The translations under genes were made by a program, and so were the position numbers. The notes beneath the pieces are model-generated. The model was not told the DNA's origin, did not search any database, and saw only the letters and a list, made by a program, of their open reading frames with translations. A DNA stretch of 64,000 bases from an uncultured Acidobacteriota bacterium. GTDB lineage: Bacteria > Acidobacteriota > Vicinamibacteria > Fen-336. Each line of letters starts with the position of its first letter. Within the stretch, counting starts at the first letter, position 1. Shown here piece after piece: positions 1-64,000 of the stretch. The stretch spans positions 362,983-426,982 of the forward strand of contig CADEEV010000001.1 in NCBI GenBank assembly GCA_902826455.1, read 5' to 3'.

Positions 1-2
1 GC

Positions 3-632
3 GCCCTGGGGCTGCTCCTGTTCCTGCCGGTGCCGATCGTGCTGTGGCTCTTCACCCGGGCCCCGCTCGGTCCGCTCGCGTCGCTCGGGCTCGGCATCGC
101 GCTGGTCGCGACGCATCGGCTCTACGCCCGGCCCTTCGCCCTGGCCCGCGCGCCCCGCCGTTGCCTCTGGTGCGGCCGCGCCGTCGACGCGGGCCCCGAG
201 CTGTCCGTCGTCGAGCCCCTCGGAGCCACGCGCTGGCGGGCGTGCGGCGGCGACCACGCGAGTCGGCTGCGCCGCGTCTTCGGCTTCGCCGACGCGCATT
301 CCGCCTTCCTGAAGATCGGCATCCTCGGCTCCCTCGCGCTGTTCCTCGTCCTGGCTCTCGGGGCGGCCCTGGGCCGCCTGTGGCCGGCCGCAGGCGCCGA
401 CGCCGTGGCGCTCTTCCGTTTCGGCGTGGCGGTGGCGGTGCTGCCGCTCGGCTGGCTGTCGGCGACGCGTGGTCCTCTCGCAGCGCAGCCGGCACCCGTG
501 CCGTTCCCGCTCCACATCCAGGCCCTCATCGGCACGTGGGCCGTCCTCTGGCTCTTCCGCCTCGTGGGCCTCGCCTGGCTGGTGCTCGCCATGCTCCACG
601 TCGCCGCACGCAGCAGCGCTTCGGTCCCATAA
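3..632 (+). CDS. Membrane protein with CxxC motif, 5' end outside window
   Basis: The reading frame is open to the left edge, so the true start lies upstream; 209 residues are visible. The first residues are already hydrophobic (LGLLLFLPVPIVLW), so a membrane segment is cut by the edge. Further hydrophobic segments follow around residues 30, 100-120, 135-155 and 165-195. A CLWC pair with a later ACGGDH could bind metal in a soluble loop. The stop overlaps the ATG of the next gene (TAATG), so the two are probably cotranslated. I do not recognise the family. Confidence 0.6.
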   Translation, partial: ALGLLLFLPVPIVLWLFTRAPLGPLASLGLGIALVATHRLYARPFALARAPRRCLWCGRAVDAGPELSVVEPLGATRWRACGGDHASRLRRVFGFADAHSAFLKIGILGSLALFLVLALGAALGRLWPAAGADAVALFRFGVAVAVLPLGWLSATRGPLAAQPAPVPFPLHIQALIGTWAVLWLFRLVGLAWLVLAMLHVAARSSASVP

Positions 633-1069
633 TGCCGGGGATGCCCTTCTTCAGGTCCGTCCTGCTCCTCCTGACCCTGTCGGGGGCGATTCCCGCGGGC
701 GAGCGCCTGTCGGCGGGCTGGCCGACCGGCGTTCCCGACGGCAAGACGCTCGGCTGGGAGGTGGTGACGGGCGAGGCGGCGACGGCCACGGAGTCGATCG
801 CCTACACGCTCTACGTCAACCCCGCGCGCCCGGCGATCTACGAGGTGGCGCGCTACCGCTTCGTCAAGGTCGACGGCGCCACCCGCACCTCTTCCTCCGA
901 GAAGGTCGTGTGGAACCAGTTTCCGAGCGGGGGCCGTGGTCCCCAGTGCTACGCCCTCGAGAAGGGCGCGTGGCGGACGATGGAGCGCGGCTCCGAGGAG
1001 TACCGCTTCGAGATGGGCGTGGTGATGCACGTCTACGGCATCCACCGCCACGTCGTGATGAAGCGCTAG
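632..1069 (+). CDS. Hypothetical secreted protein, about 145 aa
   Basis: It starts at the ATG overlapping the upstream stop (632) or at the ATG at 641. Residues after the second Met (PFFRSVLLLLTLSGAIPAG) form a clear Sec signal peptide, so the product is exported. The mature part of about 120 residues is rich in beta-type patterns and has one Cys (near GPQCYALE) and a basic C-terminus. No catalytic motif is visible and I do not recognise the family. It is convergent with the SixA-like gene: its stop codon and that gene's stop codon overlap at 1066-1069. Confidence 0.6.
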   Translation: MPGMPFFRSVLLLLTLSGAIPAGERLSAGWPTGVPDGKTLGWEVVTGEAATATESIAYTLYVNPARPAIYEVARYRFVKVDGATRTSSSEKVVWNQFPSGGRGPQCYALEKGAWRTMERGSEEYRFEMGVVMHVYGIHRHVVMKR

Positions 1070-1554
1070 CCGGCCAGCTCCCGAAGCACGCGCGGGGCCC
1101 AGAAGCCGAGGAGCGTCGCGCCCCCCTCGAAGGCGCCCGGAGTCTCGACGAGCGCGGCGCCTCCCTTCTTGAAAGCGAAGCGCTCGGAACGGGGCGCGCT
1201 CACGAGGCGTGCGAGGAACGCGGAAAGGGTCGGCTCGTGTCCGACGACGGCGACGAGCTCGCCCTCCGCCGCGCGGATGGCGCGCTCCCAGTCGGCGAAA
1301 CGGCCGGCCGCGAACGCCGGCTCGGTGCGCACGCGGACGCGGCCCCAGGCCCGGGCCGCGATCTCCGCCGTTTCCACGGCGCGGGGCAGCGGGCTCGAGA
1401 GGAGCGCGTCCGGCCGGTCGACGATGCGGGCGAGGCCGCGCGCCGCCACCTCGAAGCGCTCGCGGCCCTCCGGCGTCAGGCGGCGGTCGTCGTCCGGGAT
1501 GCCGGGCGTTCCCGAAGGCACCGCGATCGCGTGGCGCACCAGGAGGAGGCGCAC
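1066..1554 (-). CDS. sixA: SixA-like histidine phosphatase
   Basis: A 162-aa single-domain histidine phosphatase (phosphoglycerate-mutase superfamily). The N-terminal LLLVRHA carries the catalytic RH, LLSSPLPRAVETAE is the family's second block, and VVGHEPTLS supplies the second catalytic His. Length and motifs fit phosphohistidine phosphatase SixA. The start is GTG at 1554, one base after the stop of the CHAD gene, so the two form a tight operon. Next to a CHAD protein and ppx/ppk the substrate could be phosphohistidine or a phosphoanhydride; this is inferred from position only. Confidence 0.85.
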   Translation of the reverse strand: MRLLLVRHAIAVPSGTPGIPDDDRRLTPEGRERFEVAARGLARIVDRPDALLSSPLPRAVETAEIAARAWGRVRVRTEPAFAAGRFADWERAIRAAEGELVAVVGHEPTLSAFLARLVSAPRSERFAFKKGGAALVETPGAFEGGATLLGFWAPRVLRELAG

Positions 1555-1555
1555 G

Positions 1556-2449
1556 TCAGGCCCGGGCCGCCGCGCGCGAGGGCAGGATGATCGCGAGCGC
1601 CTCGTTCAGGATGCGCCGTGGGTCCGACGCCAGGAAGGCCCCGTGGAGCGCGCGGCACTGCTCGAGGAAGGCACGGCACTCGCGCCGCGCCGCCGTGGCC
1701 TGGGCGGATCGCCCCTGCACCTGCGCACGCTCGGCCGAGTGCTGGAGCCACGCCGCGAGCACGTGGACGTCGTGGAGCTGGCCCAGGCTCTCCTGCAGCT
1801 CGCGCAGCAGGCGCGGGGCCCGGGACTCCTGGCCCCGGGCCGCGTCGAGCACCTCGGCCGTGTAGCGCAACGTGCGGCACTGCGTCCGGATCCGGTGCAG
1901 CGCCTCGGCGTCGAAGCTCGAGCCCAGGGTCGCGAGGGCCTCGAGGATGGCCTCGTGCTGGGTCTGCGCGGACCGGCGCGCGCGCGCGAAGACCGTGAAC
2001 GCCGGCTCGCCGCCGCGCTTCTGGATCGCCGCGAGGTGGCGCCGGAGCCGCGCGATCTCGAGATCGAGGAGGCCCTCCGCCATCCGCTCGCGCCCGCGCT
2101 GGCGGGCTCCCGCCAGGGAGCGCCGCAGGGCGCGCAGCTCCTTGGTCCGCGTGCCCGTCTGGAGCCGGCGCTCGTCGTACAGCGCCAGGCCGACGTCGAG
2201 GTCGCGGCTCGAACCCGCGGTCCGGGTCAGCTCGCGCACGATCTTCAGCGCCTGCCGGGCGCGGCGGCCCTTTGGCTTCTGCGCCAGGAGCGGCAGCGCC
2301 ACGCGCAGCCGGCGCGCCGCGACCCGCATGTCGTGGATCGCGTCGGGGTCGCCTGCCAGGGCCTTCGGCAGGTGCTGGGACAGGCGCTTGCAGCGCTCGC
2401 GGAGCAGGGGAGTCGACGGGGCAGGCCGGGAAGGTGTCGAGCGCGTCAA
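1556..2449 (-). CDS. CHAD domain protein (polyphosphate-associated)
   Basis: About 297 aa, rich in Arg, His and helices, with the conserved-histidine pattern of CHAD domains: IHDMRVAARRLRVAL near the N-terminus and LHRIRTQCRTLRYTAEVLDA in the second half. CHAD proteins bind inorganic polyphosphate and localise to polyP granules (family knowledge). The position, divergent from ppx-ppk1, fits exactly. The start is uncertain: the frame stays open upstream, but TTG at 2449 leaves room for the divergent ppx promoter and comes just before the first conserved block. It is followed with a 1-bp gap by the sixA-like gene. Confidence 0.85.
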   Translation of the reverse strand: MTRSTPSRPAPSTPLLRERCKRLSQHLPKALAGDPDAIHDMRVAARRLRVALPLLAQKPKGRRARQALKIVRELTRTAGSSRDLDVGLALYDERRLQTGTRTKELRALRRSLAGARQRGRERMAEGLLDLEIARLRRHLAAIQKRGGEPAFTVFARARRSAQTQHEAILEALATLGSSFDAEALHRIRTQCRTLRYTAEVLDAARGQESRAPRLLRELQESLGQLHDVHVLAAWLQHSAERAQVQGRSAQATAARRECRAFLEQCRALHGAFLASDPRRILNEALAIILPSRAAARA

Positions 2450-2566
2450 GGCAGCAAGTCTCGAATCGAGGCTATCACGCGCCTTCCCGCTTGCCCAAGG
2501 CGAGACGAAGATCCGGCGAAAATGGTGTGACGAGCGCCGATTCCGACGCGGCTGTCGGCGCTTCGA

Positions 2567-2572
2567 TAGAAT
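2567..2572 (+). promoter_or_regulatory. Probable -10 element of ppx operon
   Basis: TAGAAT lies 10 bases before the ATG, with CCGACG 18 bp upstream (2543-2548) as a weak -35. Transcription would begin about 4 nt before the start codon, so ppx would have almost no leader. The same TAGAAT hexamer recurs before several other genes in the window. Confidence 0.5.
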
Positions 2573-2582
2573 TGCGGCTCCA

Positions 2583-4193
2583 ATGCCGAAGCCCCGCAAG
2601 CGCACGCTCACACGCAAGCCCGCCGCCGACGCGCCCGCGCCGCCGCCCGAGCCGATCCGGCCGATCGCGGTCGTGGACATCGGCGCGAGCGCGGTGCGTC
2701 TCACCGTCGCGGACGCGCGTCCCGGCGAGGCCATCGGGATCCTCGAGGAGGCCTCGCGGGGCGTCCTGCTCGGCAAGGACACGTTCACCCACGGCAAGCT
2801 CGGCGCGGCCACCATCGAGGCGACGCTCAAGACCCTCGAGGGCTTCCGGCGCATCATGGACACCTACGGCGTCGTGCGCTACCGCGCGGTGGCCACGAGC
2901 GCCGTGCGCGAGGCCGGCAACCGCGAGACCTTCCTCGACCGGGTGCGGCTGCGCACCGGCATCGACGTCGAGATCATCGACGGCTCCGAGGAGAACCGGC
3001 TCACCTACCTGGCCGTGCGCGAGCGCCTGCGCGGCCACGAGTCGCTCACGGCGGGCGACGCCGTGCTCCTCGAGATCGGCGGCGGCAGCGCCGACATCTC
3101 CTTCCTGCGCAAGGGCCAGCCGACGTACTCCGGCACCTATGCCCTGGGCTCGATCCGCATGCGGCAGAACCTGGCCTCCTGGCAGAGCAGCCGCGAGCAG
3201 TGGCTGCGCCTGCTGCGGCGCCACATCCACAACGTCGTCGGCGACATCCGCCGCGAGATGCCGCTGCGCGAGGCCAAGCACTTCATCGCCCTCGGCGGCG
3301 ACGTCCGCTTCGCGGCCGAGCGGATCCTGGGCGCCGAGCTCCCCGAGGACGTGGCGGTCCTCGAGAAGGGCCAGTTCCTGCAGTTCTGCGACGCGATCCT
3401 CGGCGACGACGTCGAAGGGCTGGTCGCGAACTACCGCCTGTCCCAGGCCGACGCCGAGACGCTCGTGCCCGCCCTCATGGCGTACCGCGAGCTGCTCATC
3501 GAGACGAGCGCCGACCACGTGCTCGTGCCCGACGCGTCGCTGCGCGCCGGCCTGCTCCTCGACCTGGCTCGAGGCGACGAGAGCCGCGAGCTGGAGGACT
3601 TCGGGCGGCAGGTCCTCGCGAGCGCCCAGGCCCTGGGAGAGAAGTACCGCTACGACGGCTCCCACGCGAAGAACGTGGCGCTCCTGGCGGCCCGGCTCTT
3701 CGACGAGCTGCGCGCGGAGCACGGCCTCGCCCCGCGCGACCGGTTGCTGCTCGAGGTGGCGGCGCTGCTCCACGACGTCGGCATCTACGTGAACCTGCGC
3801 GGGCACCACAAGCACACCCAGTACGTGCTGTCGGTGGCCGAGATCTTCGGCCTCTCCCGCGACGACATGGCCATCGTCTCGAACGTGGCGCGCTATCACC
3901 GCCGGGCCACGCCGCAGAAGTCCCATCTGCCCTACATGGCTCTCGACAGCGACGCGCGCGTCGTGGTCAACAAGCTCGCGGCGATCCTGAGGGTGGCGAA
4001 CGCCCTCGACGCCGACCACCTGCAGAAGGTCAAGGACGTGCGCGTCGTGGTCGAGGACGAGGCCTGGGCCCTCGAGGTCCAGGGCGCGGGCGACCTCACC
4101 ATGGAGCGCCTCGCCACCCTCGCGCGCTCGGACTTCATGACCGAGGTGTTCGGCCGCAAGGTGTCGTTCCGCGAAGCGTCGGTCCGGTCATGA
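2583..4193 (+). CDS. ppx: Exopolyphosphatase Ppx/GppA with HD domain
   Basis: 536 aa. The N-terminal half is the Ppx/GppA ASKHA-fold phosphatase: VVDIGASAVRLTVAD (phosphate 1 loop) near residue 30 and LLEIGGGSADISFL (phosphate 2) near residue 165. The C-terminal part is an HD-type domain with LLHDVGIYVN followed by HHKHTQYV. It hydrolyses polyphosphate, or pppGpp in GppA-type members. The stop overlaps the ppk1 start (ATGA), so synthesis and degradation of polyP are co-expressed. The ATG at 2583 was chosen because the -10 element is just upstream and the conserved core follows about 28 residues later. Confidence 0.92.
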   Translation: MPKPRKRTLTRKPAADAPAPPPEPIRPIAVVDIGASAVRLTVADARPGEAIGILEEASRGVLLGKDTFTHGKLGAATIEATLKTLEGFRRIMDTYGVVRYRAVATSAVREAGNRETFLDRVRLRTGIDVEIIDGSEENRLTYLAVRERLRGHESLTAGDAVLLEIGGGSADISFLRKGQPTYSGTYALGSIRMRQNLASWQSSREQWLRLLRRHIHNVVGDIRREMPLREAKHFIALGGDVRFAAERILGAELPEDVAVLEKGQFLQFCDAILGDDVEGLVANYRLSQADAETLVPALMAYRELLIETSADHVLVPDASLRAGLLLDLARGDESRELEDFGRQVLASAQALGEKYRYDGSHAKNVALLAARLFDELRAEHGLAPRDRLLLEVAALLHDVGIYVNLRGHHKHTQYVLSVAEIFGLSRDDMAIVSNVARYHRRATPQKSHLPYMALDSDARVVVNKLAAILRVANALDADHLQKVKDVRVVVEDEAWALEVQGAGDLTMERLATLARSDFMTEVFGRKVSFREASVRS

Positions 4194-6319
4194 CGGACAA
4201 GAAGCCGCGCCGCCGCGATCCGGAGCTGTTCCTGAACCGCGAGCTGTCCTGGCTCGCGTTCAACGGCCGCGTGCTCGAGGAGGCCACGGATCCGGCGAAC
4301 CCGCTCCTGGAGCGCCTGAAGTTCGCCACGATCGTGGCGTCGAACCTCGACGAGTTCTTCATGGTGCGCGTCGCGGCCGTGAAGAACCAGATCGCGGAGG
4401 GCGACACGGCGCCCGATCTCGCCGGCCTCACGCCGACCCAGCAGCTCCAGGAGATCTCGGCCCGGGCCCACGAGATGGTCGACACCCTGTATCGCACCGT
4501 CGTGGGCGAGATCCTCACGGGGCTGGCCGCTCGCGAGATCCGCCTCGTGCCCGTCTCGGGCCTCGACGCCGCGGCCCGCAGCTCGTTGTCGCGCCACTTC
4601 CGCGACGAGATCCTGCCGGCCCTGACGCCCCTCGCGATCGACGTCTCACGTCCCTTCCCGATGCTCGCGGGCCTCAGCCTGAACGTGGCCCTGTTGCTGT
4701 CGCCGATCGAGGGCGAGAGCAAGCCCCGCCTCGGTGTCGTGCAGGTTCCGGCGCGCCTGCGTCGCCTCGTGCGGCTGCCCGGGAGCGGCACGGCCTACGC
4801 CCTCCTCGAGGACCTGATCCGCGCCGAGCTGCCGGCGCTGTTCCCGGGCCAGACGGTCCTCGAGTCGGCCGCGTTCCGCGTCACGCGGGACGCGGAAATG
4901 GACCTCGACGACGAGGGCGGCGGGGACTACCTCGAGGCGATCCAGGAGGAGCTCAAGAAGCGCCGCAAGAGCCAGGTGGTGCGCCTCGAGAGCGAGGCGA
5001 TCGCCACCGACGCGCTGCTGGCCCAGCTCACCGAGCGCCTGGACATCGGTGCCCGCGACATCTACCGCGTCTCGGGGCCGGTCGACATCCGTGCCCTCTT
5101 CGGACTCGTCGAGCTCCCCGCCCTCGAGGATCTCCGCGACCCGCCGCTCAGGCCCCTGCAGTCCCTCGACGACGCCGAGCGCGCCGACATGTTCGCGCTC
5201 ATCGACCAGCGCGATGTCCTCGTCCACAATCCGTACGAGTCCTTCGATCCGGTCGTGGCTTTCGTGTCCCAGGCCGCCGACGACCCGGACGTCCTCGCGA
5301 TCAAGCAGACCTTGTACCGGACGAGCGGCGACTCGCCGATGGTCTTGGCCCTGGCTCGGGCCGCGGAACAGGGCAAGCAGGTGACCGTGCTGGTCGAGCT
5401 GCTGGCCCGCTTCGACGAGCAGTCGAATATCCGCTGGGCGCGCAGCCTCGAGGAGTCGGGCGCCCACGTCATCTACGGCGTCCGCGGCTACAAGACCCAC
5501 GCGAAGATCTGCCTCGTGGTGCGCCGCGGCCGCGACGGGATCAAGCGCTACGTCCATCTCGGGACCGGGAACTACAACGACAAGACCGCGCGCCTCTACA
5601 CCGACTTCGGCCTGATGACCGCGGACCCGGAGATCGGCAAGGACGCCTCGGCGTTCTTCAACGCCCTCACCGGCTACTCCGATCCGCCCCACATGAAGAA
5701 GCTCGCCATGGCGCCGACCCACCTGCGGGGTCGCGTGCTGTCGCTGATCGAGCGCGAGCGCCGCCGCGCCGAGTCGGGCCAGGCCGCCGAGATCACGGCC
5801 AAGATGAACTCCCTGGTGGACGAGGACATCATCCGGGCGCTCTACGACGCGTCGCGGGCGGGCGTCCGGATCCGCCTGAACGTCCGGGGGATCTGCTGCC
5901 TGCGCCCGGGCGTCAAGGGCGTGAGCGAGCGCATCGAGGTGATCTCGATCGTCGACCGCTTTCTCGAGCACGCGCGGATCTTCCACTTCCGGAACGGCGG
6001 CGACGACGAGGTCTATCTCGCGAGCGCCGACTGGATGCCGCGCAACCTGGACCGCCGCGTCGAGCTGCTGTTCCCGGTCCAGGCGCCGGAGCTGCGCGTC
6101 AAGGTCCTGGCCGCCCTCGAGGCGATGTTCCAGGACAACGTGAAGGCGCGGCGCCTGCTGCCCGACGGGACCTACAAGCGCCGCAAGCCCGCGAAAGGCG
6201 AGGAGCCGTTCCGGGTCCAGGCCCACCTGTATCGCGAGGCGCAGCGCGCCCTCGAACGGGCGCGCGCCCAGGCCGGCGTCGTCCTCGAGCCGATCGCGTC
6301 TCCCAAAGCGACGGCGTGA
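4190..6319 (+). CDS. ppk1: Polyphosphate kinase 1
   Basis: 709 aa, the usual length for Ppk1, which reversibly transfers the gamma-phosphate of ATP to polyphosphate. The N-terminal FLNRELSWLAFNGRVLEEA is the family hallmark. The two catalytic phospholipase-D-like histidines are present at about 437 (YKTHAKICLVV) and 594 (FLEHARIFHF), matching E. coli His435 and His592; YVHLGTGNYND is also intact. The ATG overlaps the ppx stop by 4 bp, and its own stop overlaps the GTG of the next gene. Nothing suggests degradation. Confidence 0.97.
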   Translation: MTDKKPRRRDPELFLNRELSWLAFNGRVLEEATDPANPLLERLKFATIVASNLDEFFMVRVAAVKNQIAEGDTAPDLAGLTPTQQLQEISARAHEMVDTLYRTVVGEILTGLAAREIRLVPVSGLDAAARSSLSRHFRDEILPALTPLAIDVSRPFPMLAGLSLNVALLLSPIEGESKPRLGVVQVPARLRRLVRLPGSGTAYALLEDLIRAELPALFPGQTVLESAAFRVTRDAEMDLDDEGGGDYLEAIQEELKKRRKSQVVRLESEAIATDALLAQLTERLDIGARDIYRVSGPVDIRALFGLVELPALEDLRDPPLRPLQSLDDAERADMFALIDQRDVLVHNPYESFDPVVAFVSQAADDPDVLAIKQTLYRTSGDSPMVLALARAAEQGKQVTVLVELLARFDEQSNIRWARSLEESGAHVIYGVRGYKTHAKICLVVRRGRDGIKRYVHLGTGNYNDKTARLYTDFGLMTADPEIGKDASAFFNALTGYSDPPHMKKLAMAPTHLRGRVLSLIERERRRAESGQAAEITAKMNSLVDEDIIRALYDASRAGVRIRLNVRGICCLRPGVKGVSERIEVISIVDRFLEHARIFHFRNGGDDEVYLASADWMPRNLDRRVELLFPVQAPELRVKVLAALEAMFQDNVKARRLLPDGTYKRRKPAKGEEPFRVQAHLYREAQRALERARAQAGVVLEPIASPKATA

Positions 6320-6714
6320 CGGAGCCGCTCGTCCCGGAGCCGGTGCTCTCCGCCGAGGATCGCGTCCTGTTCGAGCTGGGCGTGCGCGAGTTCAACGACG
6401 GCTTGTACTTCGAATGCCACGAGAGCCTCGAGGATCTCTGGAACGGCGTGCGCGGGCCGTCGCGCGACTTCTTCCAGGGGCTCATCCAGGTGTCGGTGGC
6501 GTTCCTGCACCTCGCGCGCTCGAACCCCGCGGGGGCCCAGAGCACACTCGGCCGCGCCCTCAAGCGGCTGTCGGCCTACCCCGATCGCTACTACGGCTTC
6601 GACCTCGGGGCCTACCGCCGCGTGCTCGAGGCGAGACTCGCGCAGATCGCCGCGCGGGACGCGGCCGGCATGGCGGAAGCGCCGCCGGAATGGCGCTTCG
6701 ATCCGCCGGCCTAG
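6316..6714 (+). CDS. DUF309 family protein
   Basis: 132 aa with the DUF309 signature FNDGLYFECHESLEDLW followed by a helical region ending FFQGLIQVSVAFLHLAR. The biochemical function is not established; the conserved H-E residues suggest metal or ligand binding. The GTG start overlaps the ppk1 stop (GTGA), so it is the third gene of the ppx-ppk1 transcript. Its TAG stop shares bases with the stop of the convergent DinB gene (CTAG at 6711-6714). Confidence 0.85.
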   Translation: MTEPLVPEPVLSAEDRVLFELGVREFNDGLYFECHESLEDLWNGVRGPSRDFFQGLIQVSVAFLHLARSNPAGAQSTLGRALKRLSAYPDRYYGFDLGAYRRVLEARLAQIAARDAAGMAEAPPEWRFDPPA

Positions 6715-7631
6715 ACCGCCGCGAGCTCCCGAACCTTCGCGAGGTGCTTGTCGTCGTGGTTCGCGAGGTGCAGGGCGACGGCCTCGAGGCTCATCTCGCC
6801 GCGCGTCGGGTGGAGGCCCATGCGCTTCCAGGCGGCCGCCGGGAGCGCCGAGAGCAGCTTGAGGGTGTCCTGCCGCAGCTCCTTGAAGGCCTTCGCCGCG
6901 GCGCGCACGTCGCTCGTCGCGTACTGGCGCGCCACGGCCGTCCGGTCGTTGTCGAGCAGGAAGAACGACGGCCTGTCGGAGAACGCCATCTTGGTGAAGC
7001 GCTCGACGAACACCAGCTCGATGTCCCGCATGTGGCAGGCGTTCTCGACGACCGACCACTTGCCGTCGGCGGGCCGCTTGGCGGCGCTGGCCGCGTCGAG
7101 GTCCTTGACGACGGCCAGGAGCGCCGCCGGCGCCGACTCGAGACGCGCGAGGACGGCCTGGCGCGACTTGACGCCTTCGATCTGGCCGAGGTGCGCCTCG
7201 TCGTTCCCGACGGCGTGACGCCGCAGGAGCGTCGCCATCGAGAGCTGCCCGGCGGTGCTGTGGACGCCGGTGCGCTCCCACTGCGCCGTCTTCAGCTTCT
7301 TCAGCGTCCGGAGGTTCTCGCGGCGCAGCTTCGACCAGTCGCGCAGCAGCGCGGAGAGCGACTGCGCCCGGTAGTCACGCTCGATGGCGAGGGCGCTGCC
7401 CTCGATGTCGGGCAGCGCCGGGTTGTCCTCGGAGAGGATCCGGCGGTAGCGGTCGGCGTAGGCGAGCTCCTCCATGTCGCGCATGTGGGCGACGATCTCG
7501 AGGATCGACCACTTGCCGGGCGCCGGCCTCGCGAGCAGCGCCTTCTTCGGCAGGCCCTTGACGGCCGCCTTCAGGCGGGCCGGCGTCTCGTCGAGCGTGC
7601 GCAGATGTCCCGTGCGTTCCGTGTCTTCCAA
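6711..7631 (-). CDS. Protein with two tandem DinB-like domains
   Basis: 306 aa. The two halves repeat the same pattern: a helix ending PGKWSILEIVAHMRDMEE (about residues 35-55) and later DGKWSVVENACHMRDIEL (about 190-210), each ending in a His-containing segment (NDEAHLGQIEGV and NHDDKHLAKVREL). These are the metal-binding His positions of the DinB/YfiT four-helix bundle, so this is an internal duplication. DinB-family proteins include thiol-dependent S-transferases and metal-binding proteins; no specific role can be assigned. TTG start at 7631 with GGAGG 6 nt upstream. Confidence 0.8.
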   Translation of the reverse strand: MEDTERTGHLRTLDETPARLKAAVKGLPKKALLARPAPGKWSILEIVAHMRDMEELAYADRYRRILSEDNPALPDIEGSALAIERDYRAQSLSALLRDWSKLRRENLRTLKKLKTAQWERTGVHSTAGQLSMATLLRRHAVGNDEAHLGQIEGVKSRQAVLARLESAPAALLAVVKDLDAASAAKRPADGKWSVVENACHMRDIELVFVERFTKMAFSDRPSFFLLDNDRTAVARQYATSDVRAAAKAFKELRQDTLKLLSALPAAAWKRMGLHPTRGEMSLEAVALHLANHDDKHLAKVRELAAV

Positions 7632-7658
7632 CGACGACCTCCGCGAAGTTGCCCCTTG

Positions 7659-8537
7659 TCAGCGGCCGCTCTCGAGGGCCGCGATGCGGACCTCGAGAGG
7701 CGGGTGCGTCGAGAACCACTGCAGCCAGCTCCGGCCACCGGCGATCTTGAAGCTGGCGAGCGCCGCGTTGTTCACGTCGACGCGCTCCTGGGTCGACATC
7801 AGCCGCCGCAGCGCGCCCACCATGGCCCCGCGCCCCGCGAGGGACGCGCCGCCGGCGTCGGCTCGGAACTCGCGCTGGCGCGAGAACCACGCCACGATCA
7901 GCGAGCCCAGGATGCCGAGGACGATCTCGAGCACGATGCGGACCAGGAAGGAGACCGTGTTGGCGGCCCGCGAATCCATGGCCTGGCGCACGGCGAAGGC
8001 CGCGACGCGGGCGAGGAACATGACGAAGGCGTTCACGACGCCCTGGAGCAGGGTCATCGTCACCATGTCGCCGTTGGCGATGTGGGTGACCTCGTGGGCG
8101 AGCACGCCCTGGACCTCCTCGCGGGTCATGCTGCGCAGCAGCCCGGTCGAGCAGGCCACCAGGCTGCGCTTCTTGCTGGGACCGGTCGCGAAGGCGTTCA
8201 CCTCGGGCGACTCGTAGATGCCGACCTCGGGCATCGGCAGGTTCGCCTGGCGCGTGAGGTGGCCGATCGTGTTGTAGAGCCAGTCGAGGTCCTGGTTGCC
8301 GGTCTGGCCGTTCACGAGCTGCACGCCCATGGCCCGCTTCGCCGTCCAGCGCGAGATCGCGAGGGAGATGAAGGCGCCGCCCATGCCCCAGACGAAGCAG
8401 AAGACCGCGAGGGCGGCGAAGTCGAGCTGGCCGTTGGGTCCGACGTACCCGCCGATGCCGAGCAGGCTGAGGATGATCGACAGCGTGACGACGATGGCGA
8501 TGTTCGTAGCGAGAAAGAGGACGATTCGTTTAGCCAT
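7659..8537 (-). CDS. htpX: Membrane zinc metalloprotease HtpX
   Basis: 292 aa, typical for HtpX, an inner-membrane M48 peptidase that degrades damaged membrane proteins under stress. Two N-terminal membrane helices (about residues 5-25 and 38-60) are followed by NAFATGPSKKRSLVACSTGLL, the zinc site HEVTH near residue 145 (VLAHEVTHIANGDMVT), two more membrane segments, and the third zinc ligand region EFRADAGGASLAG. The ATG at 8537 is followed directly by a hydrophobic segment. Its promoter region is shared divergently with the M28 peptidase gene. Confidence 0.95.
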   Translation of the reverse strand: MAKRIVLFLATNIAIVVTLSIILSLLGIGGYVGPNGQLDFAALAVFCFVWGMGGAFISLAISRWTAKRAMGVQLVNGQTGNQDLDWLYNTIGHLTRQANLPMPEVGIYESPEVNAFATGPSKKRSLVACSTGLLRSMTREEVQGVLAHEVTHIANGDMVTMTLLQGVVNAFVMFLARVAAFAVRQAMDSRAANTVSFLVRIVLEIVLGILGSLIVAWFSRQREFRADAGGASLAGRGAMVGALRRLMSTQERVDVNNAALASFKIAGGRSWLQWFSTHPPLEVRIAALESGR

Positions 8538-8560
8538 GATCTGCCTCCGACCAAAGGATC

Positions 8561-8589
8561 ATTCTAGTCTCCCCGGGCCGTCAACCCAA
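8561..8589 (-). promoter_or_regulatory. Probable sigma-A promoter of htpX
   Basis: On the minus strand TTGGGT (8589-8584), a 17-bp spacer and TAGAAT (8566-8561) form a plausible housekeeping promoter ending 23 bases upstream of the htpX ATG. Confidence 0.5.
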
Positions 8590-8595
8590 GGGCGC

Positions 8596-8601
8596 TAGAA
8601 T
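8596..8601 (+). promoter_or_regulatory. Probable -10 element of M28 peptidase gene
   Basis: TAGAAT ends 7 bases before the ATG at 8609 and overlaps an earlier in-frame ATG at 8600. If used, the transcript would start at about 8608, which favours 8609 as the start and implies a leaderless mRNA. No good -35 is visible. Confidence 0.4.
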
Positions 8602-8608
8602 GGCGGCC

Positions 8609-10060
8609 ATGAAGCCAGCCATGCTGTTTCTCGCCCTGGGCCTGACGCTCCCCGCTCGGGCCGACGACGCCTCCCGGCTCGTGGCCGCGACCCTCGGCCA
8701 CACGCCGCTGCTGCGCGACCTGCAGTCCCTGACCGACGAGATCGGCGGGCGGCCCACCGGCTCGGAAGCGAACCGGCGCGCCGTCGAGTGGGGGCTCGCC
8801 CGGTTCAAGGAGGCCGGGCTCGAGGGCCGCGCCGAGCGCTTCACGATGCCGTCGCTCTGGCTCGAGCGCCGGGCGACGGCCCGCTTCGCCGGCAGCGCGG
8901 CCTTCGAGGCGCCCGCGGTGGCGATGCCGTTCTCGGCGGCGACCCCCGCCGCGGGTGCGGCCGCTCCCGTGGTCGACGGCGGCCACGGCACCGAGGCCGA
9001 CTTCAAGCGGCTGGGAGTCACGGCCAAGGGCGCCTTCGTCCTCGTCGAGACCGGCGAGCTCGTGGACCTCGAGGGCCTGTTCCGCGAGTACGCCGAGGCC
9101 GCCGAGATCGAGCGGCGCGCCTTCGCCGCCGACGTGGCCGGCGTCGCCTACATGGCCTCGCGGCCCCGGGGCCTGCTCTACCGCCACAACGTCTCGATCG
9201 GTCCGAAGAACACGCGGCCGATGCTGATCGTCGAGCGGGAATCGGCGCAGCGCGCCCTGCGCTTCCTGCGCAGCGGCCGGCCCCTCACGCTCACCGCGAC
9301 GATCGAGGTCGAGGGAGGCAAGCCCTACGAGGCCGCGAACGTCGTCGCCGACGTGCGCGGCTCCGAGAAGCCCGACGAGGTCGTCCTGATCGGAGCCCAC
9401 CTCGACTCGTGGGACCTCGGAACCGGCGCCCTCGACAACGGCTGCAACGTCGCCCTCGTGCTCGACATCGCGCGCCAGATCCAGAGCCTGGGCCTGAAGC
9501 CCCGCCGCACGATCCGCTTCGTGCTCTGGAACGGCGAGGAGCAGGGCATGATCGGCTCCTGGGAGTACGCGAAGGCCCACGCCGCCGAGCTCGACCGCCA
9601 CGTGATGGCCTCGTCGTACGACATCGGCAGCGGGCGCATCTCGGGCTTCCTCACGAACGGACGGCCCGAGCTCGACGCGGTCATCGAGCGCGCGCTAGTC
9701 CCCGTCGCAGGGCTCGGCCCGTTCGCCCAGGCCCCCGATCCCGTGGTCGGCACCGACAACTACGACTTCATGATGGAGGGCGTCGCGAACCTGGTCGCGA
9801 ACCAGGAGTCCGCGAACTACGGCCCCAACTACCACGCGGGCTCCGACACCTTCGACAAGGTCGACACGCGGCAGCTCAAGCAGAACACCGCGATCGCCGC
9901 GGCGGTGACCTGGGGCTTCGCGAACGCCGACGTCACGTGGAGGCGCCAGACGCGCGCGGAGATCCAGGCGCTCGTGGACGGCACGACGCTCAAGGACCAG
10001 ATGATCGGCATGGATCTCTACGACGTCTGGGTTTCCGGGCAGCGGGGCCGCAAGAAGTAG
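8609..10060 (+). CDS. Secreted M28 family metallopeptidase
   Basis: 483 aa from the ATG at 8609. It has an N-terminal signal peptide (KPAMLFLALGLTLPARA), a central PA-like insert (about residues 110-220), then the M28 zinc-aminopeptidase core: IGAHLDSWDLGTGALDNG (His/Asp ligands), LWNGEEQGMIGS (catalytic and zinc-bridging Glu pair) and the C-terminal NYHAGSDTFDKVD with the last His ligand. This layout matches glutamate-carboxypeptidase-like or plasma-aminopeptidase-like M28 enzymes, exported to the periplasm or outside for peptide degradation. It is followed by the GC-rich inverted repeat at 10072-10087. Confidence 0.92.
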   Translation: MKPAMLFLALGLTLPARADDASRLVAATLGHTPLLRDLQSLTDEIGGRPTGSEANRRAVEWGLARFKEAGLEGRAERFTMPSLWLERRATARFAGSAAFEAPAVAMPFSAATPAAGAAAPVVDGGHGTEADFKRLGVTAKGAFVLVETGELVDLEGLFREYAEAAEIERRAFAADVAGVAYMASRPRGLLYRHNVSIGPKNTRPMLIVERESAQRALRFLRSGRPLTLTATIEVEGGKPYEAANVVADVRGSEKPDEVVLIGAHLDSWDLGTGALDNGCNVALVLDIARQIQSLGLKPRRTIRFVLWNGEEQGMIGSWEYAKAHAAELDRHVMASSYDIGSGRISGFLTNGRPELDAVIERALVPVAGLGPFAQAPDPVVGTDNYDFMMEGVANLVANQESANYGPNYHAGSDTFDKVDTRQLKQNTAIAAAVTWGFANADVTWRRQTRAEIQALVDGTTLKDQMIGMDLYDVWVSGQRGRKK

Positions 10061-10071
10061 CCCGTTCGTCA

Positions 10072-10087
10072 CGCCGTCGTCACGGCG
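10072..10087. repeat. Small inverted repeat after the M28 gene
   Basis: CGCCGT and ACGGCG form a 6-bp stem with a 4-base loop, 11 bp after the M28 stop. There is no T run, so it is at best a weak transcriptional stop. Confidence 0.35.
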
Positions 10088-10125
10088 CCTGCCTAGGCTT
10101 CCTCGTCGCCGCGAGGAGGCTCGAT

Positions 10126-10362
10126 GATTCCGTCCACGGCAAGGTCGTCGAGACGGTCGGCGCCGGTGCGATGATCGGCGAGATGGCGCTCATCGACCAC
10201 CTGCCGCGCAGCGCCAGTGCCCGCGCCACCACCGACGCCAAGCTCGTGCCGATCGACCAGCGCCGCTTCCTGTTCCTGGTGCAGGAGACGCCGTTCTTCG
10301 CCATCCACGTGATGAAGGTGATGGCGGACCGGCTCCGCCGGATGAACGAGACGGTGGAGTAG
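10126..10362 (+). pseudogene. 5'-truncated cyclic-nucleotide-binding domain
   Basis: Reading in frame to the TAG at 10360 gives the second half of a cNMP-binding (Crp-type) domain: VVETVGAGAMIGEMALIDH (phosphate-binding cassette region), LPRSASARATTDAKLVPID, then FLFLVQETPFFAIHVMKVM. The N-terminal half of the beta-barrel is absent: only about 65 bases separate the recognisable part from the M28 stop, and no other frame supplies it. The only in-frame ATG (10171) would give 63 aa starting inside the ligand pocket. Full-length relatives are about 120-150 aa single-domain proteins. It is most likely a remnant left by a deletion or rearrangement. Confidence 0.7.
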
Positions 10363-10377
10363 GACCTTGGACGGCGG

Positions 10378-11757
10378 CTAGTCGGTGGCGAAGCCGGCGG
10401 CGACCCAGGCGCTCGTGCCGCCGACCACGTTATAGAGGGTCTTGAAGCCGCGGCGCGCGAGGAGGCTGGCGGCGGCGCTCGATCGATAGCCGCCGGCGCA
10501 GATCACCGCCGTGGGCCGCCCGGGCTCGAGGCCGGCGCTCGCCGCATCCAGGCGGTCGAGCGGCACAGGCATGGCTCCCGGCACGTGGCCTGCCGAGAAC
10601 TCCCCGGGCCGCCGCACGTCGATGAGCTGCAGCTCCCGGCGCGACTCGAGCTCGTCGCGCAGCACGCCGACCGGCCACTGGTCGACGTGCTCCAGGGCGC
10701 GCCCGTCGCGGTCCCAGGCCGCGATGCCTCCGTCCAGGTAGCCCGCGACCGCGTCGAGGCCGACCCGGGCGAGGCGCAACGCCGCCTGCCGGGCCTGCTC
10801 CTCGTCCTCGGTGACGAGGACCAGGGGACGACCGGGCTCGAGCAGCGTGCCGCACCACGACGCGAACTGGCCGTCGAGCCCGATGTTCAGGGAGCCGGGC
10901 AGGTGCGCGGTGCCGAAGGAGGTCGTGGCCCGGACGTCCAGCAGCTGCGCGCCGCCGGCCACCGCTTCCGCAGTCGCCGCGGGCGCCAGGGCCGCCGGCG
11001 GCTCGACCTCGGCCAGGGGCGCGGCGCCCTCGCGGTTCATGGCCACGTCCTGGGCGAAGTAGCGCGGCGCCTCGGGCAGGTCCGCGGTCATCATCGAGAC
11101 GAAACGCTCGCGCGGCATCGGCTGCAGCGCGTAGTTCGAGCGGCGCTGCTCGCCGATCGTGGACATCGTCTCCTTGGAGATGTTCCGGCCACACAGCGAG
11201 CCGGCGCCGTGGGCGGGGTAGACCTCGACGCTGTCGGGCAGGCTCAGCAGCTTCGCGTGGAGCGAGTCGTAGAGCAGCCCCGCCATGAGATCGGCCGAGA
11301 AGCCCTTCGCGCCGACCAGGTCCGGCCGGCCCACGTCGCCGATGAACAGCGTGTCGCCCGTGAAGACGAGGCGCGGCTCGGGCCCCGCATCGGCGTCGAA
11401 CACGAGGATGCTGACGCTCTCCGGCGTGTGGCCCGGCGTCTCGAGGACGCGCAGCGTGAGCCTTCCCAGGGCGATCTCCTCGCCGTCGACGACGGCCCGA
11501 TGGGGAAACGCGGCGGCCGCACGCTTGCCGAACACGATCGTGGCGCCGGTGCGCTCCGCCAGCTCCCGGTGACCGCTCACGAAGTCGGCGTGAAGATGCG
11601 TCTCGATCACGTAACGGATCGTCAGGCCGTGCTCGTCGGCGAAGGCGAGGTACTCCTCGACGTCGCGGCGCGGATCCACGACGGCGGCCTCCCCGTCGGA
11701 TCCGATCAGGTAGGAGGCCTGGGCGAGGCAGCCGAGGTAGAACTGCTTGAACTCCAC
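10378..11757 (-). CDS. MBL-fold hydrolase fused to two rhodanese domains
   Basis: 459 aa. Residues 1-240 are a persulfide-dioxygenase-like metallo-beta-lactamase domain with metal ligands in THLHADFVSGH, ETPGHTPES, FTGDTLFIGDVGRPD and VYPAHGAGSLCG. Two rhodanese domains follow (about 260-350 and 365-455). The second has an intact active-site loop, CAGGYRSS; the first has LVTEDEEQ where the Cys should be, so it is probably catalytically dead. Fusions of this kind take part in sulfide/persulfide oxidation. GTG start, 19 bp after the phosphate transporter stop, so it may be the last gene of that operon. Confidence 0.9.
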   Translation of the reverse strand: MEFKQFYLGCLAQASYLIGSDGEAAVVDPRRDVEEYLAFADEHGLTIRYVIETHLHADFVSGHRELAERTGATIVFGKRAAAAFPHRAVVDGEEIALGRLTLRVLETPGHTPESVSILVFDADAGPEPRLVFTGDTLFIGDVGRPDLVGAKGFSADLMAGLLYDSLHAKLLSLPDSVEVYPAHGAGSLCGRNISKETMSTIGEQRRSNYALQPMPRERFVSMMTADLPEAPRYFAQDVAMNREGAAPLAEVEPPAALAPAATAEAVAGGAQLLDVRATTSFGTAHLPGSLNIGLDGQFASWCGTLLEPGRPLVLVTEDEEQARQAALRLARVGLDAVAGYLDGGIAAWDRDGRALEHVDQWPVGVLRDELESRRELQLIDVRRPGEFSAGHVPGAMPVPLDRLDAASAGLEPGRPTAVICAGGYRSSAAASLLARRGFKTLYNVVGGTSAWVAAGFATD

Positions 11758-11776
11758 CGCCGTACGTTACAACAGG

Positions 11777-12778
11777 CTAGTCGAGCAGCGCGACGAGGGC
11801 GTAGTACGACAGCGCCGAGACGAGCGCGGAGAGCGGGATCGTCAGGACCCAGGCCCAGACGATGCGGCCGGCGACGCCCCATTTCACGGCCGAGAGCCGG
11901 CGCGTCGCGCCGACGCCGATGATCGCGCCGGTGATCGTGTGGGTCGTCGAGACCGGGATGCCCGCGAGCGTCGCGTAGAACAGCGTGATGGCGCCCGAGG
12001 TCTCGGCGCAGAAGCCGCCGAAGGGCTGCAGCTTCGTGATCTTGGTGCCCATGGTCTTCACGATGCGCCAGCCCCCGAACATCGTGCCGAGGGCGATCGC
12101 GGCGTGGCAGATGAGCACCACCCACAGCGGGATCTCGGCCGACTTGTCCATGTAGCCGGACACGACGAGCAGCCCGGTGATGATGCCCATCGTCTTCTGG
12201 GCGTCGTTGCCGCCGTGGCCGAGGCTGTAGAGGCCGGCCGACACGAGCTGCAGCCGCCGGAACAGGCGGTCCAGCTTGAACGGATGCCAGCGCCGGAAGA
12301 CCCACGTCACCGACACCATCAGCAGGAAGCCGATGCCGGCGCCGATCAGCGGCGCCAGCACGATGAACTGGAGCGTCTTGAGCCAGCCGTCGACGAGGAT
12401 CGCGGCGAACCCCGCCTTGGCGATCGCGGCGCCCGCGTATCCGCCGATGAGGGCGTGGGAGGAGGACACGGGCAGGCCGTAATACCAGGTGATCAGGTTC
12501 CACGCGATGGCGCCGACCAGGCCGGCGAGGACGACCTCCTGGCTCACGATCGACAGGTCGATCATGCCCTTGCCGATCGTCTTCGCCACGTGGGTGCCGA
12601 GGACGAAGGCCGCCACGAAGTTGAAGAACGCGGCCCACAGCACCGCCTTCTGGGGGGACAGCACGCGCGTCGACACCACCGTGGCGATGGAGTTCGCCGC
12701 GTCGTGGAAGCCGTTCAGGAAGTCGAAGGTGAGGGCGACGAGGATGATGAAGAGGAGGAGCGCCGTCTCGTGGGACAT
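11777..12778 (-). CDS. pit: Low-affinity phosphate transporter, PiT family
   Basis: 333 aa with about ten hydrophobic segments. Duplicated PiT signatures are present: FLNGFHDAANSIATVVSTRV near the N-terminus and SAGLYSLGHGGNDAQKTMGI near residue 180, with SSSHALIGG and STTHTITGAIIGVG as the paired transport motifs. PiT proteins import metal-phosphate with protons across the inner membrane. The gene starts 7 bp after the DUF47 (PhoU-like) stop, the classic DUF47-PiT pair. With the ppx-ppk1 locus about 8 kb away it forms a small phosphate theme in this region. Confidence 0.94.
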   Translation of the reverse strand: MSHETALLLFIILVALTFDFLNGFHDAANSIATVVSTRVLSPQKAVLWAAFFNFVAAFVLGTHVAKTIGKGMIDLSIVSQEVVLAGLVGAIAWNLITWYYGLPVSSSHALIGGYAGAAIAKAGFAAILVDGWLKTLQFIVLAPLIGAGIGFLLMVSVTWVFRRWHPFKLDRLFRRLQLVSAGLYSLGHGGNDAQKTMGIITGLLVVSGYMDKSAEIPLWVVLICHAAIALGTMFGGWRIVKTMGTKITKLQPFGGFCAETSGAITLFYATLAGIPVSTTHTITGAIIGVGATRRLSAVKWGVAGRIVWAWVLTIPLSALVSALSYYALVALLD

Positions 12779-12785
12779 CGCGCCG

Positions 12786-13433
12786 TCAGGCGTTCTTGAT
12801 CACGACGTTCCCGATCGCGTGGGTGTAGTCCTTGCACCCGTCGCAGGCGTCCTCGAGACCCTGGTAGATCTCCTTCCACTTCAGGATCTCGATGGGGTTG
12901 CGCCCGGTCTTGAAGAGGTCGGCCATCACCGTGCTGTAGAGCGTGTCGCCCTGGTTCTCGAGCTCGGAGATGCGCATCAGGGAGGCCTGGATCGTCTTCT
13001 CGTTGGCGAGGTCCCAGACGAGAGCCGTGGCCTTATGGATCTCGTCGGCCATGGCCGTGAGGATCGTGGCGAACTGGCGCAGGGCCTCGGGGGAGTCGGC
13101 CAGCTCGAACATCACCAGGGACTGGGCGACGCCCTCGACGAGGTCGAGGATGTCGTCGAGGTCCGACGCGATGAGGCGCAGGTCCTCGCGGTCGAGAGGC
13201 GTGATGAACGTGGAGTTGAGGGCTTCGAAGATCTGGCGGGTCAGCTGGTCGCCGTCGTGCTCGATCGCCTTCAAGGACACGGTCTTGACGCGGCGCTCCT
13301 CGAGGCTCGCCGAGCTCGCGATCTCGGCGAACAGCCGCGTCGCGCGCTGCAGGTTCAGGGTGTCCCGCTCGAGGAGGTCGTGGAAGCGTTCCTCCTTCGG
13401 CATGAACCACTTGATGATGGTGTCGACCTTCAA
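12786..13433 (-). CDS. DUF47 / PhoU-like regulator of PiT
   Basis: 215 aa, nearly all alpha-helical, with the PhoU-like fold of DUF47: KAIEHDGDQLTRQIFEALN and ISELENQGDTLYSTVMADLF are the two metal-binding E(x)xxD(x)-type repeats. DUF47 proteins are encoded next to Pit transporters and are thought to regulate them, as here. TTG start at 13433 with GGAGCCC just upstream. It is the first gene of the operon DUF47-pit-MBL/rhodanese. Confidence 0.92.
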   Translation of the reverse strand: MKVDTIIKWFMPKEERFHDLLERDTLNLQRATRLFAEIASSASLEERRVKTVSLKAIEHDGDQLTRQIFEALNSTFITPLDREDLRLIASDLDDILDLVEGVAQSLVMFELADSPEALRQFATILTAMADEIHKATALVWDLANEKTIQASLMRISELENQGDTLYSTVMADLFKTGRNPIEILKWKEIYQGLEDACDGCKDYTHAIGNVVIKNA

Positions 13434-13528
13434 GGGCTCCTCCGTCCCGGGGCGAAACGATGACGATGCAGTGACGTTCGTGTGACGGGACGGGATCCTA
13501 CCACGGGCCTTCTCGCCGCGCGGCCAGC

Positions 13529-13566
13529 AAAGAAAAAGGGGATGGGGCGGACGGCCCCATCCCCCT
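13529..13566 (-). terminator. Rho-independent terminator of TonB receptor 1
   Basis: On the minus strand a perfect stem (GGGGATGGGGC pairing with GCCCCATCCCC) is followed by TTTTTCTTT, about 45 bases after the receptor stop codon. It faces the start of the DUF47 operon and would insulate it. Confidence 0.85.
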
Positions 13567-13577
13567 AAGCGGTCTGT

Positions 13578-13607
13578 CGGCTAGAGGCGGCTAGAGGCGG
13601 CTAGAGG
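13578..13607. repeat. Three tandem copies of CGGCTAGAGG
   Basis: A perfect 10-bp unit repeated three times directly after the receptor stop codon, between the gene and its terminator. On the coding (minus) strand each unit contains a TAG. It looks like slippage duplication of the stop region. Confidence 0.85.
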
Positions 13608-13608
13608 G

Positions 13609-16600
13609 CTACCACTCGAAGCGGGCGCCCAGCCGCACCTGGCGCGGCGCCTGGTACGAGGTCGAGGCGGCCACGGCACCGCCCGTCGGGTACCCGAAGT
13701 TCGGGTTGCGGATCGTGTAGCCCTGCTCGGTGGCGGTGTCGAAGTTGGTTGGATTCTGGGTGTTGAGCAGGTTGAACGCGTCGGCCATCAGCACCACTCG
13801 CTGCCCACGTCCGATCGGCAGCGCATAGTCGGCGTGGAAATCGAAGGTGACCTCGAAAGGCGTCCGCGCGCGGAAGCCGCCGCAGTCGCCGCAGCCGTCG
13901 ATGTTGCCGATCGTCTCGATGCCCGCGCCACGCAGCGTGTTGGGGATCTCGCCCGGGGTGTCGTACACCGGATTCGACGAGAACGACGTGAGCACCCGGC
14001 CCGAGCCCGCGTTCACGCCGACGCCGAGGTTCAAGGCGTTCCAGGCGTAGGCTCCGTACACCTTCAGCTGGTGACGGCGGTCGTTCGGGAGGATGCCGTT
14101 CCCGAGGGTGCTGCCCAGGAAGCGGATGTCCCCTCCGAAATCGAAGGCGTCGCGCCCGAAGCCGACGTAGCTCGGGTCGTTGGTCGGGAAGTCGAAGAGC
14201 GACGTGATCGACGGATCGGACTGCCCGTTGTCGGAGCGGAAGAAGCCCTCGAAGTTGCCCTCGAGTCGTGCCCACCGGTACGACGTCACGAGGCCCCAGT
14301 TGTCCGAGAAGTTCCTGTTGAGGGTGACCTCGACGGCGTCGTAGGCGTGGACCGGCGTCTCGAACGCGGCGGTGAAGCCGGGCACGGGTTGAGCGGGGAG
14401 CCCCGGCCGGATGTTGCTGACCGCGTACTCGACGCTCTCGGGCCGGTCCGGGCGGTAGTAACCGGCCATGGCGAGAGACCCGAAATCCTCGAGGACCTGG
14501 GGCAGGCTGTTGTGGACGTAGCGCACGCCCAGGTTCAGCGAGCGGCCGAGGTCGAACTCGACGCCGCCGATGAACTCGTCCTTGTAGGTCGGGTTCGCCT
14601 CGGGGTCGAAGAGCGCGGCCGACGTGCCCGCGAGGCCGAAGTGGGTGGTGGAGCCGCCCGCGACCACGCCCTCCGGGACCGGCCGCGTGAGGTCACGGTC
14701 GAAGTAGTCGGCGCGCGTGACGCTCGCGTCGGCGGAAAGGGCGCGCGCCGCGAGGTCGTTGGGGATCTTCGAGTAGAAGCGCCCATAGCTCGCGTAGACC
14801 TTCGACTTGCCGTCGCCGAACAGGTCGTACGTGGCGCCGAGGCGCGGGCTCAGCGTGCCGTCGAACGCGCGCTCGCAGAACACGGCGTCGCCCGAGCCGT
14901 CGTTGGCGCCCGGACGCGACTCGCCCTCCTTGCACAGCTTCACGCCGCCACCGACGAGCTTCAGCTTCTCCCAGCGCACGCCGGGGCGCAGCGTCAACCG
15001 ACCGCCGATCTGCCAGGTGTCCTGCAGGAAGAAGTTGAGGTAGTCGGCGCTCGTCTCGGGGACCGGTCCGAAGTTCGCGCGGGTGACGCGCCAGATCTTG
15101 CCGTAGACGGGATCGGCGACGACCGTGACGCTTCCGCCCGTGCGGGTCTCGACACCGTTGGGCAGCGTGAAGATCGGGCCCGTGCGGCCGACGTCGCGGC
15201 TGAAGGAGATGTCCTCGAGGTTGACGCCGTAGCGGACCTGGTGGGTGCCGGCCGCGTTGAAGATGTTGGTGGACTTCAAGGAGTACTGCTTGTTCTTGCC
15301 GGCGCCGCCCTTGTCGTACAGGCCGATCCCGCCGCGCCGCACGTTGGGAGTCACGGTCGTGTCGAGCACCTGCCACTCGTCCTGCACCGGGATCTCGTTG
15401 ACCTTGTTCGTGGCGTTCGCGAAGGACGCCTCGACCAGCCAGTTCGGGCTGATGATGCCGTCGTAGCGGACCGACTGGTTGTGGCCGCCGTAGAAATCGA
15501 GCTCGCTGAAGCGCGAGGCGGTGGCTCCGAGCAGCGCCGTGAAGCGCTGCGGCCCCGCCTCCCCGTGGGACGGATCGCCGAAGGCCGAGACGTCGAATCG
15601 GTGGTTCGGGGTGGCCTGCACGCTCAGCTTGCCGGCGTAGGAGTACACGCGGCGCTTGCGCTCCACCGCGCCGAGGCTCTGGAGCGGGAAGTCCTTGGGA
15701 GCCACGAAGGTGGCCGACTGGTACTGGGGGTTGAAGGCGCCGAAGAAGAACACCTTGTCCTTCACGATCGGGCCTCCCAGGGTCGCGCCGAAGTCGTAGT
15801 TGTCCTGGCCGGTGAGGTTCACGGTGCCCGCGGGCGTCTGGAGCTGCTTGTAGTCCGACTCGAGCGAGCTCGGACGGAAGAAGCCGTACAGGCTGCCGCG
15901 GAAGTTGTTCGTGCCGCTCTGGGTGACGACGTTCACGACGCCGCCCGTGGACTGGCCGTACTCGGCCTCGAAGCCGCCGGTCTTGACCTGCGTCTCCTTG
16001 ATGAAGTCCGTGGTGACGCCCGTGCCGAGGGAGCCGAACACGATCGAGTACGTGCCGACGCCGCCGAAGCCCGTGTTCGAGATGTTGACGCCGTCGACCA
16101 CGTAGTTGTTGTCGAGGCCGGCCGCGCCGGCGATCGACGGGTTCGAGCGGCCGACGCCGCTGGAATCCGAGACGCCCGGGACGAGGTACAGCGTGTCGGT
16201 GAGGTTGCGGCCCACCGGGAGCCGCTTGAGCGTGTCGTTCGAGAGCACGCCTCCCGTCGTCGTCGAGGACTGATCGATCGTGGTCATGCCGAGGACCTCG
16301 ATCACCTCCTGCATCGCGCCGACCTTGAGGGTGAAGTCGAGGTCGAGGGCCTGGCCGAGACGCACGGCGACGTCCTTGCGCTCGACGGGGGAGAAGCCCG
16401 AGAGCTCGACCTTCACGTTGTAGCGGCCCACGGTCAGGAACGGAGCGCGAAAGCGGCCCTGCGAGTCGGTGACGAACGCCTTGACGCCCTGGTCGGAGGT
16501 GAGCGTGACGCTCGCGCCCGGGATCGCGGCGCCCTGGGCGTCGCTCACGAGCCCGCTCAGGCTTCCGGTGGTCTGTTGCGCACGGGCGCCCGTCGTGAGT

Positions 16601-16641
16601 CCCACGAGCAGGGCCAGTGCCCAGATCAAATGTCGTTTCAT
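13609..16641 (-). CDS. Oar-like TonB-dependent receptor 1
   Basis: 1010 aa outer-membrane receptor. It has a signal peptide (RHLIWALALLVGLTTGARA), a CarboxypepD_reg Ig-like domain (about residues 25-105, GLVSDAQGAAIPGASVTLT), a plug with VVDGVNISNTG and GVVNVVTQSGTN, a large beta-barrel, and an aromatic C-terminus (RLGARFEW) typical for BAM recognition. Such receptors take up large or bound nutrients in Acidobacteriota and Bacteroidota; the substrate cannot be read from sequence. ATG at 16641 with AAGGAG upstream. A sigma-54-type promoter (16700-16714) precedes it and a clear terminator follows. It is only distantly related to the receptor pair at 42-48 kb. Confidence 0.93.
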   Translation of the reverse strand: MKRHLIWALALLVGLTTGARAQQTTGSLSGLVSDAQGAAIPGASVTLTSDQGVKAFVTDSQGRFRAPFLTVGRYNVKVELSGFSPVERKDVAVRLGQALDLDFTLKVGAMQEVIEVLGMTTIDQSSTTTGGVLSNDTLKRLPVGRNLTDTLYLVPGVSDSSGVGRSNPSIAGAAGLDNNYVVDGVNISNTGFGGVGTYSIVFGSLGTGVTTDFIKETQVKTGGFEAEYGQSTGGVVNVVTQSGTNNFRGSLYGFFRPSSLESDYKQLQTPAGTVNLTGQDNYDFGATLGGPIVKDKVFFFGAFNPQYQSATFVAPKDFPLQSLGAVERKRRVYSYAGKLSVQATPNHRFDVSAFGDPSHGEAGPQRFTALLGATASRFSELDFYGGHNQSVRYDGIISPNWLVEASFANATNKVNEIPVQDEWQVLDTTVTPNVRRGGIGLYDKGGAGKNKQYSLKSTNIFNAAGTHQVRYGVNLEDISFSRDVGRTGPIFTLPNGVETRTGGSVTVVADPVYGKIWRVTRANFGPVPETSADYLNFFLQDTWQIGGRLTLRPGVRWEKLKLVGGGVKLCKEGESRPGANDGSGDAVFCERAFDGTLSPRLGATYDLFGDGKSKVYASYGRFYSKIPNDLAARALSADASVTRADYFDRDLTRPVPEGVVAGGSTTHFGLAGTSAALFDPEANPTYKDEFIGGVEFDLGRSLNLGVRYVHNSLPQVLEDFGSLAMAGYYRPDRPESVEYAVSNIRPGLPAQPVPGFTAAFETPVHAYDAVEVTLNRNFSDNWGLVTSYRWARLEGNFEGFFRSDNGQSDPSITSLFDFPTNDPSYVGFGRDAFDFGGDIRFLGSTLGNGILPNDRRHQLKVYGAYAWNALNLGVGVNAGSGRVLTSFSSNPVYDTPGEIPNTLRGAGIETIGNIDGCGDCGGFRARTPFEVTFDFHADYALPIGRGQRVVLMADAFNLLNTQNPTNFDTATEQGYTIRNPNFGYPTGGAVAASTSYQAPRQVRLGARFEW

Positions 16642-16699
16642 CGAGATCGGCTCCTTAGAAATGCGGTTCACGTCGTGACGTCGGACGCAACGGCTATGG

Positions 16700-16714
16700 G
16701 CAAGCGCAGTGCCA
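16700..16714 (-). promoter_or_regulatory. Sigma-54 type -24/-12 promoter before TonB receptor 1
   Basis: The minus strand reads TGGCAC-N5-TTGC, with GG and GC exactly 12 bases apart. All ten core positions of the sigma-54 consensus match. Predicted transcription start is near 16689, about 48 nt before the ATG. Confidence 0.7.
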
Positions 16715-16795
16715 GAGATGTGCGTGAAGCCTGTCAACGAGTTGCAGAGGAGCGCGGGGCGCGATCCGGCGCGCCGTAGCGGGCGGGCAGCGGGC

Positions 16796-17230
16796 TCAAG
16801 CGCCCGAAGCCTCGGCAAGCTCCTGAGCCGACGGGTCGATCTCCCTTGCGAGCGATCCGCTTTCATGGAGCGTTTGCGGCGCCGGCGCGCACAGCCCGCA
16901 ACCGATCGCGCGCAACTGCACGCGTGTGCGCTTCGCGGAGACCGCCTCGAGACGCAGCTGGCGGTGGCGCTCGGACGTGGCGCTCAGGAACGGCGCTTCG
17001 CCCTGTTCCCAGAAGCACGCCCACAGCGCGCGCTGATCGATGTCGAAGCGGCGCACCTGCCCGCCCGACTCGACGCAGGCGACGACCCGGACCCGCTCCA
17101 TCCAGGCCGAGCCGGCGCCCCACGCGTCGGGGATCCACGGCAGGTAGCGCTCGGGACGGGTCAGCAGCAGGATCACCGCGTCGGGCGGAACGGCGAGCAC
17201 GATCTCGAGCCTGCGAGGCGGAGCGTCCAT
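16796..17230 (-). CDS. Hypothetical protein, possible START/SRPBCC fold
   Basis: 144 aa. It begins with a beta-strand pattern (RRLEIVLAVPPDAVILLL) and has evenly spaced beta segments ending in VQLRAIGCGLCAPAPQT, which loosely recalls polyketide-cyclase/START-like (SRPBCC) proteins; no diagnostic motif is present. It is divergent from the ECF sigma gene and upstream of TonB receptor 1 in the same direction, but the receptor has its own promoter. Composition does not clearly separate it from a chance frame in GC-rich DNA, so confidence is moderate. Confidence 0.45.
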   Translation of the reverse strand: MDAPPRRLEIVLAVPPDAVILLLTRPERYLPWIPDAWGAGSAWMERVRVVACVESGGQVRRFDIDQRALWACFWEQGEAPFLSATSERHRQLRLEAVSAKRTRVQLRAIGCGLCAPAPQTLHESGSLAREIDPSAQELAEASGA

Positions 17231-17325
17231 TCGCCGTGCAAACGCAATCCGCGCCGCCCGGACGACACGTAAAAATGCATCACACCGGCCGGGTCCAGGT
17301 CGAGCTCCGTGCTACCTTCGCGTCG

Positions 17326-17892
17326 ATGAAGGCGAGGCTCGAGTCACTCGCGGCGGCGGCGGAAGGCGGCGACCGCGCGGCGGCCGAGACGCTGTTCGCG
17401 GCGCTCTATGCGGAGCTCCACCGCCTGGCGAAGCACCACCTCGGCGGCAGCCGGCTCACCCTCGGGACGACGACGCTGCTCCACGAGGCCTACCTCAACA
17501 TGTCGCGCCAGCAGAACGCGGCCTTCCCGGACCGCGCCCGCTTCATGGCCTACGCCTCGCGGGTGATGCGCGGCATCGTGATCGACTACGTGCGCAGCCG
17601 CGGCGCGCAGAAGCGCGGCGGCGAGTTCGTGATCCTGCCCCTCGTCGACGACCGGGCCGAAGCCGAGCCCGAGGATCGTCAGCTCCAGAGGGTGAGCGAT
17701 TGTCTCGACGAGCTCGCGAGCGTCGACGCCGCGCTGACGGAAGTGGTGGATCTCCACTTCTTCTGCGGCTTCTCCTTCGGCGAGATCGCGGCGATGCGCG
17801 GGGTGTCGGAGCGCACCGTGCAGCGTCACTGGGAGAAGGCGCGCCTCTTCCTCAGGCACGCGATGCGCGGCAAGGCCGAGTCCCGCCGCTAG
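17326..17892 (+). CDS. ECF-type RNA polymerase sigma factor (TIGR02999-like)
   Basis: 188 aa. Region 2 is recognisable as LYAELHRLAKHHLGG, TLLHEAYLNMSRQ and FMAYASRVMRGIVIDYVRSRGAQKRGG; region 4 as VVDLHFFCGFSFGEIAAMRGVSERTVQRHWEKARLFL, a helix-turn-helix. This is the ECF subfamily common in Acidobacteriota and Planctomycetes, often paired with Ser/Thr kinases rather than a membrane anti-sigma factor. The convergent Ser/Thr kinase gene 7 bp downstream fits that. An in-frame ATG at 17275 is possible, but 17326 gives the usual family N-terminus. No anti-sigma gene is visible. Confidence 0.9.
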   Translation: MKARLESLAAAAEGGDRAAAETLFAALYAELHRLAKHHLGGSRLTLGTTTLLHEAYLNMSRQQNAAFPDRARFMAYASRVMRGIVIDYVRSRGAQKRGGEFVILPLVDDRAEAEPEDRQLQRVSDCLDELASVDAALTEVVDLHFFCGFSFGEIAAMRGVSERTVQRHWEKARLFLRHAMRGKAESRR

Positions 17893-17899
17893 GCCGTTT

Positions 17900-20539
17900 T
17901 CAGGAGCGGGCGGCGAGCGCGGCCTGCGCCGCCTTCGTCGCGGGGTGATCGGGCCCCGCGGTATCCAGCAACTGCATCTGCGCGTCGCGGAAGAAGCGTC
18001 GCGCCTCCGCGCGCCGGCCGGAGGCCTCCTCGACCTCGCCCAGGGCCAGCTCGCTGAGGCCCACCCACGCGGAGTGGGGGATCCCGCCGCGCAGGCGCTG
18101 CGACAGCTCCAGGGCCGCGCGGGCGTGAGGGGCCGCCTCGGCGGGCTGGCCGAGGCGGAGCTCGAGGCGCGCGACGTCGAGCAGGGTCTCGACGTGGATC
18201 ACCCGCAGCTCGGCCGTCTTCGCGTGGATCGCGAGGGCCTTCGAAAGACTCCGGCGCGCTGTCGGGAGATCGCCCTCCGCCGCGGCCAGCAGGCCCTCCT
18301 CGCGCTCCAGGTCCGCCAGCACGCGATGGCCGGCGGGCACCGAGTCGCGGAGCGCCGGGCCCGCCTCGCGGACGGCCGTGCGTGCGCAGGCGAGATCGCC
18401 CTGCTGCCGGCACAGCCGTGCCGCCTGCACCGCGACGAGGCCCAGGTTCAGCCGGCTGCCCTGGCGCCGCGCCGTGGCTTGCGCCTTCTCGAGCTCGGCG
18501 CGGCCCTCCGGCGCCCGCCCGAGCCAGCCGAGGAAGATGGCGCGGTTCAAGCGCAGCCGCGCCGGCACGGAGTCCGGGCCCGCTCCGTCGTAGGCCTCGA
18601 TGACCCCATCCATCATCGCGAGGGCGTCCACGAAGCTCGTGTTCGACAGGGTGATCGCCCAGTTGTTGCGCAGGGTCGCGGCGTCCGCGGTCTTCTCGCG
18701 CCCCATGCGCTCGAACTCGCGCAAGGCGTCGGCGAAACGGCGGTTGGCGCCTTCCGTGTCGCCCTGGAGCTTGCGAGCCATGGCGAGCAGCTGCAGGACG
18801 TAGGCGCGCTGGTCGGCGAACTCGTGGGGGCGCCCGCCGATCCGCGCGAGGGCCTCCTCGCCCGCGGCCTGCGCGCGCGCGCCGTCGCCCTCGTCGGCCG
18901 CGAGGCTCGCCCGGGTCGCCAGGCAGTGGGCGGCGACGCCGTCGTACAGGGCGTCGGAAGGAATGGCCGCCAGGGCGAGGCTCGTGAGCCGCTTCGCTTG
19001 CGCGATGTCGCTCTCCTCGATGATCTCGGCCCAGGCGCACTGGGCGCGGGCCCGGAGCGCCGGGTCCGCGAGGCGCTGGGCTGCCTGGTAGGCAGGCCAC
19101 ATGACGCGGCGGGCGCTGTCGCTCTCCGAGCGGTTCGAGTAGATGACGCCCAGGGCGATGCGCATCTCGACCGCGAGGACCGGATCGTCGGCGAAGCGCT
19201 TGTCGATCATTCCCTCGGCGCGCGCGAGCATCTCGTGGACGCCGATCGGCGACCCCTGGGCCTGGCCGAGGAGGAACGCGGTGAACTCGTTCACACGCTC
19301 GGCCCGCTTGAGCTGCGCCATCGTGAGATCGCGCTGGACCGCCGTCGCCCGCGCCTCGCGGAGCGTGCTCGCGACGCCGCCGGCGAACGCCACGGCCAGG
19401 GCCGTCGCGAGAACCGCCGGCAGGCGGTGCCGCCGCACGAAGCGCGCGGCGCGATAGGAGAAGCCACCGGGCCTCGCCTGGACGGGCTCGTGACGCCGGT
19501 GACGCCGCAGGTCCCCGGCGAAGGCCTCGACCGACGCGTAGCGCTCCTCGGGCTTCTTGCGCAGCGCCTTCAGCACGATGGCGTCGAGGTCGCCGCGCAA
19601 GCCACGGCCGCGACGCTCGCCGGCGGCGCGCGAGGGTGGCGGCGGCTCGACGTCGACGACGCTCTCCAGGAGGCTCGCGATGTCGTCGCGGGCCTCTCCC
19701 GAGGGATGGACGCCGGCGAGGAGCACGTAGAGCATCACGCCGAGGGCATAGACGTCGGTGGCCGTCGTGACGGGCCCGCCGCGAATCTGTTCGGGCGCCG
19801 CGTAGTCCGGCGTCATCGCCGGCGCGCTCTGGCCGCTGGCGGCGCCGGCACCATCCTCGAGGAGCTTGGCGATCCCGAAGTCGAGGAGCTTCACGGCGCC
19901 CTCGCGCGACACCAGGACGTTCGAGGGCTTGATGTCCCGGTGGACGATCAGGTTCGCGTGGGCGTGGGCGACCGCAGCGAGGATGTCGTCGAAGAGAGCG
20001 AGACGCGCCTCCAGGGTCAGCGCCCGGGCGTCGCAGTAGCGATCGATCCGCTCCCCGTCGACGTACTCGAGGACCAGGTAGTGACCGCTCCGGGCCTCGA
20101 CGCCGGCGTCGATCAGGCGGGCGATGTGGGGATGGGTGAGGCGGGCGAGGATGCCGGCCTCGCGCCGGAACGCCTCGGCGCTCACGCCGTCCCGCAGCAG
20201 CTTGATCGCGACGCGTCCCGAGTAGTGCCCGTCGCTGCGCTGCGCGAGCCAGACCCCGCCCATGCCGCCGCTCGCGATGGGCTCGAGCAGCGTGTAGGGG
20301 CCGAGGCGCTGGCCGACCTCCGCTCCGGTCAGCGCGCGCGGGAGGACGTCGCCCTCGAGGAACCCGTCGCGGGCGATCGGGTCGCGCTCCGCCAGGAGCG
20401 CCCGGAGGTCCGTCGCCATCGCGGGGTCCTCGGCCTCGAGGGCCTCGACGAAGGCCTCGGCCTCGGCGCCTTCCAGGTCGAGGGCGCGGTCCAGGCTCTC
20501 GTTGATCCGGCGCCAGCGATCCTTTCCGGTATCCGACAT
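17900..20539 (-). CDS. Ser/Thr protein kinase with TPR sensor domain
   Basis: 879 aa. The N-terminal helical region is followed by a Hanks-type kinase domain (about residues 78-345): glycine loop IASGGMGGVW, catalytic Lys113 (VAIKLL), HRDIKPSNV at 200-207, DFGIAK at 220-225, and DYAAPEQ. A single membrane helix at about 373-395 (LPAVLATALAVAFAGGV) separates it from a C-terminal region of about 480 residues of TPR-like helix pairs, predicted outside the inner membrane. This is the usual architecture of acidobacterial STPKs linked to ECF sigma factors; it may modulate the convergent sigma gene's product (inference). Confidence 0.92.
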   Translation of the reverse strand: MSDTGKDRWRRINESLDRALDLEGAEAEAFVEALEAEDPAMATDLRALLAERDPIARDGFLEGDVLPRALTGAEVGQRLGPYTLLEPIASGGMGGVWLAQRSDGHYSGRVAIKLLRDGVSAEAFRREAGILARLTHPHIARLIDAGVEARSGHYLVLEYVDGERIDRYCDARALTLEARLALFDDILAAVAHAHANLIVHRDIKPSNVLVSREGAVKLLDFGIAKLLEDGAGAASGQSAPAMTPDYAAPEQIRGGPVTTATDVYALGVMLYVLLAGVHPSGEARDDIASLLESVVDVEPPPPSRAAGERRGRGLRGDLDAIVLKALRKKPEERYASVEAFAGDLRRHRRHEPVQARPGGFSYRAARFVRRHRLPAVLATALAVAFAGGVASTLREARATAVQRDLTMAQLKRAERVNEFTAFLLGQAQGSPIGVHEMLARAEGMIDKRFADDPVLAVEMRIALGVIYSNRSESDSARRVMWPAYQAAQRLADPALRARAQCAWAEIIEESDIAQAKRLTSLALAAIPSDALYDGVAAHCLATRASLAADEGDGARAQAAGEEALARIGGRPHEFADQRAYVLQLLAMARKLQGDTEGANRRFADALREFERMGREKTADAATLRNNWAITLSNTSFVDALAMMDGVIEAYDGAGPDSVPARLRLNRAIFLGWLGRAPEGRAELEKAQATARRQGSRLNLGLVAVQAARLCRQQGDLACARTAVREAGPALRDSVPAGHRVLADLEREEGLLAAAEGDLPTARRSLSKALAIHAKTAELRVIHVETLLDVARLELRLGQPAEAAPHARAALELSQRLRGGIPHSAWVGLSELALGEVEEASGRRAEARRFFRDAQMQLLDTAGPDHPATKAAQAALAARS

Positions 20540-20604
20540 CGGTCGCGACTCTCGAACGGGCCCCCGCCAGAGCGCAGGCTACACCGTGCGTCAAGACCTG
20601 CCGG

Positions 20605-21003
20605 TCAGACGTGGGGGAAGTGCGGGTTCCAGGCGACTTCCCACAGGAAGCCGTCGGGATCGGCGAAGTAGCCGGTGTAGCCGCCCCACTCGGCCTTGCG
20701 GCCCGCCCGCACCAGCCGGCCGCCGTGGGCCGCGACGTGGGCGAGCAGCGCGTCCACTTCCTCGGGGCTGCGCACGTTGTGGGCGAGTGTCACGCCGGGG
20801 AAGCCGCTGCCCTCGGAGGCGACGCCGGCGTCCTCGGCCAGCAGCTCGCGCGAGTAGAGCGACAGCCACGTCTTTCCCATCTCGAAGAAGCTGACGTCGC
20901 CCGGGGTGTCCTTCGGGACGAGCCCCAACACGTCGCGGTAGAAGGCCGTGGCGCGCGCCAGATCGCGCACGCCCAGGGTCACGAAGCTGATGCGGGGTTC
21001 CAT
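20605..21003 (-). CDS. VOC/glyoxalase family protein
   Basis: 132 aa from the ATG at 21003. Two beta-alpha-beta-beta-beta halves: FVTLGVRDLARATAFYRDVL at the N-terminus and YTGYFADPDGFLWEVAWNPH at the C-terminus, where the Glu is the usual metal ligand. VOC proteins include lyases, dioxygenases and resistance proteins; the substrate is unknown. The start lies 25 bp inside the 3' end of the hydrolase gene upstream, so it belongs to the same transcript as the PhoB/PhoR-type pair. Confidence 0.85.
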   Translation of the reverse strand: MEPRISFVTLGVRDLARATAFYRDVLGLVPKDTPGDVSFFEMGKTWLSLYSRELLAEDAGVASEGSGFPGVTLAHNVRSPEEVDALLAHVAAHGGRLVRAGRKAEWGGYTGYFADPDGFLWEVAWNPHFPHV

Positions 21004-21533
21004 CGCAACTCCTCGAGCCACGCCCGGCCCTCGGGCCACGCTCCGAAGCCGGACGCGGCGTTGATGTGGCCGGCGCCCGAGAGCAGCCGGAGGCGGCTGC
21101 CCCAGGCCGAGGCGAACTCGCGGGCGCGAGCCACGGTCACGTACGCGTCGTCGTCGCTCGTGACCACGACGCTGGGAAACGGGAGCCGGGCCAGGGGCAT
21201 GGGCGCGAAGCCGGTCGGTCCCTGGGGATAGCTCGGCGCCTCGGTGTCGCTGGGGGCGACGAGCATGGCGCCCCGGATCTCACGGGCGGGCCGCGCGGCG
21301 CACCAATGACCGACGAGGGCGCAGGCGGTGCTGTGGCCGACCAGCACCGGCGGCGCCGGGCTCGCCGCGATCGCACGATCGAGGACGTCGACCCAGTCGC
21401 CGCAGCGCGGCGTCTCCCAGTCCGCCTGCACGACCCGGAGGAACTCGGGCTGTGCGGCGTGCCACAGGCTCTGCCAGTGCTGCGGCCCCGAGTCGAAGAG
21501 CCCCGGCAGGATCACGACTGGCGCGAGCTTCAT
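20979..21533 (-). CDS. RBBP9/YdeN-type serine hydrolase
   Basis: 184 aa alpha/beta-hydrolase of the RBBP9/YdeN family. LPGLFDSGPQHWQSLW is the family's N-terminal block, VLVGHSTACALVGHW holds the nucleophile Ser, SDDDAYV the catalytic Asp and SGAGHINAASGFGAWPEG the catalytic His. The ATG overlaps the stop of the histidine kinase gene (ATGA), so it is translationally coupled to it. The natural substrate of these small hydrolases is not known. Confidence 0.88.
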   Translation of the reverse strand: MKLAPVVILPGLFDSGPQHWQSLWHAAQPEFLRVVQADWETPRCGDWVDVLDRAIAASPAPPVLVGHSTACALVGHWCAARPAREIRGAMLVAPSDTEAPSYPQGPTGFAPMPLARLPFPSVVVTSDDDAYVTVARAREFASAWGSRLRLLSGAGHINAASGFGAWPEGRAWLEELRWNPASAS

Positions 21534-23320
21534 GCGCCGACGGCCGGCGTGTGCTCGCGCCCGCGCGGTACCCTCACCGTGAACGTGGTGCCCTTGTCGA
21601 GCTCGCTCGACACGCCGACGGAGGCGCCCATGCCCTCGGCCAGGTGCTTGACGATCGCGAGCCCGAGCCCCGTGCCGCCCATCTCGCGGCTGCGCGCCTT
21701 GTCGACGCGATAGAAGCGCTCGAAGATCCGCGGCAGGTGCTCGGGTGCGATACCCGGCCCGTTGTCGCGCACCTCGATCAGCGCGCCGCCCTCCGCCGCC
21801 GCCTGCGCCACGACCTCGACCCGGCCGCCCTCGGGCGTGTACTTGATCGCGTTCTCGACGAGGTTCTCGACGATGCGGCGCAGCCGGTCCGCGTCGGTCA
21901 CGACGGCGGGCGCGGCACCCGAGCCGGTGAGGATCGTGTTCCGGCGGCCGGCGAAGGCGCTGAAGGAGGCCACGACGTCCTCGACGATCTCGAGGGGAAG
22001 GACCTCCTCCCACTGCGGCGGCCGCTCGCCCGACTCGAGGCGCGAGAGCTCGAGCAGGTCCTCGACGAGGGCCGCCATGCGGTCGGCATGGGTGCGGATC
22101 TTGCCGAGGAAGCGCTCGGACCGCTCGGGCTCCGCGATCGCTCCGTCCTCGAGGGCCTCGACGAAGCCGCGGATCGACGTGAGGGGCGTGCGCAGCTCGT
22201 GGGAGGCGTTCGCCACGAAATCGCGCCGCACCCGCTCGGCGCGCCGGCGCTCCGTGATGTCGTGGAAGGTGAGGATGGCGCCGGGCGGCATGCCCTCGGC
22301 GCCGGGGAAGGTGACTCCCGAGAGCGAGAAGACCCGGCGCAGGTGGCGCAGCTCGACCTCGAGCGACGTGCGCGTGCCGGTCTTCAGCACCGCCTCGATG
22401 ACCTCGCCGACCTCGCGCTGCCGCAGCGCCTCGAGGTAGTGGTGGCCCACGGGATCCTCGACGTCCAGGATGCGGCGCAGGGCGTTGTTCGCGAGCACGA
22501 CCTGTCCGCGGTGGTCCACGGCCAGCAGCCCGTCGTCCATCGCGACGAGGATGGCGCTCGTACGGGCGCGCTCGCGGGCGTTCTCGTTGAGGCGCTCGGT
22601 GAGCTCGGCGGCGGACTGGTTGAGGATGCGGGCGAGCTCGCCCAGCTCGTCGGCGCGGTTGACGCGGATGCGGGCCGTCAGGTTGCCGGCCGCGAACTGA
22701 CGCGCGGCCGCCATGATCTCCTCGAGGGGCCCGGCGAGGGGCGCCGAGAGGGCGGCCGAGAGGAACGCCGTGATCGCGAAGGCGATCAACAGCGCGACGG
22801 TGACGGCGCTGCGCAGCTCGCGGGCCTGGGCCTCGACGCCGCCCAGGGGCAGGGCCACGCGCACGACGCCGAGCAGCCGCCCGTCGTGGCGCACCGCCAC
22901 GGCTCCGTACAGCATGTCCTCCTGGACCGTCGCGCTGTGGCGCTGGGACGAGCCCGTGCCGGCCTCGATCGCCTCGATCACCTCGGGACGGTTGGCGTGG
23001 TTCTCGACCGCGAGCAGCGCCGGTCCGGAGAGCGACGAGTCGGCGAGCACCGTGCCGTCGGGAGCCACGACGGTCACCCGGGCGCGGACCTCGCGAGCCG
23101 CGGCGTCGACGAGCGCGTCGAGGCCGGACGAGGCGAGGCCGTGGAGCAGGGGCTCCTCGACCACGCGGGCCATCAGGCGGGCTTCCGACAACAGGCCCTC
23201 GCGCTCGCGCTCGATGGCGCGGCGCCGCAGGCCCGGGCCCACGAGCAGCAGCACGACGACGAGGGCGGTGGCCGAAGCCGCGAGCGCCGTGATCGCCATG
23301 CGTCCGCGCAGCCCGAGCAT
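21530..23320 (-). CDS. phoR: PhoR-like sensor histidine kinase
   Basis: 596 aa. N-terminal membrane helix (about 8-28), a periplasmic sensor of about 135 residues, a second helix (about 168-190), HAMP (LSAPLAGPLEEIMAAARQFA), a PAS domain (about 255-365), HisKA with the phospho-accepting His in FVANASHELRTPLTSIRGF, and HATPase with NLVENAIKYTP, DNGPGI and GTGLGLAIVKHL. The layout is that of PhoR. It lies 2 bp after the response regulator stop. The adjacency and PAS content support a PhoB/PhoR-type phosphate system, but no Pst transporter is in the window. Confidence 0.92.
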   Translation of the reverse strand: MLGLRGRMAITALAASATALVVVLLLVGPGLRRRAIEREREGLLSEARLMARVVEEPLLHGLASSGLDALVDAAAREVRARVTVVAPDGTVLADSSLSGPALLAVENHANRPEVIEAIEAGTGSSQRHSATVQEDMLYGAVAVRHDGRLLGVVRVALPLGGVEAQARELRSAVTVALLIAFAITAFLSAALSAPLAGPLEEIMAAARQFAAGNLTARIRVNRADELGELARILNQSAAELTERLNENARERARTSAILVAMDDGLLAVDHRGQVVLANNALRRILDVEDPVGHHYLEALRQREVGEVIEAVLKTGTRTSLEVELRHLRRVFSLSGVTFPGAEGMPPGAILTFHDITERRRAERVRRDFVANASHELRTPLTSIRGFVEALEDGAIAEPERSERFLGKIRTHADRMAALVEDLLELSRLESGERPPQWEEVLPLEIVEDVVASFSAFAGRRNTILTGSGAAPAVVTDADRLRRIVENLVENAIKYTPEGGRVEVVAQAAAEGGALIEVRDNGPGIAPEHLPRIFERFYRVDKARSREMGGTGLGLAIVKHLAEGMGASVGVSSELDKGTTFTVRVPRGREHTPAVGA

Positions 23321-23322
23321 CG

Positions 23323-24012
23323 CTAGTCCCGCGCCTCCGTCGTGAGCCGGTAGCCGAGGGACTTCACGGTGACGATGGCCGGCGCCAGCCCCGGGATCTT
23401 CTCGCGCAGGCGCCGAACGTGGACGTCCACCGTGCGCGTGCCGTCCGCGTAGCTGTAGCCCCACACGTTCTCGAGGAGGTGTTGCCGCGACAGCACGCGG
23501 CCGCCGGCCTCGAGCAGCGCCACGAGCAGCGCGAACTCCTTGGCGGTGAGCTTCACCGCGGCTCCGTCCCAGCGCACGGAGTGGCGCTCGCGGTCCACCT
23601 CGAGGGCCCCGAAGACGAGAGGCGCATCGGTCGCTCCCTTGCGCTCCATGCGCCGGAACAGCGCCCGGACCCGGGCCACCAGCTCCTTCGGGCTGAAGGG
23701 CTTCACGATGTAGTCGTCGGCGCCCATCTCGAGGCCCACGATGCGGTCGGCCTCGTCGCCGCGGGCCGTGAGCATCACCACCGGGATGTCGCGGGTGCGC
23801 GGCTCGCGCCGGAGCTCGGCGCACAGCGTGAGCCCGTCCATGCCCGGAAGCTGCAGGTCGAGGACCACGAGCTGGTAGCTCTCGAGGCGCACGCGATCGA
23901 GGGCCGTGCGGCCGTCGGAGAGCGCGTCGACGGCGAAACCGTCCTTGGCGAGGTAGTGGACGAGCAGCTCGACGATGTCGGGATCGTCCTCGACTACGAG
24001 GGCGCGGCGCAT
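23323..24012 (-). CDS. phoB: PhoB/OmpR-family response regulator
   Basis: 229 aa. Receiver domain 1-120 with the acidic pair EDD, phospho-acceptor Asp in VVLDLQLPGMDGL, conserved Thr in VMLTARGD and Lys in DDYIVKPFSPKEL. The C-terminal winged helix (about 135-229) has LTAKEFALLVALLEAGGRVL and RTVDVHVRRLREKI, the PhoB/OmpR DNA-binding signature. The ATG at 24012 is only 18 bp from the divergent reductase ATG. On the minus strand TATAAG (24031-24026) could be the -10, giving a leader of about 7 nt. Confidence 0.93.
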   Translation of the reverse strand: MRRALVVEDDPDIVELLVHYLAKDGFAVDALSDGRTALDRVRLESYQLVVLDLQLPGMDGLTLCAELRREPRTRDIPVVMLTARGDEADRIVGLEMGADDYIVKPFSPKELVARVRALFRRMERKGATDAPLVFGALEVDRERHSVRWDGAAVKLTAKEFALLVALLEAGGRVLSRQHLLENVWGYSYADGTRTVDVHVRRLREKIPGLAPAIVTVKSLGYRLTTEARD

Positions 24013-24030
24013 GTTAAGGTCGCATCTTAT

Positions 24031-24930
24031 ATGCGCATCGTGGTGGCGGGCGGCACCGGCTTCATCGGCCGTGAGATCGTCGCGCGCCTCCTGGAGACGG
24101 GCGAGGACGACGTCGTCGTGACGACTCGCGACCCCGGGGCTGCGGATCCCTGGGCGGGTCGGGTCGAGAGGGTTCAGGCCTTCGCCGGGGACCCGACGTC
24201 CCTGGGCAAGGCATTCGCCCGCGCCGACGTCGTGATCCAGGCGATCCAGTTCCCGAACCATCCGGTCGAGGACCCGTCGAAGGGCCGGACCTATGTCGAG
24301 GTGGACGGCCGGGGGACGACGACGGCCGTCCACGTCGCGAAGAACATGGGCGTGCGGCGCTTCGTGTACCTCTCGGGCGGCGGTGCCGGCCAGGGGCGCA
24401 CGGAGACCTGGTTCCAGGCGAAGGACCAGGCCGAGGCCGCGATCCGCGCGAGCGGGCTCGAGTACACGTTCCTGCGGCCCTCGTGGATCTACGGTCCCGG
24501 CGACCGAAGCATGAGCCGCTTCGTGTTCTTCTGCCGCTATCTCCCCGTAGTGCCCGTGATCGGCGACGGGACGACCCACGTCGACCCGATCTTCGTGAAG
24601 GACGTGGCCCGTTGCGCGGCCGACGCCGCGCGGCGTGAGGACGCGACCGACAAGGCTTTCGACCTGGGCGGCCCCGAGCGCCTCACGATGGACCAGATCC
24701 TCCACACCGTGCAGGCCGTCCTGCGCAAGCGCCGCCCGCTGCTGCACCATCCCGCCAAGCTCATGAAGCTGCTGGTCCTGCCCATGCAGGTGCTGCCCGA
24801 GCCGATCCTCTCGCCCGGTGCCATCGACTTCATCCTCCAGGAGGTGGCGGTGGACCCGAAGCCGGCCATCGAGTACTTCGGGTTCACCCCGCGGCGCCTC
24901 GAGGACGGCCTGCGAAGCTACCTGCGCTAG
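24031..24930 (+). CDS. NDUFA9-like atypical SDR (NAD(P)-binding)
   Basis: 299 aa. A classic Rossmann start, IVVAGGTGFIGREIVARLL, then RFVYLSGGGAGQ and FLRPSWIYGPGD, as in the atypical extended SDRs related to complex I NDUFA9 and to NmrA-like proteins. The usual YxxxK catalytic pair is replaced by WFQAKDQAE, so it may act as a binding or electron-transfer accessory protein rather than a dehydrogenase. It is divergent from phoB with an 18-bp gap and is followed after 10 bp by ispH. Confidence 0.85.
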   Translation: MRIVVAGGTGFIGREIVARLLETGEDDVVVTTRDPGAADPWAGRVERVQAFAGDPTSLGKAFARADVVIQAIQFPNHPVEDPSKGRTYVEVDGRGTTTAVHVAKNMGVRRFVYLSGGGAGQGRTETWFQAKDQAEAAIRASGLEYTFLRPSWIYGPGDRSMSRFVFFCRYLPVVPVIGDGTTHVDPIFVKDVARCAADAARREDATDKAFDLGGPERLTMDQILHTVQAVLRKRRPLLHHPAKLMKLLVLPMQVLPEPILSPGAIDFILQEVAVDPKPAIEYFGFTPRRLEDGLRSYLR

Positions 24931-24940
24931 ACTAGCTCTC

Positions 24941-26155
24941 GTGAGCCAGACGTACTTCCAGAAGGGCTTCAACCTCAAGTCCGTCGTGGGCCCGGTGCTG
25001 GCCCAGAACTACCACAGCGCGGTCGTCAACCGCCTGAAGGAGCTGGGGAACACCGCCCGGGCCGGAGACCTGTCCCTGAAGCTCGCCCGGGAGTTCGGCT
25101 TCTGCTACGGGGTCGACCGGGCCGTCGAGTACGCCTACGAGACCCACGAGAAGTTCCCGGACCGCCGGATCTTCCTGTCGGGCGAGATCATCCACAACCC
25201 CGACGTGAACGGCCGCATCCAGGAGATGGGCATCCGCATCCTGGACGAGAAGGCCGACGCTCTCGGCCGCTACGCCGAGGTCGAGGCCAGCGACGTCGTG
25301 ATCCTGCCGGCCTTCGGCGTGACCGTGGCCGAGATGGAGCACCTGCGCGGCAAGGGCTGCGTGCTCGTCGACACGACCTGCGGCAGCGTCCTGAACGTCT
25401 GGAAGAACGTGCACAAGTACGCCCGCGAGGGCTTCACGGCCGTGATCCACGGCAAGCACTACCACGAGGAGACGAAGGCCACGGCGTCCCAGGCCCTCAC
25501 CCACGCGGGCGGACAGTACCTGTGCGTGCGCGACCGGGACGAGGCCGAGGCCGTCTGCGCCTTCATCCGCGGCGCCCTGCCGGCCTCCGACCTGCTCGCG
25601 CGCTTCGCCCACGCCGCCGGGCCAGGCTTCGATCCCGACCAGCACCTGCAGCGCATCGGCCTCGCGAACCAGACCACGATGCTGATGAGCGAGAGCCTCG
25701 AGATCCAGGAGATGCTGCGCCAGGCGATGCTCGAGCGCTGGGGCGAAGAGGGCCTGCGCGAGCGCTTCCGGGCCTTCGACACGATCTGCTCCGCGACCCA
25801 GGACCGGCAGGACGCCGTCCTCAAGATGCTGGCCGAGGGGGGCCTCGACGTCATGGTCGTGATCGGCGGCTACAACAGCAGCAACACCCAGGCCCTCGCC
25901 CGCATCTGCGCCCAGAAGCTGCCGACGTTCCACATCCGGGGCGCCGAGGGCATCGACCCCGACGGCGCCATCCAGCATCGGCCCGTCGGCCTGCACCACG
26001 AGGAGCTGAGGACGGCAGCCTGGCTCCCGGCAGGCCCGGGCGTGACGGTCGGCCTCACGGCCGGAGCGTCGACCCCGAACAACGTCGTGGGCGAGGTCGT
26101 CGAGCGCATCCTGGCGCTGCGCGGCCGGACCACGGACGATCTCGTCTCCGCCTGA
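24941..26155 (+). CDS. ispH: 4-hydroxy-3-methylbut-2-enyl diphosphate reductase, long form
   Basis: 404 aa, the longer plant/cyanobacterial-type IspH instead of the roughly 310-aa enterobacterial form. It is the last MEP-pathway enzyme, making IPP and DMAPP. The three [4Fe-4S] cysteines are in FGFCYGVDRAVEY, VDTTCGSVLNVW and TICSATQDRQDAV; HGKHYHEETKATAS and GGYNSSNT hold the substrate residues. GTG start at 24941. A TAGACT hexamer ending about 8 nt upstream may serve as a -10. It supplies precursors for the prenyl-lipid genes 8 kb downstream. Confidence 0.94.
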   Translation: MSQTYFQKGFNLKSVVGPVLAQNYHSAVVNRLKELGNTARAGDLSLKLAREFGFCYGVDRAVEYAYETHEKFPDRRIFLSGEIIHNPDVNGRIQEMGIRILDEKADALGRYAEVEASDVVILPAFGVTVAEMEHLRGKGCVLVDTTCGSVLNVWKNVHKYAREGFTAVIHGKHYHEETKATASQALTHAGGQYLCVRDRDEAEAVCAFIRGALPASDLLARFAHAAGPGFDPDQHLQRIGLANQTTMLMSESLEIQEMLRQAMLERWGEEGLRERFRAFDTICSATQDRQDAVLKMLAEGGLDVMVVIGGYNSSNTQALARICAQKLPTFHIRGAEGIDPDGAIQHRPVGLHHEELRTAAWLPAGPGVTVGLTAGASTPNNVVGEVVERILALRGRTTDDLVSA

Positions 26156-26165
26156 GGCCCGTGGT

Positions 26166-26861
26166 GTGAAGGCCCTGGCCGCAGCCCTCGTGGCCATCGT
26201 CGTGATCGTGACCGCGGCCTCCCTGTACGTGTTCCACTCGGCGGGCCAGCTGCCCCGGGACCTGGCGGCGAGCGGCGTCGAGGCGCTGCGGGCGGTCGGA
26301 GAGCTGGCGCGGGCCTTCAAGCAGGGCACCGTCACGACCTCGTTCGTGAGCTACGCCACCCAGGTCTCCGCCACGAAGCGGCTGCAGGTCGCGACCGTCT
26401 CCGAGACCGAGCTCTTCGAGCGCCGCGACGAGATGACGATCCTGTGGGGGCAGTTCGCGCTCCCCGACGTGGTCGTCGAGGCGCGCGCCCCGGTCGAGTA
26501 CACCTACTTCGTGGACTTCGACAAGCCCTGGGCCTTCGCCCTCGATGGGCCCTTCGTGCGCGTGAGCGTCCCGGCCCTGGAATGGAACGCGCCGGCCCTC
26601 GACGTGTCGCGGCTCGCCTTCACCGTGCGCGAGGGCTCGCTGCTGCGCGACGAGGCGGCCGTGGCCGAGAGCCTTCGCCTCGCCCTGACGGAGCTGTGCC
26701 GGCGCCGGGCCGGCGAGCGCGTGGCGCTCGCGCGGGAGCCGGCGCGCCGCAGCATCGAGGCCTTCGTCGAGACCTGGCTCAAGGACCGCTTCGACGACGG
26801 CAAGGACTACCGCGCTCGCGTCGTGTTCGGCGACGAGCGCCCGGAGGCCCGAATCCATTGA
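26166..26861 (+). CDS. Membrane-anchored protein, DUF4230-like
   Basis: 231 aa. An N-terminal membrane anchor (ALAAALVAIVVIVTAASLYVF) precedes an exported domain with alternating beta-strands (VVVEARAPVEYTYFVDFD) and a helical C-terminus rich in Arg/Glu. The layout resembles DUF4230 proteins, but I cannot confirm the family by eye. GTG start at 26166, 10 bp after ispH, and 23 bp before the symporter gene, so it sits mid-operon. Confidence 0.7.
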   Translation: MKALAAALVAIVVIVTAASLYVFHSAGQLPRDLAASGVEALRAVGELARAFKQGTVTTSFVSYATQVSATKRLQVATVSETELFERRDEMTILWGQFALPDVVVEARAPVEYTYFVDFDKPWAFALDGPFVRVSVPALEWNAPALDVSRLAFTVREGSLLRDEAAVAESLRLALTELCRRRAGERVALAREPARRSIEAFVETWLKDRFDDGKDYRARVVFGDERPEARIH

Positions 26862-26884
26862 GCGCCCCGACAGCTGCAGGACGC

Positions 26885-28201
26885 ATGCCCCTCCACACGC
26901 GGATCCTCCTCGGCCTGCTCGTCGGCGTCGTGGCGGGACTCGCGGTCAACGGCGCCCTCGGCGGCAACGACCCGCGCGTGGCCTGGCTGATCGCGAACGT
27001 CACCGAGCCTGTCGGCACCCTGTTCCTGCGCGGCCTGCTCATGATCGTGATCCCGCTCGTGTTCTCGTCGCTGGTGCTGGGGGTCGCCGGCATCGGCGAC
27101 GTGCGGCGCCTGGGGCGGGTGGGGGCCAAGTGCTTCGCCTACACCCTGGTGATCTCGGGCATCTCGGTCGGCATCGGCCTGTTCCTCACCAACACCATCC
27201 GGCCCGGCGACCGCATCAGCCCGGAGATCGCGGATCAGCTGAAGGCGCGCTACGGCAGCGACGCCACGAAGCGCGTCGAGGACCTCACGAAGGCGGGTGC
27301 CCCGAAGGAGTCGCCCCTGCTCTCGGCCGTGAAGATGATCGTGCCGGCGAACCCGGTGACGGCCGTGGCCTCCGAGACCCCGCAGATGCTCCAGCTCATG
27401 TTCGTGGCGCTGATCATCGGCGTCGCCATGACCCTGGTGCCCGAGGAGAAGACGGCGCCGCTCGTGGCGGTGCTCGAGTCGGTCTACGCCGTCACGGCGC
27501 GCATCGTCGACATGATCATGCGCGTGGCCCCCGTGGCCGTGGCCTGCCTGCTGTTCACCAACATGGCGCGCTTCGGGATCGACCTCCTGGCGGCGCTCGG
27601 CTGGTTCATCGTGACCGTGCTGCTCGGCCTCGGCATCCACATGTTCGGGGTCTACTCGTTGTCGCTGCGCTTCCTGTCGAAGATCTCGCCGCGGGAGTTC
27701 TTCCGGCGCACCCACACCGTCATGCTCACGGCGTTCTCGACCTCGTCGTCGAACGCGACGCTGCCGACGGCCCTCAAGGTCTCCCACGAGAACCTGGGGG
27801 TGCCCCGGGAGATCAACAGCTTCGTGCTCACGGTGGGCGCCACCGCCAACCAGAACGGCACGGCGCTCTACGAGGGCGTCACGGTGCTGTTCCTGGCCCA
27901 GCTCGCCGGCGTCGATCTGTCCCTGGGGCAGCAACTCATGGTGGTGTACCTCGCGATCCTGGGCGGCATCGGCACGGCCGGAGTGCCGTCGGGCTCGATC
28001 CCCTTCATCATCGCGGTGCTCGCGACCGTGAACGTGAACCCGGGCCTGATCGCGATCGTGCTGGGCGTCGACCGCATCCTCGACATGTGCCGCACCACCC
28101 TGAACGTGATCGGGGACCTCACGGCCGCGACCTACGTGGCCCGTTCCGAGGGCTACGAGCTCCTCCCGCCGCTGCCGGCCGCTTCGAAGCCGATGGTATA
28201 G
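26885..28201 (+). CDS. Dicarboxylate/amino acid:cation symporter (DAACS)
   Basis: 438 aa inner-membrane transporter of the GltP/DctA family with about eight helices. The serine-rich re-entrant loop TAFSTSSSNATLPTAL, the TM7 motif GATANQNGTALYEG (NxxGT) and the second loop GTAGVPSGSIPF are intact. It moves C4-dicarboxylates or glutamate/aspartate with Na+ or H+. The TM7 motif reads NQNGT rather than NMDGT, so substrate specificity may differ. ATG at 26885; a TTG overlapping the previous stop is an alternative start. Confidence 0.92.
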   Translation: MPLHTRILLGLLVGVVAGLAVNGALGGNDPRVAWLIANVTEPVGTLFLRGLLMIVIPLVFSSLVLGVAGIGDVRRLGRVGAKCFAYTLVISGISVGIGLFLTNTIRPGDRISPEIADQLKARYGSDATKRVEDLTKAGAPKESPLLSAVKMIVPANPVTAVASETPQMLQLMFVALIIGVAMTLVPEEKTAPLVAVLESVYAVTARIVDMIMRVAPVAVACLLFTNMARFGIDLLAALGWFIVTVLLGLGIHMFGVYSLSLRFLSKISPREFFRRTHTVMLTAFSTSSSNATLPTALKVSHENLGVPREINSFVLTVGATANQNGTALYEGVTVLFLAQLAGVDLSLGQQLMVVYLAILGGIGTAGVPSGSIPFIIAVLATVNVNPGLIAIVLGVDRILDMCRTTLNVIGDLTAATYVARSEGYELLPPLPAASKPMV

Positions 28202-28227
28202 TCCCTCTCTTCGGAGGGCCCAAAAAC

Positions 28228-28980
28228 GTGCTGCTCGAAGGCAAGCAGGGACTCATTCTCGGGATCGCGAACAAGCGCTCGATCGCCTGGGGCATCGCCC
28301 AGGCGGTGGCCCGCGAGGGCGCACGCCTGGCCGTGACGTACCAGGGCGAGCGCTTGAAGGAGAACGTGGACGAGCTGTCGGCGAACCTCAAGGACCCGGT
28401 GATCCTGCCCTGCGACGTCTCCAAGGACGAGGATCTCGACGCCCTCGCCGCCTCGGTCAAGAGCAGCCTGGGGCATCTCGACTTCGTGGTCCACGCCGTG
28501 GCTTTCGCCATGCGCGAGGAGCTCGATGGAGAGTTCGTGAACACGTCACGCGAGGGCTACCGGGTCGCCCAGGACATCTCGTCCTACTCCTTGACGGCCC
28601 TCTCGAAGCGCATGGCTCCCCTCATGGAGGGCCGCCCGGGCTCGATCGTGACGCTGTCCTACCTGGGTGGCGAGCGCGTGGTGCCGCACTACAACGTCAT
28701 GGGCGTGGCCAAGGCCGCGCTCGAGATGTCCGTGCCCAAGGGACTCCGCGTCAACGCCATCTCGGCCGGCCCCATCAAGACTCTCGCCGCCTCCGGGGTC
28801 CACGGCATCTCGAAGATGCTCGAGTACCACCGCAACCACGCCCCGCTCCGCAAGAACACCGAGCAGGACGAGGTGGGCGACACGGCCCTGTTCCTCGTGT
28901 CCTCGCTCTCGCGCGGGGTCACCGGCGAGGTGATCCACGTGGACGGCGGGTTCCACGTCATGGGGATGTCCGCGCTCTAG
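28228..28980 (+). CDS. fabI: Enoyl-ACP reductase FabI with an internal deletion
   Basis: 250 aa, slightly shorter than usual FabI (about 258-265). It reduces trans-2-enoyl-ACP with NAD(P)H in fatty acid synthesis. The signature GIANKRSIAWGIAQAVA, the active-site YNVMGVAK (Tyr-x6-Lys) and the C-terminal GEVIHVDGG are intact. After the Lys, relatives have a helix of the form AALExSVRYLAxDLGPKG; here ALEMSV runs straight into PKGLRVNAISAGP, so about 8 residues (24 nt) are missing in frame. GTG start at 28228 with GGAGG upstream. First gene of the envelope operon that runs to 35531. Confidence 0.9.
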   Translation: MLLEGKQGLILGIANKRSIAWGIAQAVAREGARLAVTYQGERLKENVDELSANLKDPVILPCDVSKDEDLDALAASVKSSLGHLDFVVHAVAFAMREELDGEFVNTSREGYRVAQDISSYSLTALSKRMAPLMEGRPGSIVTLSYLGGERVVPHYNVMGVAKAALEMSVPKGLRVNAISAGPIKTLAASGVHGISKMLEYHRNHAPLRKNTEQDEVGDTALFLVSSLSRGVTGEVIHVDGGFHVMGMSAL

Positions 28981-28999
28981 GCGGGGGGAAGTCGGGCCT

Positions 29000-31288
29000 G
29001 TGCGATGCCTCGCGTTAGTCCTGGCGCTCTTCGTCGTTTCGAGCGCTAGCGCTTCGGCCCAGGAGCCCGCGCCCAGCCCGACACCGTCGCCGACACCGTC
29101 GCCCAGCCCCTCGCCGGCCGCGTCGCCCTCGCCCGCCCCTTCGCCCGCCCCGGCTCCGGCCGGCAAGCCCGGAGAGCTTCCGCCGGGCGAGATGCGCATC
29201 AAGGCCGACAGCCAGGGCGGAGACGCCGCCCACTCGTGGGCGCGGGGCTTCGTGGACGTGCGCTTCGGCGACGCCCGCGTGCAGGCCGACCAGGCCGACA
29301 TCTACCAGGTCGCGAAGCCCGACGGCACCAACGGCCGCAACGCCGTCTTCGTCGGCAACGTCGTCTTCATGCGCGACGAGGAGCGCCTCGCCGGCGATCG
29401 CCTGACCCTGGACCTCGACTCCGGCAAGGGCACCTTCGAGCACGCCACCGGCTACGTGAACCCGGGGGTCGTGATCGAGGCCCGCATCATCGAGCGCGTC
29501 GACGCCAACACCTACCGGATCGAGGGCGGGACCTTCTCGTCGTGCCTGCAGCCGAACCCGCGCTGGGGCTTCACCGCCGGCTCCGCCCGCATCGAGGTGG
29601 ACGACAAGGTCGTGGCCAAGAACGTGATCTTCAAGGTGAAGTCCGTGCCGGCCTTCTACCTGCCGTACTTCGTCTACCCGATCCAGGAGGACCAGCGCTC
29701 CACGGGCTTCCTCTTCCCCCACTTCGGCTTCTCGGGCTTCCGGGGCTTCAACATCGGCGGCGGCTTCTTCTGGGCGATGAACCGCAGCTTCGACCAGACG
29801 TTCTACGTGGACAACTATTCGAAGTTCGGCTGGGGCTTCGGCCACGAGTTCCGCTATCGCCTGGACGCGCCGTCGCGGATGGACCTCAAGACCTACGTGT
29901 TCGACCGTGACGGCGCCGAGGACCTCGACTACGACATCGACTGGAGCGGGGTCCAGGCCTTGCCGGGCAAGGTGCGCGCGACCGTCAACGTCCGGCGCTA
30001 CAGCGACACGCTGTTCCAGGAGCGCTTCCAGGACAACCTGAACCTGGCGACGTCGCGCACCGCACGCTCGTCGTTCCAGCTGCAACGGCCCATCGGCTTC
30101 CTGAACGCGGTGCTGCTGGCCGAGGACAACCGCACGTTCTTCTCGGACCAGGAGCGCGTCAACAAGCGCCTGCCGAGCCTGCGCATCTCGTCGCCCAACA
30201 AGAAGATCGGCAGGAGCGGCCTGGTGTTCGGCTTCGACAGCCGCGCGGAGAAGCTCGAGCGCGGCAACCAGGACCTCGTGAACGAGTGGGAGCGCTACCA
30301 CGTCTCGCCCTCGCTCTCGCGCCCGATCGCCCTCAGCTATCTCGAGATCAACCCGCGCGTCGAGGTCGACTACACCCGCTACGGCTCGACGGTCCTGGAC
30401 GGCGCGATCGACGGCCCGGCCCTCGACCGCCGCTATGCCGAGAGCTCGATCGAGATCCAGGGCCCGACCTTCGCTCGGGTCTTCGACAACCCGAGCGGCA
30501 GGTACTCCGACAAGTTCAAGCACACGATCGGCCCCGAGATCACCTGGCGCTACCGGACGAAGATCGACGACTTCTCGTCGATCCCGAAGTTCGACGGCAT
30601 CGACCAGCAGCTGGGCACGAACCAGGTCGACTACGCCCTCGTGCAGCGGCTCTACGCGCGCCGCCCCGGCGGCGGGGGCAAGGTGCAGCCCTACGAGTTC
30701 CTGACCTGGCGCATCCAGCAGACGTACTACGTGCAGATCCGCGACGCGCAGAACGAGTTCGACCCCAACTACTCGTCGGGCTCCTTCGGCCCGGGAGGGC
30801 GTCCGGACCACAACTCGCCGGTGCGCTCCAACCTCAAGATCCGGCCGACGCCGAACCTGTCCACGACCGTGGACCTCGAGTACGACGTCAATTTCAAGCA
30901 GCTCCGGACCCTCAGCATCGGCGCCAACGTCCGCAACGCCCGCGCGAGCCTCACCGGCAACTGGTCGAAGGCCCTCGTCCTCGACGAGGACCCGGCGAAG
31001 CGCGAGAGCACCCGGGACTTCATCCGCGGCGTCGCGAGCTTCGCCGTGCTGCCGCACCGGCTGACCCTCGACGGCTCCTCGGACTACGACATCCTCCAGA
31101 AGAAGCTGGTCCAGGCGAGCGGCCGCGCGCGCTGGGACGTGCAGTGCTGCGGCTTCATCGCGGAGCTGCGCCACTACGACTACAACTCGCGCCAGGAGAC
31201 GCAGTTCCGTTTCTCCCTGGAGCTCGCGAACCTGGGCTCCCTCGGGAACTTCCTCGACGGGGACCAGGTCGGCGGCTCGCGCCGGTGA
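29000..31288 (+). CDS. lptD: LPS-assembly protein LptD
   Basis: 762 aa. Signal peptide (ALVLALFVVSSASASA), a Pro/Ser/Ala low-complexity linker (about residues 22-55), an OstA-type beta-jellyroll (VFVGNVVFMRDEERLAGDRL) and the LptD barrel with FYLPYFVYPIQEDQRSTGFL, the family's best signature. It inserts lipopolysaccharide into the outer membrane together with LptE. Cysteines occur in SSCLQPN and QCCGF, leaving scope for the inter-domain disulfides of LptD. GTG start 19 bp after fabI; the stop overlaps the next GTG. It establishes that the organism has LPS or an LPS-like lipid. Confidence 0.94.
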   Translation: MRCLALVLALFVVSSASASAQEPAPSPTPSPTPSPSPSPAASPSPAPSPAPAPAGKPGELPPGEMRIKADSQGGDAAHSWARGFVDVRFGDARVQADQADIYQVAKPDGTNGRNAVFVGNVVFMRDEERLAGDRLTLDLDSGKGTFEHATGYVNPGVVIEARIIERVDANTYRIEGGTFSSCLQPNPRWGFTAGSARIEVDDKVVAKNVIFKVKSVPAFYLPYFVYPIQEDQRSTGFLFPHFGFSGFRGFNIGGGFFWAMNRSFDQTFYVDNYSKFGWGFGHEFRYRLDAPSRMDLKTYVFDRDGAEDLDYDIDWSGVQALPGKVRATVNVRRYSDTLFQERFQDNLNLATSRTARSSFQLQRPIGFLNAVLLAEDNRTFFSDQERVNKRLPSLRISSPNKKIGRSGLVFGFDSRAEKLERGNQDLVNEWERYHVSPSLSRPIALSYLEINPRVEVDYTRYGSTVLDGAIDGPALDRRYAESSIEIQGPTFARVFDNPSGRYSDKFKHTIGPEITWRYRTKIDDFSSIPKFDGIDQQLGTNQVDYALVQRLYARRPGGGGKVQPYEFLTWRIQQTYYVQIRDAQNEFDPNYSSGSFGPGGRPDHNSPVRSNLKIRPTPNLSTTVDLEYDVNFKQLRTLSIGANVRNARASLTGNWSKALVLDEDPAKRESTRDFIRGVASFAVLPHRLTLDGSSDYDILQKKLVQASGRARWDVQCCGFIAELRHYDYNSRQETQFRFSLELANLGSLGNFLDGDQVGGSRR
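29079..29166 (+). repeat. Pro/Ser/Ala-rich low-complexity segment in lptD
   Basis: Imperfect repeats of the type CCG-ACA-CCG-TCG and CCC-AGC-CCC-TCG encode alternating PSP/PAP triplets between signal peptide and jellyroll. A flexible linker; probably prone to length variation. Confidence 0.7.
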
Positions 31289-32256
31289 GGGTCCTCCTGA
31301 CCGGCGCCGCCGGATTCGTGGGACGCCATCTGGCGAAGGCCCTCTCGGACGCGACGGCCCCGTCGACGCTGTTCGGGATCGTGCGGCCCGGCTCCCGCGC
31401 GGACCTTCCCGGCGTGACGCGGCTCGAGGCCGACATCGAGGACGCGGCCGCCGTGGCGGGCGCCGTGGCGGAGGCTCGGCCCGACCGCGTGTTCCACCTG
31501 GCCGCCCAGTCGAGCCCGACCGAATCCTGGCGCGACCCGGCGGCCACCGTGCGCGTCAACGTGCTCGGACTCGTCCACGTCCTGGAGGCGCTGCGCCGGC
31601 ATGCCGAAGGCGCGCGGGTCCTGGTCGTGGGCAGCGCCGAGGAGTACGGCGCCGTACCCGAAGCCCGACAGCCCATCGACGAGGACTGCCCGCTGCGGCC
31701 CGCCTCGCCCTACGCGGCGAGCAAGGTCTGCCAGGGCTACCTCGCCTTGCAGTACGCTCTCGGCCACGGCATGGCCCTCGTGCGGACCCGGACGTTCAAC
31801 CACACGGGTCCCGGCCGGGGTGAGGCCTTCGCCGAGAGCTCCTTCGCGCGCCAGATCGCCGAGATCGAGGCGGGCCGCAGGCCGCCCAGGATTCGTGTCG
31901 GGAACCTGGGTGCCGTTCGCGATTTCACCGATGTGAGGGATGTGGTGTCGGCCTACGAACGACTGATCGAGACCGGGACGCCCGGCGCGGTCTACAACGT
32001 GTGCAGCGGCCGGGGATACCGCATCCAGGAGATCCTCGAACGGCTGCTCGCCCTGTCCGAAGCGCCCATCGAAGTCGAGGTCGACCCGGAGCGGCTGCGG
32101 CCGGTGGACGTGCCGCGGCTCGTGGGCGATCCCGGGCGGCTGCGCCAGGCCACGGGCTGGGAGCCCCGGGTCCCGCTCGAGCGCACGCTGCGCGACCTGC
32201 TCGACGATTGGCGCGGGCGCATCGCCGCGTCCGCCACGGCGCCGGTGCGCGCGTGA
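31285..32256 (+). CDS. Extended SDR, GDP-4-keto-6-deoxymannose reductase-like
   Basis: 323 aa nucleotide-sugar epimerase/dehydratase type SDR. N-terminal VLLTGAAGFVGRHLAKAL binds NAD(P); catalytic Ser/Tyr/Lys lie in VVGSAEEYG and SPYAASKVCQGYL; FNHTGPGR is typical of GDP-mannose-derived sugar enzymes such as Rmd. It probably makes a deoxysugar for a surface glycan. GTG start overlaps the lptD stop (GTGA), and its stop overlaps the start of the following SDR gene. Confidence 0.85.
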   Translation: MRVLLTGAAGFVGRHLAKALSDATAPSTLFGIVRPGSRADLPGVTRLEADIEDAAAVAGAVAEARPDRVFHLAAQSSPTESWRDPAATVRVNVLGLVHVLEALRRHAEGARVLVVGSAEEYGAVPEARQPIDEDCPLRPASPYAASKVCQGYLALQYALGHGMALVRTRTFNHTGPGRGEAFAESSFARQIAEIEAGRRPPRIRVGNLGAVRDFTDVRDVVSAYERLIETGTPGAVYNVCSGRGYRIQEILERLLALSEAPIEVEVDPERLRPVDVPRLVGDPGRLRQATGWEPRVPLERTLRDLLDDWRGRIAASATAPVRA

Positions 32257-33239
32257 AGGTCCTGCTGACCGGAGGCACCGGGTTCCTGGGCAAGAACGTC
32301 GCGAGGCACGTGGCCGCGGCGGGCCACACCCTGCGCGTGCTCGCCCGCGGCACGTCGAACCTCGAAGGCCTCCCGAAGGACATCGAGGTCGCGCGGGGCG
32401 ACGTCACCGACGCGCCCTCGCTCGCACGCGCCGCCGTGGGCTGCGAGGCCGTCCTGCACATGGCGGCGATGGTCAAGATGTGGACGCCCGACCGGGAGCG
32501 CTTCGACGCCGTCAACGTCGGCGGCTTCCGCAACGCGCTCGCCGCGGCGAAGGCCGCCGGCGCCAGGCTCGTCTACACGTCGTCCTTCATCGCCGTCGGG
32601 CCCACGGGCGCCCAACCGGTCGACGAGACCCACATCCATGCGGGTGACCGCTATCGCAACGACTACGAGCGCACGAAGGCGCTCGCCGATCGCCTGGCGC
32701 GCGAGGCGGCTGCGGCCGGCGACGACGTCGTGATGCTCTACCCGGGCGTGGTCTACGGGCCCGGCGACATGACCGACGGCAACCTCGTCGTGCAGATGGT
32801 CTCGGATCACCTGCGCGGAAAGTTCCCCGGCATCATCGGTCCCGGCGACCGCTACTGGTCCTATGCCTACGTCGAGGACGTGGCCGCGGGCCACGTCGCG
32901 GCCCTCGAGCGTGGGCGGCGCGGCGAGCGCTACTTCCTGTGCGGCGAGAACGTGACGATGAACGGGCTCTTCGAGACCCTCCAGGGCGTCTCCGGAGCCC
33001 GGCCTCCGAAGGTCCACATTCCCTACCCGGTCGCGGCGGTCCTGGGCCGTTCCCTGTGGGCATGGGCCGAGCTCACGGGTCATCCGCCACTCCTGACCCA
33101 CGAGGTCGTGGACGTCTTCCGGGAGCACTGGGCGTACTCGACGCGCAAGGCCGAGGCGGAGCTCGCCTACCGGCCGAAGCCCCTCGCCGAAGGCCTGCGC
33201 CTGACCGTCGACTGGCTCCGCGACAAGGGCATGGCCTAG
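32253..33239 (+). CDS. Extended SDR, HpnA/dihydroflavonol-reductase-like
   Basis: 328 aa. VLLTGGTGFLGKNVARHV is the NAD(P) loop; VYTSSFIAVGP and NDYERTKALADRLA hold the Ser and YxxxK; VMLYPGVVYGPGD follows. The closest familiar types are dihydroflavonol-4-reductase-like and hopanoid-associated sugar epimerase (HpnA) proteins. No squalene/hopene genes are in the window, so the HpnA role is only a possibility. GTG start overlaps the previous stop; the next gene begins 3 bp downstream. It lies between sugar and prenyl-lipid functions. Confidence 0.82.
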   Translation: MKVLLTGGTGFLGKNVARHVAAAGHTLRVLARGTSNLEGLPKDIEVARGDVTDAPSLARAAVGCEAVLHMAAMVKMWTPDRERFDAVNVGGFRNALAAAKAAGARLVYTSSFIAVGPTGAQPVDETHIHAGDRYRNDYERTKALADRLAREAAAAGDDVVMLYPGVVYGPGDMTDGNLVVQMVSDHLRGKFPGIIGPGDRYWSYAYVEDVAAGHVAALERGRRGERYFLCGENVTMNGLFETLQGVSGARPPKVHIPYPVAAVLGRSLWAWAELTGHPPLLTHEVVDVFREHWAYSTRKAEAELAYRPKPLAEGLRLTVDWLRDKGMA

Positions 33240-33242
33240 GCG

Positions 33243-34592
33243 TTGGCGCTCACCGCGTCGGAGATCCAGCGCAAGGTCGTGCACATGGGCGTGGGCGGGT
33301 TCGCCTTCCTGCTGCGGTACCTCACCTGGCCGCAGGCGGCCGCCCTCGCCGGCGGCGCGTTCCTCTTCAACTGGCTCGTCCTTCCGCGCATCGGCGGCCG
33401 GAAGCTCTGGCGTGGAGGGGAGCAGGCCAAGGGCTATCCCCTCGGCATCCTGCTCTATCCGCTGTCGGTGCTCGGCCTCGTCCTCGCGTTCCGCGAGGAG
33501 CTGTGGATGGCCGCCGTGGTGTGGGGCCTGCTGGCCTTCGGCGACGGCATGGCGTCGATCGCAGGGCAGGCGCTCGGCGGGCCGACGCTGCCCTGGAACG
33601 CGAAGAAGGGATGTGCCGGTTTCCTCGCCTTCGTGGTGTGCGGCGGCCTCGGCGCGTCCTTGCTCGCCGCCTGGACGCTGGGCATGCCCTGGAGCGCGGC
33701 CTTCTCCGTCTTCATCCTGCGCATCACGCTGCCGCTCGCGGTGCTGTGCGCTCTCGTGGAATCGGCATCGACGACCCTCGACGACAACCTCACGGTCCCC
33801 CTCGTGGGCGGCGTCGCGATCGCGCTGCTCGCCCAGGCCGAACCCGAGCGCCTGCTGGCCGATCCCGAGTTCGGGCGGCGCCTCCTCACCGGCGTGGTCG
33901 CGAACGGGGTGATCGCCGCCCTCGCGTTCTTCGCCCGCTCGATCGACGTCGCCGGCGCCGTCTCCGCCGTGATCATCGGCGCCACGATCACCGCGAGCCT
34001 CGGCCTGCCCGGTCTCGCGGTGATGGTGGCCTTCTTCGTGATCGGCAGCCTCGTGACGAAGCTGGGCTATCGCATCAAGGCCGCCCGCGGCATCGCCCAG
34101 GAGAAGGGCGGCGCCCGCGGCTGGCGCAACGCCTGGGCGAACGGCGGGGTGCCGGCGTTCCTGGCGCTGCTCGCGGGCTTCGCGCCCGAGGGCCTGCGGG
34201 AGATCCTGATCGTGGCCTACGCCGCGTCGGTGGCCACGGCCGCCGCCGACACCTGCTCCTCCGAGGTGGGCAAGGCGTACGGACGGCGCACGTTCCTGAT
34301 CACGACGTTCCGGCCCGTGCCGCCCGGCACCGAGGGCGCCGTCAGCCTCGAGGGCACCCTGGGAGGACTGGCCGGCGGCTTCGTGGTCGCCGCCGTCGGC
34401 GCGAGCCTCGGGCTCTACGCCTGGCCCGAGGCCGCCGTCGTGGGCGTCGCGGGGCTGCTGGGGAGCCTCGCGGAGAGCGTCATCGGAACCGTGGCCGAGC
34501 GCCGCGGCTGGCTCGACAACGATCAACTGAACGCGCTCAACACGGCGATCGGGGCCGGCTTCGCCTCCCTGTTCGTGCGCGTCCTGCCTTAG
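33243..34592 (+). CDS. Fusion of phytol kinase-like and VTE6-like (DUF92) domains
   Basis: 449 aa, highly hydrophobic. Residues 1-200 resemble the phytol/dolichol kinase (VTE5-like, CTP-dependent) family: EIQRKVVHMGVGGFAF at the N-terminus, GDGMASIAGQALGG and ESASTTLDDNLTVPL. Residues 215-449 are a DUF92/VTE6-like membrane domain: VSAVIIGATITASLG, KGGARGWRNAWANGGVPAF, AADTCSSEVGKAYG and SLAESVIGTVAERRG. In plants VTE5 makes phytyl-phosphate and VTE6 phytyl-diphosphate; one chain here could do both on a free prenyl alcohol. TTG start 3 bp after the SDR gene. The neighbouring UbiA prenyltransferase would use the diphosphate. Confidence 0.85.
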   Translation: MALTASEIQRKVVHMGVGGFAFLLRYLTWPQAAALAGGAFLFNWLVLPRIGGRKLWRGGEQAKGYPLGILLYPLSVLGLVLAFREELWMAAVVWGLLAFGDGMASIAGQALGGPTLPWNAKKGCAGFLAFVVCGGLGASLLAAWTLGMPWSAAFSVFILRITLPLAVLCALVESASTTLDDNLTVPLVGGVAIALLAQAEPERLLADPEFGRRLLTGVVANGVIAALAFFARSIDVAGAVSAVIIGATITASLGLPGLAVMVAFFVIGSLVTKLGYRIKAARGIAQEKGGARGWRNAWANGGVPAFLALLAGFAPEGLREILIVAYAASVATAAADTCSSEVGKAYGRRTFLITTFRPVPPGTEGAVSLEGTLGGLAGGFVVAAVGASLGLYAWPEAAVVGVAGLLGSLAESVIGTVAERRGWLDNDQLNALNTAIGAGFASLFVRVLP

Positions 34593-34601
34593 GATGGCGC
34601 C

Positions 34602-35531
34602 TTGGCCCAACTGAAGATCTACTCGGATTTCGCGCGACCGTTCACGCTCCTGCCGCCGGCGCTGGGCGTGCTCTCCGGAGCCGTGACCGCCTGGGGCGCC
34701 GGCCACCACAAGCTGCCGCTCAGCTGGGACCTCGCGGTACCGGTGCTGTGCGGGACCTTGATGGCCGCGGTCCTGAACGCCGCCAACAACGCGATCAACC
34801 AGATCTACGACCTCGACATCGACCGGGTCAACAAGCCGAAGCGCCCGCTGCCGAGCGGCGCGCTCTCGATGAGCGGGGCCTGGAGCTTCACGATCGTCAC
34901 GTTCCTCGCCGCGTGGGCCCTCGCCTTCTTCGCGTCGCCCTACCTCCCGGCCGAGGTCCACGCCCGCCGCGAGTGCTTCTGGATCGTGCTGTTCACGAGC
35001 TTCCTGTGCTGGATCTACTCGGCGCCCCCGCTGTGGACCAAGCGCCGCGGGATGTGGGCGAACATCACGATCGCGATCCCCCGCGGGGTGTTGCTGAAGG
35101 TCGCGGGCTGGTCGACGGTCAAGACGATCGTCGGCCTCGAGCCGTGGTACATCGGGTCGATCTTCGGGCTGTTCCTGCTGGGGGCGGCCTCGACCAAGGA
35201 CTTCGCCGACATCGAGGGCGACAAGGCCGGCGGCTGCGAGACGCTGCCGATCCTGTACGGTGTGAAGAAGGCGGCCTGGCTGATCGCGCCCTTCTTCGTG
35301 CTGCCGTTCTTCCTGATCCCGATCGGCGTCTGGAAGGGAATCCTCACCGGCAACACGACCCTGCTCATGATCCTGGGCCCGGCCCTGATCCTGTACGGCG
35401 TGTACACCGTGTACCTGCTGGTGCGACGGCCGGAGGAGCTGGCCACGACCGAGAACCATCCGTCATGGACGCACATGTACCGGATGATGATGCTGGCCCA
35501 GGTGGGCTTCGCGCTCGCCTACGTCTTCTAG
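34602..35531 (+). CDS. UbiA-family prenyltransferase
   Basis: 309 aa, about eight to nine membrane helices. First Asp-rich motif NNAINQIYDLDIDRVNKPKR (NxxxDxxxD) and second KDFADIEGDKAGG (DxxxD) bind the Mg-diphosphate of the prenyl donor. The context and motif variants resemble homogentisate phytyltransferase, chlorophyll synthase and archaeal-type digeranylgeranylglyceryl-phosphate synthase; the acceptor cannot be told. TTG start with AGGA upstream, 9 bp after the fusion kinase gene, and last gene of the operon. It is convergent with grpE. Confidence 0.9.
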   Translation: MAQLKIYSDFARPFTLLPPALGVLSGAVTAWGAGHHKLPLSWDLAVPVLCGTLMAAVLNAANNAINQIYDLDIDRVNKPKRPLPSGALSMSGAWSFTIVTFLAAWALAFFASPYLPAEVHARRECFWIVLFTSFLCWIYSAPPLWTKRRGMWANITIAIPRGVLLKVAGWSTVKTIVGLEPWYIGSIFGLFLLGAASTKDFADIEGDKAGGCETLPILYGVKKAAWLIAPFFVLPFFLIPIGVWKGILTGNTTLLMILGPALILYGVYTVYLLVRRPEELATTENHPSWTHMYRMMMLAQVGFALAYVF

Positions 35532-35543
35532 GGCCGCCCCGGG

Positions 35544-36311
35544 CTACTTCGCGTCGTCGTCGTCGTCGTCGTCGAAGGCGCCGGGGAAGAGCGCTTCCTG
35601 GGCCTCGGCGCGCGAGATGATGTCCTCGAGGGACGGCTCGCCCGGCGCGCGGGGCTCGGCCTCGACGGCCTCGGCTTCGGCGATGGCGGGCGGCGGCTCG
35701 AACTCCGCGGCGGGAGGGGCCGCCGACGCATCCTGCGGGTACTCGCCGACGACCACGCGCGAGGCGCGCGCGACACGGCCGTTCAGCCGATAGCCGCGCA
35801 GCAGCTCCTTCACGACGATGTGGTGCTGGTCGGGATCCTCCACGGGCCGCGTCTCGACGGCCTCGCTGTGGCTCGGGTCGTAGGGCATGCCGATCGCCGG
35901 GATACGCTCGAGGCCCTCGTCCTTCAGCGTCTGCAGGAGCTGCGTGCGCACGAGGATGAGGCCCTCGATGAGGGGGGCGCCCGCGAAGGTCTGCTCCGCG
36001 GCCTCCAGGGCCCGATCGAGGTTGTCGAGGATCTCGATGAACTTGAGCAGCAGGCGCTCGCGACGCTGGTCGAAGCGGCGCTCGATGTTCCGGGTGAGGC
36101 GCTCGCGGTAGCCCTCGTTCTCGGTCCGCATCGTGCGGTAGGCCGCGAGAACCTCCGCCAGACGATCCTCCGCCAGGCGGGCTCGCTGGTGAAACGCCTC
36201 GGCGGCGTCTTCGCCGGGCGGGGCTTCGAGAGCTTCGGACAGGGGGGAGGGAGCCCCGGTCTCGCTGCCTACAGGACCCTCGGGTCCGTCGGCGGGATCT
36301 TCATCGGACAA
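35544..36311 (-). CDS. grpE: Nucleotide exchange factor GrpE
   Basis: 255 aa. Long N-terminal coiled coil (about 40-110), then the GrpE core FIEILDNLDRALEAAEQ, EGLILVRTQLLQTLKDEGLERI and the beta-wing RPVEDPDQHHIVVKELLRGYRLNGRVARASRVVVG. It releases ADP from DnaK. The tail after the core is unusual: about 55 extra acidic/Pro-Ala residues ending in seven consecutive Asp. TTG start at 36311 with GGAGG 6 nt upstream. dnaK is not in the window. Confidence 0.9.
   Translation of the reverse strand: MSDEDPADGPEGPVGSETGAPSPLSEALEAPPGEDAAEAFHQRARLAEDRLAEVLAAYRTMRTENEGYRERLTRNIERRFDQRRERLLLKFIEILDNLDRALEAAEQTFAGAPLIEGLILVRTQLLQTLKDEGLERIPAIGMPYDPSHSEAVETRPVEDPDQHHIVVKELLRGYRLNGRVARASRVVVGEYPQDASAAPPAAEFEPPPAIAEAEAVEAEPRAPGEPSLEDIISRAEAQEALFPGAFDDDDDDDAK
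35553..35573. repeat. Seven GTC triplets (grpE poly-Asp)
   Basis: A perfect (GTC)7 run; on the coding strand it is seven GAC codons giving a poly-Asp tail near the GrpE C-terminus. Trinucleotide length can change without a frameshift. Confidence 0.85.
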
Positions 36312-36378
36312 CCGACCTCCAACTCCAGGGCTAGCGACTGCGGCGAGTATAACGGCGTTGGTAGGGCTTGACCAGCGG

Positions 36379-36696
36379 TCAGTGTCCGCGGCGCGGATCC
36401 AGTTGCGACAGCTGGGTCAGCGTGTCGAAGCGCTGCAGCAGCGTCTCGGCGAGGGAGGCGTAGTCGGCGCGCCAGCCCGCGGCGTCGAGGTCCCGAAGAA
36501 AGCGGTCGCAGGCGGCCTGGGCGGCCTCGGTCTTCTCCTCGGTGAGGATGCCGGTCCCACGCAGGTGCTGGAGCTGGCGGAGGAACTCCTCGCGGTAGAA
36601 CTCCGACAAAACCCGGCGCCTCTCGGGATCCAATCCGCCTCCGCTGAACTGAGTGAACTTGTCTCGAAGATAGGTCAGATCGTGAGGGCCTGTCAA
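36379..36696 (-). CDS. Hypothetical helical protein, about 105 aa
   Basis: 105 aa from a TTG at 36696. The sequence is helical and charged (PERRRVLSEFYREEFLRQLQHLR, then AETLLQRFDTLTQLSQLD). No family recognised. It begins 5 bp after the tsaD stop and ends 67 bp before grpE, in the same direction, so it is likely cotranscribed. The start could instead be a CTG four codons later (LTYLRDKF). Confidence 0.55.
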   Translation of the reverse strand: MTGPHDLTYLRDKFTQFSGGGLDPERRRVLSEFYREEFLRQLQHLRGTGILTEEKTEAAQAACDRFLRDLDAAGWRADYASLAETLLQRFDTLTQLSQLDPRRGH

Positions 36697-36701
36697 TCGC
36701 G

Positions 36702-37723
36702 TCACGCGAGGTTGAGGTGCGGGTCGCCGTTCAGGTCCATGCCGCCGCGCGTGCCCTTGCGCCACGCCACGAAAGCCGCGGCGCCGATCATCGCCGCGTT
36801 GTCCGTCGAGAGCGCGATGGGAGGCACGAAGAGCGGCAGGCCCAGGCCTTCCGCGGCCTTCGCCGCCTCGCGGCGCAGCAGCGAGTTCGCCGCGACGCCG
36901 CCGGTCAGGATCAGGCTGCCGGGCCTCTTCTCCTTCGCCGAGAGCACCATGCGCCGCACGAGGGACGCGACGACGGCCCTCTGGAACGAGGCGACGAGGT
37001 CGCAGATCTCCTGAGACACGTTCGCGAGATCGATGGCCGGGGCGACCCCTTCGCGTCGCACGTGGTAGAGCACGGCCGTCTTGATCCCGCTGAACGAGAA
37101 GTCCGGGCTGCCGTCCTTCATGCGGGCGATCGTGAAGTCGTGGGACTCGGGATTGCCGCGCTGGGCGAGGCGGTCGATCACGGGACCGCCGGGGTAGCCC
37201 AGGCCCAGGAGCTTCGCCACCTTGTCGAAGGCCTCTCCCGCCGCGTCGTCGCGCGTCTTCGCGAGCAGGTGGTACTTGCCCTCCGCCGGCATCTCGAACA
37301 GGCTCGTGTGTCCGCCCGACACCACCAGGCACAGGGCCGGCAGGGGGATCTCGCCCTCGGCGGACAGGAACGGCGCCTGGATGTGGCCGGCGATGTGGTG
37401 GACCGGGACGAGCGGCTTGTCGTGGACGAGAGCGATCGCCTTCGCGGCCTGGATGCCGACCAGCAGCGATCCGATCAGGCCGGGCCCCTGGGTCACCGCG
37501 ACGGCGTCCAGGGCTCCGAACTCCATGCCGGACTCGGACATGGCCCGGCCGATGACGGGCCCGATGTTCTCGATGTGATGGCGCGACGCGATCTCCGGCA
37601 CGACGCCGCCGTAGCGGGCGTGGATCTCGGCCTGGGTCGAGACGACGTTCGACAGGATGCGACGGCCGTCCTCGACCACCGCGGCCGCGGTCTCGTCGCA
37701 GGACGTCTCGATGGCGAGGAGCC

Positions 37724-37727
<4 letters not shown>
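36702..37727 (-). CDS. tsaD: tRNA threonylcarbamoyladenosine transferase TsaD
   Basis: 341 aa. ASKHA-fold enzyme that transfers the threonylcarbamoyl group to A37 of ANN-decoding tRNAs. Hallmarks: [15 protein letters not shown] at the N-terminus, the metal-binding histidines in [38 protein letters not shown] and [15 protein letters not shown] start overlaps the mtnA stop (GTGA). Full length, nothing unusual. Confidence 0.97.
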
Positions 37728-38761
<1,034 letters not shown>

Positions 38762-38792
38762 GAGGCGACCTCCAAACGCTCCATCCTAGCAT

Positions 38793-38822
38793 TTGACGCT
38801 CCCGAGGGACGGCGCCTAGAAT
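38793..38822 (+). promoter_or_regulatory. Sigma-A type promoter of the glutamate dehydrogenase gene
   Basis: TTGACG, 18-bp spacer, TAGAAT. The leader to the ATG at 38904 would be about 75 nt. The surrounding 142-bp region is shared with the divergent mtnA promoter; nothing else is seen in it. Confidence 0.6.
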
Positions 38823-38903
38823 CCCCGCGATCTCCGTCAAAACCTGCCGTTTCGACTCCTTTTCGAGGGAGCGTTCCGTGGATCGCCAGGAGGACTAGAG
38901 CCC

Positions 38904-40157
38904 ATGGCCCAGGAGAACCTCAATCCCTTCGAGATCGCCCAACGCCAGTTCGACACCGCGGCGGAGAAGCTGGGCCTCGACGACGGCATGCGCGAGGTGC
39001 TGCGCTACCCGAAGCGACAGCTCGTCGTCTCGGTTCCGACGCTGATGGACGACGGGTCGGTCCGGGTGTTCCAGGGCTACCGCGTCCAGCACAACGTCGC
39101 GCGCGGCCCGGCTAAGGGCGGCATCCGCTATCACCCGAAGGTCACGATCGACGAGGTGAAGGCCCTGGCGTCGTGGATGACCTGGAAGTGCGCGACCGTG
39201 AACATCCCCTACGGCGGCGGCAAGGGCGGCGTCACCTGCGACCCGAAGAAGATGTCGCGCGCCGAGCTCGAGCGCATGACGCGGCGCTACGCCTCGGAGA
39301 TCTCGATCATCATCGGGCCCGACCGCGACATCCCGGCACCCGACGTCTACACCGACTCGCAGACCATGGCCTGGATCATGGACACCTACTCCATGACCCG
39401 CGGCTACTCGGCCCTGGGCGTCGTGACGGGCAAGCCCCTCGAGCTGGGCGGCAGTGCCGGCCGGCGCGAGGCGACCGCGCGGGGAGCGCTGTTCTGCATC
39501 CGCGAGGCGTGCCAGGTGATGAAGAAGCCGCTGCGCGGCGCCACCGCCGCCGTCCAGGGCTTCGGCAACGCCGGCGCCATCGCGGCCCGGCTCCTCCACG
39601 ACGACGGCGCCCGCGTCGTCGCCGTGAGCGACAGCAAGGGCGGCCTCTACTCGAGCCGCGGCCTCGACATCCCCCGGGTCCTCGAGCACAAGGAGAACAC
39701 CGGGTCGGTGGTGGGCTTCAAGGGCGCCGAGCGCGTCACGAACGACGAGCTCCTCGAGACGCGCTGCGACATCCTGGTCCCGGCGGCCCTCGAGAACCAG
39801 ATCACCCTGCGCAACGCGAGCCGCGTCCGCGCCCGGATCGTGGCCGAGGCCGCGAACGGGCCGACGACGCCCGGGGCCGACCGCGTGCTCCACGAGCGCG
39901 GCAGCTTCGTGATCCCGGACATCCTGTGCAATGCCGGTGGCGTGACCGTGTCCTACTTCGAGTGGGCCCAGAACCTCCAGGGCTTCTTCTGGGACGAGTT
40001 CGAGGTCAACAAGCAGCTCGAGCGCTTCATGAAGCGCGCGTTCCACGAGGTCCTCGAGACGTCGCGCAAGCACAACGTCGACATGCGCGTCGCGGCCTAC
40101 GTCCTCGCGGTGGCCCGCGTCGCCGAGGCCACGCGGGTGCGGGGGCTGTTCCCGTAG
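38904..40157 (+). CDS. gdhA: Glutamate dehydrogenase (Glu/Leu/Phe/Val family)
   Basis: 417 aa. N-terminal dimerisation/substrate domain with RVQHNVARGPAKGGIRYHP and the catalytic Lys in PYGGGKGGVTCDPKKM, the catalytic Asp region GPDRDIPAPDVYTD, and a Rossmann domain with AVQGFGNAGAIAARLL. Interconverts glutamate and 2-oxoglutarate plus ammonia. The C-terminal EAANGPTTPGAD and LCNAGGVTVSYFEWAQN are diagnostic. ATG at 38904. It appears to be a single-gene unit; moeA follows 16 bp later with its own -10. Confidence 0.95.
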   Translation: MAQENLNPFEIAQRQFDTAAEKLGLDDGMREVLRYPKRQLVVSVPTLMDDGSVRVFQGYRVQHNVARGPAKGGIRYHPKVTIDEVKALASWMTWKCATVNIPYGGGKGGVTCDPKKMSRAELERMTRRYASEISIIIGPDRDIPAPDVYTDSQTMAWIMDTYSMTRGYSALGVVTGKPLELGGSAGRREATARGALFCIREACQVMKKPLRGATAAVQGFGNAGAIAARLLHDDGARVVAVSDSKGGLYSSRGLDIPRVLEHKENTGSVVGFKGAERVTNDELLETRCDILVPAALENQITLRNASRVRARIVAEAANGPTTPGADRVLHERGSFVIPDILCNAGGVTVSYFEWAQNLQGFFWDEFEVNKQLERFMKRAFHEVLETSRKHNVDMRVAAYVLAVARVAEATRVRGLFP

Positions 40158-40161
40158 CCGC

Positions 40162-40167
40162 TAGAAT
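40162..40167 (+). promoter_or_regulatory. Probable -10 element of moeA
   Basis: TAGAAT ends 6 bases before the moeA GTG, so the transcript would begin at or next to the start codon (leaderless). No convincing -35; readthrough from the dehydrogenase gene is also possible. Confidence 0.4.
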
Positions 40168-40173
40168 GGCCGC

Positions 40174-41403
40174 GTGATCGAGGTCCACGAGGCGCTCGCG
40201 ATCGTTCTCCGGCAGACTCCGTACCTCGGCAGCGAGGACGTCTTGCTCGAGGGGTCGCTGGGCCGCATCCTCGCCGAGCCGATCCAGGCGGATCACGACC
40301 AGCCCCCCTTCGACAGGGCCGCCATGGACGGCTACGCCTTGCGCGCCGAGGACGCCGCGACGGTGCCCGCCGTCCTGCGCGTCGTGGGAGAGGTGCGCGC
40401 GGGCCAGACGTCCGAGGCGAGCGTCGGCTCCGGCGAAGCCATCGAGATCATGACGGGGGCGCCCGTGCCGCGCGGCGCCAGCGCCGTGCAGCCCGTCGAG
40501 AGGACGCGGCGGCTCGAGGCCGGCCGCGTGGCGATCGACAGCGTCGTCGAGCCTCGGCAGCACATCGCCCCGCGCGGCAGCGAGATCCGCGCGGGCGACG
40601 TCGTCCTCGAGGGCGGCGCCGCCATCGACCCGGCCACGATCGCCCTGCTCGCGAGCGTCGGACGGGCGCGGGTCCGCGTGGGCCAGCGCCCGCGCCTGGC
40701 GATGCTCGCCACGGGCGACGAGCTCGTGCCCGTGTCGGAGACTCCCGGGCCGGGCCGCATCCGCAACGCGAACGGGCCGGCGGTGCTCGCCCAGGCCCGC
40801 TGGGCCGGCGCCCACGTCCGCTCCCTCGGGATCGTGCGCGACGATGCCTCGGCACTGACCGCCGCGATCGAGAGCGGCCTCGACGCCGACGTCCTCGTGG
40901 TCTCGGGCGGGGTCTCGGCGGGGGCCTACGACCTGGTCGAGGCGGCCTTCGCGCGCCTGGGTGTCGAGGTCTTCTTCGAGCGCGTCGCGATCAAGCCCGG
41001 CGCGCCTCTCGTCTTCGGCCGGCATCGCAGGACCCTGGTGTTCGGCCTGCCGGGGAACCCCGTCTCCGCCCAGGTCACCTTCGACGTCTTCGTGCGGGCG
41101 GCGCTGCTGCGCCAGCAGGGCGCGCGCGTCGTCGGCCGGCCGCGCGTGGACGTGGAGCTCCTGGCGCCGCTGCGCAACCGGTCGGGACGGGAGGCGCACC
41201 TGCCCGCCCGCGTGCGTTGGGAGGCCGGCCGCCTGGTGGCCGAGCCCTTGCGCTCCATGGGCTCCGCCGACATCCTGGCCCACGCGCGCGCCAACGCCCT
41301 CGTGATCCTCGAGCGAAGCCGCATCGACGCGAGCCCTGGCGAGCGCGCTCCCGCGCTGCTGCTCGGCAATTTCCTCGAACGGGATGGAGTCTCCCTGCCA
41401 TGA
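40174..41403 (+). CDS. moeA: Molybdopterin molybdenumtransferase MoeA
   Basis: 409 aa. Inserts molybdate into adenylylated molybdopterin. Domain order matches Moe[34 protein letters not shown], the MoCF domain [13 protein letters not shown] and [15 protein letters not shown], then [12 protein letters not shown] and [19 protein letters not shown], and a C-terminal beta domain. GTG start at 40174. The stop overlaps the moaC ATG, so the two cofactor genes are coupled. Confidence 0.95.
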
Positions 41404-41873
41404 AGCGCCGCCTCTCGCATCTCGACGCGAAGGGGACGGCCCGCATGGTGGACGTCTCGGAGAAGGCGGTGACGCGCCGCGAGGCCGTGGCCCGGGGCCG
41501 GATCCGTATCGCACCCGCGGCCATGCGCCTCGCGCGGCAGGGACGGCTCGCGAAAGGGGGCGTCGTCGAGGTCGCGCGTCTCGCGGGGATCCTGGCCGCG
41601 AAGCGAACGTCCGACGCGATCCCGCTGTGCCATCCCCTGGCCCTCTCCCACGTCGACGTCGAGCTCACGCCGCGCCGCGACGGGTTCGTGATCGAGGCGC
41701 GCGTGCGGACCTCCGGCCCGACCGGCGCCGAGATGGAGGCGCTCCACGCCGTGGCCGTCGCGGCCCTCACCGTCTACGACATGGTGAAGGCCGCCGACAA
41801 GGCCATGGAGATCACCGACATCGTCCTCGTCGAGAAGATCGGCGGGAAGACCGGCCGCTACCGCCGCAAATGA
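41400..41873 (+). CDS. moaC: Cyclic pyranopterin monophosphate synthase MoaC
   Basis: 157 aa. [23 protein letters not shown] is the N-terminal signature; [25 protein letters not shown] and [22 protein letters not shown] hold the catalytic Lys/His residues. Acts with MoaA in the first step of molybdenum cofactor synthesis. ATG overlaps the moeA stop (ATGA). The bidirectional terminator starts 3 bp after the stop. Confidence 0.96.
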
Positions 41874-41875
41874 GA

Positions 41876-41905
41876 ACGGCCCCGGGGATCTCTCCCCGGG
41901 GCCGT
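41876..41905. terminator. Bidirectional hairpin between moaC and TonB receptor 2
   Basis: A perfect 13-bp stem (41876-41888 pairs with 41893-41905) with a TCTC loop lies in the 49-bp gap between two convergent genes. T runs on either side are weak, but position and strength make it the likely common terminator. Confidence 0.75.
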
Positions 41906-41922
41906 AAGGAACGCGCGGACGG

Positions 41923-44673
41923 CTAGAAGCTCCAGCGCGCTCCCAGGGTGATCTGGCGCGGCTGCGTGATGCCCGAAGGGCCGCCGAAGAACTCGTCGGA
42001 CGTGCTGTTCAGGATGTCCGTCTCGTAGTTGGCGTTGAACACGTTGAAGAAGTCCGCGTAGACCGCGATGCGGTCCTTGTCGTTCAGGTTGAAGATCTTC
42101 TCCGTGCGGATGTCCAGCTTGTGCTGGAACTTCGTGTGGCGCGTGTCGCGGTTCTCGATCTGGATCGCCCGGGCCGCCGAGCTCACGAGCGCGAACGGGA
42201 AGCCCGTCGAGCTGCGCGAGAGCGACTGCGTCGCGCCGATCGGGTAGCCGCTGATCGAGCGCCAGTACGGGCTGATCGAGATGTCGAGCTTCGGGACCAC
42301 GAACGTCCCCAGCAGCTTGAACTCGTGAGGGCGGTCGTAGGACATCGGGCCGTCGGCGTTGATGAGGGCCACGTTCGGCGAGATGAACGTGCTCGTGCGG
42401 GTTCCGTTGCCGCTGTTGTCGACCGTGCCCTGGGCCTTCGAGTAGACGTAGCTGGCCTGCGCCTGCCAGCCGTGGCTGAAGCGCTTGTTGAACACGACCA
42501 TGACCGCCTTGTAGTCGCGCTTGGCCCTCGCCGTGCCCAGGATGTTGCCGTTCGCGTCCCGGTACTGGAACCCGTCCGGATTCGTGATCAGGAAGTTGGT
42601 GATGTTTCCGTCGTCGAGCGAGTAGAAGCCGAGCGGCTGGCCCGTGAGGTCGTTCTCGGTCTCCTGGGGCGTCCAGGTCGCGTCGGGAAGGACCGTGTCC
42701 ACGAAGTTCTTCCACTTGCGGTAGATGCCGGTCACGGCCAGCCGCGTGTCCGAGGTGAGTGCGCGCTCGATCGTCGCGGTGAACTGCCGGACCTTCGGGT
42801 GCTTGAGGTCGGGGTCGACGTTGTAGAGCGGGTAGGTCACCTCGCGGCAGAGCGAGAAGTGATTGCCTTCCGGTCCGACGAAGTCGTTCGACTCCGGGTC
42901 GTAGCAGTAGCCCTCGTAGTTGGCGTTGCGCGGGATCGCGTAGCGGAAGTACGTCGCCGTGAGGGCGTCGGTGAACTCGCCGTAGTGAGCCTTCAGCACG
43001 GACTTCTGATCGCCCGTGAGGTCGAGGGCGAACCCGATGCGCGGGGTGATCGAGGTGAACTTGTAGACGGTGCCCGCCTGGCCCGAGCCGTCGATGCCGC
43101 TGGCGTTGTCGAGACGCGCCCCGGCGTTGATGGTGAGCCGGCTGTTCGGGCGCCAGGAATCCTGGGCGAAGAACGAGTTGCGGTGGATCTTGGAGTTGAA
43201 GTCGTACGACGAGTCGTAGCCGTAGTACTGGCCCACGGGGTAGTACTCGGTCGAGTCGATGTACGTGATGCCGTTTTCGTAGGTGTTGCGGTTGCGCGAG
43301 GAAGAACGCTCGATCTCGAGGCCGAACTTGAGCTCGTGCTTGCCGTAGGCGTCCGCGTAGTGGGTGACCGCCGCGTTGAGCTGCTGGCGCTTGCGGTCGT
43401 AGAGCGTGCGGTAGCCGGCGGACACCGTGTATTGGCCCGTGGTGTTGTCGTAGTGGCCGGACTTGCCGAAGCCCTCGTCCACCGGGAACAGGTCGAAGTA
43501 GCCGTCCCAGCCCACGAGCTTCGCCTCCAGGAACGTGTTGGACCCGAAGAGGTGGCGCCACTGCACGTTCCACTCGACGTTGGGCGCCTCTTCCTTCGTG
43601 CCCACCTCGGGGTCCTCGCGCTCGTCGTCCCAGCCCGACCGCCCCGTGACGTTGAACTGGTCGTACTGGGTCTGGAAGGTCACCGTGTCGCTGGCGCCCG
43701 GGAGCCACGTGAGCTTGGCGTTGAGCCGGGGCGACAGCTCCTTGTACTCGGTGCGCGGCCCGGTGGGATCTTCACGGCTGTCGAGGCGCTGGGCGCTCAC
43801 GAAGTAGAACAGCTTGTCCCTGAGGATCGGACCGCCGACCTGGGCCGTGAAGTCGAGGTACTTGGTCGTCTTCGCGGAGTTGCCGAGGTCGGGGTTGGCC
43901 GCCAGCTGGGCCGCGGTCACGTTGTCGCCGGCCAAGGAGTCGTTCGTGTACTGGACGTCGAAGAGGCCCGACATCGCATTGCCGCCCGAGCGCGTGATCG
44001 TGTTGACCACGGCGCCGGTGAACGAGCCGTATTCGGCGTTGGCGCCGAGGCCCTGGACCTGGACCTCCTCGACGATGTTGAAGTTCACGAACATCCAGGC
44101 CGTGCCGTCCGAGGGGCTACGCGTGTCGACGCCGTCGAGGTACAAGCCGTTCGAGACGTCGGCGCCGCCGCCGAACGCGGAGCCCGCGTTGACGCCCGGC
44201 GTGTAGTTGAGCAGGTCGGCCGTGAAGCGTCCGAGGGGAAGGTTGAAGAGCAGGTCCTGGTCGAGGCTGTTGTCGGTGGCCGTCGTCGTGGTGTCGACGA
44301 TCGGGGCCTCGCCGACGACCTCGACCTGATCCGTGAGCCCGCCCACCTTGAGCGAGAAGTCCACGTTCGCCGTCTTGCCGATCTCGATCCGTACGCTGTC
44401 CTGCTTGCGCGGGGCGAAGCCGGAGAGCTCGACGGACAGCGAGTAGGTCCCGGGCTCGACCGCGACGAAGCGGAAGGAGCCCGAGGCGTCGGTGGCGGCC
44501 GTCTTGGTTCCGGTCTTGCCGGTGAGCGAGAGCGTCGCGCCGGGGAGGGCGCCGCCCTGCTCGTCGCTGACCGTACCGGTGACCGTGCCGAGCAGCGTCT
44601 GTGCCTGCGCCACCTGGGGCAGCAGGGCGAGCGCCGCGAGGAGCGCGAGGCCGAGAAGAGTCTTGAGTCTCAT
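41923..44673 (-). CDS. TonB-dependent receptor 2 (module A)
   Basis: 916 aa outer-membrane receptor. Signal peptide (LLGLALLAALALLPQVAQA), CarboxypepD_reg domain (about 28-110: GTVSDEQGGALPGATLSLTG), plug with GLYLDGVDTR and VVNTITRSGGN, barrel ending LGARWSF. It is a close paralogue of the receptor at 45172-47928: long blocks such as VNFNIVEEVQVQGLGANAEY and KHELKFGLEIERSS are shared, as is much of the DNA. AAGGAG precedes the ATG. It lies 14 bp after a small signal-peptide/TM protein gene and shares its transcript. Substrate unknown. Confidence 0.92.
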   Translation of the reverse strand: MRLKTLLGLALLAALALLPQVAQAQTLLGTVTGTVSDEQGGALPGATLSLTGKTGTKTAATDASGSFRFVAVEPGTYSLSVELSGFAPRKQDSVRIEIGKTANVDFSLKVGGLTDQVEVVGEAPIVDTTTTATDNSLDQDLLFNLPLGRFTADLLNYTPGVNAGSAFGGGADVSNGLYLDGVDTRSPSDGTAWMFVNFNIVEEVQVQGLGANAEYGSFTGAVVNTITRSGGNAMSGLFDVQYTNDSLAGDNVTAAQLAANPDLGNSAKTTKYLDFTAQVGGPILRDKLFYFVSAQRLDSREDPTGPRTEYKELSPRLNAKLTWLPGASDTVTFQTQYDQFNVTGRSGWDDEREDPEVGTKEEAPNVEWNVQWRHLFGSNTFLEAKLVGWDGYFDLFPVDEGFGKSGHYDNTTGQYTVSAGYRTLYDRKRQQLNAAVTHYADAYGKHELKFGLEIERSSSRNRNTYENGITYIDSTEYYPVGQYYGYDSSYDFNSKIHRNSFFAQDSWRPNSRLTINAGARLDNASGIDGSGQAGTVYKFTSITPRIGFALDLTGDQKSVLKAHYGEFTDALTATYFRYAIPRNANYEGYCYDPESNDFVGPEGNHFSLCREVTYPLYNVDPDLKHPKVRQFTATIERALTSDTRLAVTGIYRKWKNFVDTVLPDATWTPQETENDLTGQPLGFYSLDDGNITNFLITNPDGFQYRDANGNILGTARAKRDYKAVMVVFNKRFSHGWQAQASYVYSKAQGTVDNSGNGTRTSTFISPNVALINADGPMSYDRPHEFKLLGTFVVPKLDISISPYWRSISGYPIGATQSLSRSSTGFPFALVSSAARAIQIENRDTRHTKFQHKLDIRTEKIFNLNDKDRIAVYADFFNVFNANYETDILNSTSDEFFGGPSGITQPRQITLGARWSF

Positions 44674-44687
44674 GGTTTCTCCTTGGC

Positions 44688-45017
44688 CTACCGGACCGGG
44701 TTGTCGAGGCGTTGGCTGGTCGCCGTATAGACGACGTAGCCGGCGCCCACCGCCATCAGCACCAGGGCCGCCACGCCCTTGGGGCTCTTGAAGAACGAGC
44801 GCGAGTCCGTGCTCGTCGTGGCGGCCTCGCCCTGGGCGAAGCTCGCGGTGGGGGAGGCCGCGACCGAATTCAGCTTGCGCTCGACCGCTCGAGCGAGAGG
44901 CCGGGGCTCGAGTTGGGCGATCTGCTGCGGCTCGATGGCCAGGGCAGGCAGGGCCAGTTGCAGGATGCAACCGGCAGCAACTCCCTGAGCCACTCTGCGT
45001 AACGCGTTCTGCTTCAC
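44688..45017 (-). CDS. Small exported single-TM protein, module A
   Basis: 109 aa from GTG at 45017 with GGAGG 7 nt upstream. Signal-peptide-like N-terminus (about residues 12-30, VAAGCILQLALPALA), an Ala/Ser-rich middle of about 45 residues, then FFKSPKGVAALVLMAVGAGYVVY (split here as a FFKSPKG motif plus a membrane helix) and a short RLDNPVR tail. The last 38 residues closely match the small protein at 47945-48286, encoded in the same position before its own TonB receptor. I know no named family. It may be a partner or regulator of the receptor (inference from co-occurrence). Confidence 0.8.
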   Translation of the reverse strand: MKQNALRRVAQGVAAGCILQLALPALAIEPQQIAQLEPRPLARAVERKLNSVAASPTASFAQGEAATTSTDSRSFFKSPKGVAALVLMAVGAGYVVYTATSQRLDNPVR

Positions 45018-45028
45018 AGCGGCCTCCA

Positions 45029-45040
45029 ATTGGATCCAAT
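45029..45040. promoter_or_regulatory. 12-bp perfect palindrome ATTGGATCCAAT
   Basis: A perfect palindrome 4 bp from the 17-bp palindrome and overlapping the ribosome-binding region of the small module A gene. Possibly part of a composite operator; it has no counterpart in module B. Confidence 0.35.
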
Positions 45041-45043
45041 GCA

Positions 45044-45060
45044 TTGAACGTACCATTCAA
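45044..45060. promoter_or_regulatory. 17-bp palindromic operator, module A
   Basis: TTGAACGTACCATTCAA: TTGAA and TTCAA arms around 7 bases. Its reverse complement matches the element at 48420-48436 at 16 of 17 positions. It lies 27-43 bp upstream of the GTG of the small module A gene. No clear promoter is seen around it; a TTGACA on the minus strand at 45093-45088 has no good -10. Confidence 0.65.
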
Positions 45061-45103
45061 GTCATCGGACCACGCGCTCTCGCAAGCTGTCAAGCAACGA
45101 AAT

Positions 45104-45138
45104 GACAACAAAAAAGGCCCGGGGTCGCCCCCGGGCCC
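45104..45138 (-). terminator. Rho-independent terminator of TonB receptor 3
   Basis: On the minus strand GGCCCGGGG-GCGA-CCCCGGGCC followed by TTTTTTTGTTGT, 34 bp after the receptor stop. It separates module B from the operator of module A. Confidence 0.88.
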
Positions 45139-45171
45139 GGTTGTCACGTCTTCGCCGGTCGTGCCGGCGGG

Positions 45172-47928
45172 CTAGAAGCTCCAGCGCACCCCGAGGGTGA
45201 TCTGGCGGGGCGTCGTGATGCTGAACGGCGCCAGGAACGTCGAATCCGAGACGTTGTTGAAGACGTCCGTGTTGTAGTTCGCGTTGAAGACGTTGAACAC
45301 GTCGGCGTACACCGCGAGCCGCTCGTTGCCCTGGTTGACCTTGAAGATCTTCTCGGCGCGGATGTCGAGGCGGTGCTGCATGTCCGTGCGGCGCGAGCCG
45401 CGCGGCTCGAGGCGGATCGAGCGCGCGGTCGAGCTCACCAGGGCGAACGGCAGGTTGGTCGCGCTGCGCGAGACGGTCTGCTGGATCTGGTACGCGTAAC
45501 CGCTGACGCTCTTCCAGTACGGGCTGATCGAGACCTCGATCTTCGGAATCACGAACGTGCCGAGGATCTTGAGCTCGTGGGGCCGATCGTAGGTCAGCGG
45601 GCCCTCGAAGTTGATGAGCGACCGGTTGGGCGAGATGAAGTCGCTGGTGCGGGTGCCGTTGCCGTCGTTGTTCACCGTGCCCTCGGTCTTCGAGTACACG
45701 TAGCTCACCTGGGCCTGCCAGCGGTTCGTGAAGCGCTTGTTGAGGACCACCATCAGCGACTTGTAGTCGCGCTTGGCCCGCGCCGTCCCGAGCAGGTTGC
45801 CCTCGGGATCGAAGTACTGCGTGCCGTCCACGTTCCTGATGAGGAAGTTCTCGGTGGCGGCCTGGTCCTCGAGCTCGTACACGGTGATCGGCTGCTCGTG
45901 GAGCCGGTCCTCGGTCTCGAAGGGGATCCAGCGGGCGTCGGGCAGCACGGTGTCGACGAAGTTCTTCCACTTGCGGTAGGTGCCGGTCACGGCGATGCGT
46001 GTGTCGGCGGTCAGGGCGCGCTCGATCGTCGCCGTGTACTGCTGCACTCGCGGGTGCTTCAAGTCCGGGTCGACGTTGTAGAGCGGGTAGTCGACGCGGT
46101 TCACGACGTCGAAGGTGTTGCCCTTCGGCCCGACGAACTCGCCCGTGCCGTCGGCGTTGAAGAAGTACCCCAGGTAGGGACCGAGGCCCGGCACCGCGCG
46201 CCGGAAATAGGTCCCGCTGAGGCTGTCGACGAACTCGCCGTAGTGCGCCTTCAGGACGGTCTTCTGGTCGCCCGTGAGGTCGAGGGCGAAGCCGATGCGG
46301 GGCGCGAAACCGGTGAACTCGTAGACCTTGCCTATGTCCTGGGCGCCGCCGTCGTAGCCGCGCCCCTGGTCGAGGCGCACGCCCGCGTTGATCGTGAGGC
46401 GGCTGTTGGGCTTCCAGGAGTCCTGGGCGAAGAACGACTCGCGCGCCACGTCCGTCTTGAAGTCGTAGGACGAGTCGAAGCCGTAGTACTGGCCCACCGG
46501 GTAGTACTCGGTCGAGTCGTAGTAGTAGATGCCGCCCTCGTACGTGTTGCGGTTGTGGGCCGAGCTACGCTCGATCTCGAGGCCGAACTTGAGCTCGTGC
46601 TTGCCCCACCGGTCCGCGTAGTGCGTGACGGCCGCGTTCAGCTGGTTGCGCTTGCGGTCGTAGAGCGAGCGATAGCCCGCCGCCTCGGACTGGACGTTGG
46701 TCGTGACGTCGTAGTGGGTGGACTTGCCGAGGGTCTCCGCCGTCGGGAACAGGTCGAAATAGCCGCTGTAGCCGGCGAAGCGCGCCTCGACGAACGTGTT
46801 GGAGCCGAAGAGGTGGCGCCACTGCGCGTTCCACACGAGCTCGGGCGCTTCCTCCTCGACCACGACGTCCTTCGTGATGGTGCCGCTCCAGCCGTCGCGG
46901 CCCTTCACGTTGAACTGGTCGTACTGCATCTGCAGGTCGATCTTGTCGTTCGAGCTCGGCAGCCAGGTGATCTTGCCGTTGAAGCGCGGCGACAGCTCGC
47001 TGTAGAGCTCGACGGGCCCGGACGGGTTCGACTTGTCCTCGAGGCGCTGCGCGCTGAAGAAGTAGAAGAGCTTGTCCTTGATGATCGGACCGCTCAGCTG
47101 GGCCGTGAAGTCGAGGTACTTGGACGTCTTCGCGGACAGCCCGAGGTCCGGGTTCTGTTCCAGGAGCTCGCCGGTCGTGTTGTCGCTCGCGAACGACCCC
47201 TTCGTGTACTGGACGTCGAACAGCCCCGAGGTGGAGTTGCCACCCGAGCGCGTGATCGTGTTCACGACCGCGCCCGTGAAGGAGCCGTACTCGGCGTTGG
47301 CGCCGAGACCCTGCACCTGGACCTCCTCGACGATGTTGAAGTTCACGAAGACCCAGGCCGTGCCGGCGCTGGGATCGCGGGTGTCGACGCCGTCGAAGTA
47401 GAGGCCGTTCGAGACGTCGGCGCCGCCGCCGAAGGCGGAGCCGGCGTTCACGCCGGGCGTGTAGTCGAGCAGGCTCGCGACGAAGCGGTTGAGCGGCAGG
47501 TTGAACAGCAGGTCCTGGCTGAGGCTGTTGTCCGTGGCGGTGGTGCTGGTGTCGACGAGCGGCGCCTCGGCGACCACCTCGGCCGTGTCCGTGAGGCCCC
47601 CGACCCTGAGGCTGAAGTCGACCGTCACGGTCTTGCCGATCGTGACCACGACGTTCTCCTGCTTGCGAGGCGAGAAGCTCGCGAGCTCGGCCGTGACCGT
47701 GTAGGTGCCGGGCTCGACCGCCACGAAACGGAACGCGCCCGAGGCGTCGGTGACGGCGCTCTTGGCGCCGGTCTTGCCCGCGAGGGTCAGCGTCGCGCCG
47801 GGGAGCGCTCCACCCTGCTGGTCCACGACGACGCCCGAGATGGTTCCCAGGAGGGACTGGGCCGAGCCGCTCGAGGCGCTCAGCAGGACGGCCAGGAACG
47901 CCGCCGCGACGAGTCTGAGTTTCTGCAT
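45172..47928 (-). CDS. TonB-dependent receptor 3 (module B)
   Basis: 918 aa. Signal peptide (LVAAAFLAVLLSASSGSAQ), CarboxypepD_reg domain (GVVVDQQGGALPGATLTLAG), plug (GLYFDGVDTRDPSAGTAW, VVNTITRSGGN), barrel ending LGVRWSF. Paralogue of the receptor at 41923-44673, with the same order and spacing of genes, so a tandem duplication is evident; divergence is concentrated in predicted extracellular loops, for example around the segments before VDYPLYNVDPD. ATG at 47928, 16 bp after the small module B gene; an intrinsic terminator follows. Confidence 0.92.
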   Translation of the reverse strand: MQKLRLVAAAFLAVLLSASSGSAQSLLGTISGVVVDQQGGALPGATLTLAGKTGAKSAVTDASGAFRFVAVEPGTYTVTAELASFSPRKQENVVVTIGKTVTVDFSLRVGGLTDTAEVVAEAPLVDTSTTATDNSLSQDLLFNLPLNRFVASLLDYTPGVNAGSAFGGGADVSNGLYFDGVDTRDPSAGTAWVFVNFNIVEEVQVQGLGANAEYGSFTGAVVNTITRSGGNSTSGLFDVQYTKGSFASDNTTGELLEQNPDLGLSAKTSKYLDFTAQLSGPIIKDKLFYFFSAQRLEDKSNPSGPVELYSELSPRFNGKITWLPSSNDKIDLQMQYDQFNVKGRDGWSGTITKDVVVEEEAPELVWNAQWRHLFGSNTFVEARFAGYSGYFDLFPTAETLGKSTHYDVTTNVQSEAAGYRSLYDRKRNQLNAAVTHYADRWGKHELKFGLEIERSSAHNRNTYEGGIYYYDSTEYYPVGQYYGFDSSYDFKTDVARESFFAQDSWKPNSRLTINAGVRLDQGRGYDGGAQDIGKVYEFTGFAPRIGFALDLTGDQKTVLKAHYGEFVDSLSGTYFRRAVPGLGPYLGYFFNADGTGEFVGPKGNTFDVVNRVDYPLYNVDPDLKHPRVQQYTATIERALTADTRIAVTGTYRKWKNFVDTVLPDARWIPFETEDRLHEQPITVYELEDQAATENFLIRNVDGTQYFDPEGNLLGTARAKRDYKSLMVVLNKRFTNRWQAQVSYVYSKTEGTVNNDGNGTRTSDFISPNRSLINFEGPLTYDRPHELKILGTFVIPKIEVSISPYWKSVSGYAYQIQQTVSRSATNLPFALVSSTARSIRLEPRGSRRTDMQHRLDIRAEKIFKVNQGNERLAVYADVFNVFNANYNTDVFNNVSDSTFLAPFSITTPRQITLGVRWSF

Positions 47929-47944
47929 CGGTGTCTCTCTTTCC

Positions 47945-48286
47945 TTACCGCAGCGGGTTGTCGATGCGTTCGTCTTTGGCCGAGTAGATCGTGTAGCCCG
48001 TGCCCACGGCCATCAGGAGGAGGACCGCGATGCCCTTCGGGCTCTTGAAGAACGAAGGCGAGTCACCGGTCGCGGCGGCGGGCGTCGCGCTCTGCGTCGC
48101 GCGCAGGGCGTCCTTCGTGTCGAGCTTGGCGAGCCGTGCGGAGGTCGCGGCGGCGAGCGAGCGCGTTTCGATCGGCCTGACGGGGGAGGGTTCGGCCGCG
48201 CGGGCCGGCACGCTCCACGTGAATGCGAGGGCCAGGGTAAGAGCTCCTGCCGCTGCCCGGGCAGGGCACGTCGTGGATCTGGTCAA
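47945..48286 (-). CDS. Small exported single-TM protein, module B
   Basis: 113 aa from TTG at 48286 with AGGAGG 5 nt upstream. Signal peptide (AGALTLALAFTWSVPARA), variable Ala/Arg-rich middle, then SFFKSPKG, a membrane helix (IAVLLLMAVGTGYTIYSA) and the tail RIDNPLR. The C-terminal third is nearly the same as in the module A protein while the middle differs, which suggests that the FFKSPKG-TM-DNPxR part is the functional core. Predicted topology: middle region in the periplasm, tail in the cytoplasm. It is preceded by a consensus sigma-54 promoter. Confidence 0.82.
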   Translation of the reverse strand: MTRSTTCPARAAAGALTLALAFTWSVPARAAEPSPVRPIETRSLAAATSARLAKLDTKDALRATQSATPAAATGDSPSFFKSPKGIAVLLLMAVGTGYTIYSAKDERIDNPLR

Positions 48287-48322
48287 GGTTTCCTCCTGAA
48301 CGGAACGGGTTCAATTCCTTGA

Positions 48323-48337
48323 GCAACCGGCGTGCCA
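48323..48337 (-). promoter_or_regulatory. Sigma-54 promoter of module B
   Basis: The minus strand reads TGGCACGCCGGTTGCT, matching the full sigma-54 consensus (TGGCACG-N4-TTGCW) with GG and GC 12 bases apart. Predicted start is near 48312, giving a leader of about 25 nt containing AGGAGG before the TTG. Confidence 0.8.
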
Positions 48338-48419
48338 CGGCAGAGCCGCGACTCGGCATCGCTCCTTCAGTGACTTAGGGGCACGTCGCACGTTGCTGGA
48401 AGTGAGACGGTTCATATCA

Positions 48420-48436
48420 TTGAATGTTACGTTCAA
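48420..48436. promoter_or_regulatory. 17-bp palindromic operator or enhancer, module B
   Basis: TTGAATGTTACGTTCAA, one mismatch from the reverse complement of the module A element. It lies about 108-124 bp upstream of the predicted sigma-54 start, the usual distance for an enhancer-binding activator site. Confidence 0.65.
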
Positions 48437-48472
48437 CAAATCGAACCTCGGATGCGGGAGCCGCCGTCGTCG

Positions 48473-48501
48473 TTGACGCTCCCGGGAGACTCGGCTAGCG
48501 T
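48473..48501 (+). promoter_or_regulatory. Sigma-A promoter of the sulfatase-like gene
   Basis: TTGACG, 17-bp spacer, TAGCGT. The start of transcription would fall about 5 nt before the ATG at 48513, with no ribosome-binding site, so the mRNA is nearly leaderless. Confidence 0.6.
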
Positions 48502-48512
48502 GTCGCTCCACC

Positions 48513-50843
48513 ATGCGTCGACGCGCGATCGTGCTCGCCATCCTCGTGTCGGCCGTGGTGATCGGCCTCGTTCTCCACAGCCAGCGCCCGCCCGCCAGCG
48601 ACGCCGACGCGCGCACGCGCCTCACCCGCCTGCGGCCCGTGCCCGAGGGACTGAACGTCGTGATCGTCACCCTCGACACCACGCGCGCGGATCGGCTCGG
48701 CTGTTACGGGGCGAAGGGCGCGGAGACGCCCAACCTCGACGCCCTCGCGAGGGACGGCGTCCTGTTCGAGCAGGCGACGGCCACCGTGCCGCTCACGTTT
48801 CCGTCCCACTCGGCGATCTTCACGGGCCTGGTGCCGCCTCACCACGGCGTCCACGACAACGGCGGCTTCTTCCTCGACGAGAGCAAGACGACGCTCGCCG
48901 AGCGCATGAAGGGCGCCGGCTACGCGACGGGCGCGTTCATCGCCGCGTGGGTGCTGGACTCGAAATGGGGGCTCGCCCAGGGCTTCGACACGTACGCGGA
49001 CAAGTTCGACCTGTCGAAGTACAAGGTCGTGTCGCTCGGGACGGTGCAGAAGCCGGGCGACGAGGTGATGGACGAGGCGCTGGCCTGGATGGACGGCGTG
49101 CGCGATCGCAAGTTCCTGTCGTGGATCCACCTCTACGATCCCCACAGTCCCTACGAGGCGCCCGAGCCGTACCGCTCGCGCTTCAAGGGCCAGCCGTACA
49201 ACGCCGAGATCGCCTACACCGACCACGTCGTCGGCCGCCTCACGACGTGGCTGCGCGAGAAGAACCTGATGGAGCGCACGATCGTGGTGGTGACCGCCGA
49301 CCACGGAGAGGCTTTGGGCGACCACGGCGAGTCGACCCACTCCTTCTTCATCTACGACGCCACCACCCACGTCCCGCTGATCGTGCGCACTCCCTGGGGC
49401 CTCAAGGGACGCAGCCGCACCCAGGTGGGCAGCGTCGACATCTTCCCGACGATCCTGGATCTCGTGGGACTGCCGGCCCAGGACGGCATCGACGGCCACT
49501 CGCTGGCCCGCTCGCTGTTCGATACCGGCGCCGAGCTCGGCCACGTGGCGTACTCGGAGACGTACTACCCGCGCTTCCACTACGGCTGGCAGCACCTGCA
49601 GAGCCTGCGCGACGGGCGGTACAAGTTCATCGAGGCGCCCACGCCCGAGCTGTACGACGTCGGCGAGGACCCCGGGGAGTCGAGGAACATCTACAAGGCG
49701 TTCAGCAAGCGCGCGGAGGAGCTGCGCGTGAAGCTGCGCGCGCTCACGGGCGGCGCCGCGGCCCACGTGCCCGACCAGCAGCAGCTCGATCCCGAGACCC
49801 TGCAGCGCCTCGCGGCGCTCGGCTACGTCGGCAGCGCCGTCCAGGTGGACCCGGAGGCCGTCCTCCCGGACCCCAAGGACAAGATCGGCCTCTACAAGAT
49901 GATGCACAGCGCGCGCGACCTCGCCCAGGAGGAGAAGTTCGCGGAGGCCGTCACGATCATGCAGAAGGTCGTCGTGCAGGACCCCGACATCGTCGACGCC
50001 TACATCAGCCTGGGGAACTGGCTGATGCGGCTGCGCCGCCCCGACGAGGCCGTGGCGTCGTTCCAGCAGGTGCTCACGCGGCAGCCCGAGAACAGCCTCG
50101 CGATCCTGAACCTGGCGAACGTGTACCGCGCCCGGGGCCAGGCCGAGTCCGCGATCGCGGGCTACCGGACGGTCCTGAAGCTCGACTCGAAGAACCCGCA
50201 GAACTGGTACCAGCTCGCGACGCTCTATCTCGACATCGGGCGCGTGAGCGACGCCGAGACCACTTTCCGCGAGGCCCTGGTCGCCAACCCGAAGATGGGC
50301 GCCGCGTACAACAGCCTCGGGGTCATCGCGTGGACTCGCGGCCGCAAGGCGGAAGCCGAGGGCCTGTTCCGCAAGGGCCTCGAGCTCGAGCCCGACATCG
50401 CCACCGGTCGCGTCAACCTGGCGCGTGTGCTCGAGGATCGCGGCGACCTCGCGGGCGCGGAAAAGCTCTACCGCGAGGAGCTCGAGATCTACGCGGACAG
50501 CGGCAAGGCTCGCTTCAACCTCGCGCAGCTCCTGCGCCAGCGCGGCGACCGTGCCGGCTACCTGGCCGAGCTCCAGCGCGCCATCGAGAAGGCACCCGAG
50601 TTCGGTCCCGCGTTCTTCTTCCTCGCCCGCGAGGAGCTCCAGTCGGGCGGACTCGCGGGCGCCGAGGAGATCGCGAAGCGCGGCCTCGAGGTGGATCCAC
50701 GCTCGGAGGTGGCTCCCCTCGGGCACTACGTTCTCGCCGACGTCTACAGCCGTCGCGGCGAGCGCGAGAAAGCCGCGGCCGAGGCGCGCGCCGCACGCGA
50801 CCTCGAAACGGCCCTCGCCGCGCGACGCCGCCCCGCCCTGTGA
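48513..50843 (+). CDS. Sulfatase-like/TPR fusion protein
   Basis: 776 aa. N-terminal membrane anchor (AIVLAILVSAVVIGLVL), an alkaline-phosphatase-superfamily domain (about 50-430) with metal sites in VTLDTTRADRLGCYG and TADHGEALGDHGE, then about ten TPR helices (about 460-770). At the place where sulfatases have the formylglycine motif CxPSR it reads LTFPSHSAIFTG, so a Thr occupies the Cys position; a Cys/Ser-type sulfatase activation is not possible. It may be a phosphodiesterase or phosphotransferase. Its stop overlaps the start of the next gene. Confidence 0.87.
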   Translation: MRRRAIVLAILVSAVVIGLVLHSQRPPASDADARTRLTRLRPVPEGLNVVIVTLDTTRADRLGCYGAKGAETPNLDALARDGVLFEQATATVPLTFPSHSAIFTGLVPPHHGVHDNGGFFLDESKTTLAERMKGAGYATGAFIAAWVLDSKWGLAQGFDTYADKFDLSKYKVVSLGTVQKPGDEVMDEALAWMDGVRDRKFLSWIHLYDPHSPYEAPEPYRSRFKGQPYNAEIAYTDHVVGRLTTWLREKNLMERTIVVVTADHGEALGDHGESTHSFFIYDATTHVPLIVRTPWGLKGRSRTQVGSVDIFPTILDLVGLPAQDGIDGHSLARSLFDTGAELGHVAYSETYYPRFHYGWQHLQSLRDGRYKFIEAPTPELYDVGEDPGESRNIYKAFSKRAEELRVKLRALTGGAAAHVPDQQQLDPETLQRLAALGYVGSAVQVDPEAVLPDPKDKIGLYKMMHSARDLAQEEKFAEAVTIMQKVVVQDPDIVDAYISLGNWLMRLRRPDEAVASFQQVLTRQPENSLAILNLANVYRARGQAESAIAGYRTVLKLDSKNPQNWYQLATLYLDIGRVSDAETTFREALVANPKMGAAYNSLGVIAWTRGRKAEAEGLFRKGLELEPDIATGRVNLARVLEDRGDLAGAEKLYREELEIYADSGKARFNLAQLLRQRGDRAGYLAELQRAIEKAPEFGPAFFFLAREELQSGGLAGAEEIAKRGLEVDPRSEVAPLGHYVLADVYSRRGEREKAAAEARAARDLETALAARRRPAL

Positions 50844-51778
50844 GCCTCGCGCGCCGCGCCCTCCTGGTCCTCGTCGCCGTGGTGATCGTCACGATCGCGG
50901 GCCTGTACCTCCGGCTCACCCGCGAGGTGCCCCTGCCTCCCGATGCGCGCGGCACCTTGCTGTACCTGGGGGATCGCGGCGGCGCCGACACGCTGTACGC
51001 CCGCTCGCTGGCCGACGGCAGCGAGCGCCGGCTCACGTACTTCACGGAGCCGGTGCGCGATCCGGCCTTGTCGCCCGATGGAAGCCGCGTCGCCTTCTCG
51101 GTCGGCGGCCGCATCGGGGTGGTGGTCCTCGCGACGGGGGACGTGCGGCTTCTCACCTTCGGCATCGACTATCGCGACGTCCAGCCGGCCTGGCGCGCCG
51201 ACGGCCAGGCGCTCATCGTGGTGGCGCGACGGCCCGGCGAGACCGCGGGCGACCTCCACCTGCTCTCGCCCCTCGATCCCGGCGGCGGCCGCACCGGGCG
51301 CACGCCCGTGACGCTGACACGGGGCCTCGACGAGAGCCAGCCGGCGCTCTCCCCGGACGGCCGGTTCGTCGTGTTCGTCCGCGAGGACAACCTCGTGAGG
51401 CAGGAGCTCGACAACGGACGCACGCGCCGCCTGACGGGCGGGTTTCGCAAGACGCGCCAGCCGCTCTTCCTGCCCGGCGGCCGCATCCTCTGCCTGTGGG
51501 CCCTCGAGAAGGCCTTCGGCATCGACGTCATGGACGCCGACGGCAAGAACCGCTCGACGCTCGGCCAGGGCACGACCTACTACCGCTCCGTGACGCCGTC
51601 CCCCGACGGAAGGTTCTTCGCCGCGACGTTCACCTACGACCTCCGCTTCCACCCGGCCCTCGCCTTGAGGCCGAAGCACGTCGAGGAAGTCCACCTCCTC
51701 GACGCCCACGGAGTGTTCCTCGCGCCCCTCGTGCGGTCGTTTCGCGACTCGAACCACTCCCCGCAGTGGGCCCGTTGA
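50840..51778 (+). CDS. Membrane-anchored TolB-like beta-propeller protein
   Basis: 312 aa. N-terminal membrane helix (LLVLVAVVIVTIAGLYLRL) followed by PD40/TolB-type repeats: DPALSPDGSRVAFSV, DVQPAWRADGQALIVV, SQPALSPDGRFVVFV, RQPLFLPGGRILCLW and SVTPSPDGRFFAATF, about five to six propeller blades. Such propellers bind proteins or carbohydrates in the periplasm. GTG start overlaps the stop of the sulfatase-like gene, so the two act in one unit. Function otherwise unknown. Confidence 0.83.
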   Translation: MSLARRALLVLVAVVIVTIAGLYLRLTREVPLPPDARGTLLYLGDRGGADTLYARSLADGSERRLTYFTEPVRDPALSPDGSRVAFSVGGRIGVVVLATGDVRLLTFGIDYRDVQPAWRADGQALIVVARRPGETAGDLHLLSPLDPGGGRTGRTPVTLTRGLDESQPALSPDGRFVVFVREDNLVRQELDNGRTRRLTGGFRKTRQPLFLPGGRILCLWALEKAFGIDVMDADGKNRSTLGQGTTYYRSVTPSPDGRFFAATFTYDLRFHPALALRPKHVEEVHLLDAHGVFLAPLVRSFRDSNHSPQWAR

Positions 51779-51802
51779 CGCGCAAGACCTTCCGGGTATG
51801 AT
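51775..51802 (+). promoter_or_regulatory. Sigma-A promoter of the lysW-like/larE pair
   Basis: TTGACG (overlapping the preceding stop codon), 16-bp spacer, TATGAT. Leader of about 23 nt with GAGGAGG. It gives the pair its own promoter. Confidence 0.65.
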
Positions 51803-51831
51803 CCGAAAATTGTCGCGAGGAGGTCGTGAGG

Positions 51832-51999
51832 ATGGCCGTGTGTCCCGAGTGCGATGCCGCCGTGGAGATCGACGAGTACGACGTCGACAAGGGCGAGATC
51901 ATCTCCTGCCCTGAGTGCGGCGTGGATCTCGCCGTCGTCGGCCTGTCGCCCCTCGAGCTCGATCTGGCGCCCCAGGACGAGGACGACTGGGAAGAATGA
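51832..51999 (+). CDS. LysW-like amino-group carrier protein
   Basis: 55 aa. Zinc-ribbon pairs CPEC (residues 4-7) and CPEC (26-29), then [21 protein letters not shown] at the C-terminus, read as two parts: the LSPLELDLAP block and an acidic tail. The layout matches LysW/ArgW carriers, whose C-terminal EDWGE glutamate is joined to amino acids by LysX-type ligases. Here the tail reads EDDWEE: the terminal Glu is kept but Gly is replaced. No LysX, LysZ or LysY gene is nearby; instead its stop overlaps the ATG of larE (ATGA). Too short for most gene finders but has a strong promoter and ribosome-binding site. Confidence 0.85.
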   Translation: MAVCPECDAAVEIDEYDVDKGEIISCPECGVDLAVVGLSPLELDLAPQDEDDWEE

Positions 52000-52814
52000 C
52001 CCCTCACGACCGCGAGGCCGACCTCGACGCGATCCTCGACGGGATGGGATCGGTCCTGGTGGCCTACAGCGGCGGCGTCGACAGCGCCTACCTCGCGGCC
52101 CGCGCGCACCGTCGCCTGGGCGCCCGCGCCCTCGCCGTCACCGCCGACTCCGAGTCGCTCGCCGCGGCGCAGCGCGAGCGGGCCGTGGCGATCGCGGCCG
52201 AGACCGGGTTCGCCCACCGCGTGATCCGCACCCGCGAGCTCGACGATCCTCTCTACCTGCGCAACGATGCCGATCGTTGCTATCGCTGCAAGACCGAGCT
52301 GTTCGGCCGGCTGCTGCCCCTCGCGGCCTCCCTCGATCTCGCCCACGTCGCGTACGGCCTGATCGTCGACGACATGGCGGACTTCCGGCCCGGCCACCGA
52401 GCCGCGGCCGAGGCCGGCGTGCGCAGCCCGCTCGCCGAAGCGGGCCTGACGAAGCAGGACGTGCGCGCGCTCTCGCGGGAGATGGGTCTTGCGACCTGGG
52501 ACCTGCCGGCGTCGCCGTGCCTGTCGTCGCGACTGCCCTACGGCACCCCGGTCACCCCCGAGGCGCTGCGCCGGGTCGATCGCGCCGAGGCGGCCGTCGC
52601 CGCCCTGGGCTTCCGCGAGTTCCGCGTGCGACATCTCGGGGAGCGCGCCCGCGTCGAGATCGCCCCCGAGGAGCTCGTCCGGGTCGCGGACCCCTCGCTG
52701 CGCGAGACGCTCGCGCGGCTCGTGAAGGCCGCCGGTTACGCCGAGGTCGTGATCGATCCCGAGGGCTACCGGCGCGGCCGACTGAACGAGGCCTTGAGGG
52801 TCCTGCCGGCCTGA
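51996..52814 (+). CDS. larE: LarE-type ATP-dependent sulfur transferase
   Basis: 272 aa PP-loop ATPase. The ATP loop is [14 protein letters not shown] (about 20-33). The cysteines are in [11 protein letters not shown] and in [13 protein letters not shown], the latter being the sacrificial or cluster-binding Cys of LarE. In known LarE proteins the enzyme adenylates and thiolates a pyridinium carboxylate to build the nickel-pincer cofactor; forms with three cysteines can carry a [4Fe-4S] cluster. LarB and LarC are not in the window. Translational overlap with the LysW-like gene suggests a shared job. Confidence 0.9.
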
Positions 52815-52860
52815 CTCTGGAGTATCATTCGAGCGGGGCGAGGTCGCCCTGGAGGCATTC

Positions 52861-53019
52861 ATGTTCGGTCTCGGTTTTCCTGAACTCCTGCTGATCCTGT
52901 TCATCGTCGTCGTGATCTTCGGCACGAGCCGCATTCCGGAACTCGGCAAGGGCCTGGGCGAGGGCATTCGCAACTTCAAGAAGGCCGTCAAGGACGAAGA
53001 GAAGCCGAAGCAGCCCTGA
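52861..53019 (+). CDS. tatA: Twin-arginine translocase subunit TatA
   Basis: 52 aa. A single N-terminal membrane helix ([15 protein letters not shown]) ends in the FG hinge ([15 protein letters not shown]), followed by the amphipathic helix [14 protein letters not shown] and a short charged tail. It forms the Tat pore for folded proteins. ATG at 52861, 46 bp after larE; GGAGG sits 7 nt upstream. tatB/tatC are not in the window. Confidence 0.95.
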
Positions 53020-53044
53020 AACTACGATCGAGAGAGGTGATGGA

Positions 53045-53599
53045 ATGAGACAACTGGTTCTTGTCGCTGTCCTCGGGATCGCCGCGCTCGTCTCGGCCTG
53101 CGGGGGCAATCCGCCTCCCGCGGCGCAGCCCTCGCGACCCGCCGTGCCCGCGACGCCTCCTCCCGCACCTCCGCCCTCGGCTCCTCGCGACGTCGCCGTG
53201 CAGCAGGACGACTACGCCATGCTGCGCCTCAAGTCCGCCGACGAGATCGACCGCATGGGCCTGCTGACCGACGTGCGCTTCGAGTTCGACAGCGCCGAGA
53301 TCCGCGAGGCCGACCGTTCCGTGATCGCGAAGAACGCCGAGGTCCTCAAGAAGTTCGACTTCCTGAAGATCACGGTCGAAGGCCATTGCGACGAGCGCGG
53401 CACCGTCGAGTACAACCTCGCCCTCGGCGATCGACGCGCCAAGGCCGTGAGCGAGTACCTCGTCTCCCTGGGCGTTCCGGCCGAGCGCCTGAAGACGGTC
53501 TCGTACGGCAAGGAGGTTCCCGTGTGCCAGGAAGCCTCCGAGGATTGCTGGGCGCGCAACCGCCGCGCGAAGAACACCGTCACCGGCAAGACGAAGTAA
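53045..53599 (+). CDS. pal: Peptidoglycan-associated lipoprotein Pal
   Basis: 184 aa. Lipobox ALVSAC (Cys about residue 19), Pro-rich linker (about 22-48), and OmpA-like domain: LLTDVRFEFDSAEIR, ITVEGHCDERGTVEYNLALGDRRA and VSYGKEVPVCQEASEDCWARNRRA, all typical of Pal. It tethers the outer membrane to peptidoglycan through the Tol system. It starts 25 bp after tatA with GAGAGGTGATGG upstream and probably shares its transcript; TolB and TolA are not here. Confidence 0.94.
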   Translation: MRQLVLVAVLGIAALVSACGGNPPPAAQPSRPAVPATPPPAPPPSAPRDVAVQQDDYAMLRLKSADEIDRMGLLTDVRFEFDSAEIREADRSVIAKNAEVLKKFDFLKITVEGHCDERGTVEYNLALGDRRAKAVSEYLVSLGVPAERLKTVSYGKEVPVCQEASEDCWARNRRAKNTVTGKTK

Positions 53600-53645
53600 G
53601 CGAAGCGCCGGCGCGCGAAGAATTCTCATCGCGGGGTTTTGCAGG

Positions 53646-53651
53646 TAGAAT
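53646..53651 (+). promoter_or_regulatory. Probable -10 element of the second Ser/Thr kinase gene
   Basis: TAGAAT, with TTCTCA 17 bp upstream as a weak -35. The leader would be about 15 nt and has no ribosome-binding site. Confidence 0.45.
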
Positions 53652-53672
53652 TCCGCCCGCAACGCCCCTGCG

Positions 53673-56108
53673 ATGAGCGACTCCGAACCCAAGTCCGAAC
53701 CGTCTGCGCCCAGCGCTCCCATCAAGGAGCTCACGGGACGGATCGGCAAGTACGACATCCTGTCGCCCCTGGGAAAAGGGGCGATGGGCATGGTCTACCT
53801 CGCCCACGACACGGTCCTCGAGCGCGACGTCGCCCTCAAGGTCATGGTGTCGAACATCGCCGACGACCCTGAGCTGAACGAGCGCTTCAAGCGCGAAGCG
53901 AAGGCCGTCGCGAAGATGACCCACCCGAACGTGGTGAACGTCTTCGACCTGGGCAACCACACCGACGGCTCGCCCTTCATCGCGATGGAGCTGCTGAAGG
54001 GCATGGACCTCCAGAAGGCGGTGCGCACGCCGCCTCCCATGTCCCTCGACCGCAAGGTCTCGACGATCGTCCAGGTGCTCGCGGGTCTCGCCCACGCCCA
54101 CCAGGCCGGCATCGTCCACCGCGACATCAAGCCCGCGAACATCTTCATCAACCACGACGGCACGGTGAAGATCATGGACTTCGGCGTCGCGCGGCTCACC
54201 ACCGCGTCGATGACGGGCACCGGCAACATCGTCGGCACCGCCGACTACATGTCGCCCGAGCAGGTGAAGGGCGCCAAGGTCGACGGCCGCAGCGACCTGT
54301 TCAGCGTCGGCTGCATGCTCTACGAGCTGATGGCCGGGCGCCGCCCGTTCCACTCCGAGAACCTCATGGCGATCTTCTACAAGATCACCCACGAGGAGCC
54401 GAACTACGACCTCATCCCGCAGGGCGCCGACTACGACGCGCTCCTGCCGATCCTGAAGAAGTCGCTCTCGAAGAGCCTGGACGAGCGCTACCAGACCGCC
54501 TACGACTTCGCCGTCGACCTGCGCGAGTACCTGAAGAGCCACGCGACCTCGGAGACCGGGGCCCACGCCCTCGAGGGTCTCGTCGATCTCGAGCCGCCGC
54601 CGTCGACGCCCCCCCAGTCCCTGAGCGACGCCATGGGCCCGACCCTGGTGGGAGCCGACGAGCTGGGCGGCGGCACGATGGACCTGAGCAGCGCCGCGAC
54701 CGCACGGGGCGCCGGCGCCACCGCCCCCGGACGCCAGGGCACGCTGCGCGGCAAGACCCTCGTGAGCCCCGGCGCCGCCACGCGTTCGGGCTCGGCGCCC
54801 ACGGTCCTCGGACCGGCGGCCGGCAACCGCGCCGGCGGCGGCGTCGCACCGACCGTCGTGCGGCCGACCCCGGCGCCCCGTCCGGCCCCGCCTCCGCCGG
54901 CCTCGAGCAACACGATCCTCTACGCGATCCTGGGGCTGATGGCGATCAGCATCATCGGCATCGGCGGCTACCTGGTCTTCAAGCCCGAGAAGCAGGCGGT
55001 CGTCAACCAGTTCAACCTGCCCCCGACCACGGTCGCCACCGCCACCCAGCCGACGGCGCCGCCGCCCAGCACCGTGCCGCCGACGACGGCGCCGCCCCCC
55101 ACGTTCGGAACGGTGGAGGGGAAGGCGGCCGCGTCGCTGCGCGGTGCGCAGGGCGCCTTCTCCCAGGGCGACTACGACCGCGCCCTGAGCCTCGCCCAGT
55201 CGGCGCTGCGCGAAGATCCCGGCAACGACACGGCGAAGCGCATCGTGGAGAACTCCTCGAACGGCCAGAAGGCCGCCGCCCACTTCCGCGCGGCCGAGGG
55301 CTTCATCGGCAGCGGCGATTTCGCCCGGGCGACCAGCGAGGCCGACGAGGGCCGCAAGGTCGCGCCCTGGGACTCCCGCGGGCCCGGCCTGATGACGCGC
55401 ATCGACGACGCGCGCCGCCGCGCCGAGCAGCAGGCCGAGACCCAGAAGGCGCAGCAGGCGGCCTCGGCGCGGACCGCGCAGATCACCGACCTGCTCAACA
55501 GGGCCGACGGCGCGCTCTCGGACCAGAAGTACGACGCGGCCATCTCGTTGTTCGACTCGGTGCTCGCCCTGGACTCGGCCAACCAGCGCGCGATCCTGGG
55601 GAAGTCGAGCTCGATCCAGGCGCGCGCCATGGCGCAGGCGTCCCAGGCGGGTCCCCGGCTTCCCAGCGGCAAGACCTTCCAGGCGAGCAAGACGACGGCG
55701 ACGGCCGCCGACGCGGGCGGCGGGAACGTTCCGCCCGGCTTCGAGGAATCGGCGGGCGTGGGCTCGAAGAAGGGCACCCAGGCGGCCGAGCTCCCCGGCA
55801 GGATCACCTTCGACGTGTCGCCGGACGTGGTGAAGGCCGGCGAAGGCTACAGCGTGAAGATCTCGCTGCAGAACGAGGGCGCCGCGCCGATCCCGATCAG
55901 CTCGATGAGCCTGACGACCACGGTCAACGGCCGCAAGATCACGGGCCCGGTGCAGCCGCAGGTCAAGGAAGTGGCGCCCCAGCAGAAGGCCCTCGTGTTC
56001 TCCCTCGACGGAAACATTTGGAAAGAGGACACGACCGCGTGGACAATGGAAGTCGTGATACGCACGGCCCGCGGCGAGACGTACAAGAACCAGATCACGT
56101 GGAAGTAG
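53673..56108 (+). CDS. Ser/Thr protein kinase with exported C-terminal domain
   Basis: 811 aa. Kinase domain at about 25-290 with LGKGAMGMVYLA, Lys56 (VALKVM), HRDIKPANI at 149-157, DFGVARL at 169-175 and ADYMSPEQ. A long Pro/Ala/Thr linker holds repeated GPTLVG/APTVL-type segments, followed by one membrane helix (about 412-434, LYAILGLMAISIIGIGGYLV). Outside the membrane come another Pro/Thr linker, TPR-like repeats (about 490-640) and a C-terminal Ig-like domain ending YKNQITWK. It leads an operon with two exported proteins, which may be ligands or targets (inference). Confidence 0.93.
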   Translation: MSDSEPKSEPSAPSAPIKELTGRIGKYDILSPLGKGAMGMVYLAHDTVLERDVALKVMVSNIADDPELNERFKREAKAVAKMTHPNVVNVFDLGNHTDGSPFIAMELLKGMDLQKAVRTPPPMSLDRKVSTIVQVLAGLAHAHQAGIVHRDIKPANIFINHDGTVKIMDFGVARLTTASMTGTGNIVGTADYMSPEQVKGAKVDGRSDLFSVGCMLYELMAGRRPFHSENLMAIFYKITHEEPNYDLIPQGADYDALLPILKKSLSKSLDERYQTAYDFAVDLREYLKSHATSETGAHALEGLVDLEPPPSTPPQSLSDAMGPTLVGADELGGGTMDLSSAATARGAGATAPGRQGTLRGKTLVSPGAATRSGSAPTVLGPAAGNRAGGGVAPTVVRPTPAPRPAPPPPASSNTILYAILGLMAISIIGIGGYLVFKPEKQAVVNQFNLPPTTVATATQPTAPPPSTVPPTTAPPPTFGTVEGKAAASLRGAQGAFSQGDYDRALSLAQSALREDPGNDTAKRIVENSSNGQKAAAHFRAAEGFIGSGDFARATSEADEGRKVAPWDSRGPGLMTRIDDARRRAEQQAETQKAQQAASARTAQITDLLNRADGALSDQKYDAAISLFDSVLALDSANQRAILGKSSSIQARAMAQASQAGPRLPSGKTFQASKTTATAADAGGGNVPPGFEESAGVGSKKGTQAAELPGRITFDVSPDVVKAGEGYSVKISLQNEGAAPIPISSMSLTTTVNGRKITGPVQPQVKEVAPQQKALVFSLDGNIWKEDTTAWTMEVVIRTARGETYKNQITWK

Positions 56109-56113
56109 GCGCC

Positions 56114-56617
56114 ATGCGCATCGCTGCCGCGCTTCTGCTCGTGGCCCTGACGGCGCTCCCCGTCCGCGCCGACGATCCGCCCCAGGTGGAGCACCAGCCC
56201 GTGCCCTGCGCGATCGCGGGCAAGGCCCTGACCCTGTGCGCCACCGTCAGCGACGACAGCGCCGTCGCGAAGTCGCGCCTGTACTTCCGGCGCTCGGGCG
56301 AGGACTTCTACAGCTTCGTCGACATGGAGTTCGCGGGCCTCAGCTACTGCGGCACGATCCCGGGCATCCGCGAAGGCAAGGGCAACGCGATCGAGTACTA
56401 CATCCAGGCCGTGGACGACCAGTACCAGCCCCAGCGCACGAGCACGTACCAGATGAACATCCAGCCCGAGGGCGTCTGCGAATTCCCGCCCATCCAGAAG
56501 GACGCGGCCAAGGCCGCCTCCATCCGGGTCTACGCGACCAACAAGAAGCAGGGCAAGAAACTGGACGACGCTTTCATCCTGAGCGGCGTCAGCTTTGTTC
56601 CCGTCCTCAGCAAGTAG
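56114..56617 (+). CDS. Small secreted protein in kinase operon
   Basis: 167 aa, 5 bp after the kinase gene. Signal peptide (AALLLVALTALPVRA). The mature part resembles a fibronectin/Ig-like surface domain: KSRLYFRRSGEDFYSFVDME and NAIEYYIQAVDDQYQPQRT, with four Cys that could form two disulfides. Its last segment (LDDAFILSGVSFVPVLSK) is short and hydrophobic. Family unknown to me; the position suggests a role in envelope sensing with the kinase. Confidence 0.75.
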   Translation: MRIAAALLLVALTALPVRADDPPQVEHQPVPCAIAGKALTLCATVSDDSAVAKSRLYFRRSGEDFYSFVDMEFAGLSYCGTIPGIREGKGNAIEYYIQAVDDQYQPQRTSTYQMNIQPEGVCEFPPIQKDAAKAASIRVYATNKKQGKKLDDAFILSGVSFVPVLSK

Positions 56618-57425
56618 CCGGGCCGCACTCCTCGCGGTCCTCTGGCTGCCTGCCGCTCCGGTGCTGGCCGAGGCGCGCCTCGAGATCGCCGGCGTGGTGC
56701 AGAGCGCGAGCGAAGAGGCGGTCGAGATCCGCGTCGACCTGACGAACCGGGGACCCCAGGCCGCCGACGAGATCAAGGTCGCGGGCTCGTTGTTCGATCG
56801 GGACGAGGAGGGGCGCCTCGACGGAGCCCTCGCCGTCGGCGCGACGCGCGGCGTCACGCTGCGCTTCCCGGCCGGAGAGGCGGTTCCGGGCACCCACGCC
56901 GTCGCGCTCATGCTGGACTACCGCACCGTCGCCCCGGGCAGCGTCGCCACGTTCAGCCAGCCGGCATGGGTGCTGGTGGCCTTCGGCGGCCATGGCGAGC
57001 CCCCCGTGAAGATCCGCCTTTCCGACGCGCGCCTCGACGTCGCCGGCCGTCTCGACGTGGCCCTGGAGAGCGCCGACGGCGCGGCCCACAGCGTGCGCGT
57101 CACGGTCACGACGCCGCGCGTGCTGCGCGCGTCGCCCGTCGACCGCGTCGTGCAAGTGCCGGCGCGGGGCAGCGTCACGCTGCCGGTGGAGCTGTTCCGC
57201 GTCGACGCCCCGTGGGGATCGCGTCAGGGCCTGCTCGTCGTCGCGCGCGACGACAGCGGGCCGTTGCGGCGCACGGCGGTGGCGGCCGGCTCGGCCCAGG
57301 TCGGCGCGGATCCGGCGCGTCTGCCGCGACTGCGCCGGGCCCTGATCGGGGTCGCCTGCCTGCTCCTCGCCGGAGCCGTCGCGGCCGAGGTGGCGCGGCG
57401 CCGCGCGACGTCCGCGGCGGTCTGA
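56595..57425 (+). CDS. Exported protein with C-terminal membrane anchor
   Basis: 276 aa. TTG start at 56595 lies 23 bp inside the previous gene. Signal peptide (ALLAVLWLPAAPVLA), two beta-rich domains with patterns such as IRVDLTNRGPQAADEIKVAG and VPARGSVTLPVELF reminiscent of NEW3/CARDB-type Ig-like folds, then one C-terminal membrane helix (ALIGVACLLLAGAVAAEVA) and a short basic tail. Likely anchored in the inner membrane facing the periplasm. Third gene of the kinase operon. Confidence 0.72.
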   Translation: MFPSSASSRAALLAVLWLPAAPVLAEARLEIAGVVQSASEEAVEIRVDLTNRGPQAADEIKVAGSLFDRDEEGRLDGALAVGATRGVTLRFPAGEAVPGTHAVALMLDYRTVAPGSVATFSQPAWVLVAFGGHGEPPVKIRLSDARLDVAGRLDVALESADGAAHSVRVTVTTPRVLRASPVDRVVQVPARGSVTLPVELFRVDAPWGSRQGLLVVARDDSGPLRRTAVAAGSAQVGADPARLPRLRRALIGVACLLLAGAVAAEVARRRATSAAV

Positions 57426-57488
57426 CGGGCGCGTCGCTGTGTTATGGTTCCGAGCATCGCTTTCTGAAGTTCTGAGGAGGAAGAACCC

Positions 57489-58265
57489 GTGGATCTCCTG
57501 AACGCCCTGTTCCGGTGGCTGCACATCCTCGCCGGCATCATCTGGATCGGCATGCTGTACTTCTTCAACTTCGTCAACGGTCCGCTCCAGGGAACCCTGG
57601 ACGGCGACACGAAGAAGAAGGTCAATCCGGAGCTGCTGCCGCGCGCGCTGTGGTGGTTCCGCTGGGGCGCCGCGTGGACCTGGGCGACCGGCGTGCTGCT
57701 GCTGATGCTCGTCTTCTACCACGGCGGCCTGATGTTCGACGGCGACGGCCAGTGGACCACGGGCGCGGGCGTCATGGTCGCCTTCGTGTTCGTGGCGCCC
57801 TTCGTGTACGACGCGCTCCACAAGAGCCCCCTCGGCAAGGACCCGAAGAGCTTCGGCGCGGTCGCGTTCGTCCTGGCCGCCGTGACGATCGCGCTCATGG
57901 CGCTGTGGGGCGGCTTCAGCTACCGGGCGTACAACATCCACGTGGCCGCGACGTTCGGCACGATCATGGCGTTCAACGTGTGGTTCCGGATCTGGCCCGC
58001 GCAGCAGAAGATCATCACGGCCGTGAAGGCCGGCACGCCGCCCGACGCGGCCCTCGTGGCCCTGGCCGGGGCCCGTTCGCGCCACAACACCTACATGTCC
58101 GTGCCGCTCGTCTGGGGCATGATCAACCAGCACACACCCACCGTTGGAACGGGCGTCGGCATCCCGTCGAACTACGGGTTCGTCCTGTTCCTGGTCGTGA
58201 CGCTGGTGTCCTGGCACCTGGTGTGGCAGCTCTACAGGCGCGCCGGGAAGGTCAAGGGCTTCTAA
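57489..58265 (+). CDS. PuuD-like (urate oxidase N-terminal family) membrane protein
   Basis: 258 aa, about seven to eight membrane helices. WLHILAGIIWIGMLYFFNFV is the start of the PuuD/urate-oxidase-N family, with conserved His residues there, in YNIHVAATFG and in SRHNTYMSVPLVWGM. Canonical PuuD has a C-terminal cytochrome c domain that this protein lacks (no CxxCH). Urate oxidation is therefore uncertain; it may be a related electron-transfer membrane protein. GTG start with GAGGAGG 9 nt upstream. Confidence 0.8.
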   Translation: MDLLNALFRWLHILAGIIWIGMLYFFNFVNGPLQGTLDGDTKKKVNPELLPRALWWFRWGAAWTWATGVLLLMLVFYHGGLMFDGDGQWTTGAGVMVAFVFVAPFVYDALHKSPLGKDPKSFGAVAFVLAAVTIALMALWGGFSYRAYNIHVAATFGTIMAFNVWFRIWPAQQKIITAVKAGTPPDAALVALAGARSRHNTYMSVPLVWGMINQHTPTVGTGVGIPSNYGFVLFLVVTLVSWHLVWQLYRRAGKVKGF

Positions 58266-58290
58266 GGTCGCAGCCGTCCCCGTTTTCCTC

Positions 58291-58319
58291 TTGACAGGCG
58301 GCAAAGGCACAACTTATGG
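58291..58319 (+). promoter_or_regulatory. Sigma-A promoter of the mini-DnaJ gene
   Basis: TTGACA, 17-bp spacer, TTATGG, ending 10 bases before the ATG at 58330. The leader would be about 4 nt. Confidence 0.6.
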
Positions 58320-58329
58320 TGTGCCGGGG

Positions 58330-58899
58330 ATGGATAAGCCCAAGGACTTCTACCGTGTCCTCGGCGTCGAGCGCAACGCGTCGACGGCGGCCATCCGCCG
58401 CGCCTACCGGCGCCTGGCCAAGCAGTACCACCCCGACTCGTCGCCCGGCGACTCCGTCGAGGCGTTCCGGCAGCTGCAGCAGGCCTACGAGACCCTGACC
58501 GACGCGGAGCGCCGGCAGCGCTACGACGAGACCCTGGGCCAGGGCCGCTTCGAGCCCCTCGCGTGGTCGTTCGTCCGCAGCCCCGCCGCAGGGGACCTGC
58601 GTCGGCCGATCCGTCCCGGCAGCCTGTCGGGAGAGATCCTGCTCACCGCCACCGAGGCGGCCTCGGGCGGTGTCCTTCCTCTCGACCTTCCGCTGCGGGG
58701 GCCATGCCCGGTCTGCGAGGGCACGGGCGGACCGCACTTCGACTGCTACCGCTGCGGCGGCGAGGGCATCGTGGAACGGCGCCTGCCGGTGCCCCTGAAG
58801 ATCCCGGCCGGCGTGCGCGACGGCACGGTCTTCCAGGTGAGCCTCGACGAGCCGGGCGTCGTGTCGGTGCTGTTGACCGTCCACCTGCGACCGCTCTAG
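58330..58899 (+). CDS. DnaJ-like protein with reduced zinc finger
   Basis: 189 aa. J domain at about 5-70 with the essential HPD in AKQYHPDSSPGD and DFYRVLGVERNAS at its start. The rest keeps only two of the four Cys repeats of DnaJ (CPVCEGTG and CYRCGGEG) and one beta domain (VPLKIPAGVRDGTVFQVS), less than half the normal C-terminal part. It is a compact J-protein, probably a specialised DnaK co-chaperone. The ATG at 58330 follows its promoter; an upstream TTG would fall in the promoter itself. Confidence 0.88.
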   Translation: MDKPKDFYRVLGVERNASTAAIRRAYRRLAKQYHPDSSPGDSVEAFRQLQQAYETLTDAERRQRYDETLGQGRFEPLAWSFVRSPAAGDLRRPIRPGSLSGEILLTATEAASGGVLPLDLPLRGPCPVCEGTGGPHFDCYRCGGEGIVERRLPVPLKIPAGVRDGTVFQVSLDEPGVVSVLLTVHLRPL

Positions 58900-58920
58900 A
58901 GCGCTTCCGCGTCGCGGGTT

Positions 58921-58948
58921 TTGCGCGCACGGCCCCCCGGCCGATAAT
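58921..58948 (+). promoter_or_regulatory. Promoter of gmhA, leaderless
   Basis: TTGCGC, 16-bp spacer, GATAAT. Transcription would start at the gmhA ATG (58957) itself; no ribosome-binding site is present. Confidence 0.5.
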
Positions 58949-58956
58949 CACCGCGC

Positions 58957-59529
58957 ATGGATGAAGCGGGAATCAGGCAGATCGCAGCCCAGAGCGCGGC
59001 CATCAAGCAGCGCTTCTTCGACGAGAACGCGCGGCTGCTCCTCGAGGTCGGTCAACGCATCACGGAGTGCCTGCGCTCGGGCGGCAAGGTCCTCACCTTC
59101 GGCAACGGGGGCTCGGCGGCCGACGCCCAGCACTTCGCCGGCGAGCTAGTCGGCCGCTTCCTGAGGGACCGCGCCGGGCTGCCGGCCCTGGCCCTCACCA
59201 CCGACCCGTCGGTGATCACCGCGATCGGCAACGACATGGGCTTCGACGCGATCTTCCGGCGGCAGCTCGAGGCTCACGGCCGGCCGGGCGACGTCGCGGT
59301 GGGCATCAGCACCTCCGGCCGGTCGCCCAACGTCGTCGAGGCCATGCGCCTCGCGAGGCATCGTGGCCTGCTGACCGTCGGCATGTCCGGGGGCGGCGGC
59401 GGCCGCCTCGGCGGCCTCGTCCACTACCTCATCGACGTGCCGAGCGACGAGACCCCGCGCATCCAGGAGGTCCACGGGATGGTCGTCCACATCCTGTGTC
59501 AGCTCGTCGAAGAGGCCATGACCCGTTGA
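58957..59529 (+). CDS. gmhA: Sedoheptulose-7-phosphate isomerase GmhA
   Basis: 190 aa SIS-domain enzyme starting the ADP-heptose route for LPS inner core. Hallmarks: VLTFGNGGSAADAQHFAGELVGRF (zinc His and substrate loop), ALTTDPSVITAIGND, VGISTSGRSPNVVEAM and the C-terminal DETPRIQEVHGMVVHILC with a second His. Complete. Its stop overlaps the TTG of the next gene, which is unlike any usual heptose-pathway partner. Confidence 0.95.
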   Translation: MDEAGIRQIAAQSAAIKQRFFDENARLLLEVGQRITECLRSGGKVLTFGNGGSAADAQHFAGELVGRFLRDRAGLPALALTTDPSVITAIGNDMGFDAIFRRQLEAHGRPGDVAVGISTSGRSPNVVEAMRLARHRGLLTVGMSGGGGGRLGGLVHYLIDVPSDETPRIQEVHGMVVHILCQLVEEAMTR

Positions 59530-60494
59530 CGAAACGCCCGCGACGCGCGAAGCCCGTCGCCCCGCTCGCCCTCGACGCGGTCCGCACCTATCCCCTGGCC
59601 GGCCGCAAGAGCAAGGTCACGCTGAAGGACTTCGGTCGTCCGCATCGCGCCGGGGCGCGCACCGCCGAGTTCCTCGAGTCGCTTCCGAAGATCCTGGGCG
59701 GCGAGACGCTGCGTGCCGTGGCCGCGGAAGTGATCCGCGCCCGCAAGCGCCGGCGCCCGATCCTCTGGGGGCTCGGCGCCCACGTGATCAAGGTGGGCCT
59801 GTCGCCGTTGATCATCGACCTTATGGAGCGCGGCTACGTGACGGGCCTCGCTCTGAACGGCGCCGGGATCGTCCACGACTTCGAGCTCGCCGTCGCCGGC
59901 CAGACGTCCGAGGAGGTCGCCGACGGCCTGGGCTCCGGCGCCTTCGGCATGGCGCGCGAGACCGGCGCCGAGATCAACGCGGCGATCGTGGTCGGCGACC
60001 GGGACGGCTTCGGCATCGGAGCCTCTCTCGGCCGCTACCTGGCCCAACGGCGGCCCAAGCACCTGTCGATCAGCCTGCTGGCGGCGGCCTGGCGCCTCGG
60101 CCTGCCCGCCACGGTCCACGTGGCGATCGGCACCGACATCGTCCACATGCACCCGGCGTGCGACCCGGCCGCCGTGGGCCGTGGCAGCCATCTCGACTTC
60201 CGCACGTTCTCGGCCCACGTCGCACGCCTGGGCGGCGGCGGCGTGTACCTGAACGTGGGCTCGGCCGTGCTGCTGCCCGAGGTGTTCCTGAAGGCCGTGA
60301 CGCTGTCTCGCAACCTGGGCCACGATCTCACCGACTTCGCCACGGCCAACCTGGACTTCATCCAGTCCTACCGGCCGAACGCGAACGTCGTCTCCCGGCC
60401 CACGCGCGGCGTCGGCCGCGGCTACAGCCTCACCGGCCACCACGAGATCCTGGTGCCGCTGCTCGCCGCGGCGCTCGTCGAAGCGGACCGCTAG
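59526..60494 (+). CDS. Deoxyhypusine synthase-like protein of unknown function
   Basis: 322 aa. The core ILWGLGAHVIKVGLSPLIID and LALNGAGIVHDFELAVAG recall the NAD-binding fold of deoxyhypusine synthase/homospermidine synthase-like proteins. The catalytic Lys loop of true DHS (GGGVAKH) is not found: the corresponding place reads LGGGGVYLNVGSAVLLPE. Bacteria lack eIF5A, so it must do something else. It has several His residues (VHVAIGTDIVHMHPACD) that could bind metal. TTG start overlaps the gmhA stop, so it may belong to the heptose/LPS sugar theme. Confidence 0.8.
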   Translation: MTKRPRRAKPVAPLALDAVRTYPLAGRKSKVTLKDFGRPHRAGARTAEFLESLPKILGGETLRAVAAEVIRARKRRRPILWGLGAHVIKVGLSPLIIDLMERGYVTGLALNGAGIVHDFELAVAGQTSEEVADGLGSGAFGMARETGAEINAAIVVGDRDGFGIGASLGRYLAQRRPKHLSISLLAAAWRLGLPATVHVAIGTDIVHMHPACDPAAVGRGSHLDFRTFSAHVARLGGGGVYLNVGSAVLLPEVFLKAVTLSRNLGHDLTDFATANLDFIQSYRPNANVVSRPTRGVGRGYSLTGHHEILVPLLAAALVEADR

Positions 60495-62123
60495 CTAGGG
60501 CGCCAGCGCCTCGCTCAGCACGCGCTGGTCGCTTTCGAGGGCGTAGTCGAGGCCCAGCAGCCGGCTGAGCGTCGGGGCAATGTCCTCGGGCCCGCAGCGC
60601 TCCGCATAGCGCCCGGGCTTCACGCCAGCGCCCATGAAGACCACCGGCACGTGGCGATCGTAGTCGTACACGCTGCCGTGGCCCGTGCCGCCCGAGTAGT
60701 GGTCGTCCATGTAGACATAGGGCTTGAGCTGCGCGATCAGGTGGGGGCTGCGCGGCGCGAAGAACGAGTTCCGGAACAGCGCGTACTGGGGATCGTTGGG
60801 CGGCGGATCGCCCATGAGATCGGCGTGGGTGAGGACGCGCTCCACCAGCCCCGTGGCCAGCATCGCCTTCCGCACGACGTCCTCGACGGCGGCGCGCTTC
60901 AGCCCCGCCCTCGCGACGCGCTCCAGATCCAGGTAGATGTGGGGCTCGTCGTAGGCCGCCACGAGCTCGCCGGCGCCGGGAAAGGCGCGCGCCAGCGCCT
61001 CGCGCACGGGCTTCTCGACGTCGTCGGAGCCCACCCGCTTCGCCGGCTTGCCTTGCGCCTGCAGGACCTCCACGAGCGGCATCGAGGCATGGTCCGCCGA
61101 GAGCCCGAACAACACCCGGCCCGGGCCGACGCGCTTGTCCACCTCGTCGAGGAGCCGCCCCAGCGTCGCGTCGAGGCGCAGCAGCTGGTCCATCATCTCC
61201 TGGCTGTCCGGACCGTACGTGTGGCCGACGACGTCGGTCGCGGAGAAGCCGACGGCGAGGACGTCGGTCGCGTCGTCCGTGCCGAGCTCGTAGGCGTCGA
61301 GGGCGCGCAGGGCCACGTCCAGGGTCAGCTCGTCGGCGAACGGCGTCCGGCGCAGGTCGTCGTAGAAGGCGTCGCTCTTCGCGGCGCCGCGAATCGCGTG
61401 GGGGAACACCGTGTCCTTGCGATCCCACTCGCCCTCGACCGCGTCGGGGCCGGCGTACTTCTCGTATACCGCCGCGTCGGGCAACAGCCGCTGCCAGGTC
61501 TTGCCATAGAGCGCATCCACCCGGCCCTCGGCGTTCCAGGCCTCGAGCCACGCCGGGACCTCGTGCCGGTAGTAGGTGCTGGTGATGAAGCGGCCCGCCC
61601 TGGCTTCGTACCAGTACGCGGCATCCGCGCGCCGACCCGACATCAGGATCGCCGAGCGGTCCTTGAGCGAGACGCCCACGACCTTCGACGCGGGGGAGGA
61701 CTGTTTCAGGAGATCGCCGACCGTCACCGCCAGGAAATTGGCGGGCGACGCGGCGCGGCCCGGGCCGCCCAGCGGCTGCTGCACGGGATCGCTGACGACG
61801 TTCATCCACCGCTTGAGGATCGGGTCGTACCACTCGTTCGCGATGATCCCCGAGGAGCTCGCGTGGCGGCCCGACAGCAGGACCGAGTGTCCAGGTCCCG
61901 TCTCGGAGTTCGAATGCCGATAGTACGCGTTCGAGAACACGGCGCCCTGGTCCAGGATGCGCTTGAAGCCGCCCTTGAACAGCGGCGCGAAGTGCTCGAG
62001 GTACTCCGCGTGCATCTGGTCGACCGACACGAACAGGACCAGGCGCGGACGTTCGCGGGGCGCCTCGGAGGCGAGGACGTTGCCGGCTAGAGCGAGCACG
62101 GCTGCAGCGCTGCGGAGACGCAT
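60495..62123 (-). CDS. PafA-like alkaline phosphatase
   Basis: 542 aa. Signal peptide (SAAAVLALAGNVLASE), then the alkaline-phosphatase-superfamily core: metal Asp in VLFVSVDQMHAEY, nucleophile Thr in NSETGPGHSVLLSG, GFSATDVVGHTYGPDS, GLSADHASMPLVEV and the final His in GTGHGSVYDYDRHVPVVFMG. This is the Thr-nucleophile, phosphate-irrepressible PafA type rather than E. coli PhoA. Periplasmic phosphomonoesterase. Its stop abuts the stop of the convergent gene (TAGCTA at 60492-60497). ATG at 62123 with GGAGGAAG upstream. Confidence 0.92.
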   Translation of the reverse strand: MRLRSAAAVLALAGNVLASEAPRERPRLVLFVSVDQMHAEYLEHFAPLFKGGFKRILDQGAVFSNAYYRHSNSETGPGHSVLLSGRHASSSGIIANEWYDPILKRWMNVVSDPVQQPLGGPGRAASPANFLAVTVGDLLKQSSPASKVVGVSLKDRSAILMSGRRADAAYWYEARAGRFITSTYYRHEVPAWLEAWNAEGRVDALYGKTWQRLLPDAAVYEKYAGPDAVEGEWDRKDTVFPHAIRGAAKSDAFYDDLRRTPFADELTLDVALRALDAYELGTDDATDVLAVGFSATDVVGHTYGPDSQEMMDQLLRLDATLGRLLDEVDKRVGPGRVLFGLSADHASMPLVEVLQAQGKPAKRVGSDDVEKPVREALARAFPGAGELVAAYDEPHIYLDLERVARAGLKRAAVEDVVRKAMLATGLVERVLTHADLMGDPPPNDPQYALFRNSFFAPRSPHLIAQLKPYVYMDDHYSGGTGHGSVYDYDRHVPVVFMGAGVKPGRYAERCGPEDIAPTLSRLLGLDYALESDQRVLSEALAP

Positions 62124-62173
62124 GAACAGGCTTCCTCCTGATCCGGCGTACCCCGGAACGTCGCGATACTAGC

Positions 62174-64000
<1,827 letters not shown>

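Follow-up and report, generated by a model that had tools for sequence, protein, structure and literature searches.

The stretch of DNA analysed here (the window; 64,000 nucleotides from an uncultured Acidobacteriota bacterium) contains a gene for a small LysW-like protein that is directly followed by larE. Our best explanation, which we judge to have an even chance of being correct and which is drawn from sequence comparisons, is that the small protein may be an accessory zinc-ribbon protein without carrier function that was recruited into an operon with LarE. The features of the locus are as follows.

51775..51802, + strand: sigma-70-like promoter, TTGACG-16-TATGAT (motif scan; one found, none expected in shuffled sequences)
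51818..51823, + strand: Shine-Dalgarno sequence AGGAGG, 8 nt before the ATG (read from the sequence)
51832..51999, + strand: LysW-like zinc-ribbon protein, 55 aa, tail EDDWEE (open reading frame, profile and structure-relative matches)
51996..51999, + strand: ATGA start/stop overlap of 4 nt, translational coupling (read from the sequence)
51996..52814, + strand: LarE, ATP-dependent sulfurtransferase, 272 aa, SGGVDS, CXXC-C type with C95, C98 and C175 (profile, structure-relative and motif matches)
52861..53019, + strand: TatA/E, downstream neighbour, thought not to be part of the module (neighbour reading)

The open reading frame of the small protein ends in GAATGA, and the ATG within this sequence (51996) is the start codon of larE. 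A sequence-only reading of the window had described a 55-residue LysW-type protein with an EDDWEE tail that overlaps larE by 4 nt, together with a promoter of its own for the pair; the coordinates of the open reading frame and the match to PF21344 bear out the former, and the sigma-70-like site at 51775-51802 supports the latter. Additionally, a TATNAT-like -10 hexamer is present approximately 30 nt before the start of the lysW-like gene in four of the five close relatives examined (L008-L011), and in 15 of the paired loci listed the two reading frames could likewise overlap by 4 nt as ATGA or GTGA. The region upstream of the pair (48513-50843 of the window) encodes a sulfatase-like protein with C-terminal TPR-like repeats, which is common to several relatives in family f1.

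The small protein matches the LysW-like globular domain PF21344 with 52 bits (cut-off 27), whereas its scores against the two carrier profiles remain below their cut-offs, just under in the case of the lysW equivalog TIGR01206 (52.3 versus 53.2 bits) and more clearly in the case of NF041070 (46.1 versus 75 bits). Its closest relative of solved structure is LysW of T. thermophilus (E 4.6e-11). The four cysteines of the zinc ribbon, arranged as CxxC pairs, are invariant in an alignment of 17 sequences, and the globular domain is strongly conserved, with 17 synonymous versus 6 replaced codons between the source genome (G000) and the relative G002. A comparison with the LysW/ArgW carriers (TIGR01206, NF041070; structures 3wwl, 5k2m and 3vpb) reveals a common zinc-ribbon fold, the four cysteines, a similar size, the SPLxLxxAP region and an acidic tail with a tryptophan near its end. 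The major differences are that the family of the small protein lacks EDWGE, has a variable last residue and often carries a long Asp/Glu tail, and that the small protein is coupled to larE and has no LysX/ArgX partner.

The pairing was surveyed in 60 genomes, namely the source genome and 59 relatives, most of which are metagenome-assembled, such that some absent genes may be assembly gaps. A pair was counted when a LysW-like gene lies directly upstream of larE on the same strand with no more than 230 bp between the matches. Of the 55 genomes that have LarE, 36 contain the pair, which spans eight families of the class Vicinamibacteria and at least three gene neighbourhoods; this frequency is far beyond chance. 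All LarE-containing members are paired in families f1, f4, f5, f7, f10, f12 and f13, as are five of six in f9, where the LysW-like gene of the exception (G043) is located at a contig end; the pair is not present in f2, f3, f6, f8 and f11. The named relatives are Acidobacteriota and, where the record names a class, mostly Vicinamibacteria. More than half of 80 loci from the genome collection are likewise paired, and every locus with a LarE link comes from an acidobacterial record; the matches from Bacillota, Chloroflexota and Micrarchaeota among these loci are LysX-linked. The conservation in relatives that the sequence-only reading had proposed to survey is thus observed, and its suggestion that the pairing is new agrees with the open-access literature searched, in which no earlier report of a LysW-like/LarE pairing was found.

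The surroundings of the pair, with gene names taken mostly from reading the sequences, consist of tatA and pal in f1, moaC-moeA in f10, and a response regulator with a large membrane-protein gene in other families. Genes that are kept together amid a changing context are usually, though not always, functionally linked. Among the conserved neighbours in 18 contexts, in which not all shared clusters are family-annotated, no other lar gene is present near the pair. In a quick LarE tree, whose base is without resolution and which includes some long branches, the paired LarEs are clustered, and a single origin of the coupling fits this tree as well as several origins do. Genes resembling moeA and moaC are found near the pair in f1 and f10 (L053, L055, L057, L059, L066 and L067) and are not conserved elsewhere.

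LarE itself appears to be an ordinary enzyme of the [4Fe-4S] type. It scores 307 bits against TIGR00268 (cut-off 150), and its residues 6-267 match LarE of L. plantarum, the closest solved structure (5udq and others; E 1.7e-39). It carries SGGVDS and the full cysteine set C95xxC98 and C175, and the CXXC-C motif is present in all 67 paired LarEs. In LarE of Thermotoga maritima these cysteines bind a [4Fe-4S] cluster, whereas LarE of L. plantarum sacrifices a single cysteine and is without CXXC-C (PMC9283937); the window LarE is thus homologous to the L. plantarum enzyme and differs from it in having all three cysteines. The source genome (5.26 Mb, listed as 100% complete) contains a single larE, a single larB (G000:C1:18970-19593, 295 bits) and a single larC (G000:C19:56562-57053, 192 bits). 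The sequence-only reading was correct that LarB and LarC are absent from the window, and both are encoded in the rest of the genome. The presence of single larB and larC genes elsewhere, together with the CXXC-C type of LarE, fits synthesis of the nickel-pincer nucleotide (NPN) as the ordinary reading, in which LarE of this organism is predicted to insert sulfur into P2CMN.

The system resembles that of T. maritima (PMC9283937) in the SGGXDS and CXXC-C motifs and in the co-occurrence of LarB and LarC, and differs in having scattered lar genes and an operon that includes a LysW-like gene, and in that LarA is not found in the source genome (best Lar_N match E 0.5). Counted across searches, the set of larB, larC and larE occurs in the absence of any Lar_N match at E 1e-10 in 26 of the 60 genomes, and approximately 15% of genomes in an earlier survey have these three genes and no LarA (PMC11796402). 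The source genome is therefore a candidate for the non-LarA NPN proteins postulated in that study.

In LysW/ArgW, the amino group is attached at the final Glu of the EDWGE tail, and this tail is recognised by LysX/ArgX (PMC10433800). A total of 67 distinct LarE-linked sequences, a few of which are overlapping readings of one gene, were compared with respect to this tail, and none ends in [DE][DE]WGE. The LysX-linked LysWs from the same searches end in DWGE in 11 of 12 cases and in DWGQ in the other. The last residue is Glu in 53 of the 67 LarE-linked sequences and is not Glu in the remaining 14. The window protein ends in EE; the residues found at this position among the relatives are E, S, T, N, P, R, D and A, and the atypical endings include EEWS, EEWT, EEWDAS, REWRDN and KEWKEP, as well as GDS and RDS. 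After residue 46, the tails of the LarE-linked family average 75% Asp and Glu. Many of the sequences have long Asp/Glu tails, for which a final Glu is often expected from composition alone.

A profile search of the source genome found no LysX/ArgX over the cut-off (best match 160 bits versus 275.6). LysX exceeds the cut-off in 17 of the 60 genomes, among which are neither the source genome nor any f1 relative. The 160-bit match is a RimK-family ligase that is nearest to MptN (257 bits, also under the MptN cut-off). It lies in a cluster on the minus strand (L191, G000:C1:158001-172000, positions 3148-11645) whose genes, by reading, are of tetrahydromethanopterin/formylmethanofuran and cyclohydrolase-type C1 metabolism, and this cluster with its MptN-like ligase explains the sub-threshold LysX match. 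Additionally, DapF is present in the source genome, and the DAP route can thus supply lysine.

The absence of LysX, the presence of DapF, the lack of EDWGE and the variable last residue disfavour the carrier idea, and the small protein is probably derived from LysW with loss of the carrier function. The sequence-only reading had proposed a carrier-bound route to a sulfur compound; in the form considered here, the C-terminal Glu would be loaded with an amino group or metabolite by an unrecognised ligase, and LarE would thiolate the bound cargo. The LysW fold with its four cysteines and the final Glu of EDDWEE and of most paired homologues are compatible with this route. However, neither EDWGE nor the C-terminal Glu is conserved, a final Glu in long acidic tails is likely by composition, the sole LysX-like protein is MptN-like, LarE already has its own partners in LarB and LarC, and the LysW-like protein persists in genomes without NPN genes, which together render such a route improbable. 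For some members, a carrier role retains a small probability in view of the DWEE tail of the window protein and the 53 paired sequences that end in Glu. Among the findings that the sequence-only reading had named as speaking against it, the presence of larB and larC outside the window is observed, whereas that of lysX elsewhere and an unconserved pairing are not.

Another way for the C terminus to act would be as a sulfur donor, with a thiocarboxylate that feeds sulfide to the LarE cluster, as in the TtuA/TtuB thiouridine system. TtuA is, like the window LarE, a PP-loop enzyme with a three-cysteine [4Fe-4S] cluster and a small partner, and it uses the protein thiocarboxylate of the sulfur carrier TtuB (PMC9283937). 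This likeness is an analogy only: the small protein has the fold of a zinc ribbon rather than a beta-grasp, its C terminus is highly variable across the family, and the C-terminal Gly-Gly of the sulfur carriers TtuB, MoaD and ThiS is absent from the window protein, which make sulfur donation by this protein extremely unlikely. A role of the acidic tail in buffering or delivering nickel or iron for NPN synthesis also appears very improbable. NPN requires nickel, LarE of the CXXC-C type requires iron, and the Asp/Glu-rich tails of the family might bind such metals; however, the tail of the window protein is short, a histidine-rich motif is absent, and the gene is kept in genomes without lar genes.

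In the accessory-protein explanation that we prefer, the LysW-derived zinc ribbon with its acidic tail would no longer be a covalent amino-group carrier, and in much of Vicinamibacteria the lysW-like gene and larE would make up one operon with coupled translation. LysW binds its enzymes through both its globular domain and its tail. The retained fold and acidic tail suggest that the small protein may likewise dock non-covalently on its partners, and the translational coupling suggests a benefit to LarE in Vicinamibacteria, where the small protein may help in folding or in the handling of the cluster or substrate. In NPN synthesis, LarE would thiolate P2CMN, which LarB produces, to P2TMN, with LarB and LarC encoded at other sites of the genome, and the small protein would have at least one additional role independent of LarE. 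That it acts directly on LarE is plausible. The net charges of paired and unpaired LarEs, which were compared as a sign of docking, reveal no clear difference. A stronger version, in which the former carrier is a dedicated non-covalent subunit or chaperone of this [4Fe-4S] sulfur insertase and thus a new NPN component of Acidobacteriota, seems to us rather unlikely. If the small protein does act on LarE, it would represent a fourth component of NPN synthesis in a phylum that is abundant in soil, and LysW-type proteins would serve for more than the carriage of amino acids. Even otherwise, the results suggest that many LysW-like genes of Acidobacteriota do not encode amino-group carriers, with consequences for the prediction of pathways.

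The retention of the LysW-like gene without larE, or unlinked to it, weakens a LarE-specific role. Two genomes of family f4 (G037 and G041) lack larB, larC and larE, which the same searches find in relatives, and keep the LysW-like gene; in G041 it occupies the syntenic site and is now immediately followed by the gene that related families have after larE. In families f6 and f8, the LysW-like gene adjoins pal and larE is located elsewhere (G049 is without a clear LysW-like match), and the LarEs of these families form a separate clade in the LarE tree. In the Terriglobia-type genomes, larE is present in 22 of 22 and lies away from the LysW-like gene, whose conserved neighbourhood is an unrelated one (peptidase-like, rhomboid-like and carboxypeptidase-regulatory-like genes). 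Either the small protein thus does something that does not involve LarE, or some lineages can dispense with its role on LarE. These observations bear on the main rival to the accessory-protein explanation, according to which the two genes are operon neighbours only: the small protein would serve some general purpose that does not depend on LarE, such as that of a regulator or adaptor, and the position of larE behind its promoter would have arisen by chance and been kept by vertical descent. The syntenic G041 locus and the unlinked genes of the Terriglobia-type genomes, f6 and f8 are as expected from such an arrangement, whereas the maintenance of the pair over eight families amid changing surroundings, usually with overlapping or nearly overlapping frames, argues against it, and we regard it as a real possibility of clearly less than even weight.

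Further features of LysW-like proteins were observed in these genomes. Those of L111 and L117-L150 (mostly Terriglobia) end mostly in EDGDYS or EDGDFS, and the LysW-like gene of G037 (G037:C14:11501-11689) contains an in-frame partial repeat, such that query residues 32-43 are matched twice. The genome G058 is without LarE and a second LysW-like gene and keeps larB and larC, which may reflect an assembly gap. In the source genome, a second LysW-like protein of 51 aa that ends in EEEG (L051, positions 4864-5019; G000:C64) is encoded directly behind a polyprenyl synthase-like gene, with no lysine genes nearby.
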